64,000 nt of DNA from Chlorogloea sp. CCALA 695 (GTDB lineage Bacteria; Cyanobacteriota; Cyanobacteriia; Cyanobacteriales; Chroococcidiopsidaceae), in NCBI RefSeq assembly GCF_003003885.1, contig NZ_PVWN01000015.1:1-64000 (forward strand), given 5' to 3'. The position numbers and the translations under genes were made by a program. Under the pieces are notes generated by a model. That model had not been told where the DNA came from. It saw only the letters and a program-made list of their open reading frames with translations, and did no database searches. Below are positions 1 to 64,000 of this stretch, in pieces. The first letter of the stretch is position 1. Every line of letters begins with the position of its first letter.

Positions 1-815
1 CAGACTTTACGTCTGCGTATCTGACCAGTGAAATCGATTTAAGTTTATCTCGTAGTCCTAAAGTATGACCACGACTATCTCTCATCTCGAATTTTGGGGC
101 TAAATCCCTAATCAATTCCTCCATACCATGTAAGGCAATATTTGCAAGTAAAGGTGATATCACCCCGCCTTGTGGTGTGCCTTTAGTGGTGGGGAACAAC
201 TCATTCCCATCCATAACGCCAGCTTTTAACCAAGCTCGGATTTGTTTTTGCAGGGTTGGATAGGTATTTAATTTCTTGAGAAGTACATTGTGATTAATAC
301 GATCAAAGCATTTGCTAATATCAGCATCCAGTACGAATCTGGATTTTTGACTAATAACACAGAATATTGCTTCAATCGCATCGTGGCAAGAGCGCCCAGG
401 GCGAAACCCATAAGAATTAGGTTCAAAACGCGCCTCCCATTCCGGTTCTAACCCCAGTTTGATTAGCTCTCTTCTTGGCTCGGTCGTGCATTGTGGGTAT
501 TCCTAAAGGTCTTTTTTCTTCTGTGCCAGGTTTGGGTATCCAAACTCGGCGCGTTGGTTTTACCTTATTGCTCAGTGTCAGTTTATCTATCAAGGCGAAA
601 CGTTGCTTTGGGGTCAGCGATTTAATGCCATCCACACCTGCCGTTTTTTTACCTTGATTGTCCTGAGTGACCCGACGAACCGATAATGCTTTTGCTGCCC
701 ATGAGCTTATCAACAATTTCTGAAGCCTGCGAACTAATTTAACGTTGCCACGATTAGACGCTTGGAATATCCTCTTTTGCAGCTTAAAGACGCTACGCTC
801 TAGCTTTTGCAGTAG
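1..815 (-). pseudogene. Group II intron reverse transcriptase, decayed and cut by the left edge
   Basis: On the minus strand this reads as the N-terminal half of a group II intron reverse transcriptase/maturase. Seen in order: RVTQDNQGKKTAGVDG and LGIPTMHDRAK (RT0/RT1 region), then ADISKCFDRINH with the first catalytic aspartate, then TPQGGVISPLLANI. The frame is broken near 467-476: one extra base in the run after HDRAK shifts the reading from HDRAKK to the correct continuation ELIKLGLEPEWEA. There is also an in-frame TAA at 816-818 and no ATG before the first recognisable residues (KLERSVFKLQKRIF), so the N-terminus is lost too. At positions 11-19 the catalytic box reads YAD and then V instead of YADD, inside a short hairpin (CAGAC-TTTAC-GTCTG, 1-15). 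The rest lies outside the window. I treat it as a dead intron ORF. Any flanking intron RNA was not resolved. Confidence 0.85.
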
Positions 816-1049
816 TTAAGGAGTTATTCGTACTTTATAGTTGCCGCCTTTCGGGTTTGCGTAATTATAAAAAACAAATAGGGGAAAGTTTAAGGAGATC
901 GCCTCATTGTCAGAAGTTATCAAAAAATTGAGCCAAATTTACAAGAAAATATCAAGTGTTTGGTTTTTTAGACATACAGCGAGAGTGTTAGAGGTAGGTT
1001 TACCCTTGTGCCAATCAAGGGTATTGCAGATAGTGCGATCGCCCAAAAT

Positions 1050-2513
1050 CTATTTCATGACTACAGGTTTTGCGCCAGGAATAGTCACATCTATCGGTGT
1101 TACTTGAGTATTCAGCCCATCTAAGGGCGGTTGAATCGCTGTAGTATTGCCGACAACCAACGTGACAAGATTTTCGGGTTTGAGATAGGTTTTCGCTACT
1201 CTTTGGACATCCGCCGCCGTTGTTGCTTCTACACCGCGCTGATAGCGAAAGATAAAATCTGCCGGGTAGCCGTAATATTCGTAACGCATCAGTCGAGACA
1301 ATGTTTGGGCTGGATCTTCAAAATTAAAGACAAAAGAGTTTAATTTTGTTTCCTTGGCATAAGCAAGTTCTGCTGGGGTGACAAGTTTAGCCTTTAAGCT
1401 TTCAATTTCCTCGCCAATTGCTTTAATAAAAGGTACGGTAGCATCAGAGCGAGTTTGTCCGCCAGCGAGGAAAGTTCCCGGATAATCGTAATTGGGACTC
1501 CAGACACCGTAAACAGTATAAGCAAGTCCTTGACGCGATCGCACGGAATTAAATAATCGTCCGCCAAAACCATTTAATACCCCACTTAGCACATCTAACG
1601 CCGCATAATCTGGGCTATCTAGCTTTCCGCCTAAGTGACCAATTTGTACGTAGCTTTGGGTAAGTTGCGGCTGATTGACAACAAAAACACCGCCTGTTTT
1701 TGCTTGAGAAACTGCGGGTAAAGTGGGCTTAACTAGCTTGGGGTTAGCTTTCCAATTTCCTAAGTTTTTTTGAATCAGCGATCGCATTTGAGCGGAGTTA
1801 AAGTCGCCTACAATCCCCAAAATCATATTATTGGGGTGAAAATACTTTTGATAAAACCCGATTAAATCCTCGCGGGAAATATTATCGATAGTTGCATACT
1901 CCACTGTACGAGCATAAGGACTAGCATCGCCATACAGCAACTTTTGAAACTCTCGATCTGCTATACCTTCAGGATCGTCATTGCGCCTAGCAATCCCGCC
2001 GCGTGCTTGAGTTTTGGCTAATTCTAGCTGTTGTGCGTCAAAAACGGGGGTTTTTAATACTTCGCTAAATAACTCAAATACTGTGGGCAAATCTTCACTT
2101 AAAGCACTAAAACTTGCACTACCCGAAGTTGTACTAATGCCCGTTTCGACACTAGCAGCCCTTTGTTCGAGTAGCTGATTGAGTTCATCGGGAGAATGCT
2201 TTGTAGTACCACCAGTACGCATTACTGTACCTGTAAGCCCTGCTAAACCTATCTTATCAGCACTTTCAAAGCGATCGCCTGTGCGAATTAGCGCCGTACC
2301 GCCTATTAAAGGCAATTCTCGATCTTCTAACAAGTACACAATTATGCCATTATCCATTACGAATCGCTCGTACTTGGGCAACTTTATTTCTGGTAAGGGT
2401 GCAAACTTCAACTCGTCGTAATGTTGCGCGGTGGCTGCCATACTAGGCAAACCTAGCAATACAACAAGTAGCATTGAGACGAAGGCGATCGCCAATTTGA
2501 TAGATAATTTCAT
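1050..2513 (-). CDS. M16 family peptidase-like protein, zinc site missing (probable non-catalytic partner)
   Basis: Predicted 487-residue exported protein with an N-terminal signal sequence (MKLSIKLAIAFVSMLLVVLL, then ...SMAATA). The M16 fold is recognisable: N-terminal lobe starting with the 'FVMDNGIIVYLLED' type strand, and the second half with GVLNGFGGRLFNSVRSRQGL and AYTVYGVW, the substrate-binding R/Y region. The inverted zinc motif HxxEH is absent. At the equivalent place the sequence is IGLAGLTGTVMRTGGT, so no histidine ligands or base are available. It lies 8 bp downstream of an M16 gene that has the motif, which fits a two-subunit M16B arrangement like mitochondrial processing peptidase, where one subunit is inactive and helps bind substrate. 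Co-transcription and partnership are inference. The likely place of action is the periplasm. Confidence 0.9.
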   Translation of the reverse strand: MKLSIKLAIAFVSMLLVVLLGLPSMAATAQHYDELKFAPLPEIKLPKYERFVMDNGIIVYLLEDRELPLIGGTALIRTGDRFESADKIGLAGLTGTVMRTGGTTKHSPDELNQLLEQRAASVETGISTTSGSASFSALSEDLPTVFELFSEVLKTPVFDAQQLELAKTQARGGIARRNDDPEGIADREFQKLLYGDASPYARTVEYATIDNISREDLIGFYQKYFHPNNMILGIVGDFNSAQMRSLIQKNLGNWKANPKLVKPTLPAVSQAKTGGVFVVNQPQLTQSYVQIGHLGGKLDSPDYAALDVLSGVLNGFGGRLFNSVRSRQGLAYTVYGVWSPNYDYPGTFLAGGQTRSDATVPFIKAIGEEIESLKAKLVTPAELAYAKETKLNSFVFNFEDPAQTLSRLMRYEYYGYPADFIFRYQRGVEATTAADVQRVAKTYLKPENLVTLVVGNTTAIQPPLDGLNTQVTPIDVTIPGAKPVVMK

Positions 2514-2521
2514 ATTTTCCT

Positions 2522-4090
2522 TTAATTCTCTTTTGGCAACAAACGCCCAATTGTGCGATTTTCTGGCTTAAAAGTAGCTACAGCGACTCTCTGCACCTCC
2601 GCCGCCGTTACTGCGTTTAAACGCTCCAATTCTTTAAATAAATTGCGCCAGGAGCCAGTTTTTACTTCGTATTCCATCAACAACTGAGCCATGCCAGAAT
2701 TAGAATCAAGACTTCGCAATAATCCTGCTTTTGCTTGGGTTTTGACCCGATCTAACTCTATAGCTGATACTGGCTCTGTTTTCAACTTCTCAATTTCTGC
2801 TCTTAATCCTGTCGCCAATTCGTCCACCGTCCGATTAGGCGCAGTTAGAGCATAAAACAGCATCAAATTCGGGTATTTGTCCCCAGGAAAACCGCTAAAT
2901 CCTTGAGCGTTGAGGGCTAATTGCTGCTTTTCTACCAAAGAGCTATATAGCCTGGAAGTTCTCCCATCACTTAGCAAACTGCCAATTAGTCCATAAATTA
3001 CATTATCTGGGCTAGTAATTGCTGGGCGGTGGTAAGCTTCTAAATACCAAGGCTGGGAAGGCAACTTTAATTCAACTTCTCTAACTTCTGTTTGTTTGGG
3101 TTCTACAACTTTGAGGAGAGGTGGTGAAGGTTTGGCTTTGAAGCGTCCAAAGTAAGCTTGAGCAAGTTCTTTTACTTGTTTTGGGTCAACGTCTCCCACA
3201 AGAGCGATCGTAATATTGCTGGGAACGTAATAAGTATCAAAGAATTGTTGCACATCTTGGCGCGTCAAATTGCGGATATCTTGCTCGTAACCAATGGTGG
3301 GACGCTTGTATGGATGAACAGTGTAAGCTTTGTCTAGCAACGCCTCAATCATTTTACCAATGGGAGAATTATCTACCCGCAATCTTCTTTCTTCCAAAAT
3401 TACATCTTTTTCTTTGTAAAACTCCCTAAATACTGGCTCTAAAAATCGTTCTGATTCTAGGGACATCCAAAGTTTTAACTTATTGGAAGGAAAGCTATAA
3501 AAATAGCGCGTAGCTTCCACAGAAGTAGTGGCATTTAAGCCTACTCCGCCAGCTTGCAACACAATTTGCCCTAATTCATTTTGCTTAACTAATTTCAGGG
3601 CCTCAGCTTGTACTTTGTCAAACTCTGCTTGCAAAGCTGGTATTTTATCGCCACCTGCTTTGATTTGCTCTGCTAAAGTATCTAAACGGTTAAGTAAAGG
3701 TTTTTCAGCTTTATAGTTTTTCGTCCCGATACGTTGCGTACCTTTAAATGCTAAGTGTTCGAGAAAGTGAGCTACGCCAGTTTTTCCCGTTGGCTCATCG
3801 GCTCCACCGACATCGGCGTAAGTCAAAAAAGATACTACTGGCGCTTGGTGGCGCTCTAAAATCAAAAATTTCATCCCATTATCTAGGCGAAACTCAGTTA
3901 ATTTATCGGCAACACGATCGAAGTACGGTGTAATGGACTTATTAACTTTGGGTGGAGTTTCGGTAAGGGCAAATGCTGTCCCTGGAAATAACCCGCAGCC
4001 TAGCATCGTGACTACGAGCAAGGCAATTAAAAGCCGATACCATGTGTAAGGCATAAATAACGGACGAGAACGACTAATCAGCTGACTCAT
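2522..4090 (-). CDS. M16 family zinc peptidase (catalytic subunit type)
   Basis: Predicted 522-residue zinc protease. The inverted zinc motif HFLEH is at residues 108-112, followed by LAFKGT, and the downstream EERRL stretch supplies the usual third-ligand region. A hydrophobic N-terminal segment (about residues 18-40, ending GTAFA) suggests export; a cysteine in MLGCG makes a lipoprotein possible, but the lipobox is imperfect. About 40-50 extra residues between the HxxEH region and the glutamates (KAEKPLLNRLDTLAEQ... alanine/glutamine-rich) are longer than in short M16B proteins. It is the first gene of a two-gene leftward unit with the motif-less M16 protein 8 bp downstream. Known family role: degradation of peptides in a closed chamber. 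The substrate is unknown here. Confidence 0.92.
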   Translation of the reverse strand: MSQLISRSRPLFMPYTWYRLLIALLVVTMLGCGLFPGTAFALTETPPKVNKSITPYFDRVADKLTEFRLDNGMKFLILERHQAPVVSFLTYADVGGADEPTGKTGVAHFLEHLAFKGTQRIGTKNYKAEKPLLNRLDTLAEQIKAGGDKIPALQAEFDKVQAEALKLVKQNELGQIVLQAGGVGLNATTSVEATRYFYSFPSNKLKLWMSLESERFLEPVFREFYKEKDVILEERRLRVDNSPIGKMIEALLDKAYTVHPYKRPTIGYEQDIRNLTRQDVQQFFDTYYVPSNITIALVGDVDPKQVKELAQAYFGRFKAKPSPPLLKVVEPKQTEVREVELKLPSQPWYLEAYHRPAITSPDNVIYGLIGSLLSDGRTSRLYSSLVEKQQLALNAQGFSGFPGDKYPNLMLFYALTAPNRTVDELATGLRAEIEKLKTEPVSAIELDRVKTQAKAGLLRSLDSNSGMAQLLMEYEVKTGSWRNLFKELERLNAVTAAEVQRVAVATFKPENRTIGRLLPKEN

Positions 4091-4240
4091 AAGTAAAAGT
4101 TTGCAGTACGATGTAACAATAAAATCTGTTAAATGCGGCGACCTTAGCGCCGTAGGAGAATGCTACAAAAGCATTGGGTAATCTAAACATACAATTATAT
4201 TCCAGCTTTCAACCGTAGAAAAACCAGGAATTGGTGGGTT

Positions 4241-4257
4241 AGGGGGGCAAACCCCCT
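4241..4257. repeat. Small G/C hairpin in the divergent M16 / pepP intergenic region
   Basis: AGGGGG and CCCCCT face each other across five bases within the 255-bp gap separating the leftward M16 unit and the rightward aminopeptidase gene. The gap must carry promoters for both directions, but I could not assign -35/-10 boxes convincingly. There is no T-run, so it is not an obvious terminator. It may be a remnant of a dispersed repeat. Confidence 0.4.
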
Positions 4258-4345
4258 GCAAAATGTCTGTCAATAAATCCGCTAGGTTTTGGCAAGACTC
4301 ATTTTGTAAGTGTTTTAGTAGAGATAAGTAATAATAATAAGAAAA

Positions 4346-5665
4346 TTGATTGATACTTTACGCGATCGCAGACAAAAATTAGCTAAACTAATTGACTTTC
4401 CCGTTATTCTTTGGTCGGGTAAAAGTTCAGCGCGTAATTTTGCTGCCAATACTTTCCCTTTTCGCGCTAGTAGCCATTTTCTCTACTTTGCAGGGCTGAA
4501 TCTAGAAAATGCGGCAATTCGTCTAGAAAATGGCAGTTTAGAGTTGTTTATGGACGATCCGCCTAGTAGTAATACTCTATGGCATGGCGAAACCCCGAAA
4601 CGCGAGGAAATAGCTGCAACTATTGGCGCAGATTTTGCTTACCCTTTTGCCAAGTTAAGACAATGTACTTATAAAGCTGCCACAATTCCTGTACAAGATA
4701 TTGTTACTCGCCAACAACAAGACAAATGGTTACAACGTAAGGCTAGTTTAGAAGGTGTCGATCTAAAGTTAGCAAGTGCGATCGCCCAATTGCGTCTATC
4801 TCACGATGAATCAGCTATAGCCGAAATTAAACAAGCAGCCCAAGTAACTGTAAAAGCCCACTGGGCCGGGATAGCAGCAACTAAAAACGCCAAAACAGAG
4901 GCAGAAGTCCGCGCGGCAATGGAGCAGGTAATATTAGGTAATAATATGACTTGTGCTTATTCTAGTATCGTTACCGTGCGCGGCGAAGTTCTCCATAACA
5001 ATCATTACCTCAATAAATTATCTGCTGGAGATTTACTCTTAGCAGATGTAGGGGCAGAAACCTCTAATGGCTGGGCTTCAGATGTAACCCGCACTTGGGC
5101 AGTTTCGGGTAAATTCTCCCCCACCCAAAAAGATATCTATGATGTGGTACTAGCGGCGCACGATGCTTGTATTGCGGCAATTTCTCCGGGAGTGGAATAT
5201 CAAGGAATTCATTTGCTGGCGGCGAAAGTAATTGCTCAAGGATTGGTAAATTTGGGCATTTTACGCGGAAATCCAGAGGATTTAGTTGCAATGGATGCTC
5301 ACGCGCTGTTTTTCCCTCACGGTGTCGGGCATCTGCTAGGCTTGGATGTTCACGATATGGAAGACTTGGGAGATATAGCAGGTTACGAAACAGGACGGAA
5401 AAGAAGCGATCGCTTTGGGTTATGCTATTTACGTCTGAATCGCCCTCTATGTCCCAATATGATAGTTACAATTGAACCTGGTTTCTATCAAGTACCCGCA
5501 ATCCTAAATAACCCCGAAACTCGCACCAAATACAAAGATGCCGTCAATTGGCAACAGTTAAATAAATTTGCCGATGTACGCGGGATTCGCATTGAAGACG
5601 ATGTATTAGTCACAACCCAAGGTAGCGAAGTATTAACAGCCCAATTGTCTACCAATGCAGAATGA
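4346..5665 (+). CDS. pepP: Xaa-Pro aminopeptidase (M24B)
   Basis: Predicted 439-residue cytoplasmic aminopeptidase P that removes N-terminal residues preceding proline. It has the N-terminal AMP_N domain (residues 1 to about 130; FRASSHFLYFAGL) and a pita-bread C-terminal domain with all five metal ligands visible: D234 (LLADVG), D246 (SDVTRTW), H329 (PHGVGH), E377 (TIEPGFY) and E417 (RIEDDV). The best start is TTG at 4346: the frame just upstream is not protein-like and the next methionine would lie inside the conserved domain. Its 3' end overlaps the next gene by 11 bp, so the two are probably translated together. It opens the rightward run that continues into the galactose genes, though a role for a peptidase there is not evident. 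The intact ligands make it a good in-window reference for judging the degenerate M24 protein at 10394-11479. Confidence 0.95.
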   Translation: MIDTLRDRRQKLAKLIDFPVILWSGKSSARNFAANTFPFRASSHFLYFAGLNLENAAIRLENGSLELFMDDPPSSNTLWHGETPKREEIAATIGADFAYPFAKLRQCTYKAATIPVQDIVTRQQQDKWLQRKASLEGVDLKLASAIAQLRLSHDESAIAEIKQAAQVTVKAHWAGIAATKNAKTEAEVRAAMEQVILGNNMTCAYSSIVTVRGEVLHNNHYLNKLSAGDLLLADVGAETSNGWASDVTRTWAVSGKFSPTQKDIYDVVLAAHDACIAAISPGVEYQGIHLLAAKVIAQGLVNLGILRGNPEDLVAMDAHALFFPHGVGHLLGLDVHDMEDLGDIAGYETGRKRSDRFGLCYLRLNRPLCPNMIVTIEPGFYQVPAILNNPETRTKYKDAVNWQQLNKFADVRGIRIEDDVLVTTQGSEVLTAQLSTNAE

Positions 5666-7394
5666 ATTAATCTCCTGTGATGTTTTAGTTGTCGGCAGTG
5701 GTACAGGCGGAACATCCGCAGCAATTCAAGCGGCGAGAAGTGGGGCTAAGACTATCCTTGTCAGCGAATTTGAGTGGCTAGGCGGAATGCTAACTTCTGC
5801 GGGGGTAGCTGCCCCTGATGGCAACGAATTACAAGCTTTTCAAACTGGGCTTTGGGGTGAATTTTTACAGCAGTTGCAACAAAAACAAATAGGCGGATTA
5901 AACAATAGTTGGGTAAGTTTTTTTAGCTACAATCCCCGCCTGGGTGCAGAAATATTTGCAGACTGGGTAAAAGAATTACCACTTTTACAATGGATTGCGG
6001 GAAGCGTACCTTTAGAAGTTATCAAGAATGGTAATGCAATTACTGGGGTAAGATTTGCTGATTTTACCGTTAAAGCCAAGATTACCTTAGATGCTACTGA
6101 GCTTGGAGACTTACTAGCATTAGCCGAAATTCCCTATCGTTGGGGTTGGGAATTACAAGCCCAATGGGGCGAAGTTAGTGCGCCAATTGCCGAAAATGAA
6201 TTAACTAAAACATACCCAATTCAAGCGCCTACTTGGGTAGTAATTATGCAAGAATTTGAAAGTGCGATCGCCCCCAAAATTCCCGCACCCCCAAATTACA
6301 ACCCCACAAAGTATACTGACGCTTGGGCAGACTACGGGCAAACAGAATTTTTAAACTACGGACGATTGCCAGGTAATCTATTTATGATTAACTGGCCCAA
6401 GCATGGTAATGATTACGCCGAAGACGTAAAACGTCTAATTGAATCAGAAACATCGCAACAGCAATTTTTGCAACAAAGCCTTTGGCATACCCAAGGTTTC
6501 GCTCACTTTATTCAATCTCAATTCGGGCGTAAATACGGGCTGGCAACGAATATTTTTTCTGTTAACGGCGGTGCTTATGCCATACATCCTTACTACCGCG
6601 AAAGTCGCCGTTTAGTAGGAATAAATACCATTATAGAGCAAGATATTTTACCTATATCTGGGGGAAATGTCGCCCAGTTACAACCGGAAAGCGTTGCTAT
6701 AGGCAACTACGCTAACGATCATCATTACCCTGGTGTAGACTTTCCCCTCCAGTCTAAATCTATCCGTTGGGGAGGACGCTGGACAGGTACACCCTTTACT
6801 ATTCCTTATAGTTGCCTTGTACCAGTGGAAACCGATGGTTTATTAGCCTGTGAAAAAAATATATCTGTTTCTCATGTCGCTAATGGTGCAACTAGGCTAC
6901 AACCTGTAGTCATGAATATTGGGCAAGCGGCGGGAATGGCGGCGGCGCTGTGTGTTGAATTGGGCTGTCAGCCGCGAGACTTGCCTATAAGTAAACTACA
7001 AAATGCCTTATTGCAAGCAAAAACTTCTATTATTCCCTTATTCAATTTGCCGCCAAATCATCCCGATTGGTTGTACTGGCAACGCTATTATTTAGAGCAT
7101 CTTGAAGCTTATCCTATTAGCGGCAACTGCCCTTGTAATCAAAGTCCCTTATCTCCCTTAGCACCTGATTCTCGCATCTTTGAGGGCATCTTCAACCGCC
7201 GTAGCGACCAAGATTATACGCTGACCTTAACGGAATCAATGCAGACATGGCAATTAGTAACAATGCGATCGCACATCAACGAACAATTACAAATCTGCCC
7301 CGATAATCAACCTCTCAAAGTTTGGGGAACTCTCAACCACTCAGGAAAATGGTTATTAGTGGAAGACCTAACACTTTTCATGACTAGGAAGTAA
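5655..7394 (+). CDS. FAD-dependent oxidoreductase (FAD_oxidored family)
   Basis: Predicted 579-residue flavoprotein. Residues 9-30 form the dinucleotide-binding fold (VLVVGSGTGGTSAAIQAA), followed by the WLGGMLTSAGV segment typical of the PF12831 FAD-dependent oxidoreductases often annotated as 'xanthan lyase-like'. Near the C-terminus, SHVANGATRLQPVVMNIGQAAG matches the second FAD-contacting segment of this family. No signal peptide is visible. The ATG lies inside the end of pepP (11-bp overlap), and the gene ends 65 bp before the GH2 gene, so it may be transcribed with the sugar genes. The family oxidises diverse substrates, and proximity to glycosidases, galT and galK makes a sugar or sugar-derived substrate plausible but unproven. 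The last 60 bp or so of the reading frame (7301-7360) are duplicated at 20595-20654. Confidence 0.85.
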   Translation: MQNELISCDVLVVGSGTGGTSAAIQAARSGAKTILVSEFEWLGGMLTSAGVAAPDGNELQAFQTGLWGEFLQQLQQKQIGGLNNSWVSFFSYNPRLGAEIFADWVKELPLLQWIAGSVPLEVIKNGNAITGVRFADFTVKAKITLDATELGDLLALAEIPYRWGWELQAQWGEVSAPIAENELTKTYPIQAPTWVVIMQEFESAIAPKIPAPPNYNPTKYTDAWADYGQTEFLNYGRLPGNLFMINWPKHGNDYAEDVKRLIESETSQQQFLQQSLWHTQGFAHFIQSQFGRKYGLATNIFSVNGGAYAIHPYYRESRRLVGINTIIEQDILPISGGNVAQLQPESVAIGNYANDHHYPGVDFPLQSKSIRWGGRWTGTPFTIPYSCLVPVETDGLLACEKNISVSHVANGATRLQPVVMNIGQAAGMAAALCVELGCQPRDLPISKLQNALLQAKTSIIPLFNLPPNHPDWLYWQRYYLEHLEAYPISGNCPCNQSPLSPLAPDSRIFEGIFNRRSDQDYTLTLTESMQTWQLVTMRSHINEQLQICPDNQPLKVWGTLNHSGKWLLVEDLTLFMTRK

Positions 7395-7459
7395 ATTAAT
7401 TTTTAAGAAAAAGAGACAATAGAGAAAAGTAAGAGTTTTAGAGAAGGGTAAAAATATTA

Positions 7460-9370
7460 ATGAACTCGTCAAGACCGGAAAATGTCTGTGGTGGAGTAGC
7501 TCGTCAGTCTGAAACTAGAGCTATTATTCCTCAATTAGCGTCAGCCTATCCACGTCCGCAACTACAACGCTGCAACTGGATAAATCTTAATGGTTTGTGG
7601 AAGTTCGCCTATGACGATGAGGGGCAATATACTTCGCCTTTAGATATTTCTGAGTGGAGTCACTGTATTGAAGTCCCATTTGCGCCGGAATCAATCAAAA
7701 GTGGGATTGGTAACACGGGTTTTCATCCCAACTGTTGGTACGAGCGCGAATTTGAACTATTTAAAGACGATCGCGTACTGCTTCATTTTGGCGCAGTAGA
7801 TTATTGCGCGCGCGTGTGGGTCAACGGTCAATTTATGGCGGTGCATGAAGGTGGATATACGCCTTTTACTATTGATATTACCTCTGTTTTAAATGAGAGC
7901 GGCAGGCAGCGTGTTACAGTCTGGGCGCAAGACGACCCCCAAGACTTAGCCAAACCGCGCGGTAAACAAGATTGGCAGTTAGAACCTCATAGTATTTGGT
8001 ATCCACGTACTAGCGGCATTTGGCAGACTGTATGGCTAGAGCGCGTAGGAAAAACCTACATTGATCGCCTTTGTTGGACTCCCCAATTTGAGCGGTGGGA
8101 AATTGGCTTTGAAGCTTTTATCGCCGGACAACAGCATGATATTCAAGTCAGTGTCAAACTGAGCGTTGGCGACCAATTGCTTGTAAATGATCGCTACGAT
8201 GTGTTTAACGGAGAATTGCACCGCCGGATCACCCTTTCTGACCCAGGGATTGATGACTACCGCAACGAATTATTGTGGTCGCCAGAAAAGCCAACATTAA
8301 TTGATGCCCATATTCAACTATGGGATAAAAATAATAATTTACTAGATGAAGTCTATTCCTACACGGCAATGCGGACAGTAGGCATACAGCGCGATCGCTT
8401 TATGCTCAATGGGCGACCTTATTATTTACGGCTAGTTTTAGATCAAGGCTATTGGAGCGACACCCTGATAACTGCACCCTCTGATCAGGCGTTGCGGCAC
8501 GATGTAGAATTAGTAAAAAGTATGGGTTTTAATGGTGTCCGTAAGCACCAAAAAATTGAAGATCCTCGTTTCTTGTATTGGGCAGATGTTTTAGGATTGT
8601 TGGTTTGGGAAGAAATGCCCAGCGCCTACCGTTTCACGCCCACCGCCGTAGAGCGCATTACCCGCGAGTGGACGGAGGTAATTAAGCGCGATGCTAGTCA
8701 TCCGTGCATTGTGGTCTGGGTTCCCTTTAATGAATCTTGGGGAGTGCCTAACTTGGTTGAAACAGCAGCGCACCGCAACTACGTTTTGGCGCTGTATCAC
8801 TTAACTAAAACTTTAGACTCAACGCGGCTAGTAATTGGCAACGATGGTTGGGAAAGTACCGATACTGACATTATTGCCATCCATGACTACAACAACAAAC
8901 CGCAGCAATTATTGAAACGCTACGGTGAGGATGTAAAGTTAACCGACTTATTGGATCGTCAGCGTCCGGGGGGGCGCGTACTGACGCTTGATGGCTATCC
9001 CCATCACGGACAGCCTGTGATGCTAACAGAATTTGGCGGTATAGCCTACGCCCAACCCTTAGAAAACATTAATACTGATAAAATTTGGGGATACGTGCGC
9101 TCTAACGATATCTCCGAACTACAAACGAGGTACGAGGCACTGTTAGGGGCAATCAACAAAATAGAGATGTTTAGCGGCTTTTGCTATACCCAGCTTACGG
9201 ATACTTTCCAAGAAGCTAACGGCTTATTGTATAGCGATCGCACGCCGAAGTTTCCGATTTCTGCGATCGCTGCGGCAACTAAAGGAGAAGTGGAGGAGGA
9301 TGATGTATTTCCAGGAACTTTTAAAACCGGATGGGCGCAAGCTGACTCTATACAGTCGCTCCCCGATTGA
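7460..9370 (+). CDS. Glycoside hydrolase family 2 (beta-galactosidase / beta-glucuronidase type)
   Basis: Predicted 636-residue GH2 enzyme. It has an N-terminal jelly-roll sugar-binding domain (about 35-210, LNGLWKFAYDDEG and VHEGGYTPFTIDIT), an immunoglobulin-like middle domain (about 215-330) and a TIM barrel. The barrel carries the acid/base E425 in WVPFNESWG and the nucleophile E524 in MLTEFGG. It is much shorter than LacZ and close in length to UidA-type enzymes. There is no signal peptide, so it should act in the cytoplasm on imported or recycled glycosides. A purine-rich RBS (GAGAAGGG) lies about 12 bases before the ATG. Its 3' end overlaps galT by 71 bp. The adjacent galT and galK suggest galactose as the released sugar, but sequence alone cannot separate beta-galactosidase from beta-glucuronidase or beta-mannosidase activity. 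Confidence 0.9.
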   Translation: MNSSRPENVCGGVARQSETRAIIPQLASAYPRPQLQRCNWINLNGLWKFAYDDEGQYTSPLDISEWSHCIEVPFAPESIKSGIGNTGFHPNCWYEREFELFKDDRVLLHFGAVDYCARVWVNGQFMAVHEGGYTPFTIDITSVLNESGRQRVTVWAQDDPQDLAKPRGKQDWQLEPHSIWYPRTSGIWQTVWLERVGKTYIDRLCWTPQFERWEIGFEAFIAGQQHDIQVSVKLSVGDQLLVNDRYDVFNGELHRRITLSDPGIDDYRNELLWSPEKPTLIDAHIQLWDKNNNLLDEVYSYTAMRTVGIQRDRFMLNGRPYYLRLVLDQGYWSDTLITAPSDQALRHDVELVKSMGFNGVRKHQKIEDPRFLYWADVLGLLVWEEMPSAYRFTPTAVERITREWTEVIKRDASHPCIVVWVPFNESWGVPNLVETAAHRNYVLALYHLTKTLDSTRLVIGNDGWESTDTDIIAIHDYNNKPQQLLKRYGEDVKLTDLLDRQRPGGRVLTLDGYPHHGQPVMLTEFGGIAYAQPLENINTDKIWGYVRSNDISELQTRYEALLGAINKIEMFSGFCYTQLTDTFQEANGLLYSDRTPKFPISAIAAATKGEVEEDDVFPGTFKTGWAQADSIQSLPD

Positions 9371-10397
9371 CGAAGGGATTATTGCACCTAGTCCTAGTAA
9401 TGAAACTGTCGCCGCCAACCCACATTTGCGCTGGCATCCTTTACGTGGCGAATGGGTAGCTTACGCTAGTCACCGTCAGGGGCGGACTTTTATGCCCCCG
9501 CCTCAGTACAATCCTTTAGCACCTACAACCGACCCTCAGTTTCCTACGGAACTTCCCCAGGGGCGCTATGACATAGCTGTGTTTGATAATCGCTTTCCGT
9601 CCATGATAGTAGAATCGCACAATCCGCCAGCCTCTATTGTCGAGACGTTACCCGCTAATGGGACTTGTGAAGTAGTGGTATTTACTCAAGATCCCGAAAC
9701 TGCTCTTGCCTACTTGGAACTAGATCGGTTAGATTTACTTTTGCAAGTGTGGGGCGATCGCACTTGCAAAGCACCGCCGCAGATTCAGTACGTTTTGCCC
9801 TTTGAAAATCGCGGCGTAGAAGTAGGGGTGACTTTACACCATCCTCACGGGCAAATATACTCATATCCTTTTGTACCACCAGTTCCAGCGCGGATGTTGG
9901 AGTGTCAGTTGGCTTATTACCAGCAGCATCAGAGTTCGTTGTTGCCAGATTTGATTCAAAAGGAAATAGCCGCAAACGAGCGGATTATCTATCTTGATGA
10001 ATATGCGATCGCTTTTGTGCCTGTATGCGCCCGTTACCCTTACGAAGTATGGATTGCGCCCATTGCCCCTGTTGCCACATTTAACGATCTCAGCGCAGAA
10101 CAACGTTTCGCCCTTGCCAAAGCACTTAAAACTGTAACTCTTAAATATGACGGTTTGTGGAATCGCCCTTTTCCTTATTTAATGGCATGGTTTCAAGCGC
10201 CTATTGATGGTAATCCGCATCCAGAATTTCAGTTACACGCTGAGTTTTACCCGCCGCTAAGGACAAAAGATCGGCTCAAGTACCTAGCGGGAACTGAACT
10301 CGCCGCAGGAATGTTTGCTAGTGACACGCTACCAGAAGAGAAGGCAAAGGAACTACAAGCGGTAGTTGTCAATCTTGAAACGCCAGTAAAATTATGA
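9300..10397 (+). CDS. galT: Galactose-1-phosphate uridylyltransferase
   Basis: Predicted 365-residue Leloir enzyme that exchanges UMP between UDP-glucose and galactose-1-phosphate. Visible motifs are RWHPLRGEWVAYASHRQGRT in the N-terminal half, the active-site HPHGQIYSYPF containing the histidine that is uridylylated, and the C-terminal PYLMAWFQAP...FQLHAEFYPP region with further histidines. The gene starts inside the GH2 gene (71-bp overlap). The overlap is credible because a very strong RBS, GGAGGAGG, directly precedes the paired ATGATG at 9300/9303, and the first residues already resemble GalT N-termini (LLKPDGRKLTLYSRSPI). It overlaps the following gene by ATGA. GalK is two genes downstream. 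GalE and GalM are not in the window. Confidence 0.95.
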   Translation: MMYFQELLKPDGRKLTLYSRSPIDEGIIAPSPSNETVAANPHLRWHPLRGEWVAYASHRQGRTFMPPPQYNPLAPTTDPQFPTELPQGRYDIAVFDNRFPSMIVESHNPPASIVETLPANGTCEVVVFTQDPETALAYLELDRLDLLLQVWGDRTCKAPPQIQYVLPFENRGVEVGVTLHHPHGQIYSYPFVPPVPARMLECQLAYYQQHQSSLLPDLIQKEIAANERIIYLDEYAIAFVPVCARYPYEVWIAPIAPVATFNDLSAEQRFALAKALKTVTLKYDGLWNRPFPYLMAWFQAPIDGNPHPEFQLHAEFYPPLRTKDRLKYLAGTELAAGMFASDTLPEEKAKELQAVVVNLETPVKL

Positions 10398-11479
10398 ATG
10401 CTGAAGTTGCTGCCAAACTAGAGTTAATTCGTCAAGTCTTAGTTAGCGCCGAGGTTGCGGGTGTTCGTCTTAAAGGAACAGATTGGTTTGCTTGGGTAAC
10501 GGCGGGTGCTGATAGTGCTGTGCTGCTAACGGTCGAAACGGGAGTAGCAGAAGTATTAGTTACTGCCCAAGATGCTTGGGTATTGACGGATGAAATTGAA
10601 GCGCAACGCTTGCAGGATGAAGAGTTACCCGCAAATTTTCAACTGCACGTCAATCCTTGGGCTGATGGTGCTATGCGCGAAACATTTGTGCGCGAGGCTA
10701 CTAATGGGGGTAAAGTATGTAGCGATCGCCCTACTATTGCTGAAACTGTTTTACCTGACTTACTTGTAAACTATAAACGGGTAATGATGCAGGGCGAACT
10801 AGAACGCTATCGTCAAGTAGGGCGAAAAGCAAGCGCAGCAATGACGGAGGTGTTATCTAATGCCAAGCCTACTTGGACAGAATATCAACTAGCCGGGGCG
10901 GGTGCGGAAGCATTGTGGGCGCGGGGGTTGCATCCAGCTTTGACATTGGTAGCAGGAGAAAGGCGTTTACCTCTGTATCGTCATGCTACTCCTAGTAATG
11001 AGGCAATTTCTCAATCAGCGATGATGGTATTTTGCGCTAGAGGTTACGGCTTGTATGCCAATCTCACAAGGTTTGTGTATTTTGGGAAGAAAGACGAATA
11101 TTCCCAGTTGCACCAACACATCCGAGAAATTGAAGCCCAAGCATTGAACTCGTGCAAACCTGGCGTAGCACTCAACGTAGTTTACCAAGAATTAAAACAA
11201 GCCTATGAACAGCATGGGTATTTGCAAGCTATCCGCGAACACCATCAAGGCGGAACTTGCGGCTATTTAGCTAGAGAAATTGTTGCCAATCCTACTACTT
11301 GCGATACTTTGACAGCAAACATGGCTGTAGCGTGGAATCCAAGTTTACCGGGAGCAAAAATTGAGGATACCTTTGTCATTTTGGCAGATGGCAAGCTAGA
11401 AAATCTCACTTTCGATCCAAATTTTCCTAGTGTAGAAATAGCAGGGAGAATGCGCCCTGTTCCTTTAGAAATTAATTAA
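10394..11479 (+). CDS. M24-fold protein with degenerate metal site, between galT and galK
   Basis: Predicted 361-residue protein with the overall two-domain layout of M24 peptidases (creatinase-like N-terminal domain to about residue 130, pita-bread domain after). Aligned by eye to the intact aminopeptidase at 4346-5665, four of the five metal ligands are replaced: D to A215 (FCARGYG), D to N223 (ANLTRF), H to T288 (HQGGTCGY) and E to N315 (AWNPSLPG). Only E324 (KIEDTF) remains. It is therefore unlikely to be a metallopeptidase. It is coupled to galT by an ATGA overlap and ends 3 bp before galK, so it is made with the Leloir enzymes. Creatinase shows that this fold can catalyse non-peptidase reactions without metals. 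A role in sugar or glycoside metabolism, or as a non-enzymatic partner, is inference. Confidence 0.85.
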   Translation: MNAEVAAKLELIRQVLVSAEVAGVRLKGTDWFAWVTAGADSAVLLTVETGVAEVLVTAQDAWVLTDEIEAQRLQDEELPANFQLHVNPWADGAMRETFVREATNGGKVCSDRPTIAETVLPDLLVNYKRVMMQGELERYRQVGRKASAAMTEVLSNAKPTWTEYQLAGAGAEALWARGLHPALTLVAGERRLPLYRHATPSNEAISQSAMMVFCARGYGLYANLTRFVYFGKKDEYSQLHQHIREIEAQALNSCKPGVALNVVYQELKQAYEQHGYLQAIREHHQGGTCGYLAREIVANPTTCDTLTANMAVAWNPSLPGAKIEDTFVILADGKLENLTFDPNFPSVEIAGRMRPVPLEIN

Positions 11480-11482
11480 GTT

Positions 11483-12547
11483 ATGAATTTTCAACAAATA
11501 TTTGGGACAACGCCAGAAGTTGAAGCCACCGCACCAGGACGAGTAAATCTGCTGGGCGAACACACTGATTATAATGATGGGTTTGTATTGCCTATTGCTA
11601 TACCCCAACGCACAAAAGTAGAGCTAGGTTTGAGCCAAGATACCCAATACCATTTTTATTCTCAAGAATTAGAGGAAATGGTAAGTGTTGCTAGTAAAAG
11701 TCTTACTCCTGAAGGATTTGCAAGTTATATATTTGGCTGCATCCAACTTTTAGCAAAACAAGGCTACAAAATCCCGGCTATAAACCTGTACGTCACTTCT
11801 ACTGTACCAATCGGTGTAGGCTTATCTAGCAGCGCGGCTTTAGAAGTTGCAACCCTAAAAGGATTACGCAGTCTGCTTAATCTCCCGATTGATGATGTTC
11901 AAATTGCCCAAATCGGACAACAAGCAGAAATTCAGTATGCGGGGTTAAATTGCGGCATTATGGATCAAATGGCATCTAGTCTAGCTGGTACTCATTCGAT
12001 GCTATTTCTAGACACTCGCACCCTCGAACGTCGCACCCTGGAATTACCCGCAGGCGGAGAGATTTTAGTAATAGATAGTGGTGTAAATCACGCTCTAGCA
12101 GCAGGTAGCGGCTACAATCAACGTCGGGTCGAGTGCGAGGAGGCGGCGCGGCTTTTGGGAGTAAAAGCGCTGAGAGATATTACTAATCCCCAAGTTGCTC
12201 AATCATTGCCCGAACCACTTTGTCGCCGCGCTCGTCATGTAATTACGGAAAATAACCGCGTACTAGAGGCGATTTCTGGAATCTCTATCAGCCGCTTTGG
12301 CGAACTGATGAATGCTTCTCACGCTAGTCAACGCGATGATTATGAGGTGTCTGTACCTGCCGTAGATGCCTTGGCAGACATTTTACAAAGAACTCCGGCT
12401 GTATATGGCGCTCGTTTAACTGGTGGCGGTTTTGGTGGTGCTTGTGTTGCTTTGATAGCAGAGGGAAAAAGTGCGATCGCAACCGATGTCCTCAGACAGT
12501 ACAACGAATTAGGTTATAGCGGACAAGTGTTAGTTGCTGCTAAGTAA
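11483..12547 (+). CDS. galK: Galactokinase (GHMP kinase)
   Basis: Predicted 354-residue GHMP-family kinase that phosphorylates alpha-D-galactose at C1. Motif 1 is APGRVNLLGEHTDYNDGFVL, the galactokinase signature. Motif 2 is VPIGVGLSSSAALEVA, the phosphate-binding loop. Motif 3 is LTGGGFGGACVALI. A catalytic aspartate lies in CGIMDQMASS. Length is normal for bacterial GalK. It is the last gene of the rightward unit, only 3 bp after the degenerate M24 gene with a weak RBS, which suggests translational coupling. No clear hairpin terminator is present in the 57 bp before the convergent GH43 gene. Confidence 0.96.
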   Translation: MNFQQIFGTTPEVEATAPGRVNLLGEHTDYNDGFVLPIAIPQRTKVELGLSQDTQYHFYSQELEEMVSVASKSLTPEGFASYIFGCIQLLAKQGYKIPAINLYVTSTVPIGVGLSSSAALEVATLKGLRSLLNLPIDDVQIAQIGQQAEIQYAGLNCGIMDQMASSLAGTHSMLFLDTRTLERRTLELPAGGEILVIDSGVNHALAAGSGYNQRRVECEEAARLLGVKALRDITNPQVAQSLPEPLCRRARHVITENNRVLEAISGISISRFGELMNASHASQRDDYEVSVPAVDALADILQRTPAVYGARLTGGGFGGACVALIAEGKSAIATDVLRQYNELGYSGQVLVAAK

Positions 12548-12604
12548 AGTTGTGTATATATATGGTGTAATTACTGATTCTGGTTTTTGTTTGATTACTT
12601 CTGG

Positions 12605-13591
12605 CTACCCTGATATTTGTTGTTGTGTCCAGGTCGGTCCCTGGCAGCGAGGACCTTCTTCTGTCCAGAGCAACCGATCGATGCACATCCGGCGTGCCTT
12701 CATTTCCTTATCCCAGGCATGATAGATCATATAGTCCTGACCATCAAGGCTCACTGCCATCGAATTATGTCCAGGACCTAATACGTAGCCAGAAATTGAG
12801 CGCAGCACTCGCGGTCCCGATTGGTTTCCGGCATCGGAATAGGGACCCATCACCTGCTCGGCAACTCCATAATCAACCCCGTAACTCTCCGTTTCCCAAC
12901 GCCCACCACTGTAAAAGCAGTAGTATCGGTTTTCGTGTTTGCGAATACAGGGTCCTTCTAAGGTATGCCAATCGTAGACAGCACCATACATGGGACGATT
13001 AGCTAAAAACCTTTGCCAATCATGCTTAGCACGTAAAACAACTCTAGTTTCCCCCGCTAATTTCGTCATCGTCAGCAGACGATCTACTACCAGTGCCGTT
13101 CCTGCCCGAACCCCATCTTCGGTATTCAAGAAATCCTGGGCGTAGAAAAGATACCACTGCCCGTCATCGTCCTGGAAAGGGCTAGGATCGATCGCAAACG
13201 GACAAGTTTCGGGATCGACCAATGGCTCACCCACATCCTGATACGGGCCTAAAGGTTCAAGACTACTGGCAACCCGTAGCTGATGGTTTTTATCCTCATG
13301 CCCAACGGAATAGTAAAGGTAGAAAGTACCATCGTGGTAAGCAATTTCCGGGGCCCAAAAGTTATCTCCCAGTGCAGGATCGGGACGCAGCAAAGCGTTT
13401 CCGGCAAACTGCCAGTTGAATAAATCATCCGACTTTAGCAGGGGAAAGACTCGCTGCTCGTGGCTCTCATCTACCTGCCCTGCGGCTTCTGCTGTACCTG
13501 TCCCGATTGCGTAATAGACACCCTGATGCTGCCAAACAAAGGGATCGGCAAAGTAATCTGGATAAACTGGATTAGTATAATGTGTTGACAT
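12605..13591 (-). CDS. Glycoside hydrolase family 43
   Basis: Predicted 328-residue five-bladed beta-propeller glycosidase. The catalytic base aspartate is at residue 16 (YFADPFVW). The pKa-modulating aspartate sits in AIDPSPFQDDDG, and the acid glutamate is expected in LEGPCIRKHENRYY. The C-terminal GPGHNSMAVSLDGQDYMIYH stretch is typical of single-domain GH43 proteins annotated as arabinanases, xylosidases or arabinofuranosidases. No signal peptide is seen. I choose ATG at 13591 because it overlaps the stop of the upstream dioxygenase gene as TGATG, a classic re-initiation junction; a TTG one codon earlier is the alternative. Given the nearby UDP-galactopyranose mutase, a furanoside substrate such as arabinofuranose or galactofuranose is attractive but not shown. 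Confidence 0.9.
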   Translation of the reverse strand: MSTHYTNPVYPDYFADPFVWQHQGVYYAIGTGTAEAAGQVDESHEQRVFPLLKSDDLFNWQFAGNALLRPDPALGDNFWAPEIAYHDGTFYLYYSVGHEDKNHQLRVASSLEPLGPYQDVGEPLVDPETCPFAIDPSPFQDDDGQWYLFYAQDFLNTEDGVRAGTALVVDRLLTMTKLAGETRVVLRAKHDWQRFLANRPMYGAVYDWHTLEGPCIRKHENRYYCFYSGGRWETESYGVDYGVAEQVMGPYSDAGNQSGPRVLRSISGYVLGPGHNSMAVSLDGQDYMIYHAWDKEMKARRMCIDRLLWTEEGPRCQGPTWTQQQISG

Positions 13592-14397
13592 CAATACTGG
13601 AAGTTGACGTAGGTTTCTGTTGCCTCATTGGGCAACTGCTCCACGGTTTGACACCGAAGTAACTGCTGAAGTTCAGGCGATAAGCCATTATAGTAATCCT
13701 GCTCAAGAGTTAAATCTACCTTGTGGGTATGAAGCCAGTGCATGACGTAACCCATCACAATCATCGGGCGTGGCTGCGGTGTGCGGTTAGGGGTTCCTCG
13801 ATGCAGTGCTAGGGGCGATCGCACCATCACATCTCCAGGCTGCATTAAAAACTGCTCCATGGCAATTTCCCCTGCCCCAATTTTGACTAATCCCTCCTCA
13901 CGTTGCATTAGGTGAGTTCCTCGCGCCATCTCAAACGGGCTATTTTCAGCAGTCACTTCTACCAAGGGAAAATTAACTGCTAGGGCATAGAGCGGCGTGA
14001 CAATGCGATCGCAAAACAATGGACGGAAATCACGATGGATTTCCTGATACTGGGATCCTTGCATGGGGATGTCTACCCCTAGCTGAACTAGCTTGTATTC
14101 TTGATAAAATACGCGATTGAGTACGCCCAAAATGGTCGGGTTGGCAAACACTGCCGGATTATTAAAGGGAGCCACCCAAGGCATTGTGACATAGCCGCGA
14201 GCAGTCCCTCTGGGAGCTACTCCACCTGGCCTGTGCAACCGCTCTTGAAATAAAGCATCAAAAGAAGTCGCCCAATCTTCAATCAGTTTTCGCTCAAATA
14301 GTCCGTGAATTACACAAATTCCGTCTCGATTTAGCTCTTCTGCAAACCGATCTAAATCAACTTCTGTAAAGTTTGCAGTACCTAGACTATGAACCAT
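13591..14397 (-). CDS. Phytanoyl-CoA dioxygenase (PhyH) family protein
   Basis: Predicted 268-residue Fe(II)/2-oxoglutarate oxygenase. The iron triad is visible as the H-x-D of EIHRDFRPLF plus the distal histidine of LALHRGTPNRTP; the arginine in the PQPRPMIV stretch is the likely 2-oxoglutarate anchor. Length is usual for bacterial PhyH proteins. The gene is translationally coupled to the GH43 gene (TGATG junction, 1-nt overlap), so the two products probably serve one pathway. Family substrates range from phytanoyl-CoA to halogenated and sugar-like molecules. A perfect 13-bp inverted repeat lies just upstream (14428-14464) and may control the pair. The substrate is unknown. Confidence 0.88.
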   Translation of the reverse strand: MVHSLGTANFTEVDLDRFAEELNRDGICVIHGLFERKLIEDWATSFDALFQERLHRPGGVAPRGTARGYVTMPWVAPFNNPAVFANPTILGVLNRVFYQEYKLVQLGVDIPMQGSQYQEIHRDFRPLFCDRIVTPLYALAVNFPLVEVTAENSPFEMARGTHLMQREEGLVKIGAGEIAMEQFLMQPGDVMVRSPLALHRGTPNRTPQPRPMIVMGYVMHWLHTHKVDLTLEQDYYNGLSPELQQLLRCQTVEQLPNEATETYVNFQY

Positions 14398-14427
14398 CTT
14401 GCTGCCTGCTCCAATTTGGAATCTTGG

Positions 14428-14464
14428 GGCTACATTTTGCTTTTTACTAGGGCAAAATGTAGCC
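14428..14464. promoter_or_regulatory. Perfect 13-bp inverted repeat upstream of the PhyH-GH43 pair
   Basis: GGCTACATTTTGC (14428-14440) and its exact reverse complement (14452-14464) are separated by 11 bases. It lies 31 bp upstream of the PhyH start and 100 bp downstream of the GH1-RmlD stop, all transcribed leftward. A terminator for the upstream gene is possible, but no U-run follows on the leftward strand. An operator or attenuator for PhyH-GH43 fits equally well. Confidence 0.6.
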
Positions 14465-14563
14465 TAATGTACTATCTCTATTTTCCCCAAATTTAGACAC
14501 AAAATAGCACTCTGCGTGTCAACTCTTTAAAAATTTCAATTTCTTTTAGTAGCTTAACAGAAG

Positions 14564-16756
14564 CTACTCAAGCGCTCTTTGCTGGAGATAACGAGCGATC
14601 GCATTATCAAGTACAGGCATTAATAAGCCTCGATTGCTGCCAAGTACGCTATAAGTAGGGCGTTGAGCCATAAGTCCAAGTTCTTGTGTAGGACGAGTAA
14701 TTATTTTACTTGTATCTACACCAGCCTGTTTTGCGGCTAAGATTGCTAAATCTGCCCAAGAAACCGCCCCAAGATTGGCTAAATGCCATAACCCACACTC
14801 GCCATCAATAAATAAATCTAAGCTGGCGTGAACTAAATCGGGAACGTAGGTAGGCGAAACAATGTCATCGGCAGCAATAAAAGTTTTCCCCGCCGCTAAC
14901 TCGCGCAATGCTATGGTGACGAAGTTGTAGTCATCCCAAGGGCTGAAAAATGCACTGGTGCGGACTACTAGCGATGCAGGATTGTTTGTTAAAACTTTCT
15001 CCTCAGCGATTACTTTACTGCGCCCGTACACATTTAAAGGTGCAACAGTATCGCTTTCGGTGTAAGGAGTCGATAAACTGCCATCAAATACTAAGTCTGA
15101 AGAAAATGTCAGCAAGGGAATTTCTCGCTTGGCACAAGCAGCAGCAAGAATTGCTGCCCCTTCAGCGTTTGCAAGCAAACAAGCATCTACTTCGCGTTCA
15201 GCATCGTCTACGCGGACATATCCAGCAGCATTAACAACTGCCCAAGGATTAATTTCGCTCAAAGCCGCGTCTACCGATGCAGGGTTAGTAATATCTATCT
15301 GTTGACGCGATAGCAAGCGATACAAAATACCCCGCTCGTCGCACAACCTGGCAAAAGCTTGTCCTAGCGTTCCTGTGGCTCCCACTATAGCCACTGGCTT
15401 CGGTATTAGTGAGGAGCGAATATTTTTGTTTGGTGCTTGCTCTAAAATGCAACTTACAGGCGGGTACAATAACCGCTCTTGCCGATGCCACCAGCCCGGT
15501 GTAGCTAGTAATGGATGGTTTGGTTCAATGCCTTGGGCTAAATCTGCGATCGCCCGTGCCAGGGCTGTAGGACGTGGATGAGGCGATCGCAAATCAAATA
15601 CACCTGGTTCGTAATATCCATCAAAGCGCGTCAGCAAGCTATTCCAATCGTATGCACCTAAAAGCGACCAAGCAGTAATAGCGCGTACATCTACACCTTT
15701 TTGCCTTTGCTCGTTTGCTAAATGCCAAACCTCATATAACCACCGCAATTGTTCTTCACGGGTGCAGCCAAGATGTACCTCAGTTACAGCCAATGGCAAC
15801 CTGTAGCGCTGCCACGCAGATTGTAGCAATGTACCTACTCCTGCCGTACCTTCAGCGCAAACTCTAACAGCCTCTACATCTGCGTATGCCTGCTTTCCGT
15901 TGCCGCCATGAGCCGATTTTGGGTAGCGCTCTAAACGTTCGTCTATAAAGCGATCGCTTGTTAGGTAATGATTAATCCCCATAATATCGGGGGGACAAGG
16001 ATTGTCTAAAAACCAATTTAGTTCATCTTCTGTAATGCCAGCCGAACGTAAGTAATCCCAGGTTGGGCGATCGCAATTCAATCGTCCGCACAGCAAATCA
16101 AAACTCAACCAACGCCGTTCGTTTTCTAGTTCTGCTTGATACGCTAATAAAGGTGTACTAAAAACATGACCCAAATCGTCAGTTTGCACCAATTGGGCGC
16201 TGGGGTTGACTTCCCGGATTGCTTGCATCGATAGAGTGATCGCGCGGCACTGATTTAGCAAAACACGGGCAAAAGTTAAGTCGTCCGTGCCGTGAGGATA
16301 CCAGTGTCCGTACAAACCGCTAAATCGGGCTGTAGTCAGAGGTTCGTTTACAGGCGTGTAATGACTTATCCAAGGGTAGCGCTGTGCAACCATCCCGGCA
16401 AAAGTAGCTAGTTTTTCTGGAAATGCCGGATCGACCAAGCTAGTATATCTAGGGCCGCTACCGTGATGGACTAAACCGACAATCGGACGCATACCCAATT
16501 CTTGCAGCTTCTTTAGCCGTTCGTCCGCCCACAACCAATTAGGTTCATCTAAGCTATCAGGTGCAGTCCGCTCCCACAGTACAGGGTAACGTATGGCACT
16601 TATCCCCAGTTCGGCAAATAAGTCTAGGTCTTCTAGGCGCGTAGCATGACCATTGCGCTCTAACTGGTCGCTATATTCGTCACCTACTCGATTAACTGTA
16701 CACTCCACACCAGCCCAAATTTCCAAAGGCGGAGTAATTAACGACTTTGAACTCAT
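14564..16756 (-). CDS. Fusion: GH1-type glycosidase domain + dTDP-4-dehydrorhamnose reductase (RmlD) domain
   Basis: Predicted 730-residue two-domain protein. Residues 1 to about 420 are a GH1-like TIM barrel: the acid/base is E138 in the TPVNEP motif and the putative nucleophile is E326 in LAVTEVHLG (the usual TENG is altered). Residues about 450-730 are an RmlD-type short-chain reductase: VAIVGATGTLGQAF is the NAD(P)-binding loop, DITNPASVDAAL and VVNAAGYVRVDDAE are typical, and YGRSK gives the catalytic Tyr-xxx-Lys. RmlD makes dTDP-L-rhamnose in the cytoplasm. The GH1 half may hydrolyse, transfer or merely bind glycosides. It is the gene after the glycosyltransferase-UGM fusion (68 bp gap, same strand), placing it in nucleotide-sugar and glycan synthesis. 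No frameshift or linker stop is seen, so the fusion looks genuine. Confidence 0.9.
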   Translation of the reverse strand: MSSKSLITPPLEIWAGVECTVNRVGDEYSDQLERNGHATRLEDLDLFAELGISAIRYPVLWERTAPDSLDEPNWLWADERLKKLQELGMRPIVGLVHHGSGPRYTSLVDPAFPEKLATFAGMVAQRYPWISHYTPVNEPLTTARFSGLYGHWYPHGTDDLTFARVLLNQCRAITLSMQAIREVNPSAQLVQTDDLGHVFSTPLLAYQAELENERRWLSFDLLCGRLNCDRPTWDYLRSAGITEDELNWFLDNPCPPDIMGINHYLTSDRFIDERLERYPKSAHGGNGKQAYADVEAVRVCAEGTAGVGTLLQSAWQRYRLPLAVTEVHLGCTREEQLRWLYEVWHLANEQRQKGVDVRAITAWSLLGAYDWNSLLTRFDGYYEPGVFDLRSPHPRPTALARAIADLAQGIEPNHPLLATPGWWHRQERLLYPPVSCILEQAPNKNIRSSLIPKPVAIVGATGTLGQAFARLCDERGILYRLLSRQQIDITNPASVDAALSEINPWAVVNAAGYVRVDDAEREVDACLLANAEGAAILAAACAKREIPLLTFSSDLVFDGSLSTPYTESDTVAPLNVYGRSKVIAEEKVLTNNPASLVVRTSAFFSPWDDYNFVTIALRELAAGKTFIAADDIVSPTYVPDLVHASLDLFIDGECGLWHLANLGAVSWADLAILAAKQAGVDTSKIITRPTQELGLMAQRPTYSVLGSNRGLLMPVLDNAIARYLQQRALE

Positions 16757-16824
16757 CGATATCCTCTTATTTACAAAAATCGGTTAAAGGGTTGCTTCAA
16801 ATCCTCTAACCTTTCCCTTTCTCT

Positions 16825-19242
16825 CTAACGCCCTACTACCTTGCTACTGATTTGCTTGTAAACCGTCAAAGCTTGAGCGACAACTTGATCCATGTTGTAA
16901 TACTTGTAAGTTGCCAGCCTGCCGACAAAATGCACGTTAGCAGTGTCATCAGCTAAAGCTTTGTATTTTTTGTAAACTTCCGCATTCTCAGGACGCGGTA
17001 CAGGATAGTAAGGATCGCCTTCCTCGCGGGGAAACTCGTAAACAATGCTGGTTTTGTTGTGTTCTTGTCCTGTCAAGTATTTGAACTCGGTGATGCGAGT
17101 ATAAAGTTGTTCATTGGGATAGTTAATTACTGGCGCTGATTGATGAACAGCAGTATTGTGGGTTTCGTGTTTGAACTCCAGCGAACGATAGGGCAACTTG
17201 CCGTAGCGAAAATCAAAAAACTCATCAACGGGCCCTGAATAAATCGTTTCCCGACAAGGAATAGCCTTCTCAATCTCCCGATAATCGGTATTGAGCATAA
17301 TTTTGATATTCGGGTGCGACAACATATTCTCAAACATCCGCGTATAACCATGCAAAGGCATTGCTTGGTAAGTATCGGTAAAATAGCGATCGTCTCGGTT
17401 GGTGCGAGTAGGAACGCGCGCAGTTACCGATCTATCTAATTCTGATGGATCTAAGCCCCATTGCTTGCGCGTGTAGTTGCGAAAGAATTTTTCGTATAAT
17501 TCCCTACCCACTTTGCTAACGACAACATCCTCGGAAGTTAGGATTTGTTCTTTATGTTCAGCTACAGATGCAAAAAATTCCTCAACTTGAAATGAATTGA
17601 GCGATAGCCCGTAGAGCTTATTAATTGTGTCGAGATTAATCGGAATTGGTACGAGTTGACCGTCTACACTAGCTAAAACGCGATGCTCGTAACTGCGCCA
17701 CTGCGTAAATTGCGATAAGTGTTCAAAGACTTCGCGGCTATTGGTATGAAAGATGTGGGGTCCGTACTTGTGAACGAGAATGCCTGCATTGTCGTAATGG
17801 TCGTAAGCATTGCCACCGATGTGCGATCGCTTATCAACAATTAGCACTTTTTTCCCCAACTGATTTGCTAACCTTTCGGCAAGTACACTGCCCGAAAAAC
17901 CCGCTCCTACTATCAGATAATCAAACAAATATTCTCTAGTAATAATGCTGGGCGGCTCAATTGTGGGCGAATGAGTCTTATCTGGTTCGCGCGTTGCTAA
18001 AGACGATTCTATCAGTTGCATCATTGCTGCCCAACTGCGATCCCAAGAAATCTGTTCTAAAAAAGTATCAACGCGCGATCGCCACCCCGATGCTGTCAAG
18101 TCTTCTTTTAATAGCTTTTCTATCGCCGCCACAAAATCGCTAACATTATCGGCAATCTCTACTAAGTTCTCTTGCCCATAAGGACGCACTACGTCACGAA
18201 TTGAAGTAGATACTACAGGCTTACCTGCGGCTAAATACTCAGGAGTTTTAGTTGGACTAATAAACCGGGTTGACTCATTACGAGCAAAGGGTAGCATAGC
18301 CACGTCCCACCCCGCTAAATAAGCTGGTAGCTCTTGATAGTCTTTGCTACCGAGATAATGAATATTCTCGCCTTGGGGTAACATTGCACTGTCAATTTTT
18401 ACTACTGGCCCAATCATTACCAAGTGCACATCCGGTCTAGCGGCGGCAATTCCAGCTAATAGTTCCAGATCCATCCGCTCGTCTATTACTCCATAAAATC
18501 CTAAGCGCGGATACGGAATGTTTGCTTGATCTGCTGGTTCTTGACTCACATTTCTTGCTTGGGCAAAGTGAGCTACATCTACACTGCTAGGAAACGAGTA
18601 AACGTTGGGATGACAGTCTCGTTTGGCTTCATATAGACTTTGCCCCCCTGTAAATACTAAGTCTGCACGGCGAAACAACTGGGCTTCATTGTTTTTAAGA
18701 GTAGGCGATGCGCCTTTAAAAGCCGATAATTCATCCATGCAATCGTACACAATTGCCAAAGGTTGCAAATGCCCCGTAAAAGCTAAAGCCATCGGCGTAT
18801 AGTACCAGCAGATATACTGCTCAATTTGGTACTGGGCAAATAATTCATCAATTAGTAACTTTTGGGCGCTGGCAACTTCTTCAACACTCAAAGCTTCCGG
18901 CAAATGTGGCACTATTACCACTACTCCGCTCTCGTGAGAACTAATATCAAGTCGTCCTACTGGCTCGTTGCTCAATATCGGTTCTTCAATAAAAAATACT
19001 CGCCTTCCTTGAGCGCATCGGCTAAGTAAATGTTGAGGTCTTTGGAAAACAAAATTCCACCGCAAATGAGATAAACAAACTAAATCTGGCGCAGTTGTAA
19101 GAGTTTTTCTTGCTTGATTTTCTTGCTTAAAGGCGGATGTTTGGGATGATTCAGATATGGCAACTAGGCAATCTTCCTGAACTTTTGCTGTCCCCACTTT
19201 GTTACCACCGTTATTGTTTATTTCTGTTTTCTGTCGCGGCAT
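16825..19242 (-). CDS. glf: Fusion: glycosyltransferase + UDP-galactopyranose mutase
   Basis: Predicted 805-residue bifunctional protein. Residues about 50-420 are a GT-B glycosyltransferase (LSHLRWNFVFQRPQHLL near the start; SPTKTPEYLAAGKPVVST is the donor-site segment). Residues about 435-805 are UDP-galactopyranose mutase: LIVGAGFSGSVLAERLA binds FAD, GPHIFHTNSREV is the substrate-loop histidine region, and NYPNEQLYTRITEFKY and VHFVGRLATYKYYNMDQV are the conserved C-terminal flavin-contacting segments. The mutase converts UDP-galactopyranose to UDP-galactofuranose; the fused transferase could use the product directly, which is inference. It is cytoplasmic, with a polar N-terminus rich in N, E and K. 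It is the first gene of the leftward block, and a 30-bp palindrome 47 bp upstream of the start is a candidate operator. Confidence 0.93.
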   Translation of the reverse strand: MPRQKTEINNNGGNKVGTAKVQEDCLVAISESSQTSAFKQENQARKTLTTAPDLVCLSHLRWNFVFQRPQHLLSRCAQGRRVFFIEEPILSNEPVGRLDISSHESGVVVIVPHLPEALSVEEVASAQKLLIDELFAQYQIEQYICWYYTPMALAFTGHLQPLAIVYDCMDELSAFKGASPTLKNNEAQLFRRADLVFTGGQSLYEAKRDCHPNVYSFPSSVDVAHFAQARNVSQEPADQANIPYPRLGFYGVIDERMDLELLAGIAAARPDVHLVMIGPVVKIDSAMLPQGENIHYLGSKDYQELPAYLAGWDVAMLPFARNESTRFISPTKTPEYLAAGKPVVSTSIRDVVRPYGQENLVEIADNVSDFVAAIEKLLKEDLTASGWRSRVDTFLEQISWDRSWAAMMQLIESSLATREPDKTHSPTIEPPSIITREYLFDYLIVGAGFSGSVLAERLANQLGKKVLIVDKRSHIGGNAYDHYDNAGILVHKYGPHIFHTNSREVFEHLSQFTQWRSYEHRVLASVDGQLVPIPINLDTINKLYGLSLNSFQVEEFFASVAEHKEQILTSEDVVVSKVGRELYEKFFRNYTRKQWGLDPSELDRSVTARVPTRTNRDDRYFTDTYQAMPLHGYTRMFENMLSHPNIKIMLNTDYREIEKAIPCRETIYSGPVDEFFDFRYGKLPYRSLEFKHETHNTAVHQSAPVINYPNEQLYTRITEFKYLTGQEHNKTSIVYEFPREEGDPYYPVPRPENAEVYKKYKALADDTANVHFVGRLATYKYYNMDQVVAQALTVYKQISSKVVGR

Positions 19243-19288
19243 AGTTTGTCTTAACCAGTTATTTGTCGATTTAACTTTGACGAGGTTT

Positions 19289-19318
19289 TCCTAAAATTTT
19301 GTCAACAAAATTTTAGGA
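19289..19318. promoter_or_regulatory. 30-bp near-perfect palindrome upstream of the GT-UGM fusion
   Basis: Arms TCCTAAAATTTTGT (19289-19302) and their exact reverse complement (19305-19318) flank a two-base centre (CA). The two-base gap makes a stable RNA hairpin unlikely and favours a dimeric protein-binding site. It is 47 bp upstream of the start codon of the fusion gene, a typical operator position. No regulator gene is adjacent. Confidence 0.6.
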
Positions 19319-19462
19319 TTCTATAACCAAATTTTTAGTGTATTGATGCAAGAACAGCAAAAAAATGCCTGAAAATTAAGCAGGTAGAGTTATATCGCTA
19401 TAGTAGAGAATACTACTAAAATCTACTTATAAACTTTTTCTAGCAGTTAGGTATGACTAAGT

Positions 19463-19496
19463 TTTGGTATGATGAGAAGCATACCAAAGTTTTTTT
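19463..19496 (+). terminator. Hairpin followed by T-run (rightward)
   Basis: TTTGGTATG (19463-19471) pairs with CATACCAAA (19480-19488) around an 8-base loop, followed by G and seven Ts. This is the shape of an intrinsic terminator for rightward transcription, yet no rightward gene lies closer than galK (ends 12547). It may end an unseen small RNA or antisense transcript from the 19243-19706 gap. The rest of that gap holds the palindrome at 19289 and AT-rich sequence with no convincing ORF. Confidence 0.55.
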
Positions 19497-19627
19497 AGTG
19501 ATGCATCTTCCACGGGAGAGAGAAATTTAGTAAATATGTAATAGTTACTATATAAAAAACTTTAATAAGTTTAAATATGGCTAATAAGTTTAACTGCATC
19601 TAGCTAATATTTTTCAAGTTTATAAAC

Positions 19628-19657
19628 AAAAAAAGAGCTATTTAACAAGATAGCTCT
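19628..19657 (-). terminator. Intrinsic terminator of the ChaB-like gene
   Basis: On the leftward strand AGAGCTAT (19657-19650) pairs with ATAGCTCT (19641-19634) around an 8-base loop and runs straight into a U-tract (A-run 19628-19634 on the plus strand). It sits about 50 bp after the stop of the gene at 19707-19949. Confidence 0.8.
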
Positions 19658-19706
19658 CCTTCTAAACTAAAAGTTTATAGACTAGGTTGGCACTTGGTAA
19701 TAAAGA

Positions 19707-19949
19707 TTAGTTGCCACCAGATTGAACAGATTTATTGTGAATATTAGTATCTTCTGGCTTTAGCTTCCATTCACCAGTGTTAGTTTGTTCATAGTTGTCT
19801 TTAAGACTATTCCATCCCACACTAAGAGCAGCTTGTTCGCTCATACCATCTTCTTTCGCGCTATTAAAAGCAGCCAGAAACATTTGTTGAGCGTGTTCGG
19901 GAAGTTGTTTAATTTCTGGAGATAATTCCGACGATTGACTCTGAGACAT
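19707..19949 (-). CDS. ChaB-domain small protein
   Basis: Predicted 80-residue soluble protein. Residues about 11-55 match the ChaB fold: LPEHAQQMFLAAFNSA, then EQAALSVGWNSLKDNYE. The start is set at the second methionine (19949, MSQSQSSELSPE) because AGGA sits 8 bases upstream; an upstream in-frame start at 19982 would add 11 residues without an RBS. ChaB was named as a regulator of the cation antiporter ChaA in E. coli, but no ChaA is nearby and in cyanobacteria such proteins are of unknown role, often stress-linked. It ends at a clear intrinsic terminator, so it is probably monocistronic. Confidence 0.8.
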   Translation of the reverse strand: MSQSQSSELSPEIKQLPEHAQQMFLAAFNSAKEDGMSEQAALSVGWNSLKDNYEQTNTGEWKLKPEDTNIHNKSVQSGGN

Positions 19950-20123
19950 AAACTTAGTCCTACAATCTAAAGTAAGAATCAATTTAACAAACTATCTTTA
20001 AAGTTTCCTCTTTCTATATCATTAGGATAAACTCTTGACCTATGAGTCTTAAGTATTAGCAATAAATAAAATTAGTTGTAGTAAGCAATACACAAAACAA
20101 AGTAAAAAATAGTCCCTTATGCT

Positions 20124-20354
20124 TCAATTGACGTAGTGATTTTTTATTTGCATCCTTTGAGCTTCTTCCCAAGGAATCCATACTGTAAGCAAATCTTCTT
20201 CTACAAATCCTCTTCTACAAGAATTCGTAGCAAAATCTACCAGCACTTTGACAGTTGGCATATAAGCAGTGTTAACCATCTGATGCCCGTAACCAATGAC
20301 TTTTCCTAAATTACCCGTATTTTGATTAAATACATAGTCGCCAATGTTAAACAT
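20124..20354 (-). CDS. Small conserved-looking protein, SH3-like beta character
   Basis: Predicted 76-residue soluble protein of unknown function. The sequence opens MFNIGDYVFNQNTGNLGKVI and continues with alternating hydrophobic strands (TVKVLVDFA, LTVWIPWEEAQRM). The 'xxGDYVxxxxxxxGKVIGYG' start resembles small SH3-like barrels in KOW-type or DUF-class proteins, but I do not recognise a named family. Codon use and composition look coding. It stands alone, with its upstream side facing the divergent Uma2 gene 412 bp away. Confidence 0.6.
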   Translation of the reverse strand: MFNIGDYVFNQNTGNLGKVIGYGHQMVNTAYMPTVKVLVDFATNSCRRGFVEEDLLTVWIPWEEAQRMQIKNHYVN

Positions 20355-20766
20355 AGGAATTTTGCGATCGCATAGCTTAGGTTCTGCTCTTAAATTATAA
20401 ATAGACTGAATTTAATATCTTCCTCTTAAAGATAGTTATGATATATTCAGTAATCTATCTAAAGATAAAAAAGATTAATAAAGTTTGTAGCACTGAATAC
20501 AAACAACGGTGTTGAGTCAAATCCTATCCCCGGCTTGAATAATCGTTTAGGTAGCGAAGAAATCGTACATAAACGAGCAACTATAAATATGTACCGATAA
20601 CCAACCTCTCAAAGTTTGGGCAAATCTCAACCACTCAGGAAAATGGTTATTAGTTTAAGGAATTGAGTAACATTGCTCTCTTTCTAAGGATGCTGCCTAT
20701 ATCAGCGATAAGATTCCCTAAATGCTTATCGTTATACTAAAGACTAATTAAGCGCCAAGATAGACA
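20355..20766. other. 412-bp intergenic region holding a gene fragment copy
   Basis: This region separates the leftward 76-aa gene from the rightward Uma2 gene. It contains the 60-bp copy of the FAD oxidoreductase 3' end (20595-20654), a HIP1 site just after the 76-aa start codon, and otherwise AT-rich DNA. No RNA gene was recognised. Confidence 0.7.
20595..20654 (+). pseudogene. Displaced copy of the 3' end of the FAD oxidoreductase gene
   Basis: These 60 bases match 7301-7360 with only three substitutions by eye. In the original they encode the residues around KVWGTLNHSGKWLLVEDL near the C-terminus; here the copy would read KVWANLNHSGKWLLV and then stops (TTTAAG, TAA). A weaker resemblance continues about 20 bases upstream. 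No other part of the oxidoreductase gene is present, so this is a fragment rather than a second gene. Confidence 0.85.
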
Positions 20767-21330
20767 ATGAGTGCTGCACTAACTCAAAAAATTGCCCTTG
20801 ATGAATTTCTAAAGCTGCCATATTTAGATGAGTCTCCAGCATGGGAGTATGCTGAGGGGGTGGCAATTCAAAAGCCAATGCCTAAATTCCGACACTCTGT
20901 TTTGCAAAAGCAGCTATTAATTACCATTGATACGAGTAGCGACAACTACACCGCATTACCTGAATTACGATGTACTTTTGCTGAACGCTCTGTTGTCCCC
21001 GATATCTTCGTAATTGCCTGGAATCGTGTACAAGTTAATGATAAGGGCGAACCAGAAGATAATTTTTTAGAAGCTCCTGACTGGGCAATCGAAATTCTTT
21101 CACCTGACCAAAAAGCAACTCGTGTAATCGATAACATCCTCCATTGCCTGCATTATGGTTGCAAATTAGGGTGGCTTGTAGATCCAGATGATCGCTCTAT
21201 CTTGACTTTTGCTGCCCAACAAGAACCTAATATTTACAGAGGCGGAGTCCCAATTCCCACATTACCAGAAGTTAATTTAAAACTTACCGCTTCCCAAATC
21301 TTTGCTTGGCTAAAAGTAAATAAAGCTTAA
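20767..21330 (+). CDS. Uma2 family (DUF820) endonuclease-fold protein
   Basis: Predicted 187-residue protein of the Uma2/DUF820 family, which is greatly expanded in cyanobacteria and adopts a PD-(D/E)xK nuclease fold. Visible: ALDEFLKLP start, WEYAEGVAIQKPMP, then the nuclease core with VVPDIFVI (the PD aspartate) and WAIEILSPDQ (the E-x-hydrophobic motif; serine replaces the usual lysine position), and GCKLGWLVDPDDRSI. Length is typical. The nuclease role is a family prediction, and many members may be non-catalytic or mobile-element-associated. It is monocistronic by position. Confidence 0.9.
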   Translation: MSAALTQKIALDEFLKLPYLDESPAWEYAEGVAIQKPMPKFRHSVLQKQLLITIDTSSDNYTALPELRCTFAERSVVPDIFVIAWNRVQVNDKGEPEDNFLEAPDWAIEILSPDQKATRVIDNILHCLHYGCKLGWLVDPDDRSILTFAAQQEPNIYRGGVPIPTLPEVNLKLTASQIFAWLKVNKA

Positions 21331-21593
21331 GATTTCGGAAATTGTCTATGTTTGCAGTGTATTTACTTAGGACACTAACAAAACTGGCTGAAAATCACCC
21401 CCACCAAATTCAAATAGTTCGATTATGGTAGTAATAATCTCATTGTTAGAATAGAGCTTTAACACTTCTTTTCCCCACCAAACCGCTAGTCGGGTGTATA
21501 TTCGATACAAATACCACGACAAAAGTAGTGGTAATTAATGCCTGGGTGAATCGGCTTTCCACATCCTTTCCTCCAAAAAAAGCGCGAATTTCA

Positions 21594-22889
21594 ATGCACC
21601 AACCATCAAGACGCTTCTCACCACTCACAATCGCTTTGTTTAGCGGAGCGATCGCAACTACGGCTACTTTATCTGTATATGCTCCAGTTTGGAGTAATTC
21701 TCTGCGGACTTCCTTGCGAGACAACAACCCTAAAATATTAGTTGATGAAGTCTGGCAACTTGTCAATAGCGAATATGTAGATGGCACATTTAATAAAACT
21801 AACTGGCAAGCTGTTCGTCAAGACTTGTTAAGCCGTAACTATACGTCCCGCCAACAAGCTTACGCGGCAGTTAAGCAGGCTTTAGAAAAACTAAACGACC
21901 CCTATACACGCTTCCTCGATCCCGAAGCCTACGCAGCGCTAACTGACCAAACCTCTGGCGAACTTTCTGGGGTAGGTATCCGTTTAGAGCTAAACGAAAA
22001 AACTAATCGGCTGACAGTAGTAGAAGCGATCGCATCTTCCCCAGCACTCAAAGCAGGCATTAAGTCCGGCGATGAGATTTTAGCTATCAACGGCAAACCA
22101 ACTAAAGGGCTAGATGTTCAAGCAGCTTCTAGTTTAATTCGCGGTAAAGCTGGGACGCTGATTACTTTAAAAATTGGTCGCTCTGGCAAACAAGCTTTCG
22201 ATCTTAAGCTGACACGCGCCACGATTGAAGTGCCTACAGTGCGTTATACCCTCAAGCAAGAAGGTAAGCGGAAAGTAGGTTACATCAGCTTAAGAGAATT
22301 TAGCTCTCACGCTTCCGAGCAAATGCAACGAGCGATTAAAGAGTTAGATAGTCAGCAAGTTGATGCTTACGTTTTAGATTTACGTGGCAATCCCGGCGGC
22401 TTACTCAATTCAAGTATCGAAATTGCCCGGATGTGGCTAGATAGCGGGGCAATTGTCCGTACTGTAGATCGTGATGGTGGCAGCGAACAACCCTCAGCAA
22501 ATCGTACATCTCTAACTAAGTTGCCTTTAGCAGTATTAGTAGATGGCAATTCTGCAAGTGCTAGTGAGATTTTGGCTGGAGCGTTGCAAGACAACAATCG
22601 CGCAATTATTGTCGGTAGTCAAACTTTTGGTAAAGCCTTAGTTCAATCGGTACATTCGCTTTCTGATGGTTCGGGCATAGCTGTAACTATCGCTCACTAC
22701 TATACACCTAAAGGTACAGATATCAGCCACAAGGGAATTACCCCAGATATCAAAATTGACCTTACTGAAGCTCAAGCCCAAACTTTAGGCACTAATCCTA
22801 CTTTAATAGGAACTAAAAACGATCCTCAATATACAAGAGCGATCGCAATTCTAGCTAATAATTCTGTAGCCCAATCGCCACAGAAGTAA
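21594..22889 (+). CDS. ctp: Carboxyl-terminal processing protease (S41, CtpA/B type)
   Basis: Predicted 431-residue exported serine protease. The start is placed at ATG 21594 (MHQPSRRFSPLTIALFSGAI), which gives a clean N-terminal signal/anchor; an upstream in-frame start at 21528 adds 22 polar residues that spoil it. After a helical region (ILVDEVWQLVNSEYVDG...) comes a PDZ domain (about residues 105-180, SGVGIRLE to LIRGKAGT) and the tail-protease core with the nucleophile in DGNSASASEI and the lysine general base in TFGKALVQS. In cyanobacteria CtpA removes the D1 C-terminal extension and CtpB/C are paralogues; which one this is cannot be told here. The start was chosen by signal sequence, not RBS. 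Confidence 0.92.
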   Translation: MHQPSRRFSPLTIALFSGAIATTATLSVYAPVWSNSLRTSLRDNNPKILVDEVWQLVNSEYVDGTFNKTNWQAVRQDLLSRNYTSRQQAYAAVKQALEKLNDPYTRFLDPEAYAALTDQTSGELSGVGIRLELNEKTNRLTVVEAIASSPALKAGIKSGDEILAINGKPTKGLDVQAASSLIRGKAGTLITLKIGRSGKQAFDLKLTRATIEVPTVRYTLKQEGKRKVGYISLREFSSHASEQMQRAIKELDSQQVDAYVLDLRGNPGGLLNSSIEIARMWLDSGAIVRTVDRDGGSEQPSANRTSLTKLPLAVLVDGNSASASEILAGALQDNNRAIIVGSQTFGKALVQSVHSLSDGSGIAVTIAHYYTPKGTDISHKGITPDIKIDLTEAQAQTLGTNPTLIGTKNDPQYTRAIAILANNSVAQSPQK

Positions 22890-22901
22890 TGATATAGGTG
22901 T

Positions 22902-22926
22902 AGAGACGTTGCAATGCAGCGTCTCT
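22902..22926. repeat. AGAGACG...CGTCTCT dispersed hairpin repeat
   Basis: AGAGACG (22902-22908) pairs with CGTCTCT (22920-22926), loop rich in TTGCA. It sits between the convergent ctp and DUF1537 genes, where it could stop transcription. Members of the same family lie at 24368-24391 and 61866-61927. Confidence 0.7.
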
Positions 22927-22932
22927 TAGCCG

Positions 22933-24267
22933 CTATTTTTTACCCATTAACCGATGGTAAATTGTCACCAAAGCATCGGTATCGCCCACGTTTCCCGGAA
23001 ATAATACTATAGGTAAATTAGGAAACTGCGGATGATTGTCAGGAGTGACTACCATTGAGCAGCCAGCTAAAATTTGACCTAATAGTCGCGCCGAAGTTAG
23101 AGCTAAACCTGTACTCAAGACATCATTAGAAGTAATCCCGCCTTTACTAACCAAAAAGCCAATATCTCTAGGCAAACCGCGTACAATATCCATAAGCAAA
23201 GCAGAAACATCAGCGCCAAACTGTAGGCGCGCCTGTACGTCAGCAAAGGCTAATTCTTGACGACTGGTATAAACTACAGGAGTTTTATTTTCTGCGTGTA
23301 CGGTTTGGATTTGTTTTAAAGTTTGAGTAAGTAAGGACTGCGCTGCTGAATTATCGAGCAATTGAGCAACATCTATTTCAATGCCGACTATACCAGTTTC
23401 TTTAAGTAATGCTTCTAATTGTTCGGTAGTTTTTTTGACGTGAGAACCCACTATAAACGCCCCTGTACCCTTTCGCACGTACTGCGACATCTCCTCGGCG
23501 GGTACGCTTTGGGGCGGCAAATCAGCTAAAGCCGTTAAAATACTAGCGGCGCTGCGAAACAAAAACCGCTTACCACAACTTGCGGCGGCGAGGACTTCTT
23601 TAGCAAAGATATTTAGATCCCCTTGAACTTCGCCATCGACAACAACACACTTATTATCTGTAAGTTTCAGCAATCGATCTAAAGTGGATATCTTACCTGT
23701 AATATCAAACCCTGTACGAATATCTGCAAGTAAAAACCGTTCTACTGTATTAGCTATAATGCGCCCTTGAGTTTTTTCGGCGACGTAATCGGGTAAATAA
23801 CTATAACTGTAACTAAATACCGAATCACGGGCAAACTCTGTTTCATGGACGGGTATAGGTACGTTATCAACAATTAGATAATGGACGCTATCAAGAGTAA
23901 TTCGTCCGCCTTCAAAGAAAGCTGGGACAAGGAAATGAGCGTCCACTCCTCCTAATTCTTCAGCAATTACATCGGTTTCAATCGGGTAATGTCCGCGCAA
24001 AGTAGAATCAGAGCGACTGACAATCAAATAGTCTTGGATATTTAGTGATGCGATCGCACTTTTTAAATTTTGGCAAACTTCTCTAGTTACTTGGGCGGCT
24101 TGCTCTGGGGGAAGACTGCGAGTATTAGTTAAAATAAAGAATATTGGCGACTCGTCAGTTAAACCCAAACGCAGAGTATCGATATCCCAAACCGTTAGTA
24201 GCAAGCAACTGTGGACTGTTTGCGAACCTGTAGGATCGTCATCAAGGACAATAATCTTTGGCTTCAT
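22933..24267 (-). CDS. Four-carbon acid sugar kinase family protein (DUF1537)
   Basis: Predicted 444-residue ATP-dependent kinase. The N-terminal domain shows VLDDDPTGSQTVHSC and SRSDSTLRGHYP, the sugar-acid-binding signature of the OtnK/DtnK/LtnD-partner family. The C-terminal nucleotide-binding domain shows FLVSKGGITSNDV and IVLFPGNVGD. Members phosphorylate D-threonate, L-threonate, D-erythronate or related C4 acids, usually with a dehydrogenase and aldolase or isomerase gene alongside. No such partner is in the window, so the substrate cannot be named. Length is normal and the reading frame clean. Confidence 0.88.
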   Translation of the reverse strand: MKPKIIVLDDDPTGSQTVHSCLLLTVWDIDTLRLGLTDESPIFFILTNTRSLPPEQAAQVTREVCQNLKSAIASLNIQDYLIVSRSDSTLRGHYPIETDVIAEELGGVDAHFLVPAFFEGGRITLDSVHYLIVDNVPIPVHETEFARDSVFSYSYSYLPDYVAEKTQGRIIANTVERFLLADIRTGFDITGKISTLDRLLKLTDNKCVVVDGEVQGDLNIFAKEVLAAASCGKRFLFRSAASILTALADLPPQSVPAEEMSQYVRKGTGAFIVGSHVKKTTEQLEALLKETGIVGIEIDVAQLLDNSAAQSLLTQTLKQIQTVHAENKTPVVYTSRQELAFADVQARLQFGADVSALLMDIVRGLPRDIGFLVSKGGITSNDVLSTGLALTSARLLGQILAGCSMVVTPDNHPQFPNLPIVLFPGNVGDTDALVTIYHRLMGKK

Positions 24268-24367
24268 ATTAAATATTCCTACTCCATACTCTAATTAGTA
24301 CAGGCATCTTGTCTGTACTACAAGAAGTTGATTTATAGTGGGTAGGTTTATACTTTAATACGCTGGT

Positions 24368-24391
24368 AGAGACGTTTAGCCAAACGTCTCT
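24368..24391. repeat. AGAGACGTTT...AAACGTCTCT dispersed hairpin repeat
   Basis: A perfect 10-bp inverted repeat with loop AGCC, 16 bp after the stop of the leftward exported-protein gene (on its upstream genomic side, between it and DUF1537). It belongs to the GTAGAGACG family also seen at 22902 and 61866, and may double as a terminator or pause site. Confidence 0.7.
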
Positions 24392-24406
24392 TGCCATAAA
24401 TTGTTT

Positions 24407-24748
24407 TTACTTACCTGTTACCTTTTCTAGTAAGTCTTTGCCTTGCTCTACTAAACTCTTTTCCGAATCAGTAGCTTGGGAAGCCTTGACACTTTCGATA
24501 TTAGCTTTATCTTCGGGTTTAAAAATTTGCTTTGCACTCGCAGATGCTTGCTTTTCTTCTTCTAAAATTCCTGCACCTTCTCTATATTGATAAGCACGGT
24601 CAATTTTATCTTGACTTGTCAGTTTGTCTCTAGACGCAGTTATGGCGTAGCTAGGAGCCACAAATATATTTAAACTTGAAAAAACAATTAATAACATCAA
24701 CCCCAAAACGACAGCTTTTTGAGCTAGTGCTTTTAATAAGCTTTGCAT
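24407..24748 (-). CDS. Small exported protein of unknown function
   Basis: Predicted 113-residue protein with an N-terminal signal sequence (MQSLLKALAQKAVVLGLMLL..., cleavage expected near APSYA|ITAS). The mature part is short, charged and helix-prone (KIDRAYQYREGAGILEEEK, KSLVEQGKDLLEKVTGK), about 75 residues. An earlier in-frame start at 24829 adds 27 arginine-rich residues that do not look like a signal peptide, so I prefer 24748. It resembles the small cyanobacterial periplasmic or lumenal proteins with the 'PSYA' cleavage pattern; I cannot name a family. It is probably monocistronic. Confidence 0.7.
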   Translation of the reverse strand: MQSLLKALAQKAVVLGLMLLIVFSSLNIFVAPSYAITASRDKLTSQDKIDRAYQYREGAGILEEEKQASASAKQIFKPEDKANIESVKASQATDSEKSLVEQGKDLLEKVTGK

Positions 24749-24842
24749 AGAACGATCCCTATCTACCAGTAACAGACGCATCCTACTTTTACGGCTCAAC
24801 CCGTGCCTTCTGCCGCAGGATATATTCACAGCTTTATTGCAA

Positions 24843-24980
24843 CTATTCTTGATGAATAGTTAAGCCACGACTGGCTATTTGCTCAAATAAATCTGTTGGT
24901 AAGGCTTATACTGTCCATACACCAGGGTTTTTAAGTTGTTCTGTCAGCAATAATTGAGCGATCGCACCCGTAACCCGTAG
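24843..24980 (-). pseudogene. C-terminal fragment, probably of a saccharopine dehydrogenase-like protein
   Basis: The leftward strand reads LRVTGAIAQLLLTEQLKN, then PGVWTV, an in-frame TAA, then ALPTDLFEQIASRGLTIHQ and a stop. The 'TGAxAQLLL...PGVW.V..LPTDLF....RGL' pattern resembles the C-terminus of saccharopine dehydrogenase-family proteins, with the internal stop replacing one codon. The upstream part of the gene is missing, replaced by the repeat at 25009-25040. The coding origin is fairly clear from the sequence; the family name is recall and less certain. Confidence 0.5.
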
Positions 24981-25008
24981 CCTTTGCTGCATTAGCGCCC
25001 GATGACGT

Positions 25009-25040
25009 GCGATAGCGCAAGCGCGCACGCAGGGCTTCGC
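25009..25040 (+). repeat. GC-rich 32-bp dispersed repeat, copy 1
   Basis: Begins GCGATAGCGCAAGCGCG and ends GCAGGGCTTCGC. Its exact reverse complement occurs at 39344-39375, inside a coding sequence, and a variant lies at 54727-54761. A shorter relative (GCAGGGCTTCGGC) is near 38312. Composition is far more GC-rich than the surroundings. This copy lies in the gap before the sorbosone dehydrogenase-like gene. Confidence 0.9.
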
Positions 25041-25099
25041 CTGTGTAACTTCCTACAGCTATTTACTAACCTAGAGATAGGTTAATTTAACTTAAAAAC

Positions 25100-26416
25100 A
25101 TGAATTTCCGCCTATTGCTACTACTGTTACTTATCCCCACCACCGCCGCTTGTAATTCTACAGGCGCTAAAGAACCTACTCCCAACACTTCTACCCCTAT
25201 AGCTGCAAGTCCTAATCAGTCTAAAAAGCTAATAAAAACTCAAACTCTATCCCCCGCACCTATTCGCCTGAACGTTGCTAGTTTACCCAAACCCTTTGCC
25301 ACCGATAGCGCCTCCAAATCTCCTAACGTTATCCCCATCCCGCAAAATCCAACTCTGCAAGTTCCCCAAGGCTTCACAGTTAGTGTATTTGCCGAAAACC
25401 TTGATCGCCCCCGATGGCTGGCTTTAACGCCTAGTGGCGAAGTTTTAGTAACAGAAACTAGGCAAAACCGCATTCGGTTACTAAGCGATACTAATGGCGA
25501 TGGGGTCGCCGATACTAATAAAACCTTTGCTACGGCTCAAAACGGAGTAAACATACCTTTTGGAATGACTTTCGCTGCTAATTCTTTCTTTTTGGGCAAT
25601 ACTGACGCTGTATTGCGCTTTCCTTACAAGCAAGGACAACAACAAATTAGTGGCAATGGTCAAAAAATTACCGATCTTCCTGGCGGCGGCTACAACCAAC
25701 ACTGGACGCGCAATGTAGTAGCCGATCCCAGTGGCAAAAAGTTGTACGTCTCTATTGGTTCTGAGTCGAATGCTGAGGAAGAACCCTTACCCCGCGCTTC
25801 TGTACAGGTAATGAACTTAGACGGTTCAAATCGTCAAACCTTTGCTTCGGGTTTACGCAATCCCATCGGTTTAGACTTTCACCCCCAAACCGGGGAACTG
25901 TACGTCACCGTCAACGAACGGGATGCCCTGGGCGATGATTTAGTCCCCGACTACTTTACACGCCTGCAACAGGGGCAGTTTTACGGCTGGCCCTATGCTT
26001 ACCTTGCGCCTAATAATCTCGATCCTCGGCAAGTAGTTAATGGCGTGAGCAAACGCCCCAATTTAGCTCGTAGTACCAAGACCCCAGACGTGCTATTTCA
26101 GGCTCATTCTGCCGCTTTAGGGATGCAATTTTACGATCGCCAAACTTTTCCGCAAAAATACCGTAATGGAGCCTTTGCAGCCTTTCGTGGCTCTTGGAAC
26201 CGTGATCGCGCCACAGGTTACAAAGTTGTGTTTGTTCCCTTTAATAACGGGCGACCCCAAGGTTACTACGAAGACTTTTTAACCGGATTTTTGCTCGATC
26301 CTTCCCAGCCTACTACTTGGGGGCGACCAGTGGGTTTATTGGTGTTACCAGATGGTAGTTTATTGGTTACGGAAGAAGCCAACGGTCGGATTTACCGCAT
26401 TCAGTACGGTGCTTAG
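25100..26416 (+). CDS. PQQ-type sugar / sorbosone dehydrogenase-like lipoprotein
   Basis: Predicted 438-residue secreted beta-propeller. The N-terminal lipobox is clear (LLLIPTTAAC, lipidated Cys about residue 18), followed by a Thr/Pro/Ser-rich linker to about residue 90. The propeller begins VPQGFTVSVFAENLDRPRWL and contains SGEVLVTETRQNRI, LRNPIGLDFHPQTGELYVT, NERDALGDDLVPDYFT and GWPYAY, features of the soluble aldose (GDH-B) / L-sorbosone dehydrogenase group. Known members oxidise sugars with PQQ outside the cytoplasm, but cyanobacteria generally are not known to make PQQ, so the cofactor and substrate are open. It should be anchored in the membrane facing the periplasm. Confidence 0.87.
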   Translation: MNFRLLLLLLLIPTTAACNSTGAKEPTPNTSTPIAASPNQSKKLIKTQTLSPAPIRLNVASLPKPFATDSASKSPNVIPIPQNPTLQVPQGFTVSVFAENLDRPRWLALTPSGEVLVTETRQNRIRLLSDTNGDGVADTNKTFATAQNGVNIPFGMTFAANSFFLGNTDAVLRFPYKQGQQQISGNGQKITDLPGGGYNQHWTRNVVADPSGKKLYVSIGSESNAEEEPLPRASVQVMNLDGSNRQTFASGLRNPIGLDFHPQTGELYVTVNERDALGDDLVPDYFTRLQQGQFYGWPYAYLAPNNLDPRQVVNGVSKRPNLARSTKTPDVLFQAHSAALGMQFYDRQTFPQKYRNGAFAAFRGSWNRDRATGYKVVFVPFNNGRPQGYYEDFLTGFLLDPSQPTTWGRPVGLLVLPDGSLLVTEEANGRIYRIQYGA

Positions 26417-26493
26417 AATCTAGATGCCCTGATGGTAAGAAGTAGCAACTACCTTACCGCCGCTACCCAGCTAAAAGCCTTAGATAACTACAA

Positions 26494-26607
26494 ATTAAGG
26501 CATTGCTGAAAGTATGATGATTTTTCTACTGCAATTTTGTCTCCTCCTTCATACCGCATTGGGAATTGCCAATTACCAATTACCAATCACCAATTACCCA
26601 TTACCCA
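26494..26607 (+). repeat. MITE-like element plus heptamer repeats, copy A
   Basis: The first about 75 bases run from ATTAAGGCATTGCTGAAAG to ACCGCATTGGGAATTG and match the reverse complement of 47746-47826 with small gaps. They are followed by imperfect tandem CAATTACC / ATTACCC units (26569-26607). A short ORF across it is not convincing. The element provides the DNA immediately upstream of the Trp-rich protein gene. Confidence 0.75.
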
Positions 26608-26615
26608 AATTAATT

Positions 26616-26870
26616 ATGCAAAAGAAACAAAAATTTCCCTATTTAGTTGGCTCAAAATGGACAGCACAGCAAAAAATAGATGGCTGGCGACACTTTCAAG
26701 TTGTCAACCGCAAAAATCAAGGCAAATGGGTTTTTGCCGAAATGGTAGCAGCTTGCGATCCTCTTGTGCGTTTTTGGGTCAATGCTAAATTGCTTAAAAA
26801 TACTTCTCAATGGCAATCTGGTTGGCAGTCTCTACAAGAAATAGCAGAAGTTGAAGGTTATGTTTCCTAG
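26616..26870 (+). CDS. Small tryptophan-rich protein (TIGR02450-like)
   Basis: Predicted 84-residue soluble protein: basic start MQKKQKFPYLVGSKWTAQQK, then GWRHFQVVNRK, VFAEMVAACDP and FWVNAKLLKN. The pattern of spaced tryptophans and 'KWVxxEMxAxCD' matches the small TIGR02450 family found in cyanobacteria and proteobacteria, of unknown function. I place the start at ATG 26616. A longer reading back to 26514 would translate the repeat element and is rejected. No strong RBS is visible. Confidence 0.7.
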   Translation: MQKKQKFPYLVGSKWTAQQKIDGWRHFQVVNRKNQGKWVFAEMVAACDPLVRFWVNAKLLKNTSQWQSGWQSLQEIAEVEGYVS

Positions 26871-27379
26871 AAATACAGCTATTTAGGCAAAATTTATTAT
26901 TTTTAACATAAGTAGCCAAGTTCCCCTCGATCTTGTCCTCTAAGTAGCTGCAAACTCTAGTCAAAACTATCTATTGTCCCAGCAAATACCGCATGAGCGG
27001 CTGTTTACACTAGCTTGGGCTTCAGATAACTAGGTCTTGGTGAGTTTAAGCGCGACTTTTTAGCTCTCTTTCCTTACAGCTTTCAGGGTTTATTTGTTTT
27101 TGTTTTTTGTTACTTATTTTATAAAATGCAGTCATTAAAATTGTATTTACGTCTTTATTGAGGGTTGACAGAGTTTTTTGAGCTTTTTTATTTTAGTTAG
27201 CTCTTAAATAAAGCTTTTAAATTTGGTTTAAGCTTATACTTATGTTTCAACCCCCTTTCTTTTGCGCCAGAGTTGAACAATAATTCAATCAAAGACCAAA
27301 AACATAAAAGACCAACGCGCTAGTAGATAGATTTTTACAACTAGCACTTTGATAAACAACGATAGGAGCCGAAAATTAA
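26871..27379. other. 509-bp region upstream of chlL
   Basis: AT-rich, with no convincing ORF or RNA gene. It must contain the chlL promoter and leader. An AGGAG at 27363-27367 serves as the chlL RBS. No clear boxes or hairpins could be assigned further upstream. Confidence 0.6.
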
Positions 27380-28243
27380 GTGAAACTTGCAGTTTACGGA
27401 AAAGGTGGCATCGGCAAATCTACAACTAGCTGTAACATCTCTGTTGCCTTAGCCAAGCGTGGCAAGAAAGTATTACAAATTGGCTGCGACCCCAAGCACG
27501 ACAGCACTTTTACTTTGACTGGGTTTTTAATTCCCACAATTATCGATACGCTTCAAGAAAAAGATTATCATTACGAAGATGTCTGGGCTGAAGATGTCAT
27601 CTATAAAGGCTACGGCGGCGTAGATTGCGTAGAAGCTGGTGGGCCTCCGGCGGGTGCTGGTTGCGGTGGCTACGTGGTGGGAGAAACTGTAAAATTGCTC
27701 AAAGAACTCAACGCCTTTGATGAGTACGATATTATTTTGTTTGATGTTTTAGGTGACGTAGTATGTGGTGGTTTTGCTGCACCCTTAAATTACGCCGACT
27801 ATTGCCTAATCGTTACAGACAATGGGTTTGATGCTTTATTTGCCGCTAACCGAATTGCTGCTTCGGTAAGAGAAAAGGCGCGTACCCATCCTTTGCGCCT
27901 AGCCGGACTAATTGGCAACCGTACTTCTAAACGCGATTTAATTGAGAAGTATATCGAAGCTGTACCCATGCCAGTATTGGAAGTATTGCCCTTAATTGAG
28001 GACATCCGTGTATCTCGCGTTAAAGGTAAGACTTTGTTTGAAATGGCAGAAACAGACCCCTCGCTAAACTATGTGTGCGATTACTACTTGAGTATTGCCG
28101 ATCAAATTTTAGCCAGACCAGAAGGTGTTGTACCTAATGATGCTCCAGACCGCGAATTGTTCTCTTTGCTGTCTGATTTCTACCTCAATCCCGTAACTCC
28201 CGCCGCTAATAAAGAAGAAAAACTAGATTTGATGATGGTTTAA
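27380..28243 (+). CDS. chlL: Light-independent protochlorophyllide reductase, iron protein subunit L
   Basis: Predicted 287-residue NifH-like ATPase that passes electrons to the ChlN-ChlB catalytic component, allowing chlorophyll synthesis in the dark. The P-loop is [13 protein letters not shown] (residues 7-19). The two cysteines that ligate the bridging 4Fe-4S cluster are in [12 protein letters not shown] and [12 protein letters not shown]. The start is GTG at 27380, preceded by AGGAGCC. It is followed 33 bp later by a small acidic protein gene and then chlN, an order common in cyanobacteria. The enzyme is oxygen-sensitive, so expression in low light or low oxygen is expected from the family. 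chlB is not in the window. Confidence 0.98.
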
Positions 28244-28276
28244 TCGGTCTAGTTTGGAGGATGGGGATTAGAACCA

Positions 28277-28912
28277 ATGGCTTTTTTTGGTAGCCTAAAA
28301 AACTCGTTAAAACAGAAGTGGTTGCAATATTTTCAAAGCAATCGCTCCTGGATTAGCTTGCATTCTAGCGTTGCTACTCCTGACGGTGGCAAGCGTCCCC
28401 CGTCTTACCTCATCCTAGGCGTAATTAATGCGCTAGAACCGCAGCTACAAGAATGGATGTTACCTTTCTCAAAACTGAACCTGAATGTAGATACTTTAAT
28501 TGATGTATTAGAGTTAAATTTCGATCCAGGTTTGATGTTAGGTAACTCTACTCAAGCCACCATTGAGGAAAAAAAACGACAAATTGAAGTAGATGATTTG
28601 TTGCAAATTAATCTTGATGATGAGTTTGTAGTATTTGTTGATGAAGCGGAAAGCATGGAAGATGGTGTTTCTGTCTCGAAGCAAGAACAAGCCGCCTTTA
28701 CAATCACCTCTCTAGATGAAATTGTCTTTGACGAAATAGAAGCAGAAACTTTAGATAATAATTCTGTAGTTGTAAATTTTTCTGATGATGATCTATTTTC
28801 GGGTGGAGGAGAGGAAGTAATGGGCGTTGAACTTACATCCAGCAGCGATTTCACCGCAGAGGAACAACAAATTCAAGAGCAAGATATTTCTGGTCTATTT
28901 CCCAACTATTAA
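28277..28912 (+). CDS. Acidic protein between chlL and chlN (DUF5331-like), function unknown
   Basis: Predicted 211-residue soluble protein. Residues 1 to about 85 form a basic, probably helical N-terminal domain (FFGSLKNSLKQKWLQYFQ, RPPSYLILGVINALEP, WMLPFSKLNLNVD). From about residue 90 on the protein is strikingly acidic (DDLLQINLDDEFVVFVDEAE; many D/E to the C-terminus, ending SGLFPNY). It has no cysteines, P-loop or membrane segment, so it is not an electron carrier by itself. Its constant place between chlL and chlN in cyanobacteria, recalled as DUF5331, argues for a role with the dark reductase, such as assembly, oxygen protection or regulation; that is inference. It is 33 bp downstream of chlL and 115 bp upstream of chlN. 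Confidence 0.85.
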   Translation: MAFFGSLKNSLKQKWLQYFQSNRSWISLHSSVATPDGGKRPPSYLILGVINALEPQLQEWMLPFSKLNLNVDTLIDVLELNFDPGLMLGNSTQATIEEKKRQIEVDDLLQINLDDEFVVFVDEAESMEDGVSVSKQEQAAFTITSLDEIVFDEIEAETLDNNSVVVNFSDDDLFSGGGEEVMGVELTSSSDFTAEEQQIQEQDISGLFPNY

Positions 28913-28982
28913 CCGAGGATGACTTGAAAAAAGCGAAAGATTTTTTGCTTTAATAACCAATTGCTGTACCCTTAAAAACTGA

Positions 28983-30428
<1,446 letters not shown>

Positions 30429-30440
30429 GATTCGATAAAT

Positions 30441-30473
30441 GCGATCGCACTTTAAATTATCAAGGTGCGATCG
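30441..30473. repeat. HIP1-containing inverted repeat after chlN
   Basis: CGATCGCAC and GTGCGATCG face each other across about 14 bases just after the chlN stop. It precedes the stronger hairpin at 30516 and may contribute to termination, or may simply be paired HIP1 sites. Confidence 0.45.
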
Positions 30474-30515
30474 TTAACTTTAGTTAAATCTCCGCCAAAA
30501 TCGATTGTAATTGTG

Positions 30516-30551
30516 AAGACCTGAAGGAAAAAAGATTTTCCTTCAGGTCTT
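30516..30551. terminator. Perfect 16-bp hairpin, bidirectional terminator between chlN and sucrose synthase
   Basis: AAGACCTGAAGGAAAA (30516-30531) and its exact complement (30536-30551) enclose a 4-base loop. A-rich and T-rich bases at the stem base give short U-tracts in both directions, as expected for convergent genes. Confidence 0.9.
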
Positions 30552-30592
30552 TAATCTATCTTCAAAGAAACTGAACGACGTTATTACAAGCC

Positions 30593-33013
30593 TTAACGAT
30601 GACTATGCTCTGCTAAAAGTGCTTGCGCTCTTGGCTTGTAAATCAAATAAAATAATGCCTCAATGTAACGCAATAAGTCTTCACGGTTTTCTTTAGAACT
30701 AAAATTCCAAAATCCATAAATCCGCGCTAGAGTTAGCAGCTTTGTAGTGTGAATTTTCCAAGTATAGCTACTACAAACTCGGTCAATACCTCGTGTCGAA
30801 ATTTCATACCAGTAATTGGGGTTTTGTTCGCACTTAGTTACAAACTCAACAATTTTTTCGGCAGTTTCTTCTAGATTTGTGGGGTTAATATAAAAGCCAT
30901 TAACTTTATCTTGAATAATCTCCAGTGGCCCGCCAAATTGAGTAGCAAAAGTTGGCAATCCTGAAATCATTGCTTCTAAAACTGTTAATCCAAAGGCTTC
31001 AAATAACGCTGGTTGAACAAAAATTCCTTGATGGTCAGCTATTACTCGATAAATTTCTCCTGACTGAGACTTAGTAAGACGTACCCCCAGCCAACGAATT
31101 TTGCCATACAAATTGTACTGCTCAATAACTCGATATAGCTTTTCTATTTCGTCTCGTTCTTCATTGTCTCCCGATTCTTCTACGCGCAATTTCCCCGCAA
31201 CTAAAATCAAATTGCAATGCTCTTGCAAAGCTGGGCTTTTACCAAAACATTCAGCTAATCCTGTCATGTTTTTAATTCGGTCAAGCCGCGCCATAGAAAA
31301 GATTGGGCGTTTAGTTGGGTCGTCAAGCGTACCAAATATTTGATTAGGATCTTCTAGAGTAAAAAGCAATTCTTCTAACTGAGTGCGATCGCCAATTATT
31401 CGATCTTCTGTGCGCGAGTAAGGAAAATAAGCCTTTTCATTTACTCCTGGCGGTACGACATTAAACTTAGGACTAAATAATTCAACGCCACTTACTACAT
31501 GATACAGTTCTGGCATAGTAAAGCATTGATAAGACTCGTATTGTCCTACACTATCTGGCGTTCCGACAATCTCTTGGTAAGTGCTACTAATAATAAAATT
31601 AGCGGCATTCATTGCAATCAAATCAGCAGTGAACTGTAAAGAAAAATGATATTTATCATCTAATTCTTGCCAGTAAAGATTGCTAAACAAATACTTCGAT
31701 TTTTCCAAAGCATGAGCAATATTACACTGGGTAACTTTCAATCGCCGTGCTAACAGAAATGCGACTAAATTACCATCAGAATAGTTACCAACAATCAAAT
31801 CAGGCGCACTTTGAAATTCTGCTAATAGCTCTCTTTCTGCATCTATTGCGTAGGTTTCTAAATAGGGCCAAAATTCAAACCGAGAGATCCAATTTTGCGT
31901 CATGTTGGGATTAAATTCCCGTAAAGGTACGCGCAAAATCCAAGCATTATCGGTATCATGGACTTTTTCTAAACGTTGGTTGCAAAGCGTCCCATCGCTA
32001 TTAGGAATTAGGCGCGTTAAAATAATTACTTTGGGTTTGACTCCGAGTATATCTAGTCCCGCCAAAGTTACATCTTCTTGCAGTTGTTTTTCTAAACTTT
32101 TTGCTTGGTCGAGGACGTAAACTACTTGACCCCCCGTATCTGGTCGTCCCAAAACTCCCTCTTGACCAAACCAGCCATGAGGAGACACTAAGACGATTCT
32201 AAAAACCATCGGAATCCGCGAAATAAAGGCTTCTAAGGTTTGGTGATCGGGAGAATCGATTAATTCATCCAAAATTTCTAAAGTCTCTTTAACGCGCCCT
32301 GCCGTGTTACCCCAGCCAGCTTCTAAACCCATCAATTGCAACACAAAACGGAATTTTTCGTAAGGTTCCTCACTATCAAGATCCGCTACAAAAGTCAAGG
32401 CTTTTTTGATTTTTTCTGATAGTTGCTGTTGAGATTGAATCCTGCCATTAATCAATAATGGGGTGTTATCGTACTTGTGCAAACGCAGGAAATCAAACAA
32501 ACTTTCTAGCCATTGCTTGGGATCTTGAAAAAGTTTGCTCGATAAATAGCGATTAAGAAACTCTACACCTTTACCAATGTTTTTAGGATCGCGGATTGTG
32601 GGGGTATAGTCGTAAAAAGGCTGAAAATCTAACTCTAACATATCCCCTTCGTTGGGGTGGTAGCGGTTGACAAAGCGATCGCGTACATCTAGCAATTCTT
32701 GAACATTTAACAGTTCAACATTTAATTCTTCGGTAATTCTGTAAACTTCTTGACTAGCAATTTTTGAGCGTGAAATCAAGTAAATACTGCCATCTTCGCG
32801 GATGATTTCTTGAGTATAATAAATTAATTTTCCTAAGTTAGAAGAATTATAATATTCTTCGCCCTTTTGGTATTTAGCACAGTATTCTTTGTAGACATTC
32901 AAAATATCATTGCGTAACAAGTAGCGGTTTTCGTGATGACGTAACTCGCTAATAAAAGAGCGTAGATCATTCTTTTCTTCAGCGATCGCATTTTGGATTA
33001 ATTCTGCTGACAT
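30593..33013 (-). CDS. susA: Sucrose synthase
   Basis: Predicted 806-residue GT4-family enzyme that reversibly makes sucrose from NDP-glucose and fructose and in cyanobacteria mainly cleaves sucrose to ADP/UDP-glucose. The N-terminal regulatory half (to about residue 260) is present, as in plant and Nostoc enzymes. The GT-B half shows SPHGWFGQEGVLGRPDTGGQ, NIAHALEKSKY, PPGVNEKAYFPY and the donor-site E-x7-E motif in FEAFGLTVLEAM. Length matches the family, with no frameshift. It faces chlN across the shared terminator and stands as a single gene; the M32 gene upstream is separated by 117 bp with a hairpin. Together with the SemiSWEET gene elsewhere in the window it suggests active sugar handling. 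Confidence 0.97.
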   Translation of the reverse strand: MSAELIQNAIAEEKNDLRSFISELRHHENRYLLRNDILNVYKEYCAKYQKGEEYYNSSNLGKLIYYTQEIIREDGSIYLISRSKIASQEVYRITEELNVELLNVQELLDVRDRFVNRYHPNEGDMLELDFQPFYDYTPTIRDPKNIGKGVEFLNRYLSSKLFQDPKQWLESLFDFLRLHKYDNTPLLINGRIQSQQQLSEKIKKALTFVADLDSEEPYEKFRFVLQLMGLEAGWGNTAGRVKETLEILDELIDSPDHQTLEAFISRIPMVFRIVLVSPHGWFGQEGVLGRPDTGGQVVYVLDQAKSLEKQLQEDVTLAGLDILGVKPKVIILTRLIPNSDGTLCNQRLEKVHDTDNAWILRVPLREFNPNMTQNWISRFEFWPYLETYAIDAERELLAEFQSAPDLIVGNYSDGNLVAFLLARRLKVTQCNIAHALEKSKYLFSNLYWQELDDKYHFSLQFTADLIAMNAANFIISSTYQEIVGTPDSVGQYESYQCFTMPELYHVVSGVELFSPKFNVVPPGVNEKAYFPYSRTEDRIIGDRTQLEELLFTLEDPNQIFGTLDDPTKRPIFSMARLDRIKNMTGLAECFGKSPALQEHCNLILVAGKLRVEESGDNEERDEIEKLYRVIEQYNLYGKIRWLGVRLTKSQSGEIYRVIADHQGIFVQPALFEAFGLTVLEAMISGLPTFATQFGGPLEIIQDKVNGFYINPTNLEETAEKIVEFVTKCEQNPNYWYEISTRGIDRVCSSYTWKIHTTKLLTLARIYGFWNFSSKENREDLLRYIEALFYLIYKPRAQALLAEHSHR

Positions 33014-33068
33014 AGCACCTCCTATAATTAATGGCTATCAAACAATTAAGTTACAAAACGTTAGAGAT

Positions 33069-33100
33069 TTTAGCTTCCCCCTAGAGCGTGGCAAGCTAAA
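33069..33100 (-). terminator. Hairpin between M32 carboxypeptidase and sucrose synthase
   Basis: TTTAGCTT (33069-33076) and AAGCTAAA (33093-33100) form an 8-bp stem downstream of the leftward M32 gene. The following U-tract is weak, so it could instead be a leader structure of the sucrose synthase mRNA. Confidence 0.5.
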
Positions 33101-33130
33101 TTGGTTGGAGTTATTTCTAACTCCGAACTA

Positions 33131-34654
33131 TTAAAGGGCGTACAACTCGCCAAATTTTTGCTTAATGTAACTAATAAATGGGTCAATACTCAAAGGTTTA
33201 CCCGTCGCTTGTTCGATTAGTTCCGCCGCCGTGTACTTGCGTCCATGTTGGTAGATATTTTGTTTGAGCCAATCGTGCAGCAAATCAAAATTACCTTGCT
33301 CAATGTGCTGAGGAATTTCTTTATTAGCTTTAAGCGCCGCATCAAAAAATTGAGCGCTCATTAAGTTACCCAAGGTATAACCTTGAAACATACCGCCGAC
33401 CATTCCACCGTACCAATGCACGTCTTGCAATACGCCGTTGGCATCGCTAGAGGGTACAATCCCCAAATCAGAATTATAGCGACTGTTCCAAGCTGCGGGA
33501 AGGTCTTTAACTTCTAACTTGCCCTCAAGCAAGTCTAGCTCCAAATCAAAACGAATCATTACGTGCAAATTGTAAGTTACTTCGTCAGCATCAGTGCGAA
33601 CTAAACTACGCTTGACTTTGTTAATAGCGCGATAAAAAGTTTCTAAAGGTACTTGTTGAAACTGACTAGGAAAAGTTGCTTGCAACTGAGGATAGAAAAA
33701 CTGCCAAAAATTACGGCTGCGTCCAACCAAATTTTCCCACAGTCGAGATTGACTCTCATGAACTCCTGAAGATGTCCCAGCAGCTAGGGGAGTTGCTTCA
33801 AATCTTCGGGCTATACCTTGCTCGTACAAAGCGTGTCCGGTTTCGTGGATAGTGCTAAATAACCCTTCATTTAAGTCATTTTCCCGGACGCGGGTTGTTA
33901 TTCGCACGTCTCCGGTAGAAAACTTAGTCATAAAAGGGTGCAAAGTTTTATCTTGTCTTCCCCTGTGGAAATCGTAACCTAGCTGTTGAATAACTTTGAG
34001 GCTAAAGGCTAGTTGCTCGGCTTCAGGAAAATGCTGATATAAACAAGAGGCATTTGCCAGGGGTTGATCAGAAATAGCGGCAACAATTGGCACTAATTGC
34101 TGACGCAAGTCGGCAAACAAAGTTCGCACCGATTGGGTATTCATCCCATAATCAGATTCATCAATTAAAGGATCGGCGATATGGTCGTAGCCAGGAAAGT
34201 AGTTTGCCATTTCCCGGCTATATTCCAAGGTTTGTTGCAAAAAAGGCGCGATCGCGTTAAAGTCATTTTCTGGTCGTGCTTTTGCCCAAGCTTCATAACA
34301 TTCGGCACTATGTTGAGAAAATTTAGCCGTAAAATCTGGGGGAATTTTGACTAGGCGATCGTAGTCGTGACGAGCAATCCGAATTAAACTAGCTTCATCA
34401 GAACTATAGTCACAATTTGCCTCGTAGTCGCGCAATTCTTCTAAGAGTTGTCCTATAGCTGGTCTAGTAAACTTAGTATGGCTAATGTGTCTCAAAGTAG
34501 CTATTTGTCGCCCCCGCGCCGCCGCACCGCCTGGAGGCATATAAGTAGCCTGATCCCAGTAAAGCAAGGCGGCGGCTGATTCAATGTCGTTAACTTCCGC
34601 CAAGTGAGTTTTTAACTCTTGCAGTTTGGGGTGAGTCTTTTCGAGAGTTTGCAT
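33131..34654 (-). CDS. Carboxypeptidase M32 (thermostable carboxypeptidase 1 family)
   Basis: Predicted 507-residue metallocarboxypeptidase. The zinc-binding HETGH is in STIHETGHALYEQG, and the M32 hallmark segments (GVHESQSRLWENLVGRS with the third-ligand glutamate, TDADEVTYNLHVMIRF) are intact. Length matches Taq/Pyrococcus-type enzymes. It should be cytoplasmic, trimming C-terminal residues of peptides. It lies 79 bp downstream of pyrR, so it may read through from that gene, although functions are unrelated. Confidence 0.95.
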   Translation of the reverse strand: MQTLEKTHPKLQELKTHLAEVNDIESAAALLYWDQATYMPPGGAAARGRQIATLRHISHTKFTRPAIGQLLEELRDYEANCDYSSDEASLIRIARHDYDRLVKIPPDFTAKFSQHSAECYEAWAKARPENDFNAIAPFLQQTLEYSREMANYFPGYDHIADPLIDESDYGMNTQSVRTLFADLRQQLVPIVAAISDQPLANASCLYQHFPEAEQLAFSLKVIQQLGYDFHRGRQDKTLHPFMTKFSTGDVRITTRVRENDLNEGLFSTIHETGHALYEQGIARRFEATPLAAGTSSGVHESQSRLWENLVGRSRNFWQFFYPQLQATFPSQFQQVPLETFYRAINKVKRSLVRTDADEVTYNLHVMIRFDLELDLLEGKLEVKDLPAAWNSRYNSDLGIVPSSDANGVLQDVHWYGGMVGGMFQGYTLGNLMSAQFFDAALKANKEIPQHIEQGNFDLLHDWLKQNIYQHGRKYTAAELIEQATGKPLSIDPFISYIKQKFGELYAL

Positions 34655-34733
34655 ACCTAAAATTATTGATACTGGTTTTATCTAGTTTGACGCGAGAACT
34701 AATACTACCGCTACTAATTAGGTTGAATTAAAT

Positions 34734-35270
34734 CTAACTACTAATCAATTCGACCCTATCTCGGTTATCAAAGCCTTGTAAATAAACTTTGACTTTTTCA
34801 TCTTTGGCAGTGGGAAGCTTTTTCCCGGTAAAATCTGGGTGGATGGGCAATTCTCGATGACCTCTATCGACAAGCACTGCTAACCAAATAGTTGATGGTC
34901 TACCATATTCATTGACGGCATTTAAAGCGGCGCGAATTGTCCGCCCTTTGTAAATAACGTCATCGACAAGTAAAACTGTTTTTCCGGTCAAATCAAAAGA
35001 AATATCGGTTTTAGCTGGAGTCCTTACGCCAATTTGGTCTAAATCATCTCGGTAAAAGGTAATATCTAGCGCTCCCACCGGAACAGTTACACCTTCTAGC
35101 ACTTCAATTTGTTTAGCTAAATTTTCTGCTAAAGCTACTCCTTTTGTATAAATACCTAAAACTACCAAGTTCGACAAATCGCGGGATCTTTCAATAACTT
35201 GGGAAGCGAGGCGCGTCATCGTCCGCCGGATTTCTTCAGAGGATAAAATTTCAACGACTTTAGCCGCCAT
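34734..35270 (-). CDS. pyrR: PyrR bifunctional regulator / uracil phosphoribosyltransferase
   Basis: Predicted 178-residue phosphoribosyltransferase-fold protein. The PRPP-binding loop is [19 protein letters not shown], and the N-terminal [15 protein letters not shown] and C-terminal [15 protein letters not shown] segments are those of PyrR. In Gram-positive bacteria PyrR binds pyr mRNA leaders and causes attenuation; in cyanobacteria the RNA-binding role is less certain and uracil salvage may be the main activity. No pyr biosynthesis gene is adjacent. It sits 29 bp downstream of cobD and 79 bp upstream of M32, all leftward. Confidence 0.95.
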
Positions 35271-35299
35271 AGTTATCGATCCCTAGTAAGTAGAATATT

Positions 35300-36271
35300 T
35301 TAAGTATTTACTAATAAAAGTGCGATCGCAATTAATAGCCAAACCAAAAAACTAGATTGTGTTAGTTGCAAAGCTTGGTAAATTAGCGCTGGTGTAATCG
35401 GATAAATAGAATCTCCAATTAAAGGTTTGGGTTTAGCTACCCCCTGATACCAATTTATTCCCCCTACTTGTACCCCCAATACCGCCGCGTAAGCCCCCTC
35501 ACTCCAGCCAGAATTAGGACTAGCATCTTTAACCGCATCTCGACAACAAATTTGCCAAACTTGCCTAGGTTTCCCCGACAATAACGCTAAAGTTAACACT
35601 GTTAAGCGACAAGGAAGCCATGTAAGATAATCTTCAAGCTTGGCGCTAAACCAGCCTAAATAAGTATAGGGTGCTTCCCGGTAGCCAATCATTGAATCTA
35701 ATGTACTCGCAGCTTTGTAGGCTAAGGCGAAGGGAACGCTACCAAAAGGTGTAAAAGCCCCAAAAATCGCATAAAATAGCGGAGCCATCACCCCATCAGT
35801 GGAATTTTCAGTCACAGTTTCCATGACCGCGCGTAAAATTCCTGACTCCGTTAGGTTTTCGGTATCTCTACCAACATATTGACTTAAACTTATTCGAGAT
35901 TGTTCTACATTACCTGTTGCTAATACTTGCAAAACCGTCTCTGCTGCCTGTCTTAAGCTTTTTAGGGCAAAACAACTAGCTAAAATAACACTTTGAGTAA
36001 CAATGCCAAACAGTGGATGAATCAAGTTTGAGCCATAGGAAATTGCCCAACCACTTGCACCACTACCAATTATTAATATTAGTCCTAATAATATCCCCAG
36101 CCCCCGTTGCTGTAAAGGGCGATCGCATTCCTTAATTTTCAATACTTGAGTAAAACGATTTATAACCCAACCCATTACCTGCACTGGATGCAGCCAACTC
36201 CAAGGATCGCCAATGGAGTAATCTAAAACTACCGCCCCTAACAGCACAATTATTGATTGGTCATTGGTCAT
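35300..36271 (-). CDS. cobD: Adenosylcobinamide-phosphate synthase (CobD/CbiB)
   Basis: Predicted 323-residue membrane protein that attaches the aminopropanol arm to adenosylcobyric acid in cobalamin synthesis. Near the start is the family signature DYSIGDPWSWLHPVQVMG. Also present are GRDTENLTESGILRAVMETVTENSTDGV and the KAASTLDSMIGYREAPY loop. Several hydrophobic segments span the sequence. The start codon lies inside a run of 7-bp repeats (36254-36311), which puts ATG in different frames at 36264, 36271 and 36278; only 36271 is in frame. The first residues (MTNDQS) therefore come from repeat DNA. No cobalamin riboswitch is evident upstream. Confidence 0.95.
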   Translation of the reverse strand: MTNDQSIIVLLGAVVLDYSIGDPWSWLHPVQVMGWVINRFTQVLKIKECDRPLQQRGLGILLGLILIIGSGASGWAISYGSNLIHPLFGIVTQSVILASCFALKSLRQAAETVLQVLATGNVEQSRISLSQYVGRDTENLTESGILRAVMETVTENSTDGVMAPLFYAIFGAFTPFGSVPFALAYKAASTLDSMIGYREAPYTYLGWFSAKLEDYLTWLPCRLTVLTLALLSGKPRQVWQICCRDAVKDASPNSGWSEGAYAAVLGVQVGGINWYQGVAKPKPLIGDSIYPITPALIYQALQLTQSSFLVWLLIAIALLLVNT

Positions 36272-36311
36272 TGGTCATTGAAAATTATTACCCATTACCC
36301 ATTACCCATTT
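36254..36311. repeat. Heptamer tandem repeats overlapping the cobD start and the rrf2 stop
   Basis: Tandem ATTGGTC units (36255-36280) followed by ATTACCC units (36287-36311). The first block supplies the cobD start codon and first codons; the second reaches the last bases of the Rrf2 gene (stop at 36310-36312). The same heptamers occur at 26569, 47707 and 63352. Confidence 0.85.
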
Positions 36312-36753
36312 AAACCACAAAACTCGTTGATTCTCCTTGAGATGCCTGCCAACTCCGGGCATCATAATAAAGATCGGCAAGAGTCATAGCATACAACGCT
36401 TCTGATAATTTTCGGTGCAATCTCCGCCACAACGTAAATGTTACCCAGTCTTCAGCTTGGGTATTGTTTGGGCTGTGATGGGGTAAAGGTTCGATGGTTT
36501 CGCCTACGGCGGCGAGAATTTGCCCTAAAGAAATTTTTTCGGGGGACTTAGCCAATTTATACCCCCCGGCTACACCACGCACGGATTCTACTAACCCCGC
36601 ACGACGCATTTCTATTAGTAATTTTTCTAAATAGGGGGCGGGAATATTTTGCCGCAAAGCAATGGTTTTTACAGCGATTGGCTTTTGACGTGGTTGCAAG
36701 CTCAAATCAAGTAAAGCCTTGACGCTATAATGTCCGCGAGTTGTTAATTTCAT
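36310..36753 (-). CDS. Rrf2 family transcriptional regulator without cluster cysteines
   Basis: Predicted 147-residue winged-helix regulator. MKLTTRGHYSVKALLDLS, then IPAPYLEKLLIEMRRAGLV and SVRGVAGGYKLAK are the canonical Rrf2 HTH and wing. IscR and NsrR ligate an Fe-S cluster through three cysteines around residues 90-105; this protein contains no cysteine at all. Its sensing must therefore differ, possibly like CymR, which is also cluster-free. It lies 38 bp upstream of cobD, same strand. No isc or cys operon is adjacent, so its targets are unknown. Confidence 0.92.
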   Translation of the reverse strand: MKLTTRGHYSVKALLDLSLQPRQKPIAVKTIALRQNIPAPYLEKLLIEMRRAGLVESVRGVAGGYKLAKSPEKISLGQILAAVGETIEPLPHHSPNNTQAEDWVTFTLWRRLHRKLSEALYAMTLADLYYDARSWQASQGESTSFVV

Positions 36754-36858
36754 CTAATAGCTAATTACCAAACCTGCGATCGCAACCCTTGGGCAAGTTT
36801 ATCTAACTTTGCCTTGCCTCAAACCAAAATGTTAGCCACTAAATAAACCTATCTAAAC

Positions 36859-37095
36859 CTAATTATGCCTTGCAATGCGATTAATCAGTATTTGCCTACT
36901 ACTTAAAACTTTTCTACTAAGCCTGCATTTTCGCTTCAATTTGCGCTTTTTTGGTGATGAGTCAGTATTTTGACCATTTGTTGTCTTCGTAGCACTACCG
37001 CCTTTTAATTTTTTCTGCGTGTATATTTTGAATTTTCTTGAGGTGGTGGTCAAAGAGACTAATTTTAGCCGCTCTCTAGCTTTTAGGTAATACAT
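36859..37095 (-). CDS. Possible small basic protein (doubtful)
   Basis: A 78-residue reading frame rich in K, R, S and T (SPKKRKLKRKCRLSRKVLSS), starting MYYLKARERLKLVSL. It has no domain I recognise and no clear RBS, and the DNA is AT-rich. It could be a real small nucleic-acid-binding protein or just an open frame between the Rrf2 and cyAbrB genes. Confidence 0.25.
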   Translation of the reverse strand: MYYLKARERLKLVSLTTTSRKFKIYTQKKLKGGSATKTTNGQNTDSSPKKRKLKRKCRLSRKVLSSRQILINRIARHN

Positions 37096-37440
37096 CTAAC
37101 GTTATTATTTTATTGCTAGTATTCGCAATTAATATCAATATTTATAGTTTTTTTTTTCATATAATCTCAGTAATATTATCATTTTACAATCAAAATTAGT
37201 GTATTATAATTTGTCAAGCTAAGTATAATTAAGCAATATCGTAGCCTTGGCGAAAATTATTTTTGTCAAGGCTTGGGTAAGAGTCAAACTAAAAATAAAA
37301 TTCAAAATGCACTATATTTGCTCTCAGCATTTTGCTAATTTTTACTGCTTTAAGCCACCGAACCTATTGCTTTAAAGCTCGTATTAGCTAAAATAAAACT
37401 TAACTGAACAATTAAACCCTTAGTTATCTACCTCAAGTCG
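37096..37440. other. AT-rich 345-bp region upstream of the cyAbrB gene
   Basis: Long T-runs and AT-rich sequence with no credible ORF. It should contain the cyAbrB promoter and probably a long leader. No structure stood out enough to annotate. Confidence 0.5.
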
Positions 37441-37836
37441 ATGAATAAAAAGAAAAAATTAGAGCCATTAATCGGTCAAGAACTTCTTGATAAAGTCAAA
37501 GAGCTAGAGCTTATCAGCAAAGAAGATAAAGCTAAACAGTGTGGCTACTACACAGTTACCAAAAATGGTGTAGAGCGGGTCAACATGATGAAGTTCCTTA
37601 ATGCTCTAATTGATGCAGAAGGCATTGAATTAGATACCCATAGTAGTTCCGACGGGCGGGGAGGACGTAGCGCCAGCTATAAAATTAGCGTCCAGAGAAA
37701 TCAAAATTTATTGATAGGTTCAGCCTACACAAAACAAATGGGCTTAGAGCCGGGAGATGAGTTTAAAATAACTTTAGGACGCAAACACATTCGTTTACAG
37801 CAAGTAGAGCAAGATGATACCGAAGCTACAGCGTAA
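37441..37836 (+). CDS. cyAbrB-type transcriptional regulator
   Basis: Predicted 131-residue DNA-binding protein of the cyanobacterial AbrB family. It has an N-terminal region specific to cyanobacteria (LEPLIGQELLDKVKELELIS...GYYTVTKNGVERVNMMKFLN) and a C-terminal AbrB-like swapped-hairpin domain (YTKQMGLEPGDEFKITLGRKHIRL). Such regulators (CalA/cyAbrB1, cyAbrB2) affect carbon-nitrogen balance, hydrogenase and toxin genes in other cyanobacteria. The length suits a cyAbrB1 or cyAbrB2 protein, but I cannot tell which. It is monocistronic, flanked by long gaps on both sides. Confidence 0.92.
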   Translation: MNKKKKLEPLIGQELLDKVKELELISKEDKAKQCGYYTVTKNGVERVNMMKFLNALIDAEGIELDTHSSSDGRGGRSASYKISVQRNQNLLIGSAYTKQMGLEPGDEFKITLGRKHIRLQQVEQDDTEATA

Positions 37837-38432
37837 GCGCTCTCTTGTGGAGGAGTACGGCTCCTACTAAATCCTCACCTCGATTTTGAAGTTTTTAGCA
37901 TCTACCACAAACGAGAATATCCCTAATGGTAAAGTAGCAATAATTAATGGAACTGAAAACCTTATTTGTTGCTGCAAAATTACCTAGGGAGACAAAGAAT
38001 TTTTAATTGTCTCTAGAAATATCTTGAATATTTATATCTCTTAAACAATAATGTCAGTTTTGCATCTATCTTTGGTAATAAGTTTTAGATAAGTTTTAGT
38101 AATAAAAACTTAGAGTTGATATTTTTGGCTTTTTTCATCGCTAAAATATGCAGAAATCGCATTGGCATTATGAAATATTTGCATAGAGTAAATAACATAA
38201 TCTTAGTCAGAATTGATGGTAGGAGAACATTGCCAATCGAAACTTTTATGATTGGTTACAAAAGTTAGCAATTATTCTTAAATAGATGCAGAAAATTAAC
38301 AATATGCTCGCAGGGCTTCGGCCGTTGAAGTAAGTTATTATGGCGATCTATGACAAAAAAGGGCAATACTTTAGTTAGGACGCTCAATGAATTCTGTTGG
38401 AGCCAAGCAACGCACGCAAATTAGGTTGACCT
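37837..38432. other. 596-bp gap between cyAbrB and the zinc-ribbon protein gene
   Basis: The longest gene-free stretch in the window. Near the left end is a small hairpin-like pair, AGGAG/CTCCT, around 37853-37873. Near 38312 is GCAGGGCTTCGGC, a short relative of the dispersed GC-rich repeat. A 32-codon frame at about 38171 matches nothing I know. A small RNA is possible but not supported. Confidence 0.5.
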
Positions 38433-38819
38433 ATGAACACTCACACCTCTGGTAATCATCATACTACTTGCCCAATTTGTCAAAAAAGCACCAAACTCAA
38501 GTTGGTCAAGATGTGCGAAGGATTGTTTACTTGTAATTCATGCCAAGAGAAGTTAGTAGTAACTTGGAGCGGTCATTACGTCCGCGATCCCTTTAGTGGT
38601 AAACAAATGTTAGTTGGTCAATTGTTGCGCCGTCAAAGCAACCCTTGGGCAAGAATTGTGCGCGACTTGGGTTCTATTAAGCGTCCTTTTATGTATGTTG
38701 CTATAGGTGTGTTGATTGTGGGTGCTAGTGTTTTTAGTGTAGATATCCACAATCAACAGAATCCTCAAAATCAAGTTGTAGAAAAAATGAACGATGCCAA
38801 TAATCAACCAAAATTGTAA
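38433..38819 (+). CDS. Zinc-ribbon, single-pass membrane protein of unknown function
   Basis: Predicted 128-residue protein. A four-cysteine zinc ribbon is formed by C13-x2-C16 (TCPICQK) and C34-x2-C37 (TCNSCQE). A basic linker (GQLLRRQSNPWARIVRDLG) follows, then one membrane helix at about residues 84-104 (FMYVAIGVLIVGASVF) and a short polar Asn/Gln-rich tail. With positive charges before the helix the ribbon should face the cytoplasm. I do not recognise a named family. It converges on the glycosyltransferase gene 13 bp away. Confidence 0.75.
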   Translation: MNTHTSGNHHTTCPICQKSTKLKLVKMCEGLFTCNSCQEKLVVTWSGHYVRDPFSGKQMLVGQLLRRQSNPWARIVRDLGSIKRPFMYVAIGVLIVGASVFSVDIHNQQNPQNQVVEKMNDANNQPKL

Positions 38820-38832
38820 GCTGCTGTTATTT

Positions 38833-40443
38833 TCAGCTTTGGCGCTTAATTAAAGTCCAACCTTCTCTTGTTCCCAATCGTTGCACAGATTTTAATCCTA
38901 GACTTTTAAGCTTAGTCGGTTCGACGAGTAAGTAGGGGTTTGATTGTTGCCAGTATCTTTGTAGTTCGTCGTTAGTGGCGGGAATGACTTGGCGATCGCT
39001 ATAAAAGTTTAAGGATGGTCGATGATAGGGAAAAGAAGTATAAATTTTTTGCTGTGGGGTTGTGTTGCTTTGAATCATCGCCGCCACAGGTTTTACTGGG
39101 TAAGCTTCGGCTAATTCCCATACCCAATGACGAGAAGTCACAAATAAAGCTAGGGAAAGATAACAACCCCAAAATAAAATTACGATAAATTGGCGATCGC
39201 CTTCTTGGGCTAAAATTGCCGCAGTGGTCATTGTCAGCGCGATACAAGTTAAAATTGTTTGCAATTGCAAGTCTTTGGCGGGACTTAGGGGACTAAAGTA
39301 TAAGCTACCACCCCAGGAAATTAAGGCAAGGATTGTGAGAATAGCGAAGCCCTGCGTGCGCGCTTGCGCTATCGCCAATCGGGAATAACTTAAGCGTGGT
39401 TTGTGCCAAACTTGGGTTAGCTGTACTCCCACGGCTAAAGCAAAAGCGGGGTAAACGGGTAAAACGTACCAAGGCAATTTAGTAGTCATTACAGAAATTG
39501 TCAGTAAGTAAACACCCAGCCAAACAACAATTAGTTTGGAGTAGCTGATATTGCTATTAAGCCAAGCAAAACGAAATCCTTGGGGCAAAAATAGCAGCCA
39601 AGGGAAAGAATATTTAACAATTTCTAGTAAGTAATACCAAGAGGGCTGGGCGTGGTTTTCGACTCCTTGCCAAATTCGATTGAGAGACTGAGTAACTATA
39701 GCAGTTTGGGTAAAAAAGCTACCGTAATGCAACCACTGGGCAGTATACCAACTAACGACAGGAGTAATACCAATTGCTACTCCTAGCCATAAATACCAAC
39801 TGGTAAGTAAGCGTGGCGTATCCCAGAACAGAAATAATAAGGCGATCGCACCTAATAATAAACCTAAAAGCCCCTTAGTAAAGCAAATTAATCCTAAACC
39901 AACTCCTACACCCAAGCAGTAGCGCAAATTTCGCCTACTTCGCAACACGCACAAAATTGTAAATATAAAAAAACTGACTACCGCGCCATCCAACATTGCA
40001 AGTCGTCCGTGACGTACCATTGGCAGCATAGTTAAATAGACTAAACTTGCAAAAATAGCCGTTATTCGTTGCGGGAATATTTCTCGCCCAACACTGTAAA
40101 GTAAGGGGACAGAAAGCGCCGTCAAAATTGCCCCAGGTAAGCGCGAAGTCCATTCATTTACCCCACCAAGGCGGTAAGCCAAAGCAATCAGCCAATGGAT
40201 AAGCGGTGGTTTGTTTAAGTAAGGTTCCCCGCCCAAGGTAGGATAAAGCCAAGCATTCGTTGCAATAGGATGAAGCGAAATTTCCCGCGCAACTTGAGCA
40301 ACTGTACCCTCATCCCAATCTCTTAGTGGTACGCCGCCCAAATTGAGCGTAAATAGTATTAGTGCAGCGATTAATAATCCTAAAACCCACAACCAATCTA
40401 ATAAACGTCTTTGGGTGAAATTTTTATAATACAAACGAGCCAT
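38833..40443 (-). CDS. GT39/ArnT-like membrane glycosyltransferase
   Basis: Predicted 536-residue polytopic GT-C enzyme. The first luminal loop carries the RDWDEGTVAQVAREI motif with the catalytic acidic residues, followed by YLNKPPLIHWLIALAYR. There are about ten hydrophobic helices and a C-terminal periplasmic domain (FYSDRQVIPATNDELQRYWQ). Family members transfer a sugar from a polyprenyl-phosphate donor to protein or lipid A on the periplasmic side. The acceptor here is unknown. A 32-bp dispersed repeat (39344-39375) lies in frame and encodes AIAQARTQGFA around residues 357-366, next to a transmembrane segment; the gene stays open across it. The upstream recombinase-like gene is 20 bp away, so they may be co-transcribed. 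Confidence 0.9.
   Translation of the reverse strand: MARLYYKNFTQRRLLDWLWVLGLLIAALILFTLNLGGVPLRDWDEGTVAQVAREISLHPIATNAWLYPTLGGEPYLNKPPLIHWLIALAYRLGGVNEWTSRLPGAILTALSVPLLYSVGREIFPQRITAIFASLVYLTMLPMVRHGRLAMLDGAVVSFFIFTILCVLRSRRNLRYCLGVGVGLGLICFTKGLLGLLLGAIALLFLFWDTPRLLTSWYLWLGVAIGITPVVSWYTAQWLHYGSFFTQTAIVTQSLNRIWQGVENHAQPSWYYLLEIVKYSFPWLLFLPQGFRFAWLNSNISYSKLIVVWLGVYLLTISVMTTKLPWYVLPVYPAFALAVGVQLTQVWHKPRLSYSRLAIAQARTQGFAILTILALISWGGSLYFSPLSPAKDLQLQTILTCIALTMTTAAILAQEGDRQFIVILFWGCYLSLALFVTSRHWVWELAEAYPVKPVAAMIQSNTTPQQKIYTSFPYHRPSLNFYSDRQVIPATNDELQRYWQQSNPYLLVEPTKLKSLGLKSVQRLGTREGWTLIKRQS
39344..39375 (-). repeat. GC-rich 32-bp dispersed repeat, copy 2, inside the GT39 coding sequence
   Basis: Exact reverse complement of 25009-25040. 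The insert keeps the reading frame and contributes residues AIAQARTQGFA to the protein. Exact identity of two copies 14 kb apart suggests recent spread or ongoing homogenisation. Confidence 0.95.
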
Positions 40444-40462
40444 GCAAGGTTTGAAGCGACTG

Positions 40463-41734
40463 CTAAAAAATAAAGATAATTTGCAAGTTCCAACTTTTAT
40501 CTTGGCGTATTATTTCAATTTGCCGAATAAACTCCCGAAAGTAAAATCGTCGCTCTGATTCTGATAAATCAAGCCAAAACTGAGGAATTGAAACTAATTG
40601 AGCTACTGAGCGCAAATTTACGGGAGGCAAAGTTGCTAATTTTCCCTGTAACGTCGAAATTTCAGTACGGAGGTTGTAAGTGCGTAGAGTTGCCGTCTCT
40701 ATATCTAAGATGCCATTATCGAGCAAATTTGGTATAAGCGCGAGGATTTCTTGTGAACTTGCAATTTCTGCTAACCAAGAATTTTTTACACCGTCTAACT
40801 GAGAAAAATTCACGCCACTTACAGCTAAAGGTAAATCGCGGCAAATAGTTTGAATAGTCTGCTGCAATACTTCTTCGTAAACAAGACGACACTTAGGACG
40901 ACGGGGACATAAAGTTGGGCGCAAGTAGAGGTATTCGCCCTTTGTGCGGGGCTTATTAACGCTAACAACAGTCATGGGCGACGAGCATTGGGCGCAGCTA
41001 ACTAATCCCGCTAAAGAACGGTTAGCGCTGGCTGTACGCGGTGGTAAGCGACGATTGCGGCGCAATAAGCGATCAATTTGGGCGGCTTCTTCTCTAGAAA
41101 TAATCGGCGGATGAGTATCAGACAATATTTGTTCGTTTTGATAAGCCGTATCGCCACGATAAACGGGATTAGTTAACCACCGTTTTCCGGTAGTGACAGA
41201 GATTTTTTTACCATATTTTTGGGCTAAGTAACGCACCGCACCCCGCAAAGAACCGTAAAGCAAAAAGCGATCAAAAAAGTCTTTGACTACGGGGGATGTA
41301 GTACGATCTATGGCATAACGAGCTTTGATTCTGCGGTAGCCGTAGGGAACTTTACCAGGTGGAGTCAGGGCGTTGAGACGGTTACGGGCGTGTCCTTGGC
41401 GGATGCTGCGGCTATGCTGTTCATATTGAATTTGTTGCAGTTGTATTAAGTCGGCTTGCATACCCGCCGCTTGTTCGGTAGTAATAAGTTTGATGTTGAG
41501 TGCTTGTAATTCGCTCAAACGATTGTTAATTTCTGGGATAGAGTCGCCAAGTTCTTCGATGCGACGAATTAGCAAATAATTGGCGGGATCGGTTTTTGCT
41601 TCTCGTAGTAATTGCTGCAATTGCGATCGCTTTCCTAAGTCTTGATACAATTTATCTAATTCCCACCCCCATAAATTCGGCTCTGGTGGTGATTCTAGTA
41701 AAGGGTTTGTGTAAGTGTAGGCAATAATTTTCAT
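40463..41734 (-). CDS. Large serine recombinase-like protein with degenerate catalytic domain
   Basis: Predicted 423-residue protein with the three-part layout of large serine recombinases. Parts are a resolvase-like N-terminal domain (1 to about 110), the recombinase domain (RNRLNALTPPGKVPYGYRRIK to NPVYRGDTAYQNEQI) and a zinc ribbon (LVSCAQCSSPMTV...TLCPRRPKCRLVYEE), then a coiled helical tail. The catalytic serine is missing: where family members read YxRVS, this one has AYTYTNPLL. The arginines of the usual RLgRS stretch are replaced in RRIEELGDS. So strand cleavage is unlikely, though DNA binding may survive. The start is ATG 41734 (a TTG two codons earlier is possible). Neighbours are housekeeping genes, with no att sites or cargo. 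It is probably domesticated and cellular. Confidence 0.85.
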   Translation of the reverse strand: MKIIAYTYTNPLLESPPEPNLWGWELDKLYQDLGKRSQLQQLLREAKTDPANYLLIRRIEELGDSIPEINNRLSELQALNIKLITTEQAAGMQADLIQLQQIQYEQHSRSIRQGHARNRLNALTPPGKVPYGYRRIKARYAIDRTTSPVVKDFFDRFLLYGSLRGAVRYLAQKYGKKISVTTGKRWLTNPVYRGDTAYQNEQILSDTHPPIISREEAAQIDRLLRRNRRLPPRTASANRSLAGLVSCAQCSSPMTVVSVNKPRTKGEYLYLRPTLCPRRPKCRLVYEEVLQQTIQTICRDLPLAVSGVNFSQLDGVKNSWLAEIASSQEILALIPNLLDNGILDIETATLRTYNLRTEISTLQGKLATLPPVNLRSVAQLVSIPQFWLDLSESERRFYFREFIRQIEIIRQDKSWNLQIIFIF

Positions 41735-41757
41735 TGACAAACCGCACTGTAAAAAGT

Positions 41758-42120
41758 TTAGATTTGAGTCAGTTCGATAATATTGTTATCTGGGTCTTTG
41801 GTAAATAAGGCACTTCTACCAGAAGCGCTAGATTGAACAGAGTAATTGCCAGCTATTAGTTGAGTTTTGGCGGCTTCTAAGTCGGCAACTTTAAAAGCAA
41901 GGTGTGGGTTGCGTCCTAGTTTTTCTGCGTTGTGTAAATCAGTAGAGATAGAACTATCAACAATGAGATGCAGTTGAAAGTTGCCTATTTGATACCATGT
42001 ACCGGGATAGTTAAGGCTGCGGTCAATTTTAGTTAAACCGAGAACATGACTATAAAAATCTTCAGCTTTTTGTAAGTCAGTGACAAGTAAGGCTGTATGG
42101 AAACACTCAATAATTTGCAT
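41758..42120 (-). CDS. Glyoxalase/dioxygenase superfamily (VOC) protein
   Basis: Predicted 120-residue single VOC domain: FHTALLVTDLQKAEDFYSHV opens with a possible metal histidine, HLAFKVADLEAAKTQL supplies a second, and NNIIELTQ ends with a glutamate in the ligand position. Such proteins include glyoxalase I, fosfomycin/bleomycin resistance proteins and many of unknown substrate; the sequence does not decide. It is 23 bp upstream of the recombinase-like gene, same strand, and divergent from aroC. Confidence 0.88.
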   Translation of the reverse strand: MQIIECFHTALLVTDLQKAEDFYSHVLGLTKIDRSLNYPGTWYQIGNFQLHLIVDSSISTDLHNAEKLGRNPHLAFKVADLEAAKTQLIAGNYSVQSSASGRSALFTKDPDNNIIELTQI

Positions 42121-42235
42121 GGTTTACTACTTTTCCTGAATATTTAGCAATTAAAGACCAAAATTTAGGACTTTTAACTTTAAACTTACAACTTGTTTAT
42201 GCTAGAAAATAGCAGGCTATCTTTAAAGACGCATC

Positions 42236-43327
42236 ATGGGTAATACTTTTGGGCATTTGTTTCGAGTCACTACTTTTGGTGAGTCTCACGGCGGCGGCGT
42301 TGGAGTGACAATTGATGGTTGTCCGCCACAATTGGAGATTACCGCCGAGGAAATTCAAAAAGAATTAGACCGTAGGCGACCAGGACAAAGTAAAATTACG
42401 ACACCGCGCAAAGAAGCTGATACTTGCGAAATTCTTTCCGGGATATTTGAAGGCAAAACTTTAGGTACGCCGATTACTATTTTAGTGCGAAACAAAGACA
42501 CTCGCCCTCAAGATTATGATGAGATGGCGCAATCTTATCGTCCTTCTCACGCTGATGCTACCTACGATGCTAAGTATGGAATTCGCAATTGGCAAGGTGG
42601 CGGACGTTCTTCGGCGCGGGAAACTATTGGACGAGTGGCAGCAGGTGCGATCGCTAAAAAAATTCTTGCTACAGTTGCTAATGTAGAAATTGTTGCCTAT
42701 GTTAAGCGGATTAAAGATTTAGAAGCGGTAATCGATTCTAATACAGTTACCTTAGAACAAGTTGAAAGTAACATTGTACGTTGTCCTGAAACCGAATCTG
42801 CCGAGCGGATGATTGAACTTATCGAGCAAGTGGGACGACAAGGCGATTCTATTGGGGGTGTAATTGAATGTGTCGCCCGTAACGTACCAAAAGGTTTAGG
42901 TTCGCCCGTTTTTGACAGAATAGAAGCGGATATTGCCAAAGGTGTAATGTCTCTCCCCGCAACTAAAGGGTTTGAAATTGGTTCGGGTTTTGCCGGAACT
43001 CTGTTAAATGGTAGCGAACACAATGACGAATTTTATACCGATGAAAATGGCGAACTCCGTACAGTAACTAATCGCTCTGGTGGTGTTCAAGGTGGCATTT
43101 CTAACGGTGAAAACATCATTTTGCGGGTAGCTTTTAAGCCCACAGCTACAATTCGTAAAGAGCAGCGTACTGTGAATAAAGAAGGCGAGGAAATGCTGTT
43201 AAAAGGCAAAGGTAGACACGATCCTTGTGTACTTCCTAGAGCAGTGCCGATGGTTGAAGCGATGGTAGCATTAGTATTATGCGATCATTTATTGCGCCAT
43301 TACGGACAGTGTAAAGTGTTACCTTAA
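42236..43327 (+). CDS. aroC: Chorismate synthase
   Basis: Predicted 363-residue FMN-dependent enzyme that forms chorismate from EPSP at the end of the shikimate pathway. Family signatures are intact: [17 protein letters not shown] near the start, [33 protein letters not shown] in the middle, and [19 protein letters not shown] near the end. Length is typical. It appears monocistronic, followed by a hairpin with T-rich flank. Confidence 0.98.
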
Positions 43328-43332
43328 TAGTT

Positions 43333-43359
43333 ACAAGATGGGCTTTTTGCCCGTTTTGT
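43333..43359 (+). terminator. Hairpin after aroC
   Basis: GGGC-TTTTT-GCCC (43340-43352) followed by GTTTTGT, with additional pairing of ACAA and TTGT outside. It has intrinsic terminator shape 12 bp after the aroC stop. Confidence 0.7.
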
Positions 43360-43394
43360 AGGTTTTATTGTTAGGAATAGTTGCAACTTTTTAA

Positions 43395-43649
43395 ATGAAT
43401 TCAATTACAATTTTAGGATTAGTTGCAGGTACGCTAACAACCCTTGCTTTTTTACCTCAGTTATTAAAAATCTGGCAAACTAAATCGGCTAAAGATATTT
43501 CTTTTAATACCCTAATTATTTTTAATATAGGTATTTTCCTTTGGCTGATTTATGGAATTTATCTCAACGCTTTGCCGATTATTCTAGCTAATTTATTTAC
43601 TTTGATTTTCAACATGATAATTGTATGGCTTAAAATTAGATATAAGTGA
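43395..43649 (+). CDS. SemiSWEET-type sugar transporter (PQ-loop)
   Basis: Predicted 84-residue membrane protein with three helices, the size of bacterial SemiSWEETs that dimerise to carry sugars. The PQ motif is in LAFLPQLLKIWQTKSAKDIS, and FNIGIFLWLIYGI holds the conserved asparagine of helix 3 type. Positive residues in the KIWQTKSAK loop face the cytoplasm. Transport substrate (sucrose or glucose in studied members) is not readable here. It ends 20 bp before the radical SAM gene, same strand. Confidence 0.9.
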   Translation: MNSITILGLVAGTLTTLAFLPQLLKIWQTKSAKDISFNTLIIFNIGIFLWLIYGIYLNALPIILANLFTLIFNMIIVWLKIRYK

Positions 43650-43669
43650 TTCTAATTTAAAAAAATATT

Positions 43670-45292
43670 GTGACTGCTTTTGCTGCTGAAAGACTGCTAT
43701 TTACTCCTGCTACCCCTGACACCGACGCTATCGAGACTATTTTTGCCTTTCCCAACGAATACACGGTAGGCATTACTAGCTTAGGCTATCAAGTCGTATG
43801 GGCTACTTTGGCAATGCGTTCGGATGTAGCTGTTAGTCGCTTATTTACTGATGTACGCGAACAATTACCCCCTTCGCCGGAATTGCTTGGCTTTTCCTGT
43901 TCTTGGGAGCTAGATTACGTTAATATTCTCAATTTGCTCGAATCTCTCCAAATCCCAATTCGAGCCGCTAATAGAGATGAAAATCATCCTTTAGTTTTTG
44001 GTGGTGGTACGGTATTTAGTGCTAATCCCGAACCTTTTGCAGATTTTTTTGACATCATCTTGTTAGGTGATGGGGAAAATTTATTAGATAACTTTTTAGA
44101 CGCATACAAGCAAGTTAGAAATGCTGATAAAAGGACGCAATTAATTCACTTAGCACAAATACCAGGGATTTATATTCCTAGCTTATACGAGGTAATTTAT
44201 ACCGAAAAAACAGGGGGTATAAAATCAATTCAACCAGTTACAAATAAAATTCCTAGCTATGTAGATAAACAGACTTATCGAGGTAATGTTTTATCGGCTT
44301 CAACGGTAGTTACCCAAAAAGCCGCTTGGGAAAATATCTACATGGTAGAAGTGGTGCGTAGTTGTCCTGAAATGTGCCGTTTTTGCCTTGCAAGTTACTT
44401 AACCTTACCTTTTCGGACTGCAAGCTTGGAATCGTCTTTAATTCCCGCAATTGAGCGCGGATTAGCTGTAACTAATAGATTAGGCTTACTTGGTGCGTCA
44501 GTTACTCAACATCCAGAGTTTGAAACTTTACTCGATTATTTAAGTAAACCACAGTATGATAATGTGCGTTTAAGTATTGCTTCGGTACGTACAAATACAG
44601 TTACCCAAAAGTTAGCAGAAACTTTAGCAAAACGAGATACGCGATCGCTTACAATTGCTGTAGAAAGTGGATCTCCTCGTATCCGCCAAATTGTCAATAA
44701 AAAACTAAATAACGATGAGATTATTACTGCTGCAATTAACGCCAAAGCAGGGGGATTAAAGGCCTTAAAGCTATACGGAATGGTCGGTGTACCAGGGGAA
44801 GAAGTAGAAGATGTCGAACAAACTGTAACGATGATGAGGTCGATTAAAAAGGCTGCTCCCGGCTTGCGTTTGACCCTCGGATGCAGTACCTTTGTGCCAA
44901 AAGCACATACACCTTTTCAATGGTTTGGTGTCAAACCTCAAGCTGAGAAACGCTTACAGTTATTGCAAAAACAGTTGAAACCTCAAGGTATAGATTTTCG
45001 CCCAGAAAGCTACAATTGGTCGGTTATTCAAGCATTATTGTCTAGAGGCGATCGCAGATTGTCTTATTTGCTAGAATTAACTCGGCATTATGGCGACACT
45101 TTGGGTAGTTATCGCCGTGCTTTTAAGGAGTTACGGGGACAAATTCCAGAAATGGAGTTTTATGTTTATCAAACTTGGTCTACTGAGCAGATATTACCTT
45201 GGGAACATTTGCAAATAGCTTTACCAAAATCTACACTAATCAAGCACCTAGCAACGGCGGAAGCAGAATTTAATTTATTAGCAGCAAGTTAA
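43670..45292 (+). CDS. B12-binding-domain radical SAM protein
   Basis: Predicted 540-residue iron-sulfur enzyme. The N-terminal domain (to about 190) resembles a cobalamin-binding-type fold (LGFSCSWELDYVNILNLLES, VFGGGTVFSANPEPFADFFD). The radical SAM core has the CxxxCxxC cluster motif in RSCPEMCRFC (about residues 230-240), with VESGSPRIRQIVNKKLN and LKLYGMVGVPGE downstream. The start is GTG 43670 after an AT-rich leader. It matches the TIGR03960-type group, whose reaction is unknown. The 3' gap to the pentapeptide gene is only 11 bp. Confidence 0.88.
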   Translation: MTAFAAERLLFTPATPDTDAIETIFAFPNEYTVGITSLGYQVVWATLAMRSDVAVSRLFTDVREQLPPSPELLGFSCSWELDYVNILNLLESLQIPIRAANRDENHPLVFGGGTVFSANPEPFADFFDIILLGDGENLLDNFLDAYKQVRNADKRTQLIHLAQIPGIYIPSLYEVIYTEKTGGIKSIQPVTNKIPSYVDKQTYRGNVLSASTVVTQKAAWENIYMVEVVRSCPEMCRFCLASYLTLPFRTASLESSLIPAIERGLAVTNRLGLLGASVTQHPEFETLLDYLSKPQYDNVRLSIASVRTNTVTQKLAETLAKRDTRSLTIAVESGSPRIRQIVNKKLNNDEIITAAINAKAGGLKALKLYGMVGVPGEEVEDVEQTVTMMRSIKKAAPGLRLTLGCSTFVPKAHTPFQWFGVKPQAEKRLQLLQKQLKPQGIDFRPESYNWSVIQALLSRGDRRLSYLLELTRHYGDTLGSYRRAFKELRGQIPEMEFYVYQTWSTEQILPWEHLQIALPKSTLIKHLATAEAEFNLLAAS

Positions 45293-45303
45293 ATATTAGA
45301 TAA

Positions 45304-45783
45304 ATGCTAACTCAAAATCTTCATCAAACAAGTATAGACTTTTTAGAAAAGTCGCCACAAAAACGCTTGCTAATTCTCAAAGAAATGGGTTTAGCTCGTT
45401 ATGCAAACTTTTTGACTATTATGCCTCTTGCCGAACCTAATATAGCCTGCATAATGCGCTTTTTTAGCAACCCTACTAAAGCTAAGTTTCCTAACTTGCA
45501 AGGTGCAGAGCTATCTGGGTTAGTTTTAGATGGTGTAAACTTTATTCGCGGCGATTTATCGAGGGCAAATTTAAGTAATAGTAGTTTAGTTGATGCAGAT
45601 TTAATATTCGCTAACTTTACTAACGCCAACTTGGATAACGCCATTCTTCAAGGAGCAACTTTAAACGAAACGCTATGGCTTGGTACGTCCGTAAAAAATT
45701 GTAACTTTGGCGCAGGAATTGGCATTACAAATAAGCAGCGTCAGGAATTAGTAAGTTGCGGTGCAATGTTTACTGGCAATTGA
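45304..45783 (+). CDS. Pentapeptide-repeat protein
   Basis: Predicted 159-residue protein. Residues about 65-140 form a run of A(D/N)Lxx-type pentapeptides (GAELSG, ADLIFANFTNANLDNAIL), which build a right-handed beta-helix. The N-terminal 60 residues are helical (FLEKSPQKRLLILKEMGLAR). Pentapeptide proteins are common in cyanobacteria with mostly unknown roles. It follows the radical SAM gene by 11 bp and is probably co-transcribed. Confidence 0.87.
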   Translation: MLTQNLHQTSIDFLEKSPQKRLLILKEMGLARYANFLTIMPLAEPNIACIMRFFSNPTKAKFPNLQGAELSGLVLDGVNFIRGDLSRANLSNSSLVDADLIFANFTNANLDNAILQGATLNETLWLGTSVKNCNFGAGIGITNKQRQELVSCGAMFTGN

Positions 45784-45826
45784 CCCGTCTTAACAATACA
45801 CGCGATCGCCTAAACAATTAAATATT

Positions 45827-46768
45827 TTACCAATCTAGTTTAGGCTGATAAGCAGGTATCAAGATTGTTCCTGCAACTTTAGATAATAAGGAAAATTTAA
45901 AGCGAATTTGCCGATATTTAGAGGAGTCATTTTTGAAATAACTCCATAGTAATTTACCTGCTTTTATTCCTGTTTGTCGTCCTCTAGATTCTTCTAACAC
46001 TTTGTAGATTAAATATTGGTAAAGAGCAGTTAAACTTTCACTTTTTAGAGACTGGAGGTGTTGGGGAGCTTGGCGGTAATATTGGTCAATAATTCGTAAA
46101 GATACTGCTTCCATTTTAAAAACATTGCTTGAGGCGGAAACAGTAGTTATTCGGTATAAAATTTGTGGGGATGGAACTGCAACAAAATGATAGCGCGAGG
46201 CTAATCTTAAATACATATCCCAATCTTCCGCAGGAGTGAATGATTGATTAAATCCACCTACTTCTCTTAAAGCTTGGGTGCGAACCAGTATATTAGAGCC
46301 ATTAGCTAAAAAATTACTTTTCAAAAGCTCTGCGTACACATCCCCATTTACAGTGTAGTGAGCGCCTGCTCTTAAAAATTGACTATTTTCATCAATATGG
46401 TCAGTCCAACTGTAGGCTACTCCTGCTTGAGGATTATTTTGTAAGGCTTTGAGTTGAGTTTCTAGCTTGTCTAGTGTCCACAAATCGTCTGCATCTAAAA
46501 AGCTAATAAACTCACCCTCCGCTTGAGAAATTCCCCGATTGCGACTAGCTGATACGCCAGCATTAGTATAAGAAAATACCTTAAGGCGCGGATCTTTTAT
46601 ACCAGTGATAATATCTAAAGTTGAGTCTTGGGAACCATCGTTAACTACAATTAATTCTAAGTTTCTCCAAGTTTGATTTAAAACTGATTCAATGGTTTCA
46701 AAAATAGTTTTTTCACTATTAAAAGCTGGAATAATTATAGATATTAGAGGTGTGCTTGTTAATGTCAT
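45827..46768 (-). CDS. Family 2 glycosyltransferase
   Basis: Predicted 313-residue GT-A enzyme: SIIIPAFNSEKTIFETIESV start, VNDGSQDSTLD nucleotide-binding segment, SFLDADDLW as the DxD metal site, and AEDWDMYLRLASRY as the acceptor-side ED motif. The C-terminal about 80 residues are basic and amphipathic. There is no transmembrane segment. Single gene, convergent with the pentapeptide gene. Donor and acceptor are unknown; exopolysaccharide or lipid glycosylation is likely. Confidence 0.92.
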   Translation of the reverse strand: MTLTSTPLISIIIPAFNSEKTIFETIESVLNQTWRNLELIVVNDGSQDSTLDIITGIKDPRLKVFSYTNAGVSASRNRGISQAEGEFISFLDADDLWTLDKLETQLKALQNNPQAGVAYSWTDHIDENSQFLRAGAHYTVNGDVYAELLKSNFLANGSNILVRTQALREVGGFNQSFTPAEDWDMYLRLASRYHFVAVPSPQILYRITTVSASSNVFKMEAVSLRIIDQYYRQAPQHLQSLKSESLTALYQYLIYKVLEESRGRQTGIKAGKLLWSYFKNDSSKYRQIRFKFSLLSKVAGTILIPAYQPKLDW

Positions 46769-46921
46769 TATGGCGATCGCTGATTTCCTCTACTTTTATG
46801 TACATAATAAAGTAGATTTGTCAATATATAAGAGAAAGTTTCAAAGTTTAAAAAATCGATTAACCTAGCTTGATATGCGTAGAACATAGTTAATATAAAT
46901 TGTAGTAATTAGATAGATCAT

Positions 46922-47707
46922 ATGCTCGTTAATTTAATTGCTGATTATGGCAACGGCGATCCAGCCTTTACAGAAGTAACGCAACGGCTTTCTATGGGCT
47001 TACCTAATGCTCAAATTTATTGTCTCTCTGTACCGCCTTTTAGTACCTTAGCGACAGGCTTCTGGATTGCTCAATTAGGGCTTAATCCAGGCGCAGAAAA
47101 CCGCTTAATTTACCACAACTGCGCCCCCCGTCAAGATGACTCCGAACCAAGGATAGATAATGAAGGTGAAGGACTTACTTATGCACTCTTGCCTAATGGA
47201 GTCAAAGTAGTAGGAGTAATTGCAGGTTATACTTTGTCCTTCATTAAAGACTATGCCGAAGTTATCCACAGTATAAAAGTATCACGCGCAGGTTCGCAAT
47301 TTCGCTCCCGCGATGTGTTTCCAATCGCCACTATAGCGATCGCAAATGGAGACTTTAGCCTGCTAGGAGACGAGTTAAACCCCAATCAAATACCGAATGT
47401 ACCAGGCGATCGCGTAGCTTGGGTTGATGGCTACGGTAATATTAAAACTACAATTTCTAGCGATAGTCTTAGTTTAAAACCAGAATCTAAAGTAGTAATC
47501 AGAGTTGGCGATGTAGTCAGCGACGCGGTTTATTCTGACGGTAGCTTTAAAGTCCCTGAAGGAACATTAGCCTTTTCTCCTGGTAGTTCGGGTTGGGATA
47601 AAAATGGTCAACCTCTGCGGTGGATGGAGTTATTTTTGCGCGGGGGAAATGCTTGGGAACGTTTTGGCAAACCCCGGATTAATCAAGTTGTGACAATCTT
47701 AAATTAG
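46922..47707 (+). CDS. SAM hydroxide adenosyltransferase-type protein (DUF62)
   Basis: Predicted 261-residue protein of the DUF62 family, which includes SAM hydrolases and the fluorinase/chlorinase enzymes. NLIADYGNGDPAFTEVTQRL at the N-terminus holds the conserved aspartates, with VAWVDGYGNIKTTIS and ELFLRGGNAWERFG in the C-terminal barrel. The family mostly hydrolyses SAM to adenosine and methionine; halogenase activity is restricted to a few members and is not implied. A MITE-like element starts right at its stop codon. Confidence 0.85.
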   Translation: MLVNLIADYGNGDPAFTEVTQRLSMGLPNAQIYCLSVPPFSTLATGFWIAQLGLNPGAENRLIYHNCAPRQDDSEPRIDNEGEGLTYALLPNGVKVVGVIAGYTLSFIKDYAEVIHSIKVSRAGSQFRSRDVFPIATIAIANGDFSLLGDELNPNQIPNVPGDRVAWVDGYGNIKTTISSDSLSLKPESKVVIRVGDVVSDAVYSDGSFKVPEGTLAFSPGSSGWDKNGQPLRWMELFLRGGNAWERFGKPRINQVVTILN

Positions 47708-47826
47708 GTAATGGGTAATTGGTAATTGGTAGTAATTTCAATGAACAATTCCCAATGCGGTATGAATGAGGGAGACAAAAGAGTTGCAGAAAGGGAAAAT
47801 CATCATACTTTCAGCAACGCCTTAAA
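47707..47826 (-). repeat. MITE-like element plus heptamer repeats, copy B (inverted relative to copy A)
   Basis: Tandem AATGGGT/AATTGGT units (47707-47732) followed by about 80 bases whose reverse complement matches 26494-26568, including TTGCTGAAAGTATGATGA and ATACCGCATTGGGAATTG. It fills most of the gap between DUF62 and coaX. No transposase is encoded. Confidence 0.75.
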
Positions 47827-47860
47827 TTAAGGAGAGTTTTACAGAGCGCTCGCTAGTAGC

Positions 47861-48646
47861 ATGGTTAATAAATCTATTTGGCTGGCTTTAGCGATCGGCA
47901 ATTCTCGGCTACACTGGGCTTTGTTTAAAGGCGAAGAACTCTGTTGTAGTTGGGATACAGATTATTTGGCGGCTACTTCCATTCAACTATTAGCCTCTGG
48001 AAGTTGGGATGATTTACCCTTAGAGATATTAGTTGGAGAAGATTTTGCTTATCCCTTATCTTTGTATTTGGTTTCTGTAGTACCTAGCCAAACTGAGCTT
48101 TGGCAAACTTACCCAAATATACAAGTAATTACTTTAAATGAAATACCGCTTAAAAATATATATTCTACCTTGGGGAGCGATCGCGCTTTAGCTTTGTGGG
48201 GTGCAAAAGAAACCTACAGTTTACCTATATTAGTTATTGACTCTGGTACAGCGCTTACTTTTACAGGAAGTGATGCCAATTTTGCTTTCGTAGGTGGAGC
48301 AATTTTACCGGGATTAAGCTTACAATTTCTGGCTTTGAGTCAAAAAACCGCTAATCTATCTATCACCGAACTACCTACACAATTACCCCCGTACTTTGCG
48401 ACAAATACGACTCAATCAATCCAAAGTGGGATAATTTATACTTTAATTGCTGGAATCCAAAGCTTTATAGAGAAATGGTTGCAGATGTACCCAAATAGCC
48501 AAGTAATATTAACCGGAGGCGATCGCACAATTCTACATAGTTATCTTAATTCCCAGTTTCCTAATTTAGCTGAGAAAATCAAGTGCGATCGCAATTTAAT
48601 TTTTTGGGGAATCCAAGCTTACCGAAAAGCGCAAAATTTAAGCTAG
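47861..48646 (+). CDS. coaX: Pantothenate kinase, type III
   Basis: Predicted 261-residue CoaX kinase, first step of coenzyme A synthesis. The N-terminal phosphate loop is LALAIGNSRLHWALFKG, as in cyanobacterial CoaX, where the usual DxGN aspartate is replaced. LVIDSGTALTFTG gives the second catalytic aspartate, followed by GGAILPGLSLQ and VILTGGDRTILHS. An AAGGAGAG lies about 25 bases upstream. Its end overlaps the convergent NUDIX gene by 9 bp. Confidence 0.93.
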   Translation: MVNKSIWLALAIGNSRLHWALFKGEELCCSWDTDYLAATSIQLLASGSWDDLPLEILVGEDFAYPLSLYLVSVVPSQTELWQTYPNIQVITLNEIPLKNIYSTLGSDRALALWGAKETYSLPILVIDSGTALTFTGSDANFAFVGGAILPGLSLQFLALSQKTANLSITELPTQLPPYFATNTTQSIQSGIIYTLIAGIQSFIEKWLQMYPNSQVILTGGDRTILHSYLNSQFPNLAEKIKCDRNLIFWGIQAYRKAQNLS

Positions 48647-49093
48647 AGTTGTCAAATTATCTAAATAATCTTGCAATTGTCGTCTGTGATCGTGAGCAAG
48701 TCTACCTTCTGGTAAAGAATCTAAATTAAAAGCTTGAATATTCAATACTTCTAACTTGTCTTTAATTGCCATTACTCCTGTAACTTCTGCTTCCACTACA
48801 ATACAAATTGAGTGCATTCTTGGATCGCGATCAGGTGCGGAATACACGCCAACTAAGCGGCGAATTTTAACAACTTCTAAACCCGTTTCTTCTGCTAATT
48901 CGCGCTTTACAGCCGTTGGGACATCTTCACCCCAATCTACTATTCCTCCCGGAAGCGCCCACAAGCCATTATCGCGCCTTTGAATTAATACAATCCGACC
49001 ATCGGGTAAAATCGGAATAACACTCGTACCTGTTATCGGGTGACGAATAATTAACCCCAGTACCGTCCGAATAATTTGCCATAAACGGCTCAT
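48638..49093 (-). CDS. NUDIX hydrolase
   Basis: Predicted 151-residue pyrophosphohydrolase. The NUDIX box is complete: GGIVDWGEDVPTAVKRELAE followed by ETGLEV. An N-terminal helix (LWQIIRTVLGLIIRHPIT) precedes it. Substrate class (nucleoside diphosphate derivative, dinucleotide or dNTP) cannot be read from this. It overlaps coaX tail to tail by 9 bp. Confidence 0.93.
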   Translation of the reverse strand: MSRLWQIIRTVLGLIIRHPITGTSVIPILPDGRIVLIQRRDNGLWALPGGIVDWGEDVPTAVKRELAEETGLEVVKIRRLVGVYSAPDRDPRMHSICIVVEAEVTGVMAIKDKLEVLNIQAFNLDSLPEGRLAHDHRRQLQDYLDNLTTLA

Positions 49094-49125
49094 AGCTAAA
49101 ATAATCCACTTTTTATAAAACTAAC

Positions 49126-50613
49126 CTAACAACGCCGCAAAGATACCAGTAGTAAAACAACTTCATCTATCGCTTGTCTAATTGTTGCCGAGCTTTGGTC
49201 AGATTGATTGATAATAATACTAAAAACAAGCGGCTCGTAATTTGGCGCGTTAATATATCCTGATAAAGCTAGAACCCCGCTCATTGTTCCTGTTTTGGCG
49301 CTAACAACGCCTTGAGCCGGGGTGTTTTTCAAGCGATTAACCAAAGTACCACTAACCCCCGCCACAGGCAAAGAAGCCCGATATATAGCCGCATATTGCG
49401 ATGATGCCATAGCGCTCAAAGTTTGAGCGATCGCATCTGGACTAACTAAATTATGCCGCGACAATCCCGAACCATCAGCCATAATATAACCTTTGGGATC
49501 TACCCCTAAGTTTGTCAAAGCTTGTTTAACGGCAATTAGCCCTTTTTGCGAGTTACTATCAAAGGAATTTACTTTACTTCCCAACGTGCGTAACAACGCT
49601 TCTGCATACAAGTTATTGCTATTAAGATTTGCCTCTACCAATAATTGCGATAATGGGGGCGAATTTACGGCGGCAATTTCTGGCGCGTTGGCTAATTGCT
49701 TTTCAACTTCAACAATATTTAGCCTAACCCTATTGCTATTGTCTTTAATCCCTTCAATTAATAACACCCGGCGCAAGTGTTGGATAAAGTTTTCTGCGGG
49801 ATTGATCACAGCTAGAGAAACTAATTCCGGCGGAGAATTAATACTTAAGCGTCCGCTAAGATGCAATATACCGCTCAAATCCCGATTTAATTCAACTTCT
49901 GTGGGTTCTCCTGGCTTTACTGTTACTGACTGATTATCAACACTTTGCCATTGTGTCGCCGCAATGGGATCGCTCCAAACAAGGCGCAATGGTTGACCTA
50001 TTTGTTGAGGCAACAACTGTAACGTTACAGCATTTTGATTGATAATTAAGCTGCCAATCGGTGCGCCGTAATCTGCCTGAATGTCTCCCCATTCCCAGTC
50101 TGGATTGATAATATCGTCAGTGCGACTTCTCTCTACTGCTAAATAGGTCAATTGCCTAACTCCTGTCAGCTTCAACTGCCTTGCTAAAGCTGTAAGCTGA
50201 ACATCGGTCAAACTTGGATCGCCGCGTCCCACAAGGCGCAATAGACCGCTATCTGTACCGTAAATAGAAGTACGAATGCGATAATTTGCCCCTAGTTGCT
50301 GCAAAGCCGCCGCCGCCAGTAACAGTTTGAGATTTGAAGCGGGAATAAAATATTTATCCGAGTCGCGGCTATAAAGACTTTGACTATTATTTAACTTATT
50401 AACGACAATTCCCCAACGTGCTTGACTAAATTGTGGGCGATTAGTAATTGTTTCTATCGCCTTACCAAGCTGCGCGGGACAGATAACCGGATTAACTTCT
50501 ACCGTTTTTGTTGGGGTAGATGGTTTAGTTTGGGCTACGGCTTGCTCAATATTTAACTGTGTATAGAGCAATAGTAAGATTAAGCCGATTCTTTTAGTAA
50601 TATTATTTTGCAT
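49126..50613 (-). CDS. dacB: D-alanyl-D-alanine carboxypeptidase / endopeptidase (S13, PBP4 type)
   Basis: Predicted 495-residue exported penicillin-binding protein. Signal sequence to about residue 27 (IGLILLLLYTQLNIEQAVAQ). The catalytic SxxK is in PASNLKLL, the SxN-type motif in DGSGLSRHN, and KTG in VSAKTGTMSG. The large insert between the first two motifs is typical of class C PBP4. It trims or cleaves peptidoglycan cross-links in the periplasm. It is divergent in function from the ilvB gene upstream, which ends with its own terminator. Confidence 0.94.
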   Translation of the reverse strand: MQNNITKRIGLILLLLYTQLNIEQAVAQTKPSTPTKTVEVNPVICPAQLGKAIETITNRPQFSQARWGIVVNKLNNSQSLYSRDSDKYFIPASNLKLLLAAAALQQLGANYRIRTSIYGTDSGLLRLVGRGDPSLTDVQLTALARQLKLTGVRQLTYLAVERSRTDDIINPDWEWGDIQADYGAPIGSLIINQNAVTLQLLPQQIGQPLRLVWSDPIAATQWQSVDNQSVTVKPGEPTEVELNRDLSGILHLSGRLSINSPPELVSLAVINPAENFIQHLRRVLLIEGIKDNSNRVRLNIVEVEKQLANAPEIAAVNSPPLSQLLVEANLNSNNLYAEALLRTLGSKVNSFDSNSQKGLIAVKQALTNLGVDPKGYIMADGSGLSRHNLVSPDAIAQTLSAMASSQYAAIYRASLPVAGVSGTLVNRLKNTPAQGVVSAKTGTMSGVLALSGYINAPNYEPLVFSIIINQSDQSSATIRQAIDEVVLLLVSLRRC

Positions 50614-50660
50614 AAAAACTTATAAACTCCGCCAATTGCTAATTAGAGCAGTTTTTAGCC

Positions 50661-50695
50661 AAAAAAAATCGGTGAGTAACTATTTACCCACCGAT
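50661..50695 (-). terminator. Intrinsic terminator of ilvB
   Basis: On the leftward strand ATCGGTG pairs with CACCGAT (50695-50689 with 50674-50668), extended by an inner GTAA/TTAC pairing, and is followed by eight Us (A-run 50661-50668). Lies between the ilvB stop and the dacB start. Confidence 0.9.
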
Positions 50696-50720
50696 GCTTA
50701 ATTAAGCTAAAGTTACACTT

Positions 50721-52634
50721 TTATAATTTAGTGCCGCACTCAGGACAAAAATTATTACTAAGATTCTTCGCACCGCAGCTACTACAGAAAACTGGCTCTA
50801 CTTGTTCGGGTTTCGGAACATCTTGTAAACCAATCATCTGTGAATTGCTCTTACCAGGGGCAACCATTGGGTAACAATTCTCATCTCTTGTGACATGAGC
50901 ATCTACCAATACTGGGCCATTATGAGCCAACATTTGAGCGATCGCATCGCTTAATTCTTCCCGTTTATCGATTCTAATTCCCTTAATCCCGTAAGCTTGA
51001 GCCAGCATTTCAAAGTTTGGCATCGCATGATCCATATTCGATGACGAATAACGCTCCCCAAAAAATGCCTGCTGCCATTGCCTTACCATTCCTTGCCAAC
51101 CATTATTTACGATTACAATCTTGACATTTATGCCGTAATGTGCAAGCGTACCCAATTCTTGTAAATTCATTTGAAAACTAGCATCGCCACTAATACAAAT
51201 GACTTCTTCAGTAGGCAAGGCAACTTTAGCACCCATTGCGGCGGGTAAACCGTAACCCATAGTCCCCAACCCCGCGCTAGAAATCCACCGCCGGGGGCCA
51301 TTTTTGAGAAACTGTGCTGACCACATTTGATGTTGCCCTACATCTGTTGTGTAGTAAGCATCCGGTGCTTGAGTCGCTAGTTCAAAAATTACCTCTTGAG
51401 GCGACATACTGTCGTTATGATGAGGCACAACTAAAGGGTAATCTCGTCGCCAAGTATAGATGCGATTTAACCATTCTTGAGTTTGATTTGGATTAGTTGC
51501 GCGATCGCCCGATGCTTGACATAAAGCCAATAAATCAATTAAAACCTGCTTGACATCACCAACAATTGGCACTTCTGGGATGCGATTTTTGCCAACTTCT
51601 GCTGGATCGATATCGATGTGAATAACTTTAGCGCGAGAGGCAAATTCGTCTAATTTCCCGGTAACGCGATCGTCAAATCTTGCTCCTACACAAATCAACA
51701 AATCGCACTCACTAACAGAGAAGTTAGCGTAAGCCGTGCCGTGCATTCCCAGCATTCCCAAGGCTAAAGGATGATTTTCATCAAAAGCACCCTTTCCCAT
51801 CAACGTAGTTGTAACCGGAATATTAAATAACTCCGCTACTTGCTTAATTTCGTTATGGGCGCTGGCAGCAATTGCCCCACCACCTACATACAACAAAGGA
51901 CGGCGCGCTTGCTGCATTAATTGCAATGCGGCATTAATTTGACGAGGATTGCCTTTAACAGTAGGACTATACCCTGGCAACTTGACTGTACCGGGTTCTA
52001 CAGGCACATAGTCAAATTCTTCTAACCCCACATCTTTAGGTACGTCAATTAAAACTGGGCCGGGTCGTCCGGTACTAGCAATGTAAAAAGCCTCTGCCAC
52101 AATCCGCGCCATATCTCTAGCATCGCGCACTACATAAGAGTGCTTGACAATCGGCAGCGTGATTCCATAAATATCCGTTTCTTGAAAAGCATCCGTCCCA
52201 ATAGCCCCACGAGGTACTTGCCCAGTTACAATTACCATCGGAATCGAGTCCATCTGCGCTGTCGCAATGCCTGTAACTAAGTTTGTTGCTCCTGGCCCAG
52301 AAGTTGCAAAGCACACGCCTACTTTTCCTGTGGCACGGGCATAACCGTCGGCGGCGTGAGCCGCCCCTTGTTCGTGTCTAACTAAAATATGCTGAATACC
52401 ACCCGCCGCTTCAGCTTTATAAAGCTCGTCATAAAGCGGTAAAATTGCCCCGCCCGGATAGCCAAAAATATGCTCAACGCCGTGACGCTTGAGCGAGTCT
52501 ATTAAAGCAAAACCCCCCGTTGCCCGTCTATCGCTAACTATCGGCGCGATCGCTACTTCTAATTTTACGATTTCTGGAATTATAGAATTATTTGTAATAG
52601 TGGATTCCCCGGCGGGGATATTTTGTGAACGCAC
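50721..52634 (-). CDS. ilvB: Acetolactate synthase large subunit with C-terminal zinc ribbon
   Basis: Predicted 637-residue ThDP enzyme, first common step of branched-chain amino acid synthesis. [20 protein letters not shown] at the start, [19 protein letters not shown] with the catalytic glutamate, and [15 protein letters not shown] for ThDP/Mg binding are all intact. Unlike the usual IlvB it ends with a four-cysteine zinc ribbon: C617-x2-C620 and C630-x2-C633 ([18 protein letters not shown]). I prefer GTG at 52634, which has GAGG 8 bases upstream; a TTG at 52652 would add six residues. A strong terminator follows. The regulatory subunit gene (ilvH/ilvN) is not in the window. Confidence 0.95.
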
Positions 52635-52738
52635 TGAGTAAACCTCACACAATTGCTAATTATTTAATAGTAAAGATTTTTTGTATTCAAAAATTCATTT
52701 TAATTGAAAATATTACTTTAGTGGCAACTTTGTCATGG

Positions 52739-54025
52739 TTATATTACATCACGCAAAACGCCGCGAGTATTATTCCAAGCCCAAATACCTACAACACAAA
52801 CGATCGCACTCATTCCCACTAACACTATCCGTAATCCAAGAGCTTCGGAGCCTACAGCATTACTAACAGCATCGGTAATTGGCCCTGTAATTGCTAATGG
52901 CGCACTGAGGGCGATATTGATTAAATTATTTTGAAACCCAAAAACCTTACCGTGCATTTCGGTGGGAGTTTCTCTTTGAATTAGAGTTTGCATCGGTACG
53001 CCCACTAAAGCGCCCCCTAACCCCAACACAGCACTCAGCCCTAAACCCAGCCATAAATTGCTGACAAAGCTAAAAGCAGCTAAAGCAAATGCCATAGTCA
53101 AAAAACCAAACAAAGGCAGAGGTTTATGACGAAAGACATCGCCCCAATGCCCTAAAACTCCCGCGCCTAACATTATTCCTATTCCCGCAGCCGCCACTAT
53201 AAACCCGTATTGTTTCTCTGACTGCAAGCCAATTTGAGGAGCTAGGCTGAAAGTCAACACAGTTAGGGCGGCAATTACACAGTACAAAGTTGTCAGTTGC
53301 AAGATCGCATCCCAAACCAGGCGGTTTTGCTTCAGATACCAAAAGCCTGCTTTCATTTCTTGCCAAGGATTCACCATCATACTGTGAGCATTACCTACAG
53401 TTTCTTTGAAAGAAACGGCTTGCAACGTCACTGCTGCCAAAAGATATAAACCACCAACCAATAGCTCTTGTCCCTTATCTCCTCCCCAAGCTTGACTAAG
53501 ACTTAATAACGGTTCCCCGATCGCAAAGCCAACAATAAAACCCCCCATTGAGGTTGTAGTAAATAAAGCATTAGCTGCGAGCAAGTTCTCGCGGGGGATA
53601 AGTAACGGGATTGCAGCTTGTTCTGCGGGGGCAAAAAACTGAGTAACTGTTGAAATAACAAATGTTATCAATAATAAAATTACAAATTCCCTTGGTAAAA
53701 AAGGGATTGTAAATATTAACAGCGCGCGAATCACATTTGAAACTACAAGAATTAACTTTTTACCCAACCTATCAACAAAAATTCCTGCCACCGAACCAAA
53801 TAAAATTGCTGGTAAGGTAAAAGTAAGCAGTAAAACCGATCGCATAGAGTTTTCTGTCCCCGTTGCTGTGGGATAAACCGCCAACAGTGCAATCAGCAAA
53901 GTTAAAAGAATTTTATCGGCTACCTGGGAAAGTAATTGTCCTATCCATAACGCTAAAAAGGAGCGGTTTTTGAGCAAAGCGACAAATCCAACTTGCTTTG
54001 CGGTTGGTTCTTCTATAGGAAACAT
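52739..54025 (-). CDS. MFS transporter (drug/siderophore exporter-like)
   Basis: Predicted 428-residue transporter with about twelve membrane helices. The RSFLALWIGQLLSQVADKIL start and the FVDRLGKKLILVVSNVIRA loop between helices 2 and 3 are typical of the MFS_3 (EntS/transmembrane secretion effector) group. GVPMQTLIQRETPTEMHGKVFG is the conserved central loop motif. Substrate unknown. It lies 33 bp downstream of a small alpha/beta protein gene on the same strand, and 104 bp upstream of ilvB. Confidence 0.9.
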   Translation of the reverse strand: MFPIEEPTAKQVGFVALLKNRSFLALWIGQLLSQVADKILLTLLIALLAVYPTATGTENSMRSVLLLTFTLPAILFGSVAGIFVDRLGKKLILVVSNVIRALLIFTIPFLPREFVILLLITFVISTVTQFFAPAEQAAIPLLIPRENLLAANALFTTTSMGGFIVGFAIGEPLLSLSQAWGGDKGQELLVGGLYLLAAVTLQAVSFKETVGNAHSMMVNPWQEMKAGFWYLKQNRLVWDAILQLTTLYCVIAALTVLTFSLAPQIGLQSEKQYGFIVAAAGIGIMLGAGVLGHWGDVFRHKPLPLFGFLTMAFALAAFSFVSNLWLGLGLSAVLGLGGALVGVPMQTLIQRETPTEMHGKVFGFQNNLINIALSAPLAITGPITDAVSNAVGSEALGLRIVLVGMSAIVCVVGIWAWNNTRGVLRDVI

Positions 54026-54058
54026 AAAATATCTTAAAAATTCAATTATCGCCCCAAT

Positions 54059-54628
54059 TTACTCAATTTCTTGGTAACGCTTCAATAGCAGCAAAATAAA
54101 TTCGGCGGCGTTGCAACGCGATCGCACTGGGAAATTAACCGCACTTATTGCCCATCCTTTTACCGTAGAAGGCGATCGCCACATTTGCAAATGTTCCACT
54201 CCCGGATCTGCATAAAAGCTATCCTCCGAGGGATTTACAACTATCGATGTTTGGTGAGTAAAATAATCGTGACTCAGCCGATGAATGGGAAAATTACCCA
54301 TTAACGGTACTCCCCAGCCATCAATCGCAATTACTGCCTTAACCTTTCCCCCTAGTAGCTCCCATCCCCAAGCCGCACCGAGCGCTCCTAATACCCCCGC
54401 ACTAAAGCTAATAAATAACACTGGTGCAGCCTGGTGCGGTTGACCGTAAGCTTTAGTTAAGTCTTGTAAAATATGTATAACTGATAAAGCAGTATAATTT
54501 TTTGCATTGAAAATGCGTGCATTTACTGATAATGTAGAATTTGAATTAGATAATGACAATTCCTGTAAAAAACTTTGAGTTAGTTGGGGTAAGTGAAAGC
54601 CGGGGCAAATAAAAATACTCATAGGCAA
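54059..54628 (-). CDS. Small alpha/beta-hydrolase-like protein
   Basis: Predicted 189-residue protein. An N-terminal IFICPGFHLPQLTQSF strand-turn, LFISFSAGVLGALGAAW with the nucleophile elbow (SFSAG, first glycine changed to serine), and an IAIDGWGVPL strand point to a reduced alpha/beta-hydrolase fold. A late histidine (GVEHLQMWRS) could complete the triad. I do not recognise a specific family. Same strand as and 33 bp upstream of the MFS gene, so possibly co-transcribed. Confidence 0.7.
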   Translation of the reverse strand: MPMSIFICPGFHLPQLTQSFLQELSLSNSNSTLSVNARIFNAKNYTALSVIHILQDLTKAYGQPHQAAPVLFISFSAGVLGALGAAWGWELLGGKVKAVIAIDGWGVPLMGNFPIHRLSHDYFTHQTSIVVNPSEDSFYADPGVEHLQMWRSPSTVKGWAISAVNFPVRSRCNAAEFILLLLKRYQEIE

Positions 54629-54726
54629 TAATTAAATCAAAGTCTTGAGAGCGAAAAGATAAACTACTAAGAATGCTTTTATACTTAAAGTCAAAAATGG
54701 TTCTCATTAATTTTAGCGCCGTAGCT

Positions 54727-54761
54727 GCGAAGCCCGTTACCGGGCGCGCTTGCGCTATCGC
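54727..54761 (-). repeat. GC-rich dispersed repeat, copy 3 (variant centre)
   Basis: Shares the ends GCGAAGCCC and GCGCTTGCGCTATCGC with the 32-bp copies at 25009 and 39344, but the centre is GTTACCGGGC, making it 35 bp. It lies in the gap upstream of the diguanylate cyclase gene. Confidence 0.85.
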
Positions 54762-54872
54762 CCTAAAGTTAATGTAATTTGCTAAGAAGTATTCATTATT
54801 ATGTAGCTAATCCTAGAAAATATGGTCAGCTAGGCATTCTCAGCAATTCTTTAACGGGGTAATTGGTAAATA

Positions 54873-57854
54873 ATGAACAAAAAAATTACACCGCCAATAC
54901 CTAAAAATGAAGCTGCAAGGCTAAAAAATCTCTCTCAGTATCAAATTATTGATACTCCCGCCGAAAAAGCCTACGACGATATTACTCAGTTGGCTGCGTC
55001 TATTTGCGGTACTCCCATTGCTCTAATTAGTCTTGTGGATGGCGATCGCCAGTGGTTTAAGTCTATTGTTGGTTTAGAAGTTAGCGAAATACCCCGCAAA
55101 GTAGCTTTTTGCGCCTATACGATCTTACAAGAAGAAATATTTATTATTCCCGATCCTGAAAAAGACCCGCGTTTTGCCCATAATGCCTTAGTAACTTCCG
55201 AGCCTTTTATTCGTTTTTATGCTGGTGTACCGCTAATTACATCTCAAAACTATGCTTTGGGTAGTCTCGCTGTAATTGATCATGTACCAAGAGAACTTGA
55301 AGCGCAACAAATTGAATCTCTTAAAATTTTAGCACGTCAAGTAGTTAAGCTAATTGAGCTACGCACCAATTTGTCTAAATTGGAGAGTATTGAGTACAAT
55401 CGTCAGCAAAAACATAAAAATCGCCAGCAATTTTTTCAAAAAGTAGCTGTAGGACTGGGGTTAACCTTTTTAATATTAGCTGGGGCTGGCTTTTTCGCCC
55501 ATCGCAGCCTCAATGAAAAAGTTAAAAATAGTAACAAGCAGATCGGGCGCAACAAAATTATTGACAATCTTGAAGATATAAACTTGCAAATGAAAGAAGT
55601 GGCGATCGCCAAATATCGTTACATCAACAGTCCTCAATTAAAATATTTAGAGCCGTACTACAGTGTCAAAAGCTCGGTAAAACAAGAAATTGCCCAATTA
55701 AAATTGCAAATTGCCGATAACCTTGCTCAACAAAAACGTTTGGCAAGTCTCGATCAGCTAATTGACCAAAAATTAACAGAAGTAGAAAGGGCTGTTAATC
55801 TCCGCCAGCAAGGTTTTGACGTAGCGACACAATCGTTAAGAACTGAGGAAGGGCAATATATATCGGACAGAATCGACGCAACGCTTCAAGAGATGGAATC
55901 CTTTGAAACTCAATTAATCAAAAAAAATGTGCTTTCAAGCAGAGCCAATATATACAACTTTGAGATCGTATTTGCTATAGGAATATTGCTTAACTTTTTG
56001 GTTTTAGCGATTGTTTATTACTTTGTAGAACAAGAAATTAACGCACGCCAAAAAGTAGAAACCGATTTAGAGCAAGAGCGAGACTTGACTTTTGCGATTT
56101 TAGAGACGAGTGCATCAATAGTAATAGTTTGCGATCCTCAAGGCAAAATTGTGCGCTTTAACCGCGCCGCCGAACAAATTTCGGGTTGTTACATTGACGA
56201 AGTTAAAGGTAAGTATCTGTGGAGTTTATTTATACCACCTCAGGAAGTAAACCTAGTAAAAAACGCCATCGAAAACTTGCCCGCAAGTCGCCCTGATAAC
56301 TACGAAACCCATTGGATTGCCCGTAATGGCGATCGCCGTTTAATTGCCTGGGCGAATACTCAACTGCGTGATCGCACAGGTGCGGTGGAATATGTAATAG
56401 CTAGTGGTAGTGATATCACAGAACGCGCCGAAGCTACCCAAGCCTTGCTAGAAAGCCAAGAGCGCTATCATGACTTATTTGAAACCGCCAGCGATTTAAT
56501 TCAAAGCGTCGCCTTAGATGGGCATTTTATTTATGTAAACCGAGCTTGGCGCGAAGCCCTAGGCTATAGCGAAGCTGAGATTGATCGTCTTTCTTTATTT
56601 GATATTATTTCTCCCGACGCTCAATCCCATTGCCAAGAGGTAGTGCAACGCGTGTTGAATGGAGGAAGCCTAGACGCTGTTGTGCAAGCAGAATTTGTAA
56701 CCAAAGATGGCATAAGTATCTTAGTTGAAGGCAGCGCTAGTTGTAAATTCGTTGATGGCAAACCCGTTGCTATTCAGAGTATTTTCCGCGACATCACCCA
56801 TCGTCAACAAACCGAATCCCAGCTTCAGCAAACCAATGATCGCCTCAATCTCTCGGTAAAAGAACTAGAACAGCGCAATTATGAAATAACTTTACTTAGC
56901 GAAATTAGCGATGTTCTCCAAGCTTGTCGCACGATTGTTGAAGCTTACACGGCAATTTCTACGTTTTTAAAGCTGATGTTTCCCGATCTTCCGGGCGGAA
57001 TCTTTTTAATTAATGCCTCCAAAAATATTGTTGAAGCGGTAGTAACTTGGGGAGATCCACCCTTAACCAGCTATGTCTCCTTTTTGCCTACCGATTGCTG
57101 GGCGTTGCGACGGGGGCGATCGCATTTTGCGGGGGTATTGCATAGCAATTTGCAGTGTCAACACTTAGCTCATCCCCTCCCCGCCGCTTCTTTGTGCGTA
57201 CCCATGATCGCCCAAGGGGAAGCCCTAGGAATGCTCTATTTAAGCTCCTTAGAATCAGCAACGGCAATTGAGGCTAAACAGCAACTAGCATTTACTGTCG
57301 CCGAACATATTTCCTTAGCTCTAGCAAATATTAAACTGCGAGAAAAATTAGAAAGTCAAAGCATCCGCGATCCGCTTACAGGCTTATTTAATCGCCGCTA
57401 CATGGAAGAATCATTGGAGAGGGAAATTCAAAGGTGCGATCGCAAACACCAACCGTTAGGAATTATCATGCTTGACGTTGACCACTTTAAGCGCTTTAAC
57501 GACACTTTTGGGCATGAAGCTGGAGACAGCGTACTTCAAGAATTAGGGCAGTTTATCCAAAAATACGTCCGAGGCTCAGATATTGCCTGTCGTTATGGCG
57601 GTGAAGAATTTATCCTTATTCTACCAGAGGGCTCTTTAGACATTACCAGCAAGCGAGCAGAGCAACTTAGAGAAGGAATCAAGCACTTACATCTCAAGTA
57701 TCATCACGAACCCCTAGGACAAATTACCCTTTCTTTAGGTGTAGCAAGTTTTCCCGATCATGGGATAACCGGACAAGATGTAATTCGTGAAGCCGACGCA
57801 GCACTGTACAGGGCTAAACGCGAAGGGCGAGACGCAGTTCGACTTGCACCTTAA
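54873..57854 (+). CDS. Membrane diguanylate cyclase (GAF-TM-CHASE3-like-TM-PAS-PAS-GAF-GGDEF)
   Basis: Predicted 993-residue signalling enzyme that makes c-di-GMP. Order: cytoplasmic GAF-like domain (about 25-170, DGDRQWFKSIVGL), membrane helix about 190-208, periplasmic helical segment about 209-363 (CHASE3-like), helix about 364-386, PAS about 400-515 (GSDITERAEA boundary), PAS about 520-645 (IFRDITHRQQTE boundary), GAF about 665-820, and GGDEF about 825-993. The active site is GGEEF at 909-913. The inhibition site RxxD (R900-D903) sits exactly five residues upstream, so product feedback is expected. There is no EAL domain. The gene is monocistronic with the repeat at 54727 upstream. The sensed signals are unknown. 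Confidence 0.93.
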   Translation: MNKKITPPIPKNEAARLKNLSQYQIIDTPAEKAYDDITQLAASICGTPIALISLVDGDRQWFKSIVGLEVSEIPRKVAFCAYTILQEEIFIIPDPEKDPRFAHNALVTSEPFIRFYAGVPLITSQNYALGSLAVIDHVPRELEAQQIESLKILARQVVKLIELRTNLSKLESIEYNRQQKHKNRQQFFQKVAVGLGLTFLILAGAGFFAHRSLNEKVKNSNKQIGRNKIIDNLEDINLQMKEVAIAKYRYINSPQLKYLEPYYSVKSSVKQEIAQLKLQIADNLAQQKRLASLDQLIDQKLTEVERAVNLRQQGFDVATQSLRTEEGQYISDRIDATLQEMESFETQLIKKNVLSSRANIYNFEIVFAIGILLNFLVLAIVYYFVEQEINARQKVETDLEQERDLTFAILETSASIVIVCDPQGKIVRFNRAAEQISGCYIDEVKGKYLWSLFIPPQEVNLVKNAIENLPASRPDNYETHWIARNGDRRLIAWANTQLRDRTGAVEYVIASGSDITERAEATQALLESQERYHDLFETASDLIQSVALDGHFIYVNRAWREALGYSEAEIDRLSLFDIISPDAQSHCQEVVQRVLNGGSLDAVVQAEFVTKDGISILVEGSASCKFVDGKPVAIQSIFRDITHRQQTESQLQQTNDRLNLSVKELEQRNYEITLLSEISDVLQACRTIVEAYTAISTFLKLMFPDLPGGIFLINASKNIVEAVVTWGDPPLTSYVSFLPTDCWALRRGRSHFAGVLHSNLQCQHLAHPLPAASLCVPMIAQGEALGMLYLSSLESATAIEAKQQLAFTVAEHISLALANIKLREKLESQSIRDPLTGLFNRRYMEESLEREIQRCDRKHQPLGIIMLDVDHFKRFNDTFGHEAGDSVLQELGQFIQKYVRGSDIACRYGGEEFILILPEGSLDITSKRAEQLREGIKHLHLKYHHEPLGQITLSLGVASFPDHGITGQDVIREADAALYRAKREGRDAVRLAP

Positions 57855-57973
57855 ATATTTTTAAAACTCTAGTCTACTGCAACAATCCCCTAGTAGGGGA
57901 TGTTAACCTAATGAATGAAGAATTGATTATCTAGCCCAACAATTTTAAATTTATCTAATCGAGGATCTTTATA

Positions 57974-59122
57974 GTGGTAGCTACCCCTGAAAAATCTCAA
58001 TCATTTGCACCCACTCAAGCAACAGGTAAAGATCGAGTTGCCGTATTGCTGATGGGTTACGGTGAAGTTGAAAGCTACGAAGATTTTGCTAACTACAACG
58101 AACAAGCTTTAAATCTGCTTACAGCTAAATTTGCTCCTGTACCAACGTGGATTTATCCGCCTCTTGCGAAGTTATTAGCCTTGTTTGATCGCCATGAATG
58201 GGATCACCAGCACGATCATTTTGTCTCGCCTCACAATGCCATTTTTGAAGACCAACGGGCGGGAATTGAAAAATTCTTGCAAGCTAAATGGGGCAACCAA
58301 ATTCAAGTATTCAAAGCCTTTAACTTTTGCGCTCCTTTCCTCCCCGACCAAGTGCTTGAAGAAATCAAGGCTCAAGGTTTTGATAAGCTGCTAATTTATC
58401 CTTTATTAGTTGTAGATTCAATTTTTACTAGCGGAATTGCTGTCGAGCAAGTCAACCAAGCTTTAACCAAACTAGCCGATGATGGCGAACATTGGATTAA
58501 AGGACAGCGTTATATTCCTTCTTTTTACAACGAAAGTGCCTACATTAAGTTGATGGCACAAATGGTTGAGGAGAAAATAGCCACAGATTTAGCGGCGGCT
58601 TATTTGCCTTCCCAAATTGGCATTGTGCTAATGAATCACGGTTGCCCACACAAAGCAAAAGGCTTTACTTCGGGCATTGTCGAAAGTCAAGCACTTTACG
58701 ATCGCGTTAGAGATGAATTAATCAACCGCTATGCCCTAATCTCCGTTGGTTGGCTCAATCACGATACACCCCTAATTGACTGGACGCAGCCCAACGCCTT
58801 TGTCGCTGCTAATAATTTAATTGATTTGGGTGCAAAGGCGATCGTATTTATGCCTATCGGTTTTGCCACCGAAAATCACGAAACTTTGCTAGACGTTGAC
58901 CACATCATTCATGCTTTGCAACGCAAGCATTCGGAGGTTAACTACGTGCAAATGCCTTGCGTAAACGATCGCTCAGAATTTATGGAAATGGCGGCGGATT
59001 GGGCTAATCCCCATATTGCCGAATTGTTAGCCGAGAGTGCGGTAGCTGTCAATCCCCAGATGGCTGTACCTCACACTCATGACCATCATAGCCACGACCA
59101 TGGCGGACACCACCATCATTAA
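57974..59122 (+). CDS. Ferrochelatase-like protein with histidine-rich tail
   Basis: Predicted 382-residue chelatase-superfamily protein. VAVLLMGYGEVESYEDF at the start, IGIVLMNHGCPHKAKG with a likely metal histidine, and MPIGFATENHETLLDVDHI, which matches the ferrochelatase PIGFxxExxETLxExD signature with its catalytic glutamates, support a HemH-type fold. Differences from the cyanobacterial HemH are the absence of the C-terminal chlorophyll-binding extension and a tail from about residue 362 ending in seven or more histidines (HDHHSHDHGGHHHH). GTG start at 57974. It could insert a metal into a tetrapyrrole other than protoporphyrin, or be a chaperone. The histidine tail suggests Ni, Co or Zn binding. 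Confidence 0.75.
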   Translation: MVATPEKSQSFAPTQATGKDRVAVLLMGYGEVESYEDFANYNEQALNLLTAKFAPVPTWIYPPLAKLLALFDRHEWDHQHDHFVSPHNAIFEDQRAGIEKFLQAKWGNQIQVFKAFNFCAPFLPDQVLEEIKAQGFDKLLIYPLLVVDSIFTSGIAVEQVNQALTKLADDGEHWIKGQRYIPSFYNESAYIKLMAQMVEEKIATDLAAAYLPSQIGIVLMNHGCPHKAKGFTSGIVESQALYDRVRDELINRYALISVGWLNHDTPLIDWTQPNAFVAANNLIDLGAKAIVFMPIGFATENHETLLDVDHIIHALQRKHSEVNYVQMPCVNDRSEFMEMAADWANPHIAELLAESAVAVNPQMAVPHTHDHHSHDHGGHHHH

Positions 59123-59130
59123 ATAGCTGT

Positions 59131-59158
59131 GCGTGTAGGGCAAAGAAGTCTTACACGC
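59131..59158. terminator. Hairpin between the convergent chelatase-like and FMN reductase genes
   Basis: GCGTGTA (59131-59137) pairs with TACACGC (59152-59158), which overlaps the stop of the leftward gene. A plausible bidirectional terminator with a weak U-tract. Confidence 0.45.
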
Positions 59159-59690
59159 CTCTTAACTTCCGGGTATTGTCTACCAAACTTTTCGCAAACT
59201 CGTCAAAGCGCTGGCCAACTTTTTCATCTAAAATCTTCCCCTCTGGTGAAAAGGCTTTCCAAGCTTGAGGAATAGCAATTTGCTCTGGAATTACCCAAGC
59301 GTGTACCCAACGCATAATTACTCGTAAGTCATTGAGGGCGTTACTGTTAGCTTGACCGCCCAAAACGCTAATTAATCCTACAACTTTACCGTCTAACTGC
59401 TCAAAGCTCATTAAATCGAGAGCATTTTTAAGTACGCCGCTAACACTCCCGTGATACTCTGGTGTCGCTAAAATCAATCCGTCAGCTTCTTTTACTGCCT
59501 TTTGCAGTTTCTCTACATCCGGGAAGTCTAGATACTCTCCCCCATCGCAAAACGGTAAATTCATTTGGCGCAAGTCTAAGATTTCTACCTCTGCTCCCAA
59601 AGCTTCGGCACGTCTTGCTGCTATATCTAAGGCAATTTGGCTGTAAGAATCAACCCGCAAACTTCCGCCGATACCAACAATTTTGACCAT
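59151..59690 (-). CDS. NADPH-dependent FMN reductase (flavodoxin fold)
   Basis: Predicted 179-residue enzyme. GIGGSLRVDSYSQIALDIAA is the FMN-phosphate loop of the NAD(P)H:FMN reductase group (YieF/ChrR, SsuE-like), and ATPEYHGSVSGVLKNALD is the second flavin-binding segment. Soluble and cytoplasmic. It may supply reduced flavin or detoxify quinones and chromate. Single gene, divergent from ftsH. Confidence 0.94.
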   Translation of the reverse strand: MVKIVGIGGSLRVDSYSQIALDIAARRAEALGAEVEILDLRQMNLPFCDGGEYLDFPDVEKLQKAVKEADGLILATPEYHGSVSGVLKNALDLMSFEQLDGKVVGLISVLGGQANSNALNDLRVIMRWVHAWVIPEQIAIPQAWKAFSPEGKILDEKVGQRFDEFAKSLVDNTRKLRGV

Positions 59691-59929
59691 AGCCTTTTTA
59701 ACTCCCTAAACTGCGATCGCCAGAAAACTCATACTCGGTATGACTACATATAATTTAACAGAGTTTGATGCCAAAGTTGGATGCTTGGCTGAAGTTATAT
59801 CTTGAGGATTACAGCAATACTTGGCAGGGACAGCAGTAATTGAAACAAGAAAGTTAGACTAGATTAGAGAATAGATATATTTTTGAGTTAAATAATGGTT
59901 GTTCGTCAAAAGACAGAGGGCAATTAAAT

Positions 59930-61852
59930 ATGAGTATTTCCCGGAAAAAAGCATTGAATCAGCAACCACTAAAAAGGTTACCTAAAAATAGAGTTACAGC
60001 AAAGCAACGTCTAGCAACCTTAGCAGCCGGATCGTTGCTAATAGTGCAGTCAATGCTCTTCGGTACGTTTCCGGCTAACGCCCAAAAGTCAGAAACAGAG
60101 GCTTTATCTTATGGCGAACTGTTACAAAAAATCGATAGCGGCGAAGTGACAAGGGTAGAATTAGATCCAGAACAACCCATCGCCAAAGTTAAGCTGCGAG
60201 GGCAAAAGCCGGATGCGCCTTTGGAGGAAGTCAAAATTTTTGACCAAAACCCAGAATTAATTAAAAAAATCCTCAGCAAAAAAAATATTGATTTAGAGTA
60301 CAATTCCTCAGCTAATAGTAAAGCCGCAATGTGGTTTTTGCTCAACTTATTGTGGATTGTGCCATTAGTTGCCATTATGCTGCTATTTCTGCGCCGCTCT
60401 GCCAATGCTGGTAGCCAAGCGATGAATTTTGGCAAGTCAAAGGCTCGTTTTCAAATGGAAGCAAAAACCGGGATAACTTTTAGCGATGTAGCCGGGATTG
60501 ATGAAGCTAAAGAAGAGTTAGAAGAAGTAGTTACTTTCTTAAAGCAGCCAGAGCGCTTTACAGCGATTGGGGCAAAAATTCCTAAAGGAGTATTGCTAAT
60601 AGGCGCGCCGGGAACAGGTAAAACTTTGCTGGCTAAAGCGATCGCTGGAGAAGCGGGAGTACCATTTTTTAGCATTTCTGGCTCTGAATTTGTAGAAATG
60701 TTTGTGGGTGTGGGTGCTTCTCGTGTCCGCGATTTATTTAAGAAAGCCAAAGAAAACGCCCCTTGTCTAATTTTTATCGATGAAATCGACGCTGTAGGAA
60801 GACAAAGAGGTACGGGAATAGGGGGCGGAAATGACGAAAGAGAACAAACCTTAAACCAACTACTTACAGAAATGGACGGGTTTGAGGCAAATACAGGCAT
60901 TATTATTATTGCTGCTACCAACCGCCCAGATGTGTTAGATATCGCCTTATTGCGTCCGGGACGTTTTGATCGCCAGGTAACGGTAGATACTCCCGATTTA
61001 AAAGGGCGATTAGAAATACTGCAAGTTCACGCTCGCAATAAAAAAGTCGATCCTTCCGTATCGCTAGAAGAAGTTGCTAGACGCACCCCAGGCTTTACCG
61101 GAGCAGATTTAGCCAACTTACTCAATGAAGCGGCAATTCTCACCGCCAGACGGCGTAAAGAGGCGATTACAGGGCTAGAAATTGATAACGCCGTAGATCG
61201 AGTAGTTGCGGGAATGGAAGGTACGCCGTTAGTTGACAGCAAGAGCAAGCGCTTGATTGCTTATCATGAAATCGGACACGCCTTGATTGCTACTAAGCTT
61301 AAACACCACGATCCTTTGCAGAAAGTAACGCTAATTCCACGCGGACAAGCAAAAGGATTGACTTGGTTTACTCCTGATGAAGAACAAGGCTTAATTTCAA
61401 GAGTGCAGATTTTAGCCAGAATTACGGCTACTTTGGGAGGGAGAGCCGCCGAAGAAGTGGTATTTGGGAAAGGAGAAATTACGACAGGCGCAGGTCAAGA
61501 TATTCAACAATTGACTAGCATAGCGCGGCAAATGGTCACAAAGTTTGGAATGAGCGATTTAGGGCTAGTTGTACTGGAAGAACAAAGCAACGATGTGTTT
61601 TTAGGTCGAGATTTAGGGAGGAAGTCGGAGTCTTCTGAAGAAATCGCTTGTAAAGTTGATGCTCAAGTTAGAGAAATAATTGGCAAGTGTTACGAGGAGG
61701 CTTTAGAGATTCTTCAAGAGCATCGCGCTTTGATGGATTTGCTGGTAGAGCAGCTAATTGAATTTGAAACCATAGAAGGAGACGTTTTCCGACAAACTGT
61801 TACTCAATTTGCCCAGCCTACAGATAAAAAACTGACTCTCGCTAAAACATAG
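59930..61852 (+). CDS. ftsH: FtsH ATP-dependent zinc metalloprotease
   Basis: Predicted 640-residue membrane-bound AAA protease. Two N-terminal membrane segments ([18 protein letters not shown], then [20 protein letters not shown]) flank a periplasmic/lumenal region. The AAA domain has Walker A GAPGTGKT, Walker [13 protein letters not shown] and the arginine-finger region [11 protein letters not shown]. The protease domain has HEIGH (usual HEAGH) and [12 protein letters not shown] for the third zinc ligand. Cyanobacteria carry several FtsH proteins; this one could be FtsH1/3-like (photodamage repair of D1) or the FtsH4-like one, which the sequence does not settle. Confidence 0.96.
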
Positions 61853-61865
61853 AGTCTAAAAAATG

Positions 61866-61927
61866 TAGAGCGGTGCAACGTCTCTACAATAATAAAATAT
61901 GGAGACGTTGCACTGCAACGTCTCTAC
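61866..61927. repeat. Two AGAGACG...CGTCTCT hairpin repeats in tandem
   Basis: A degenerate unit (GTAGAG...CTCTAC, 61865-61887) is followed by a perfect one: GAGACGTTGCA (61902-61912) and its complement (61914-61924). They lie between the convergent ftsH and M23 genes and may terminate both. Same family as 22902 and 24368. Confidence 0.8.
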
Positions 61928-61933
61928 AACAAT

Positions 61934-62614
61934 TTAAAATTCTGCAACTTTGCTATTGACTAACTGCTGCTGACTAACGGCGGCTTTTTGAATATTTGAG
62001 GGTTGTTGAGCATACATCGCCCTCAACACCAACGCCGGATCTACATAATTGTTGCCATACTTAAGCCCCCAATGCAAGTGAGGACCTGTAGTTCGTCCAG
62101 TCATGCCTACGCGCCCGATTCGAGTCCCTGCGCCTAATACTTGACCTTCTTGAATTTGTAAGCCGCCTTCACGATCAACTAAATAGCGATCGCTTCCATT
62201 TTTCTCTACGTTTCCTTTCATGTGACAATACTTATGTTCCCACTGCCCCGATTGAATTATGATGTGGGTTCCGCAAGCGCTCTTATCAGCTACTTTGACA
62301 ACCTTTCCTGCCCACCAACTACGAATATAACTCCCTTGGGGTGCAGCTAAGTCTAAACCGCCGTGAAATTCCCAATTAGAGCCACCCGTCGCCGAGCGCC
62401 GATAGCCAAAAGGTGAACTATAACCGCGAAAATTCTCTACAGGAAAAGACGCACCACGCCAAGTATTTCTACTTGCTACTTGGTTTTCCTCTGCTTCTAA
62501 AGCTTTAACGCTTTGTTGCCCAGATAAAAAAGCTGGTGCAGTAATTATACTTATAACAGCTAACAATATTTGCAGATAACGAGTCTGACGATAGGGTTTA
62601 GATAATTGGCTCAT
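61934..62614 (-). CDS. M23 family peptidase (LytM/NlpD-type, exported)
   Basis: Predicted 226-residue exported peptidoglycan endopeptidase or its regulator. Signal region up to about residue 45 (ILLAVISIITAPAFLSG). The catalytic zinc site is present: FHGGLDLA supplies His and Asp, and GPHLHWGL the HxH. The start ATG 62614 has GAGGAG 8 bases upstream; a GTG at 62623 overlaps that RBS and is less likely. It acts on the cell wall in the periplasm. Confidence 0.9.
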   Translation of the reverse strand: MSQLSKPYRQTRYLQILLAVISIITAPAFLSGQQSVKALEAEENQVASRNTWRGASFPVENFRGYSSPFGYRRSATGGSNWEFHGGLDLAAPQGSYIRSWWAGKVVKVADKSACGTHIIIQSGQWEHKYCHMKGNVEKNGSDRYLVDREGGLQIQEGQVLGAGTRIGRVGMTGRTTGPHLHWGLKYGNNYVDPALVLRAMYAQQPSNIQKAAVSQQQLVNSKVAEF

Positions 62615-62623
62615 AATTGACAC

Positions 62624-62964
62624 TCCTCAACAAAAATTACAAACACCGATATTTAGCCAGTAATCAAGTCATTATTCCCAATTACTGAGCAAGGTTTTGG
62701 TAATGATAACTTATAAAACTTGTGGTAATTAATCGTTACTTGCAAGCATATTTCCTTAATGTCAATGACATATATTACTCTATAGGTGATTCTGTAAAGT
62801 AGGGTAAGAGATTATCAGGTAAAAATTGGGTAGTCTACAACACAATTAGGCGAAAAAATTGCCGAAGTTGAGGACTTCCCACGTCAGGTTTTTGTAAATA
62901 GGCTGGTTTATCGTTAAAATTTTTTAAGCAGGGTTTTTAAGTTTAGCGATCGCTCAACCTATAT
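62624..62964. other. 341-bp divergent intergenic region
   Basis: AT-rich DNA between the leftward M23 gene and the rightward membrane-protein gene. It must carry promoters for both. I looked for a ydaO-type riboswitch, often found near cell-wall peptidase genes, and saw no supporting motifs. Confidence 0.5.
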
Positions 62965-63351
62965 ATGTTTAACGATATTTTTCCTTTTAGGTTTGATCTA
63001 AATGCTAGTGCGATCGCTGGGGCGAGTTTGTGGTCATTGGCACTATACCTAGGATTTTCACCCTTTAGCGACTGGTTAACTTTGCAACTGCAACGCTGGT
63101 TTAACTTTGCCGAGCGGAGTTTATACACCAGCGCCAAAGAATTTGAACGTACTCGCAAAGCCAGAGAATCGCAAAATGCTTTTTATGCGTCAATTTTTAG
63201 CATCTTACCATTTTTAGGTTTGGGCGCACTATGTAATTACGGTGTGGAATTGGGCTTAGGCGGTAGTTGGGCGATTAGTATGGGAGTTATTGCCTGTATG
63301 GGTTGTGGGGTTTATGAGTTAGGGCGCAGAGATGGGCAATCTTCGGAATGA
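62965..63351 (+). CDS. Small membrane protein of unknown function
   Basis: Predicted 128-residue protein with hydrophobic segments at about 14-31 (IAGASLWSLALYLGFS) and in the C-terminal half (SIFSILPFLGLGALCNYGVE, SWAISMGVIACMGCGVYEL). The middle (RWFNFAERSLYTSAKEFERT) is amphipathic and charged. I do not recognise a family. The ATG at 62965 follows a HIP1 site with no strong RBS. Confidence 0.7.
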   Translation: MFNDIFPFRFDLNASAIAGASLWSLALYLGFSPFSDWLTLQLQRWFNFAERSLYTSAKEFERTRKARESQNAFYASIFSILPFLGLGALCNYGVELGLGGSWAISMGVIACMGCGVYELGRRDGQSSE

Positions 63352-63405
63352 GGGTAATGGGTAATGGGTAATAGGTCATTGGTCATTACCCATCACCTAT
63401 TACCT
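63352..63405. repeat. Heptamer tandem repeats forming the end of the LpxB-related gene
   Basis: Units of GGGTAAT / ATTGGTC / ATTACCC arranged as an inverted pair (63352-63405). They overlap the last eight codons of the leftward gene, so its C-terminus VKEVIGDG and stop codon come from repeat DNA. Confidence 0.8.
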
Positions 63406-64000
63406 CTTTAACTAAAGCTACTAGCTTTTGTGCTGCTCCAGCTTCACCACGTATACTCCGCAAAACTTCGCTAATTTGCTGGAGTTTTTTAGGATGATCT
63501 AAATAATCCAATACCATCGCCGCTACTTCTTTTGGTTGCAAATTGCCTACAAGCTCTGGTACTACTTCAGACTGCGCCCAGATATTCGGCCAAGCGTACA
63601 AACGGCGAGGTAAATTTAGAATTGACCAGTTAATGAGTTTTGCCATACTTTTACCTACTATAGGTAAAGAAGCTAACAAACCCGGAATCCCATCCCACGA
63701 TCGCATTGCGTCTAATTGTTGCGTGGGAAGCAATACAATCATTGGGACAGCCAAAGCCCCAAGTTCTGCGGTATTTGCGCCTACGGTAGTTAGACAAATA
63801 CTGCATTGAGATAATAAATCGTAAGCTGGCGACTTTATCCACAAATCTACCTCCAATCCACCAGAAGTTTTGAGACGGGGAGGCTCAGAGACAAGAGTTG
63901 CACTAATTCCCCCAAAGCTCTCAATTACTGGATTAAATTCGGGATTAGCAAAATTGGCTAAAGTTTCTAAGTTAATGGTGGGAGCTACAGGAATTACAAA
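63386..64000 (-). CDS. Lipid-A-disaccharide synthase-related glycosyltransferase (partial, cut by right edge)
   Basis: The leftward frame is open from the window edge (64000) to the stop at 63386, 204 residues of a C-terminal half. AYDLLSQCSICLTTVGANTAELGALAVPMIVLLPTQQLD matches the donor-site segment of LpxB-related GT-B proteins, and SEVLRSIRGEAGAAQKLVALV is the usual C-terminal helix. Cyanobacteria have a widely conserved LpxB-related protein of this kind besides true LpxB; the start and N-terminal half lie outside the window. The final residues come from heptamer repeat DNA. Confidence 0.85.
   Translation of the reverse strand, partial: FVIPVAPTINLETLANFANPEFNPVIESFGGISATLVSEPPRLKTSGGLEVDLWIKSPAYDLLSQCSICLTTVGANTAELGALAVPMIVLLPTQQLDAMRSWDGIPGLLASLPIVGKSMAKLINWSILNLPRRLYAWPNIWAQSEVVPELVGNLQPKEVAAMVLDYLDHPKKLQQISEVLRSIRGEAGAAQKLVALVKEVIGDG

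Follow-up and report, generated by a model that had tools for sequence, protein, structure and literature searches.

The DNA analyzed here, referred to as the window, is a 64,000-nt stretch of contig 62 of the 5.23-Mb draft genome of Chlorogloea sp. CCALA 695, which consists of 168 contigs and is designated G000. The window includes a gene coding for a membrane glycosyltransferase that carries a 32-nt repeat within its reading frame, and an identical copy and a longer variant of this repeat are found elsewhere in the window (Table 1). The plus-strand sequence of the copy in the gene is the exact reverse complement of the identical copy, and the identity stops at exactly 32 nt on both sides. 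The peptide AIAQARTQGFA, read in phase 0, comprises residues 357-367 and is directly followed by a hydrophobic stretch. The original prediction had described an exact 32-nt repeat at this position, complementary to the intergenic copy and translated in frame beside a membrane segment, as well as a third variant; each of these was borne out, the variant being a 35-nt version of the element.

Table 1. Copies of the element in the window and the gene that hosts one of them.
Feature	Coordinates	Strand	Description
Subtype A copy	39344..39375	-	32 nt including both HIP1 halves, 24 nt net; within the glycosyltransferase gene, in-frame AIAQARTQGFA
Host gene, 536-aa membrane protein	38833..40443	-	Pfam PMT_2 (PF13231), PMT (PF02366)
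Identical subtype A copy	25009..25040	+	Between annotated ORFs; counterpart site is GCGATCGC in G005 and has another core in G001
Subtype B copy	54727..54761	-	35 nt including HIP1 halves, 27 nt net; between ORFs

Other repeated sequences are present in the window. A repeat of about 130 bp with TTACCCA-like runs is present as two imperfect inverted copies at 26492-26613 and 47699-47828, and similar runs occur at 36287-36314 and 63347-63400. A 109-nt direct repeat, 83% identical, is found at 7257-7365 and 20551-20659, and repeats built on TGCAACGTCTCTACA at 22894-22925 and 61874-61940. Elsewhere in the draft genome, contig C56 begins (L015, positions 1-19) with agatgtgtataagagacag, presumably a residual Nextera adapter sequence.

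The residues of the insert are absent from 42 of 43 relatives of the glycosyltransferase, several of which have other, unrelated inserts in the same loop, which is variable in length; the 43rd and closest one, L039 (uncultured Aliterella sp.), has a different 27-nt core at the site. L039, L040 (Chroococcus sp. CMT-3BRIN-NPC107) and L072 (Aliterella atlantica CENA595), all three among the closest relatives, were treated as the same records as the loci of genomes G001, G003 and G002, respectively, because those loci contain their 600-nt stretches. The empty version of the loop in L040 reads SAIAVLT, and its junction at the DNA level is exactly GCGATCGC, the palindromic cyanobacterial octamer HIP1, of which there are 72 occurrences in the window. 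Since L040 reads GCGATCGC where the element stands, the insertion has the form GCGA-core-TCGC with a net length of 24 nt, and the net gain to the protein is eight residues because the AI at the start of the peptide and the A at its end are already encoded by the HIP1 target. The proposal that repeat DNA had become protein sequence is thus supported by comparison with an empty relative, and a search for the same residues in relatives without the repeat, which would have contradicted it, left it standing, the 42 proteins being without them. As to whether the insert is unique to this strain, a question that the original prediction had raised, the particular residues are missing from those 42 relatives, but the site itself is filled in the sister genome G001 as well, by another core: the peptide is AIAQARTQGFA in G000, from subtype A, and AIAQAGTVTGFA in G001, from a third core.

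A search of G000 with the 18-nt left part of the element produced 55 exact matches, and 66 distinct copies were identified within two mismatches in the fetched loci. The main subtypes are A (GCGATAGCGCAAGCGCGCACGCAGGGCTTCGC) and B (GCGATAGCGCAAGCGCGCCCGGTAACGGGCTTCGC), with a length of 32-35 nt when the HIP1 halves are included and a net length that in G000 is mostly 24 nt (A) or 27 nt (B). The looser pattern GCGAT-gap-GGGCTWCGC had 67 matches in G000, and a pattern search applied to both genomes found 70 in G000 and 45 in G001. Controls with the reversed patterns gave 0, 3, 4 and 1 matches, respectively, ruling out chance or low complexity as the source of the family. A conserved fold was also considered and rejected, the single-sequence folding signal being weak for both subtypes: the z values for the forward strand were -1.17 (A) and -2.09 (B) as DNA and -0.55 and -1.53 as RNA, and those for the reverse strand were 0.27 and -2.12 as DNA and -0.11 and -0.71 as RNA.

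The exact 18-mer was found in six of 40 genomes, G000 included (G000, 55; G001, 16; G003, 10; G004, 16; G005, 8; G038, 1). The window-type element is concentrated in one genus among the 28 searched, plus the single copy in G038, a genome of another family. The 18-mer is absent from G002, which belongs to the same genus, and from all 13 other family genomes covered by the search, which indicates that the filled state is derived.

The flanks on either side of the HIP1 octamer were aligned to their counterparts in five same-genus genomes at 64 sites, of which 20 are in or plausibly in ORFs (21 copies; one of the 20, L118, is doubtful as a gene) and 44 are others; one of the 66 copies, the plus-strand copy of L106, which has no clear right end, was left out. 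A clear unoccupied comparator was available at 43 of the 64 sites. It was HIP1 at 34 (16 of the 20 ORF sites and 18 of the 44 others), counting as HIP1 the anchor-shortened readings CGATCGC, GATCGC, GCGATCG and GCGATC as well as HIP1 with adjoining extra bases, while it had one or two mismatches at 4 sites and was unlike HIP1 at 5. The other 21 sites had no clear unoccupied comparator, a case being scored as unclear if an anchor was below 60% identity or the anchors were more than 80 nt apart; the subtype B copy of the window has no comparator in the five genomes. When only the nearest comparator and strict 8-mers were taken (n = 64), 23 sites matched HIP1 exactly and 8 with at most two mismatches; the comparator was occupied at 13 sites, missing at 13 and of some other kind at 7. 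Because the G000 sites had been chosen by the left half of the core, which introduces an ascertainment bias, the search was repeated reciprocally from G001: the counterparts of 29 G001 copies in G000 were clearly unoccupied in 14 cases, occupied in 4, ambiguous in 1, unclear in 3 and missing in 7. Five of the 14 unoccupied counterparts are exact HIP1, 6 are within two mismatches and 3 have three mismatches. Subtypes A and B fit insertion between nucleotides 3 and 4 and between nucleotides 4 and 5 of HIP1 equally (reverse reading), and some G001 cores (GCGACGCG...) fit only the latter. No target duplication was seen at the filled and empty counterpart sites.

These comparisons point to a non-autonomous, target-specific small mobile element, a reading to which we assign a probability of roughly 0.87, its movement being deduced from presence and absence between draft genomes. 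The mobile part would be the core, mostly 24 nt (A) or 27 nt (B) in G000, set between the halves of HIP1. Two unoccupied counterparts, L137 in G001 and L290 in G000, have, in place of GCGATCGC, the sequence GCGATAGC, which is the element's left end, and this could be an excision scar or a simple mutation. As possible scars they would agree with the filled state being ancestral, with the relatives returned to HIP1 by a precise deletion of the core, and the near relative G005 is empty at some sites that are filled in both G000 and G001, so that some losses are possible. As a general explanation, ancestral filling is nevertheless very unlikely, given that the exact 18-mer is absent from G002 and the 13 other searched family genomes and that, apart from the closest one, all of the 43 glycosyltransferase relatives are without the insert.

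Repeats that share the GCGAT...GGGCTWCGC frame and have cores of their own were found in other families of the order: the 23-nt repeats GCGATCCTCTTCGAGGGCTTCGC in G019 and GCGATGTCTACGACGGGCTACGC in G038, and GCGATGCCTGCGGCGGGCTACGC in G020, the last of which we take to be SDR5. By eye, the inner stems of the G019, G038 and G020 repeats differ in a paired manner (GCC/GGC, GTC/GAC and CCTC/GAGG). SDR5 is reportedly a small dispersed repeat of Nostoc and relatives, described by Elhai et al. in 2008, and to our knowledge it is confined to the Nostoc-type subgroup of cyanobacteria. Like SDR5, the element described here is tiny, non-autonomous and located within HIP1, and the GCGAT-core-GGGCTWCGC frame is common to both if the G020 repeat is indeed SDR5. 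In contrast, only the right end GGGCTWCGC is shared, the core differs (24-27 nt net versus 15 nt in the G020 repeat), the host is the Aliterella group, and the cores change at fixed sites; the element is SDR5-like and is not SDR5 itself. Insertion of SDR5 into HIP1, exactly between nucleotides 3 and 4, has been reported (PMC4390886).

The core was probably moved in trans by a putative enzyme that cuts or recognizes HIP1. Enzymes acting in trans are also needed by REP and REPIN sequences, which are short, dispersed and GC-rich (PMC3116915, PMC6006769); REP sequences inserted with the frame kept are reported within tnpA-REP genes, a subclass that is abundant in Cyanobacteria (PMC6006769). Our element, being short, GC-rich, dispersed and non-autonomous, could then belong to the REP-type palindromes and have a TnpA-REP-like Y1 (HUH) transposase as its mover, and full Y1 matches do exist in G002 and G004. 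The distribution of Y1 genes makes this improbable: G000, with most copies, has as its sole Y1 match a fragment with an internal stop, no intact Y1 transposase being found there in a search with one Pfam family (PF01797); G001 and G003 have no match and G005 has a fragment, all three being incomplete drafts; and G002 has two matches yet is without the 18-mer. Moreover, no element lies within the fetched Y1 loci, the canonical GT[AG]G foot is absent from subtypes A and B on both strands, and the element, unlike REP, has an octamer as its target.

The mobile element with HIP1 as its target would be expected to enter genes, since HIP1 is common in them: 63 of the 72 octamers of the window are within ORFs of at least 120 amino acids, and part of the insertions therefore hit reading frames. 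In a strict coding test, in which the element was replaced by HIP1 and both flanks were required to be open and coding-like, 13 of the 66 copies in G000 were coding, and a lenient count gave 21 of 66. The genic share is thus lower for the copies than for HIP1 itself, and the location of most copies outside genes probably reflects selection against genic ones. The genome-wide count and the frame check suggested by the original prediction accordingly gave about 66 copies, mostly outside genes, with the frame kept in all 13 strictly coding copies of G000; in G001, 9 of 45 copies were coding and 7 of these 9 kept the frame, both frame-breakers being 28-nt inserts (small numbers). That the target is HIP1, that the family of about 66 copies lies mostly outside genes and that the glycosyltransferase site is shared with a sister genome are supported results that go beyond that prediction. 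Five of the six readings are open in both subtypes, the exception being a TAG in forward phase 2, a phase unused in the strict coding set. As the lengths of the common cores are divisible by three and five of six readings are free of stops, a protein usually gains eight or nine residues and stays whole. Copies outside genes likewise have A and B cores with lengths divisible by three, and selection on insert length is not separable here.

The host genes include those for a polyketide synthase, a hybrid sensor kinase and an HlyD protein, as well as PhoD, thioesterase, pyroglutamyl-peptidase-like, Germane, MerR-CbiC, NAGPA, SpoIID and XisI proteins. The polyketide synthase ORF (L018, G000:C57:117867-120884) has three copies, of which two overlap, one inside or beside the other, and its counterpart in G005 has plain HIP1 at both places. 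Two paralogous short genes, L006 (G000:C138) and L028 (G000:C103), carry the element near the same codon (about residues 34 and 36) in opposite orientations, which is expected because the target is palindromic. Over the unique coding sites of G000 and G001, the element is in forward orientation at 16 of 20 (P = 0.0014 against the HIP1-phase expectation of 51/114 and 0.006 against one half), or at 15 of 19 with the two overlapping polyketide synthase copies taken as one; this bias is suggestive only. It is what would be seen if in-frame inserts had been kept because their peptides are useful to the host proteins, and better tolerance of forward peptides would yield the same bias. Usefulness is in fact barely credible as the explanation: near relatives are without the insert in the same genes, the host genes are unrelated to each other, and in the glycosyltransferase the length of the loop varies among relatives and the core of G001 differs. 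In the glycosyltransferase, the extra residues most likely represent a by-product that the variable-length loop tolerates, not a new function.

Repeat DNA in frame within unrelated protein genes is also characteristic of the Rickettsia palindromic elements, for which in-frame insertion in protein genes is described (PMC10969869). These are about 150 bp long, in contrast to the 24-27 nt found here, where in addition the target is a fixed octamer and most copies are outside genes. In-frame insertion of repeats (Rickettsia palindromic elements, REP in tnpA-REP) and insertion into HIP1 (SDR5) are, then, already known. This HIP1-inserted family, for its part, is not described by title or abstract in the openly available literature among the matches listed, which is weak evidence of novelty.

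Twenty sites are filled in both G000 and G001, 16 of them found from G000 and 4 from G001. The cores at these sites differ by at least four edits over 31-37 nt in 17 cases and by one edit in 3, although among the 17 the pair L276/L313 is more readily explained by a small deletion together with substitutions, and the left flanks of the second L114 copy match poorly. In nine pairs only one half of the core has been replaced: the right half is kept within one edit and the left changed in L030, L096, L101, L115, L034 (where the right half kept is a rare one) and L270/L306, and the left half is kept and the right changed in L109, L002 and L014. Among matches ending in GGGCTTCGC, the common left half and other left halves number 66 versus 2 in G000 and 21 versus 22 in G001 (Fisher, 1.8e-9), with the left halves classed by eye and one overlapping duplicate and one chance-like row dropped per genome. 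Counts of rooted sites for the tree of G000, G001 and G005 were 56, 46 and 15, and leave the branching order and the order of gain and loss unsettled; the mean identities of that comparison, lowered by misaligned ends and paralogues, were set aside.

Extrapolating from 72 octamers per 64 kb, we estimate that if about 70 insertions were scattered randomly over several thousand HIP1 sites, fewer than one site would be shared. Either inheritance with later exchange of the core or a few very hot sites are therefore needed. That the differences arose because a few very hot HIP1 sites received insertions independently has, in our judgment, close to even odds. At several sites with different cores in G000 and G001 (L109, L002, L115, L009 and L034, for example), HIP1 is empty in G005, as such insertions would leave it; against them stand the low sharing estimated for random insertion and the nine half-kept pairs, which insertion of whole cores explains only if many half-matching core types circulate. 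Exchange in place, which we hold tentatively and somewhat short of even odds on the pattern of the cores, would make the filled HIP1 a socket that keeps its position between strains with similar flanks while the left or right half of its core is replaced, through conversion by other copies or through repeated excision and re-insertion into that HIP1. The data may fit conversion, excision with re-insertion and hot-spot insertion alike. As the common cores are multiples of three, exchange in place could rewrite a short peptide of a protein, as with AIAQARTQGFA and AIAQAGTVTGFA.

The abundance of HIP1 in cyanobacterial genomes is treated as an open question in PMC4390886, and the family also bears on the open question of how elements too small to encode anything move. 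Since the genus has dozens of filled and empty pairs at single-site resolution, together with pairs of different cores at the same site, both questions can be tested directly. The family also provides a clear case of 24-27 nt of mobile DNA read as protein.
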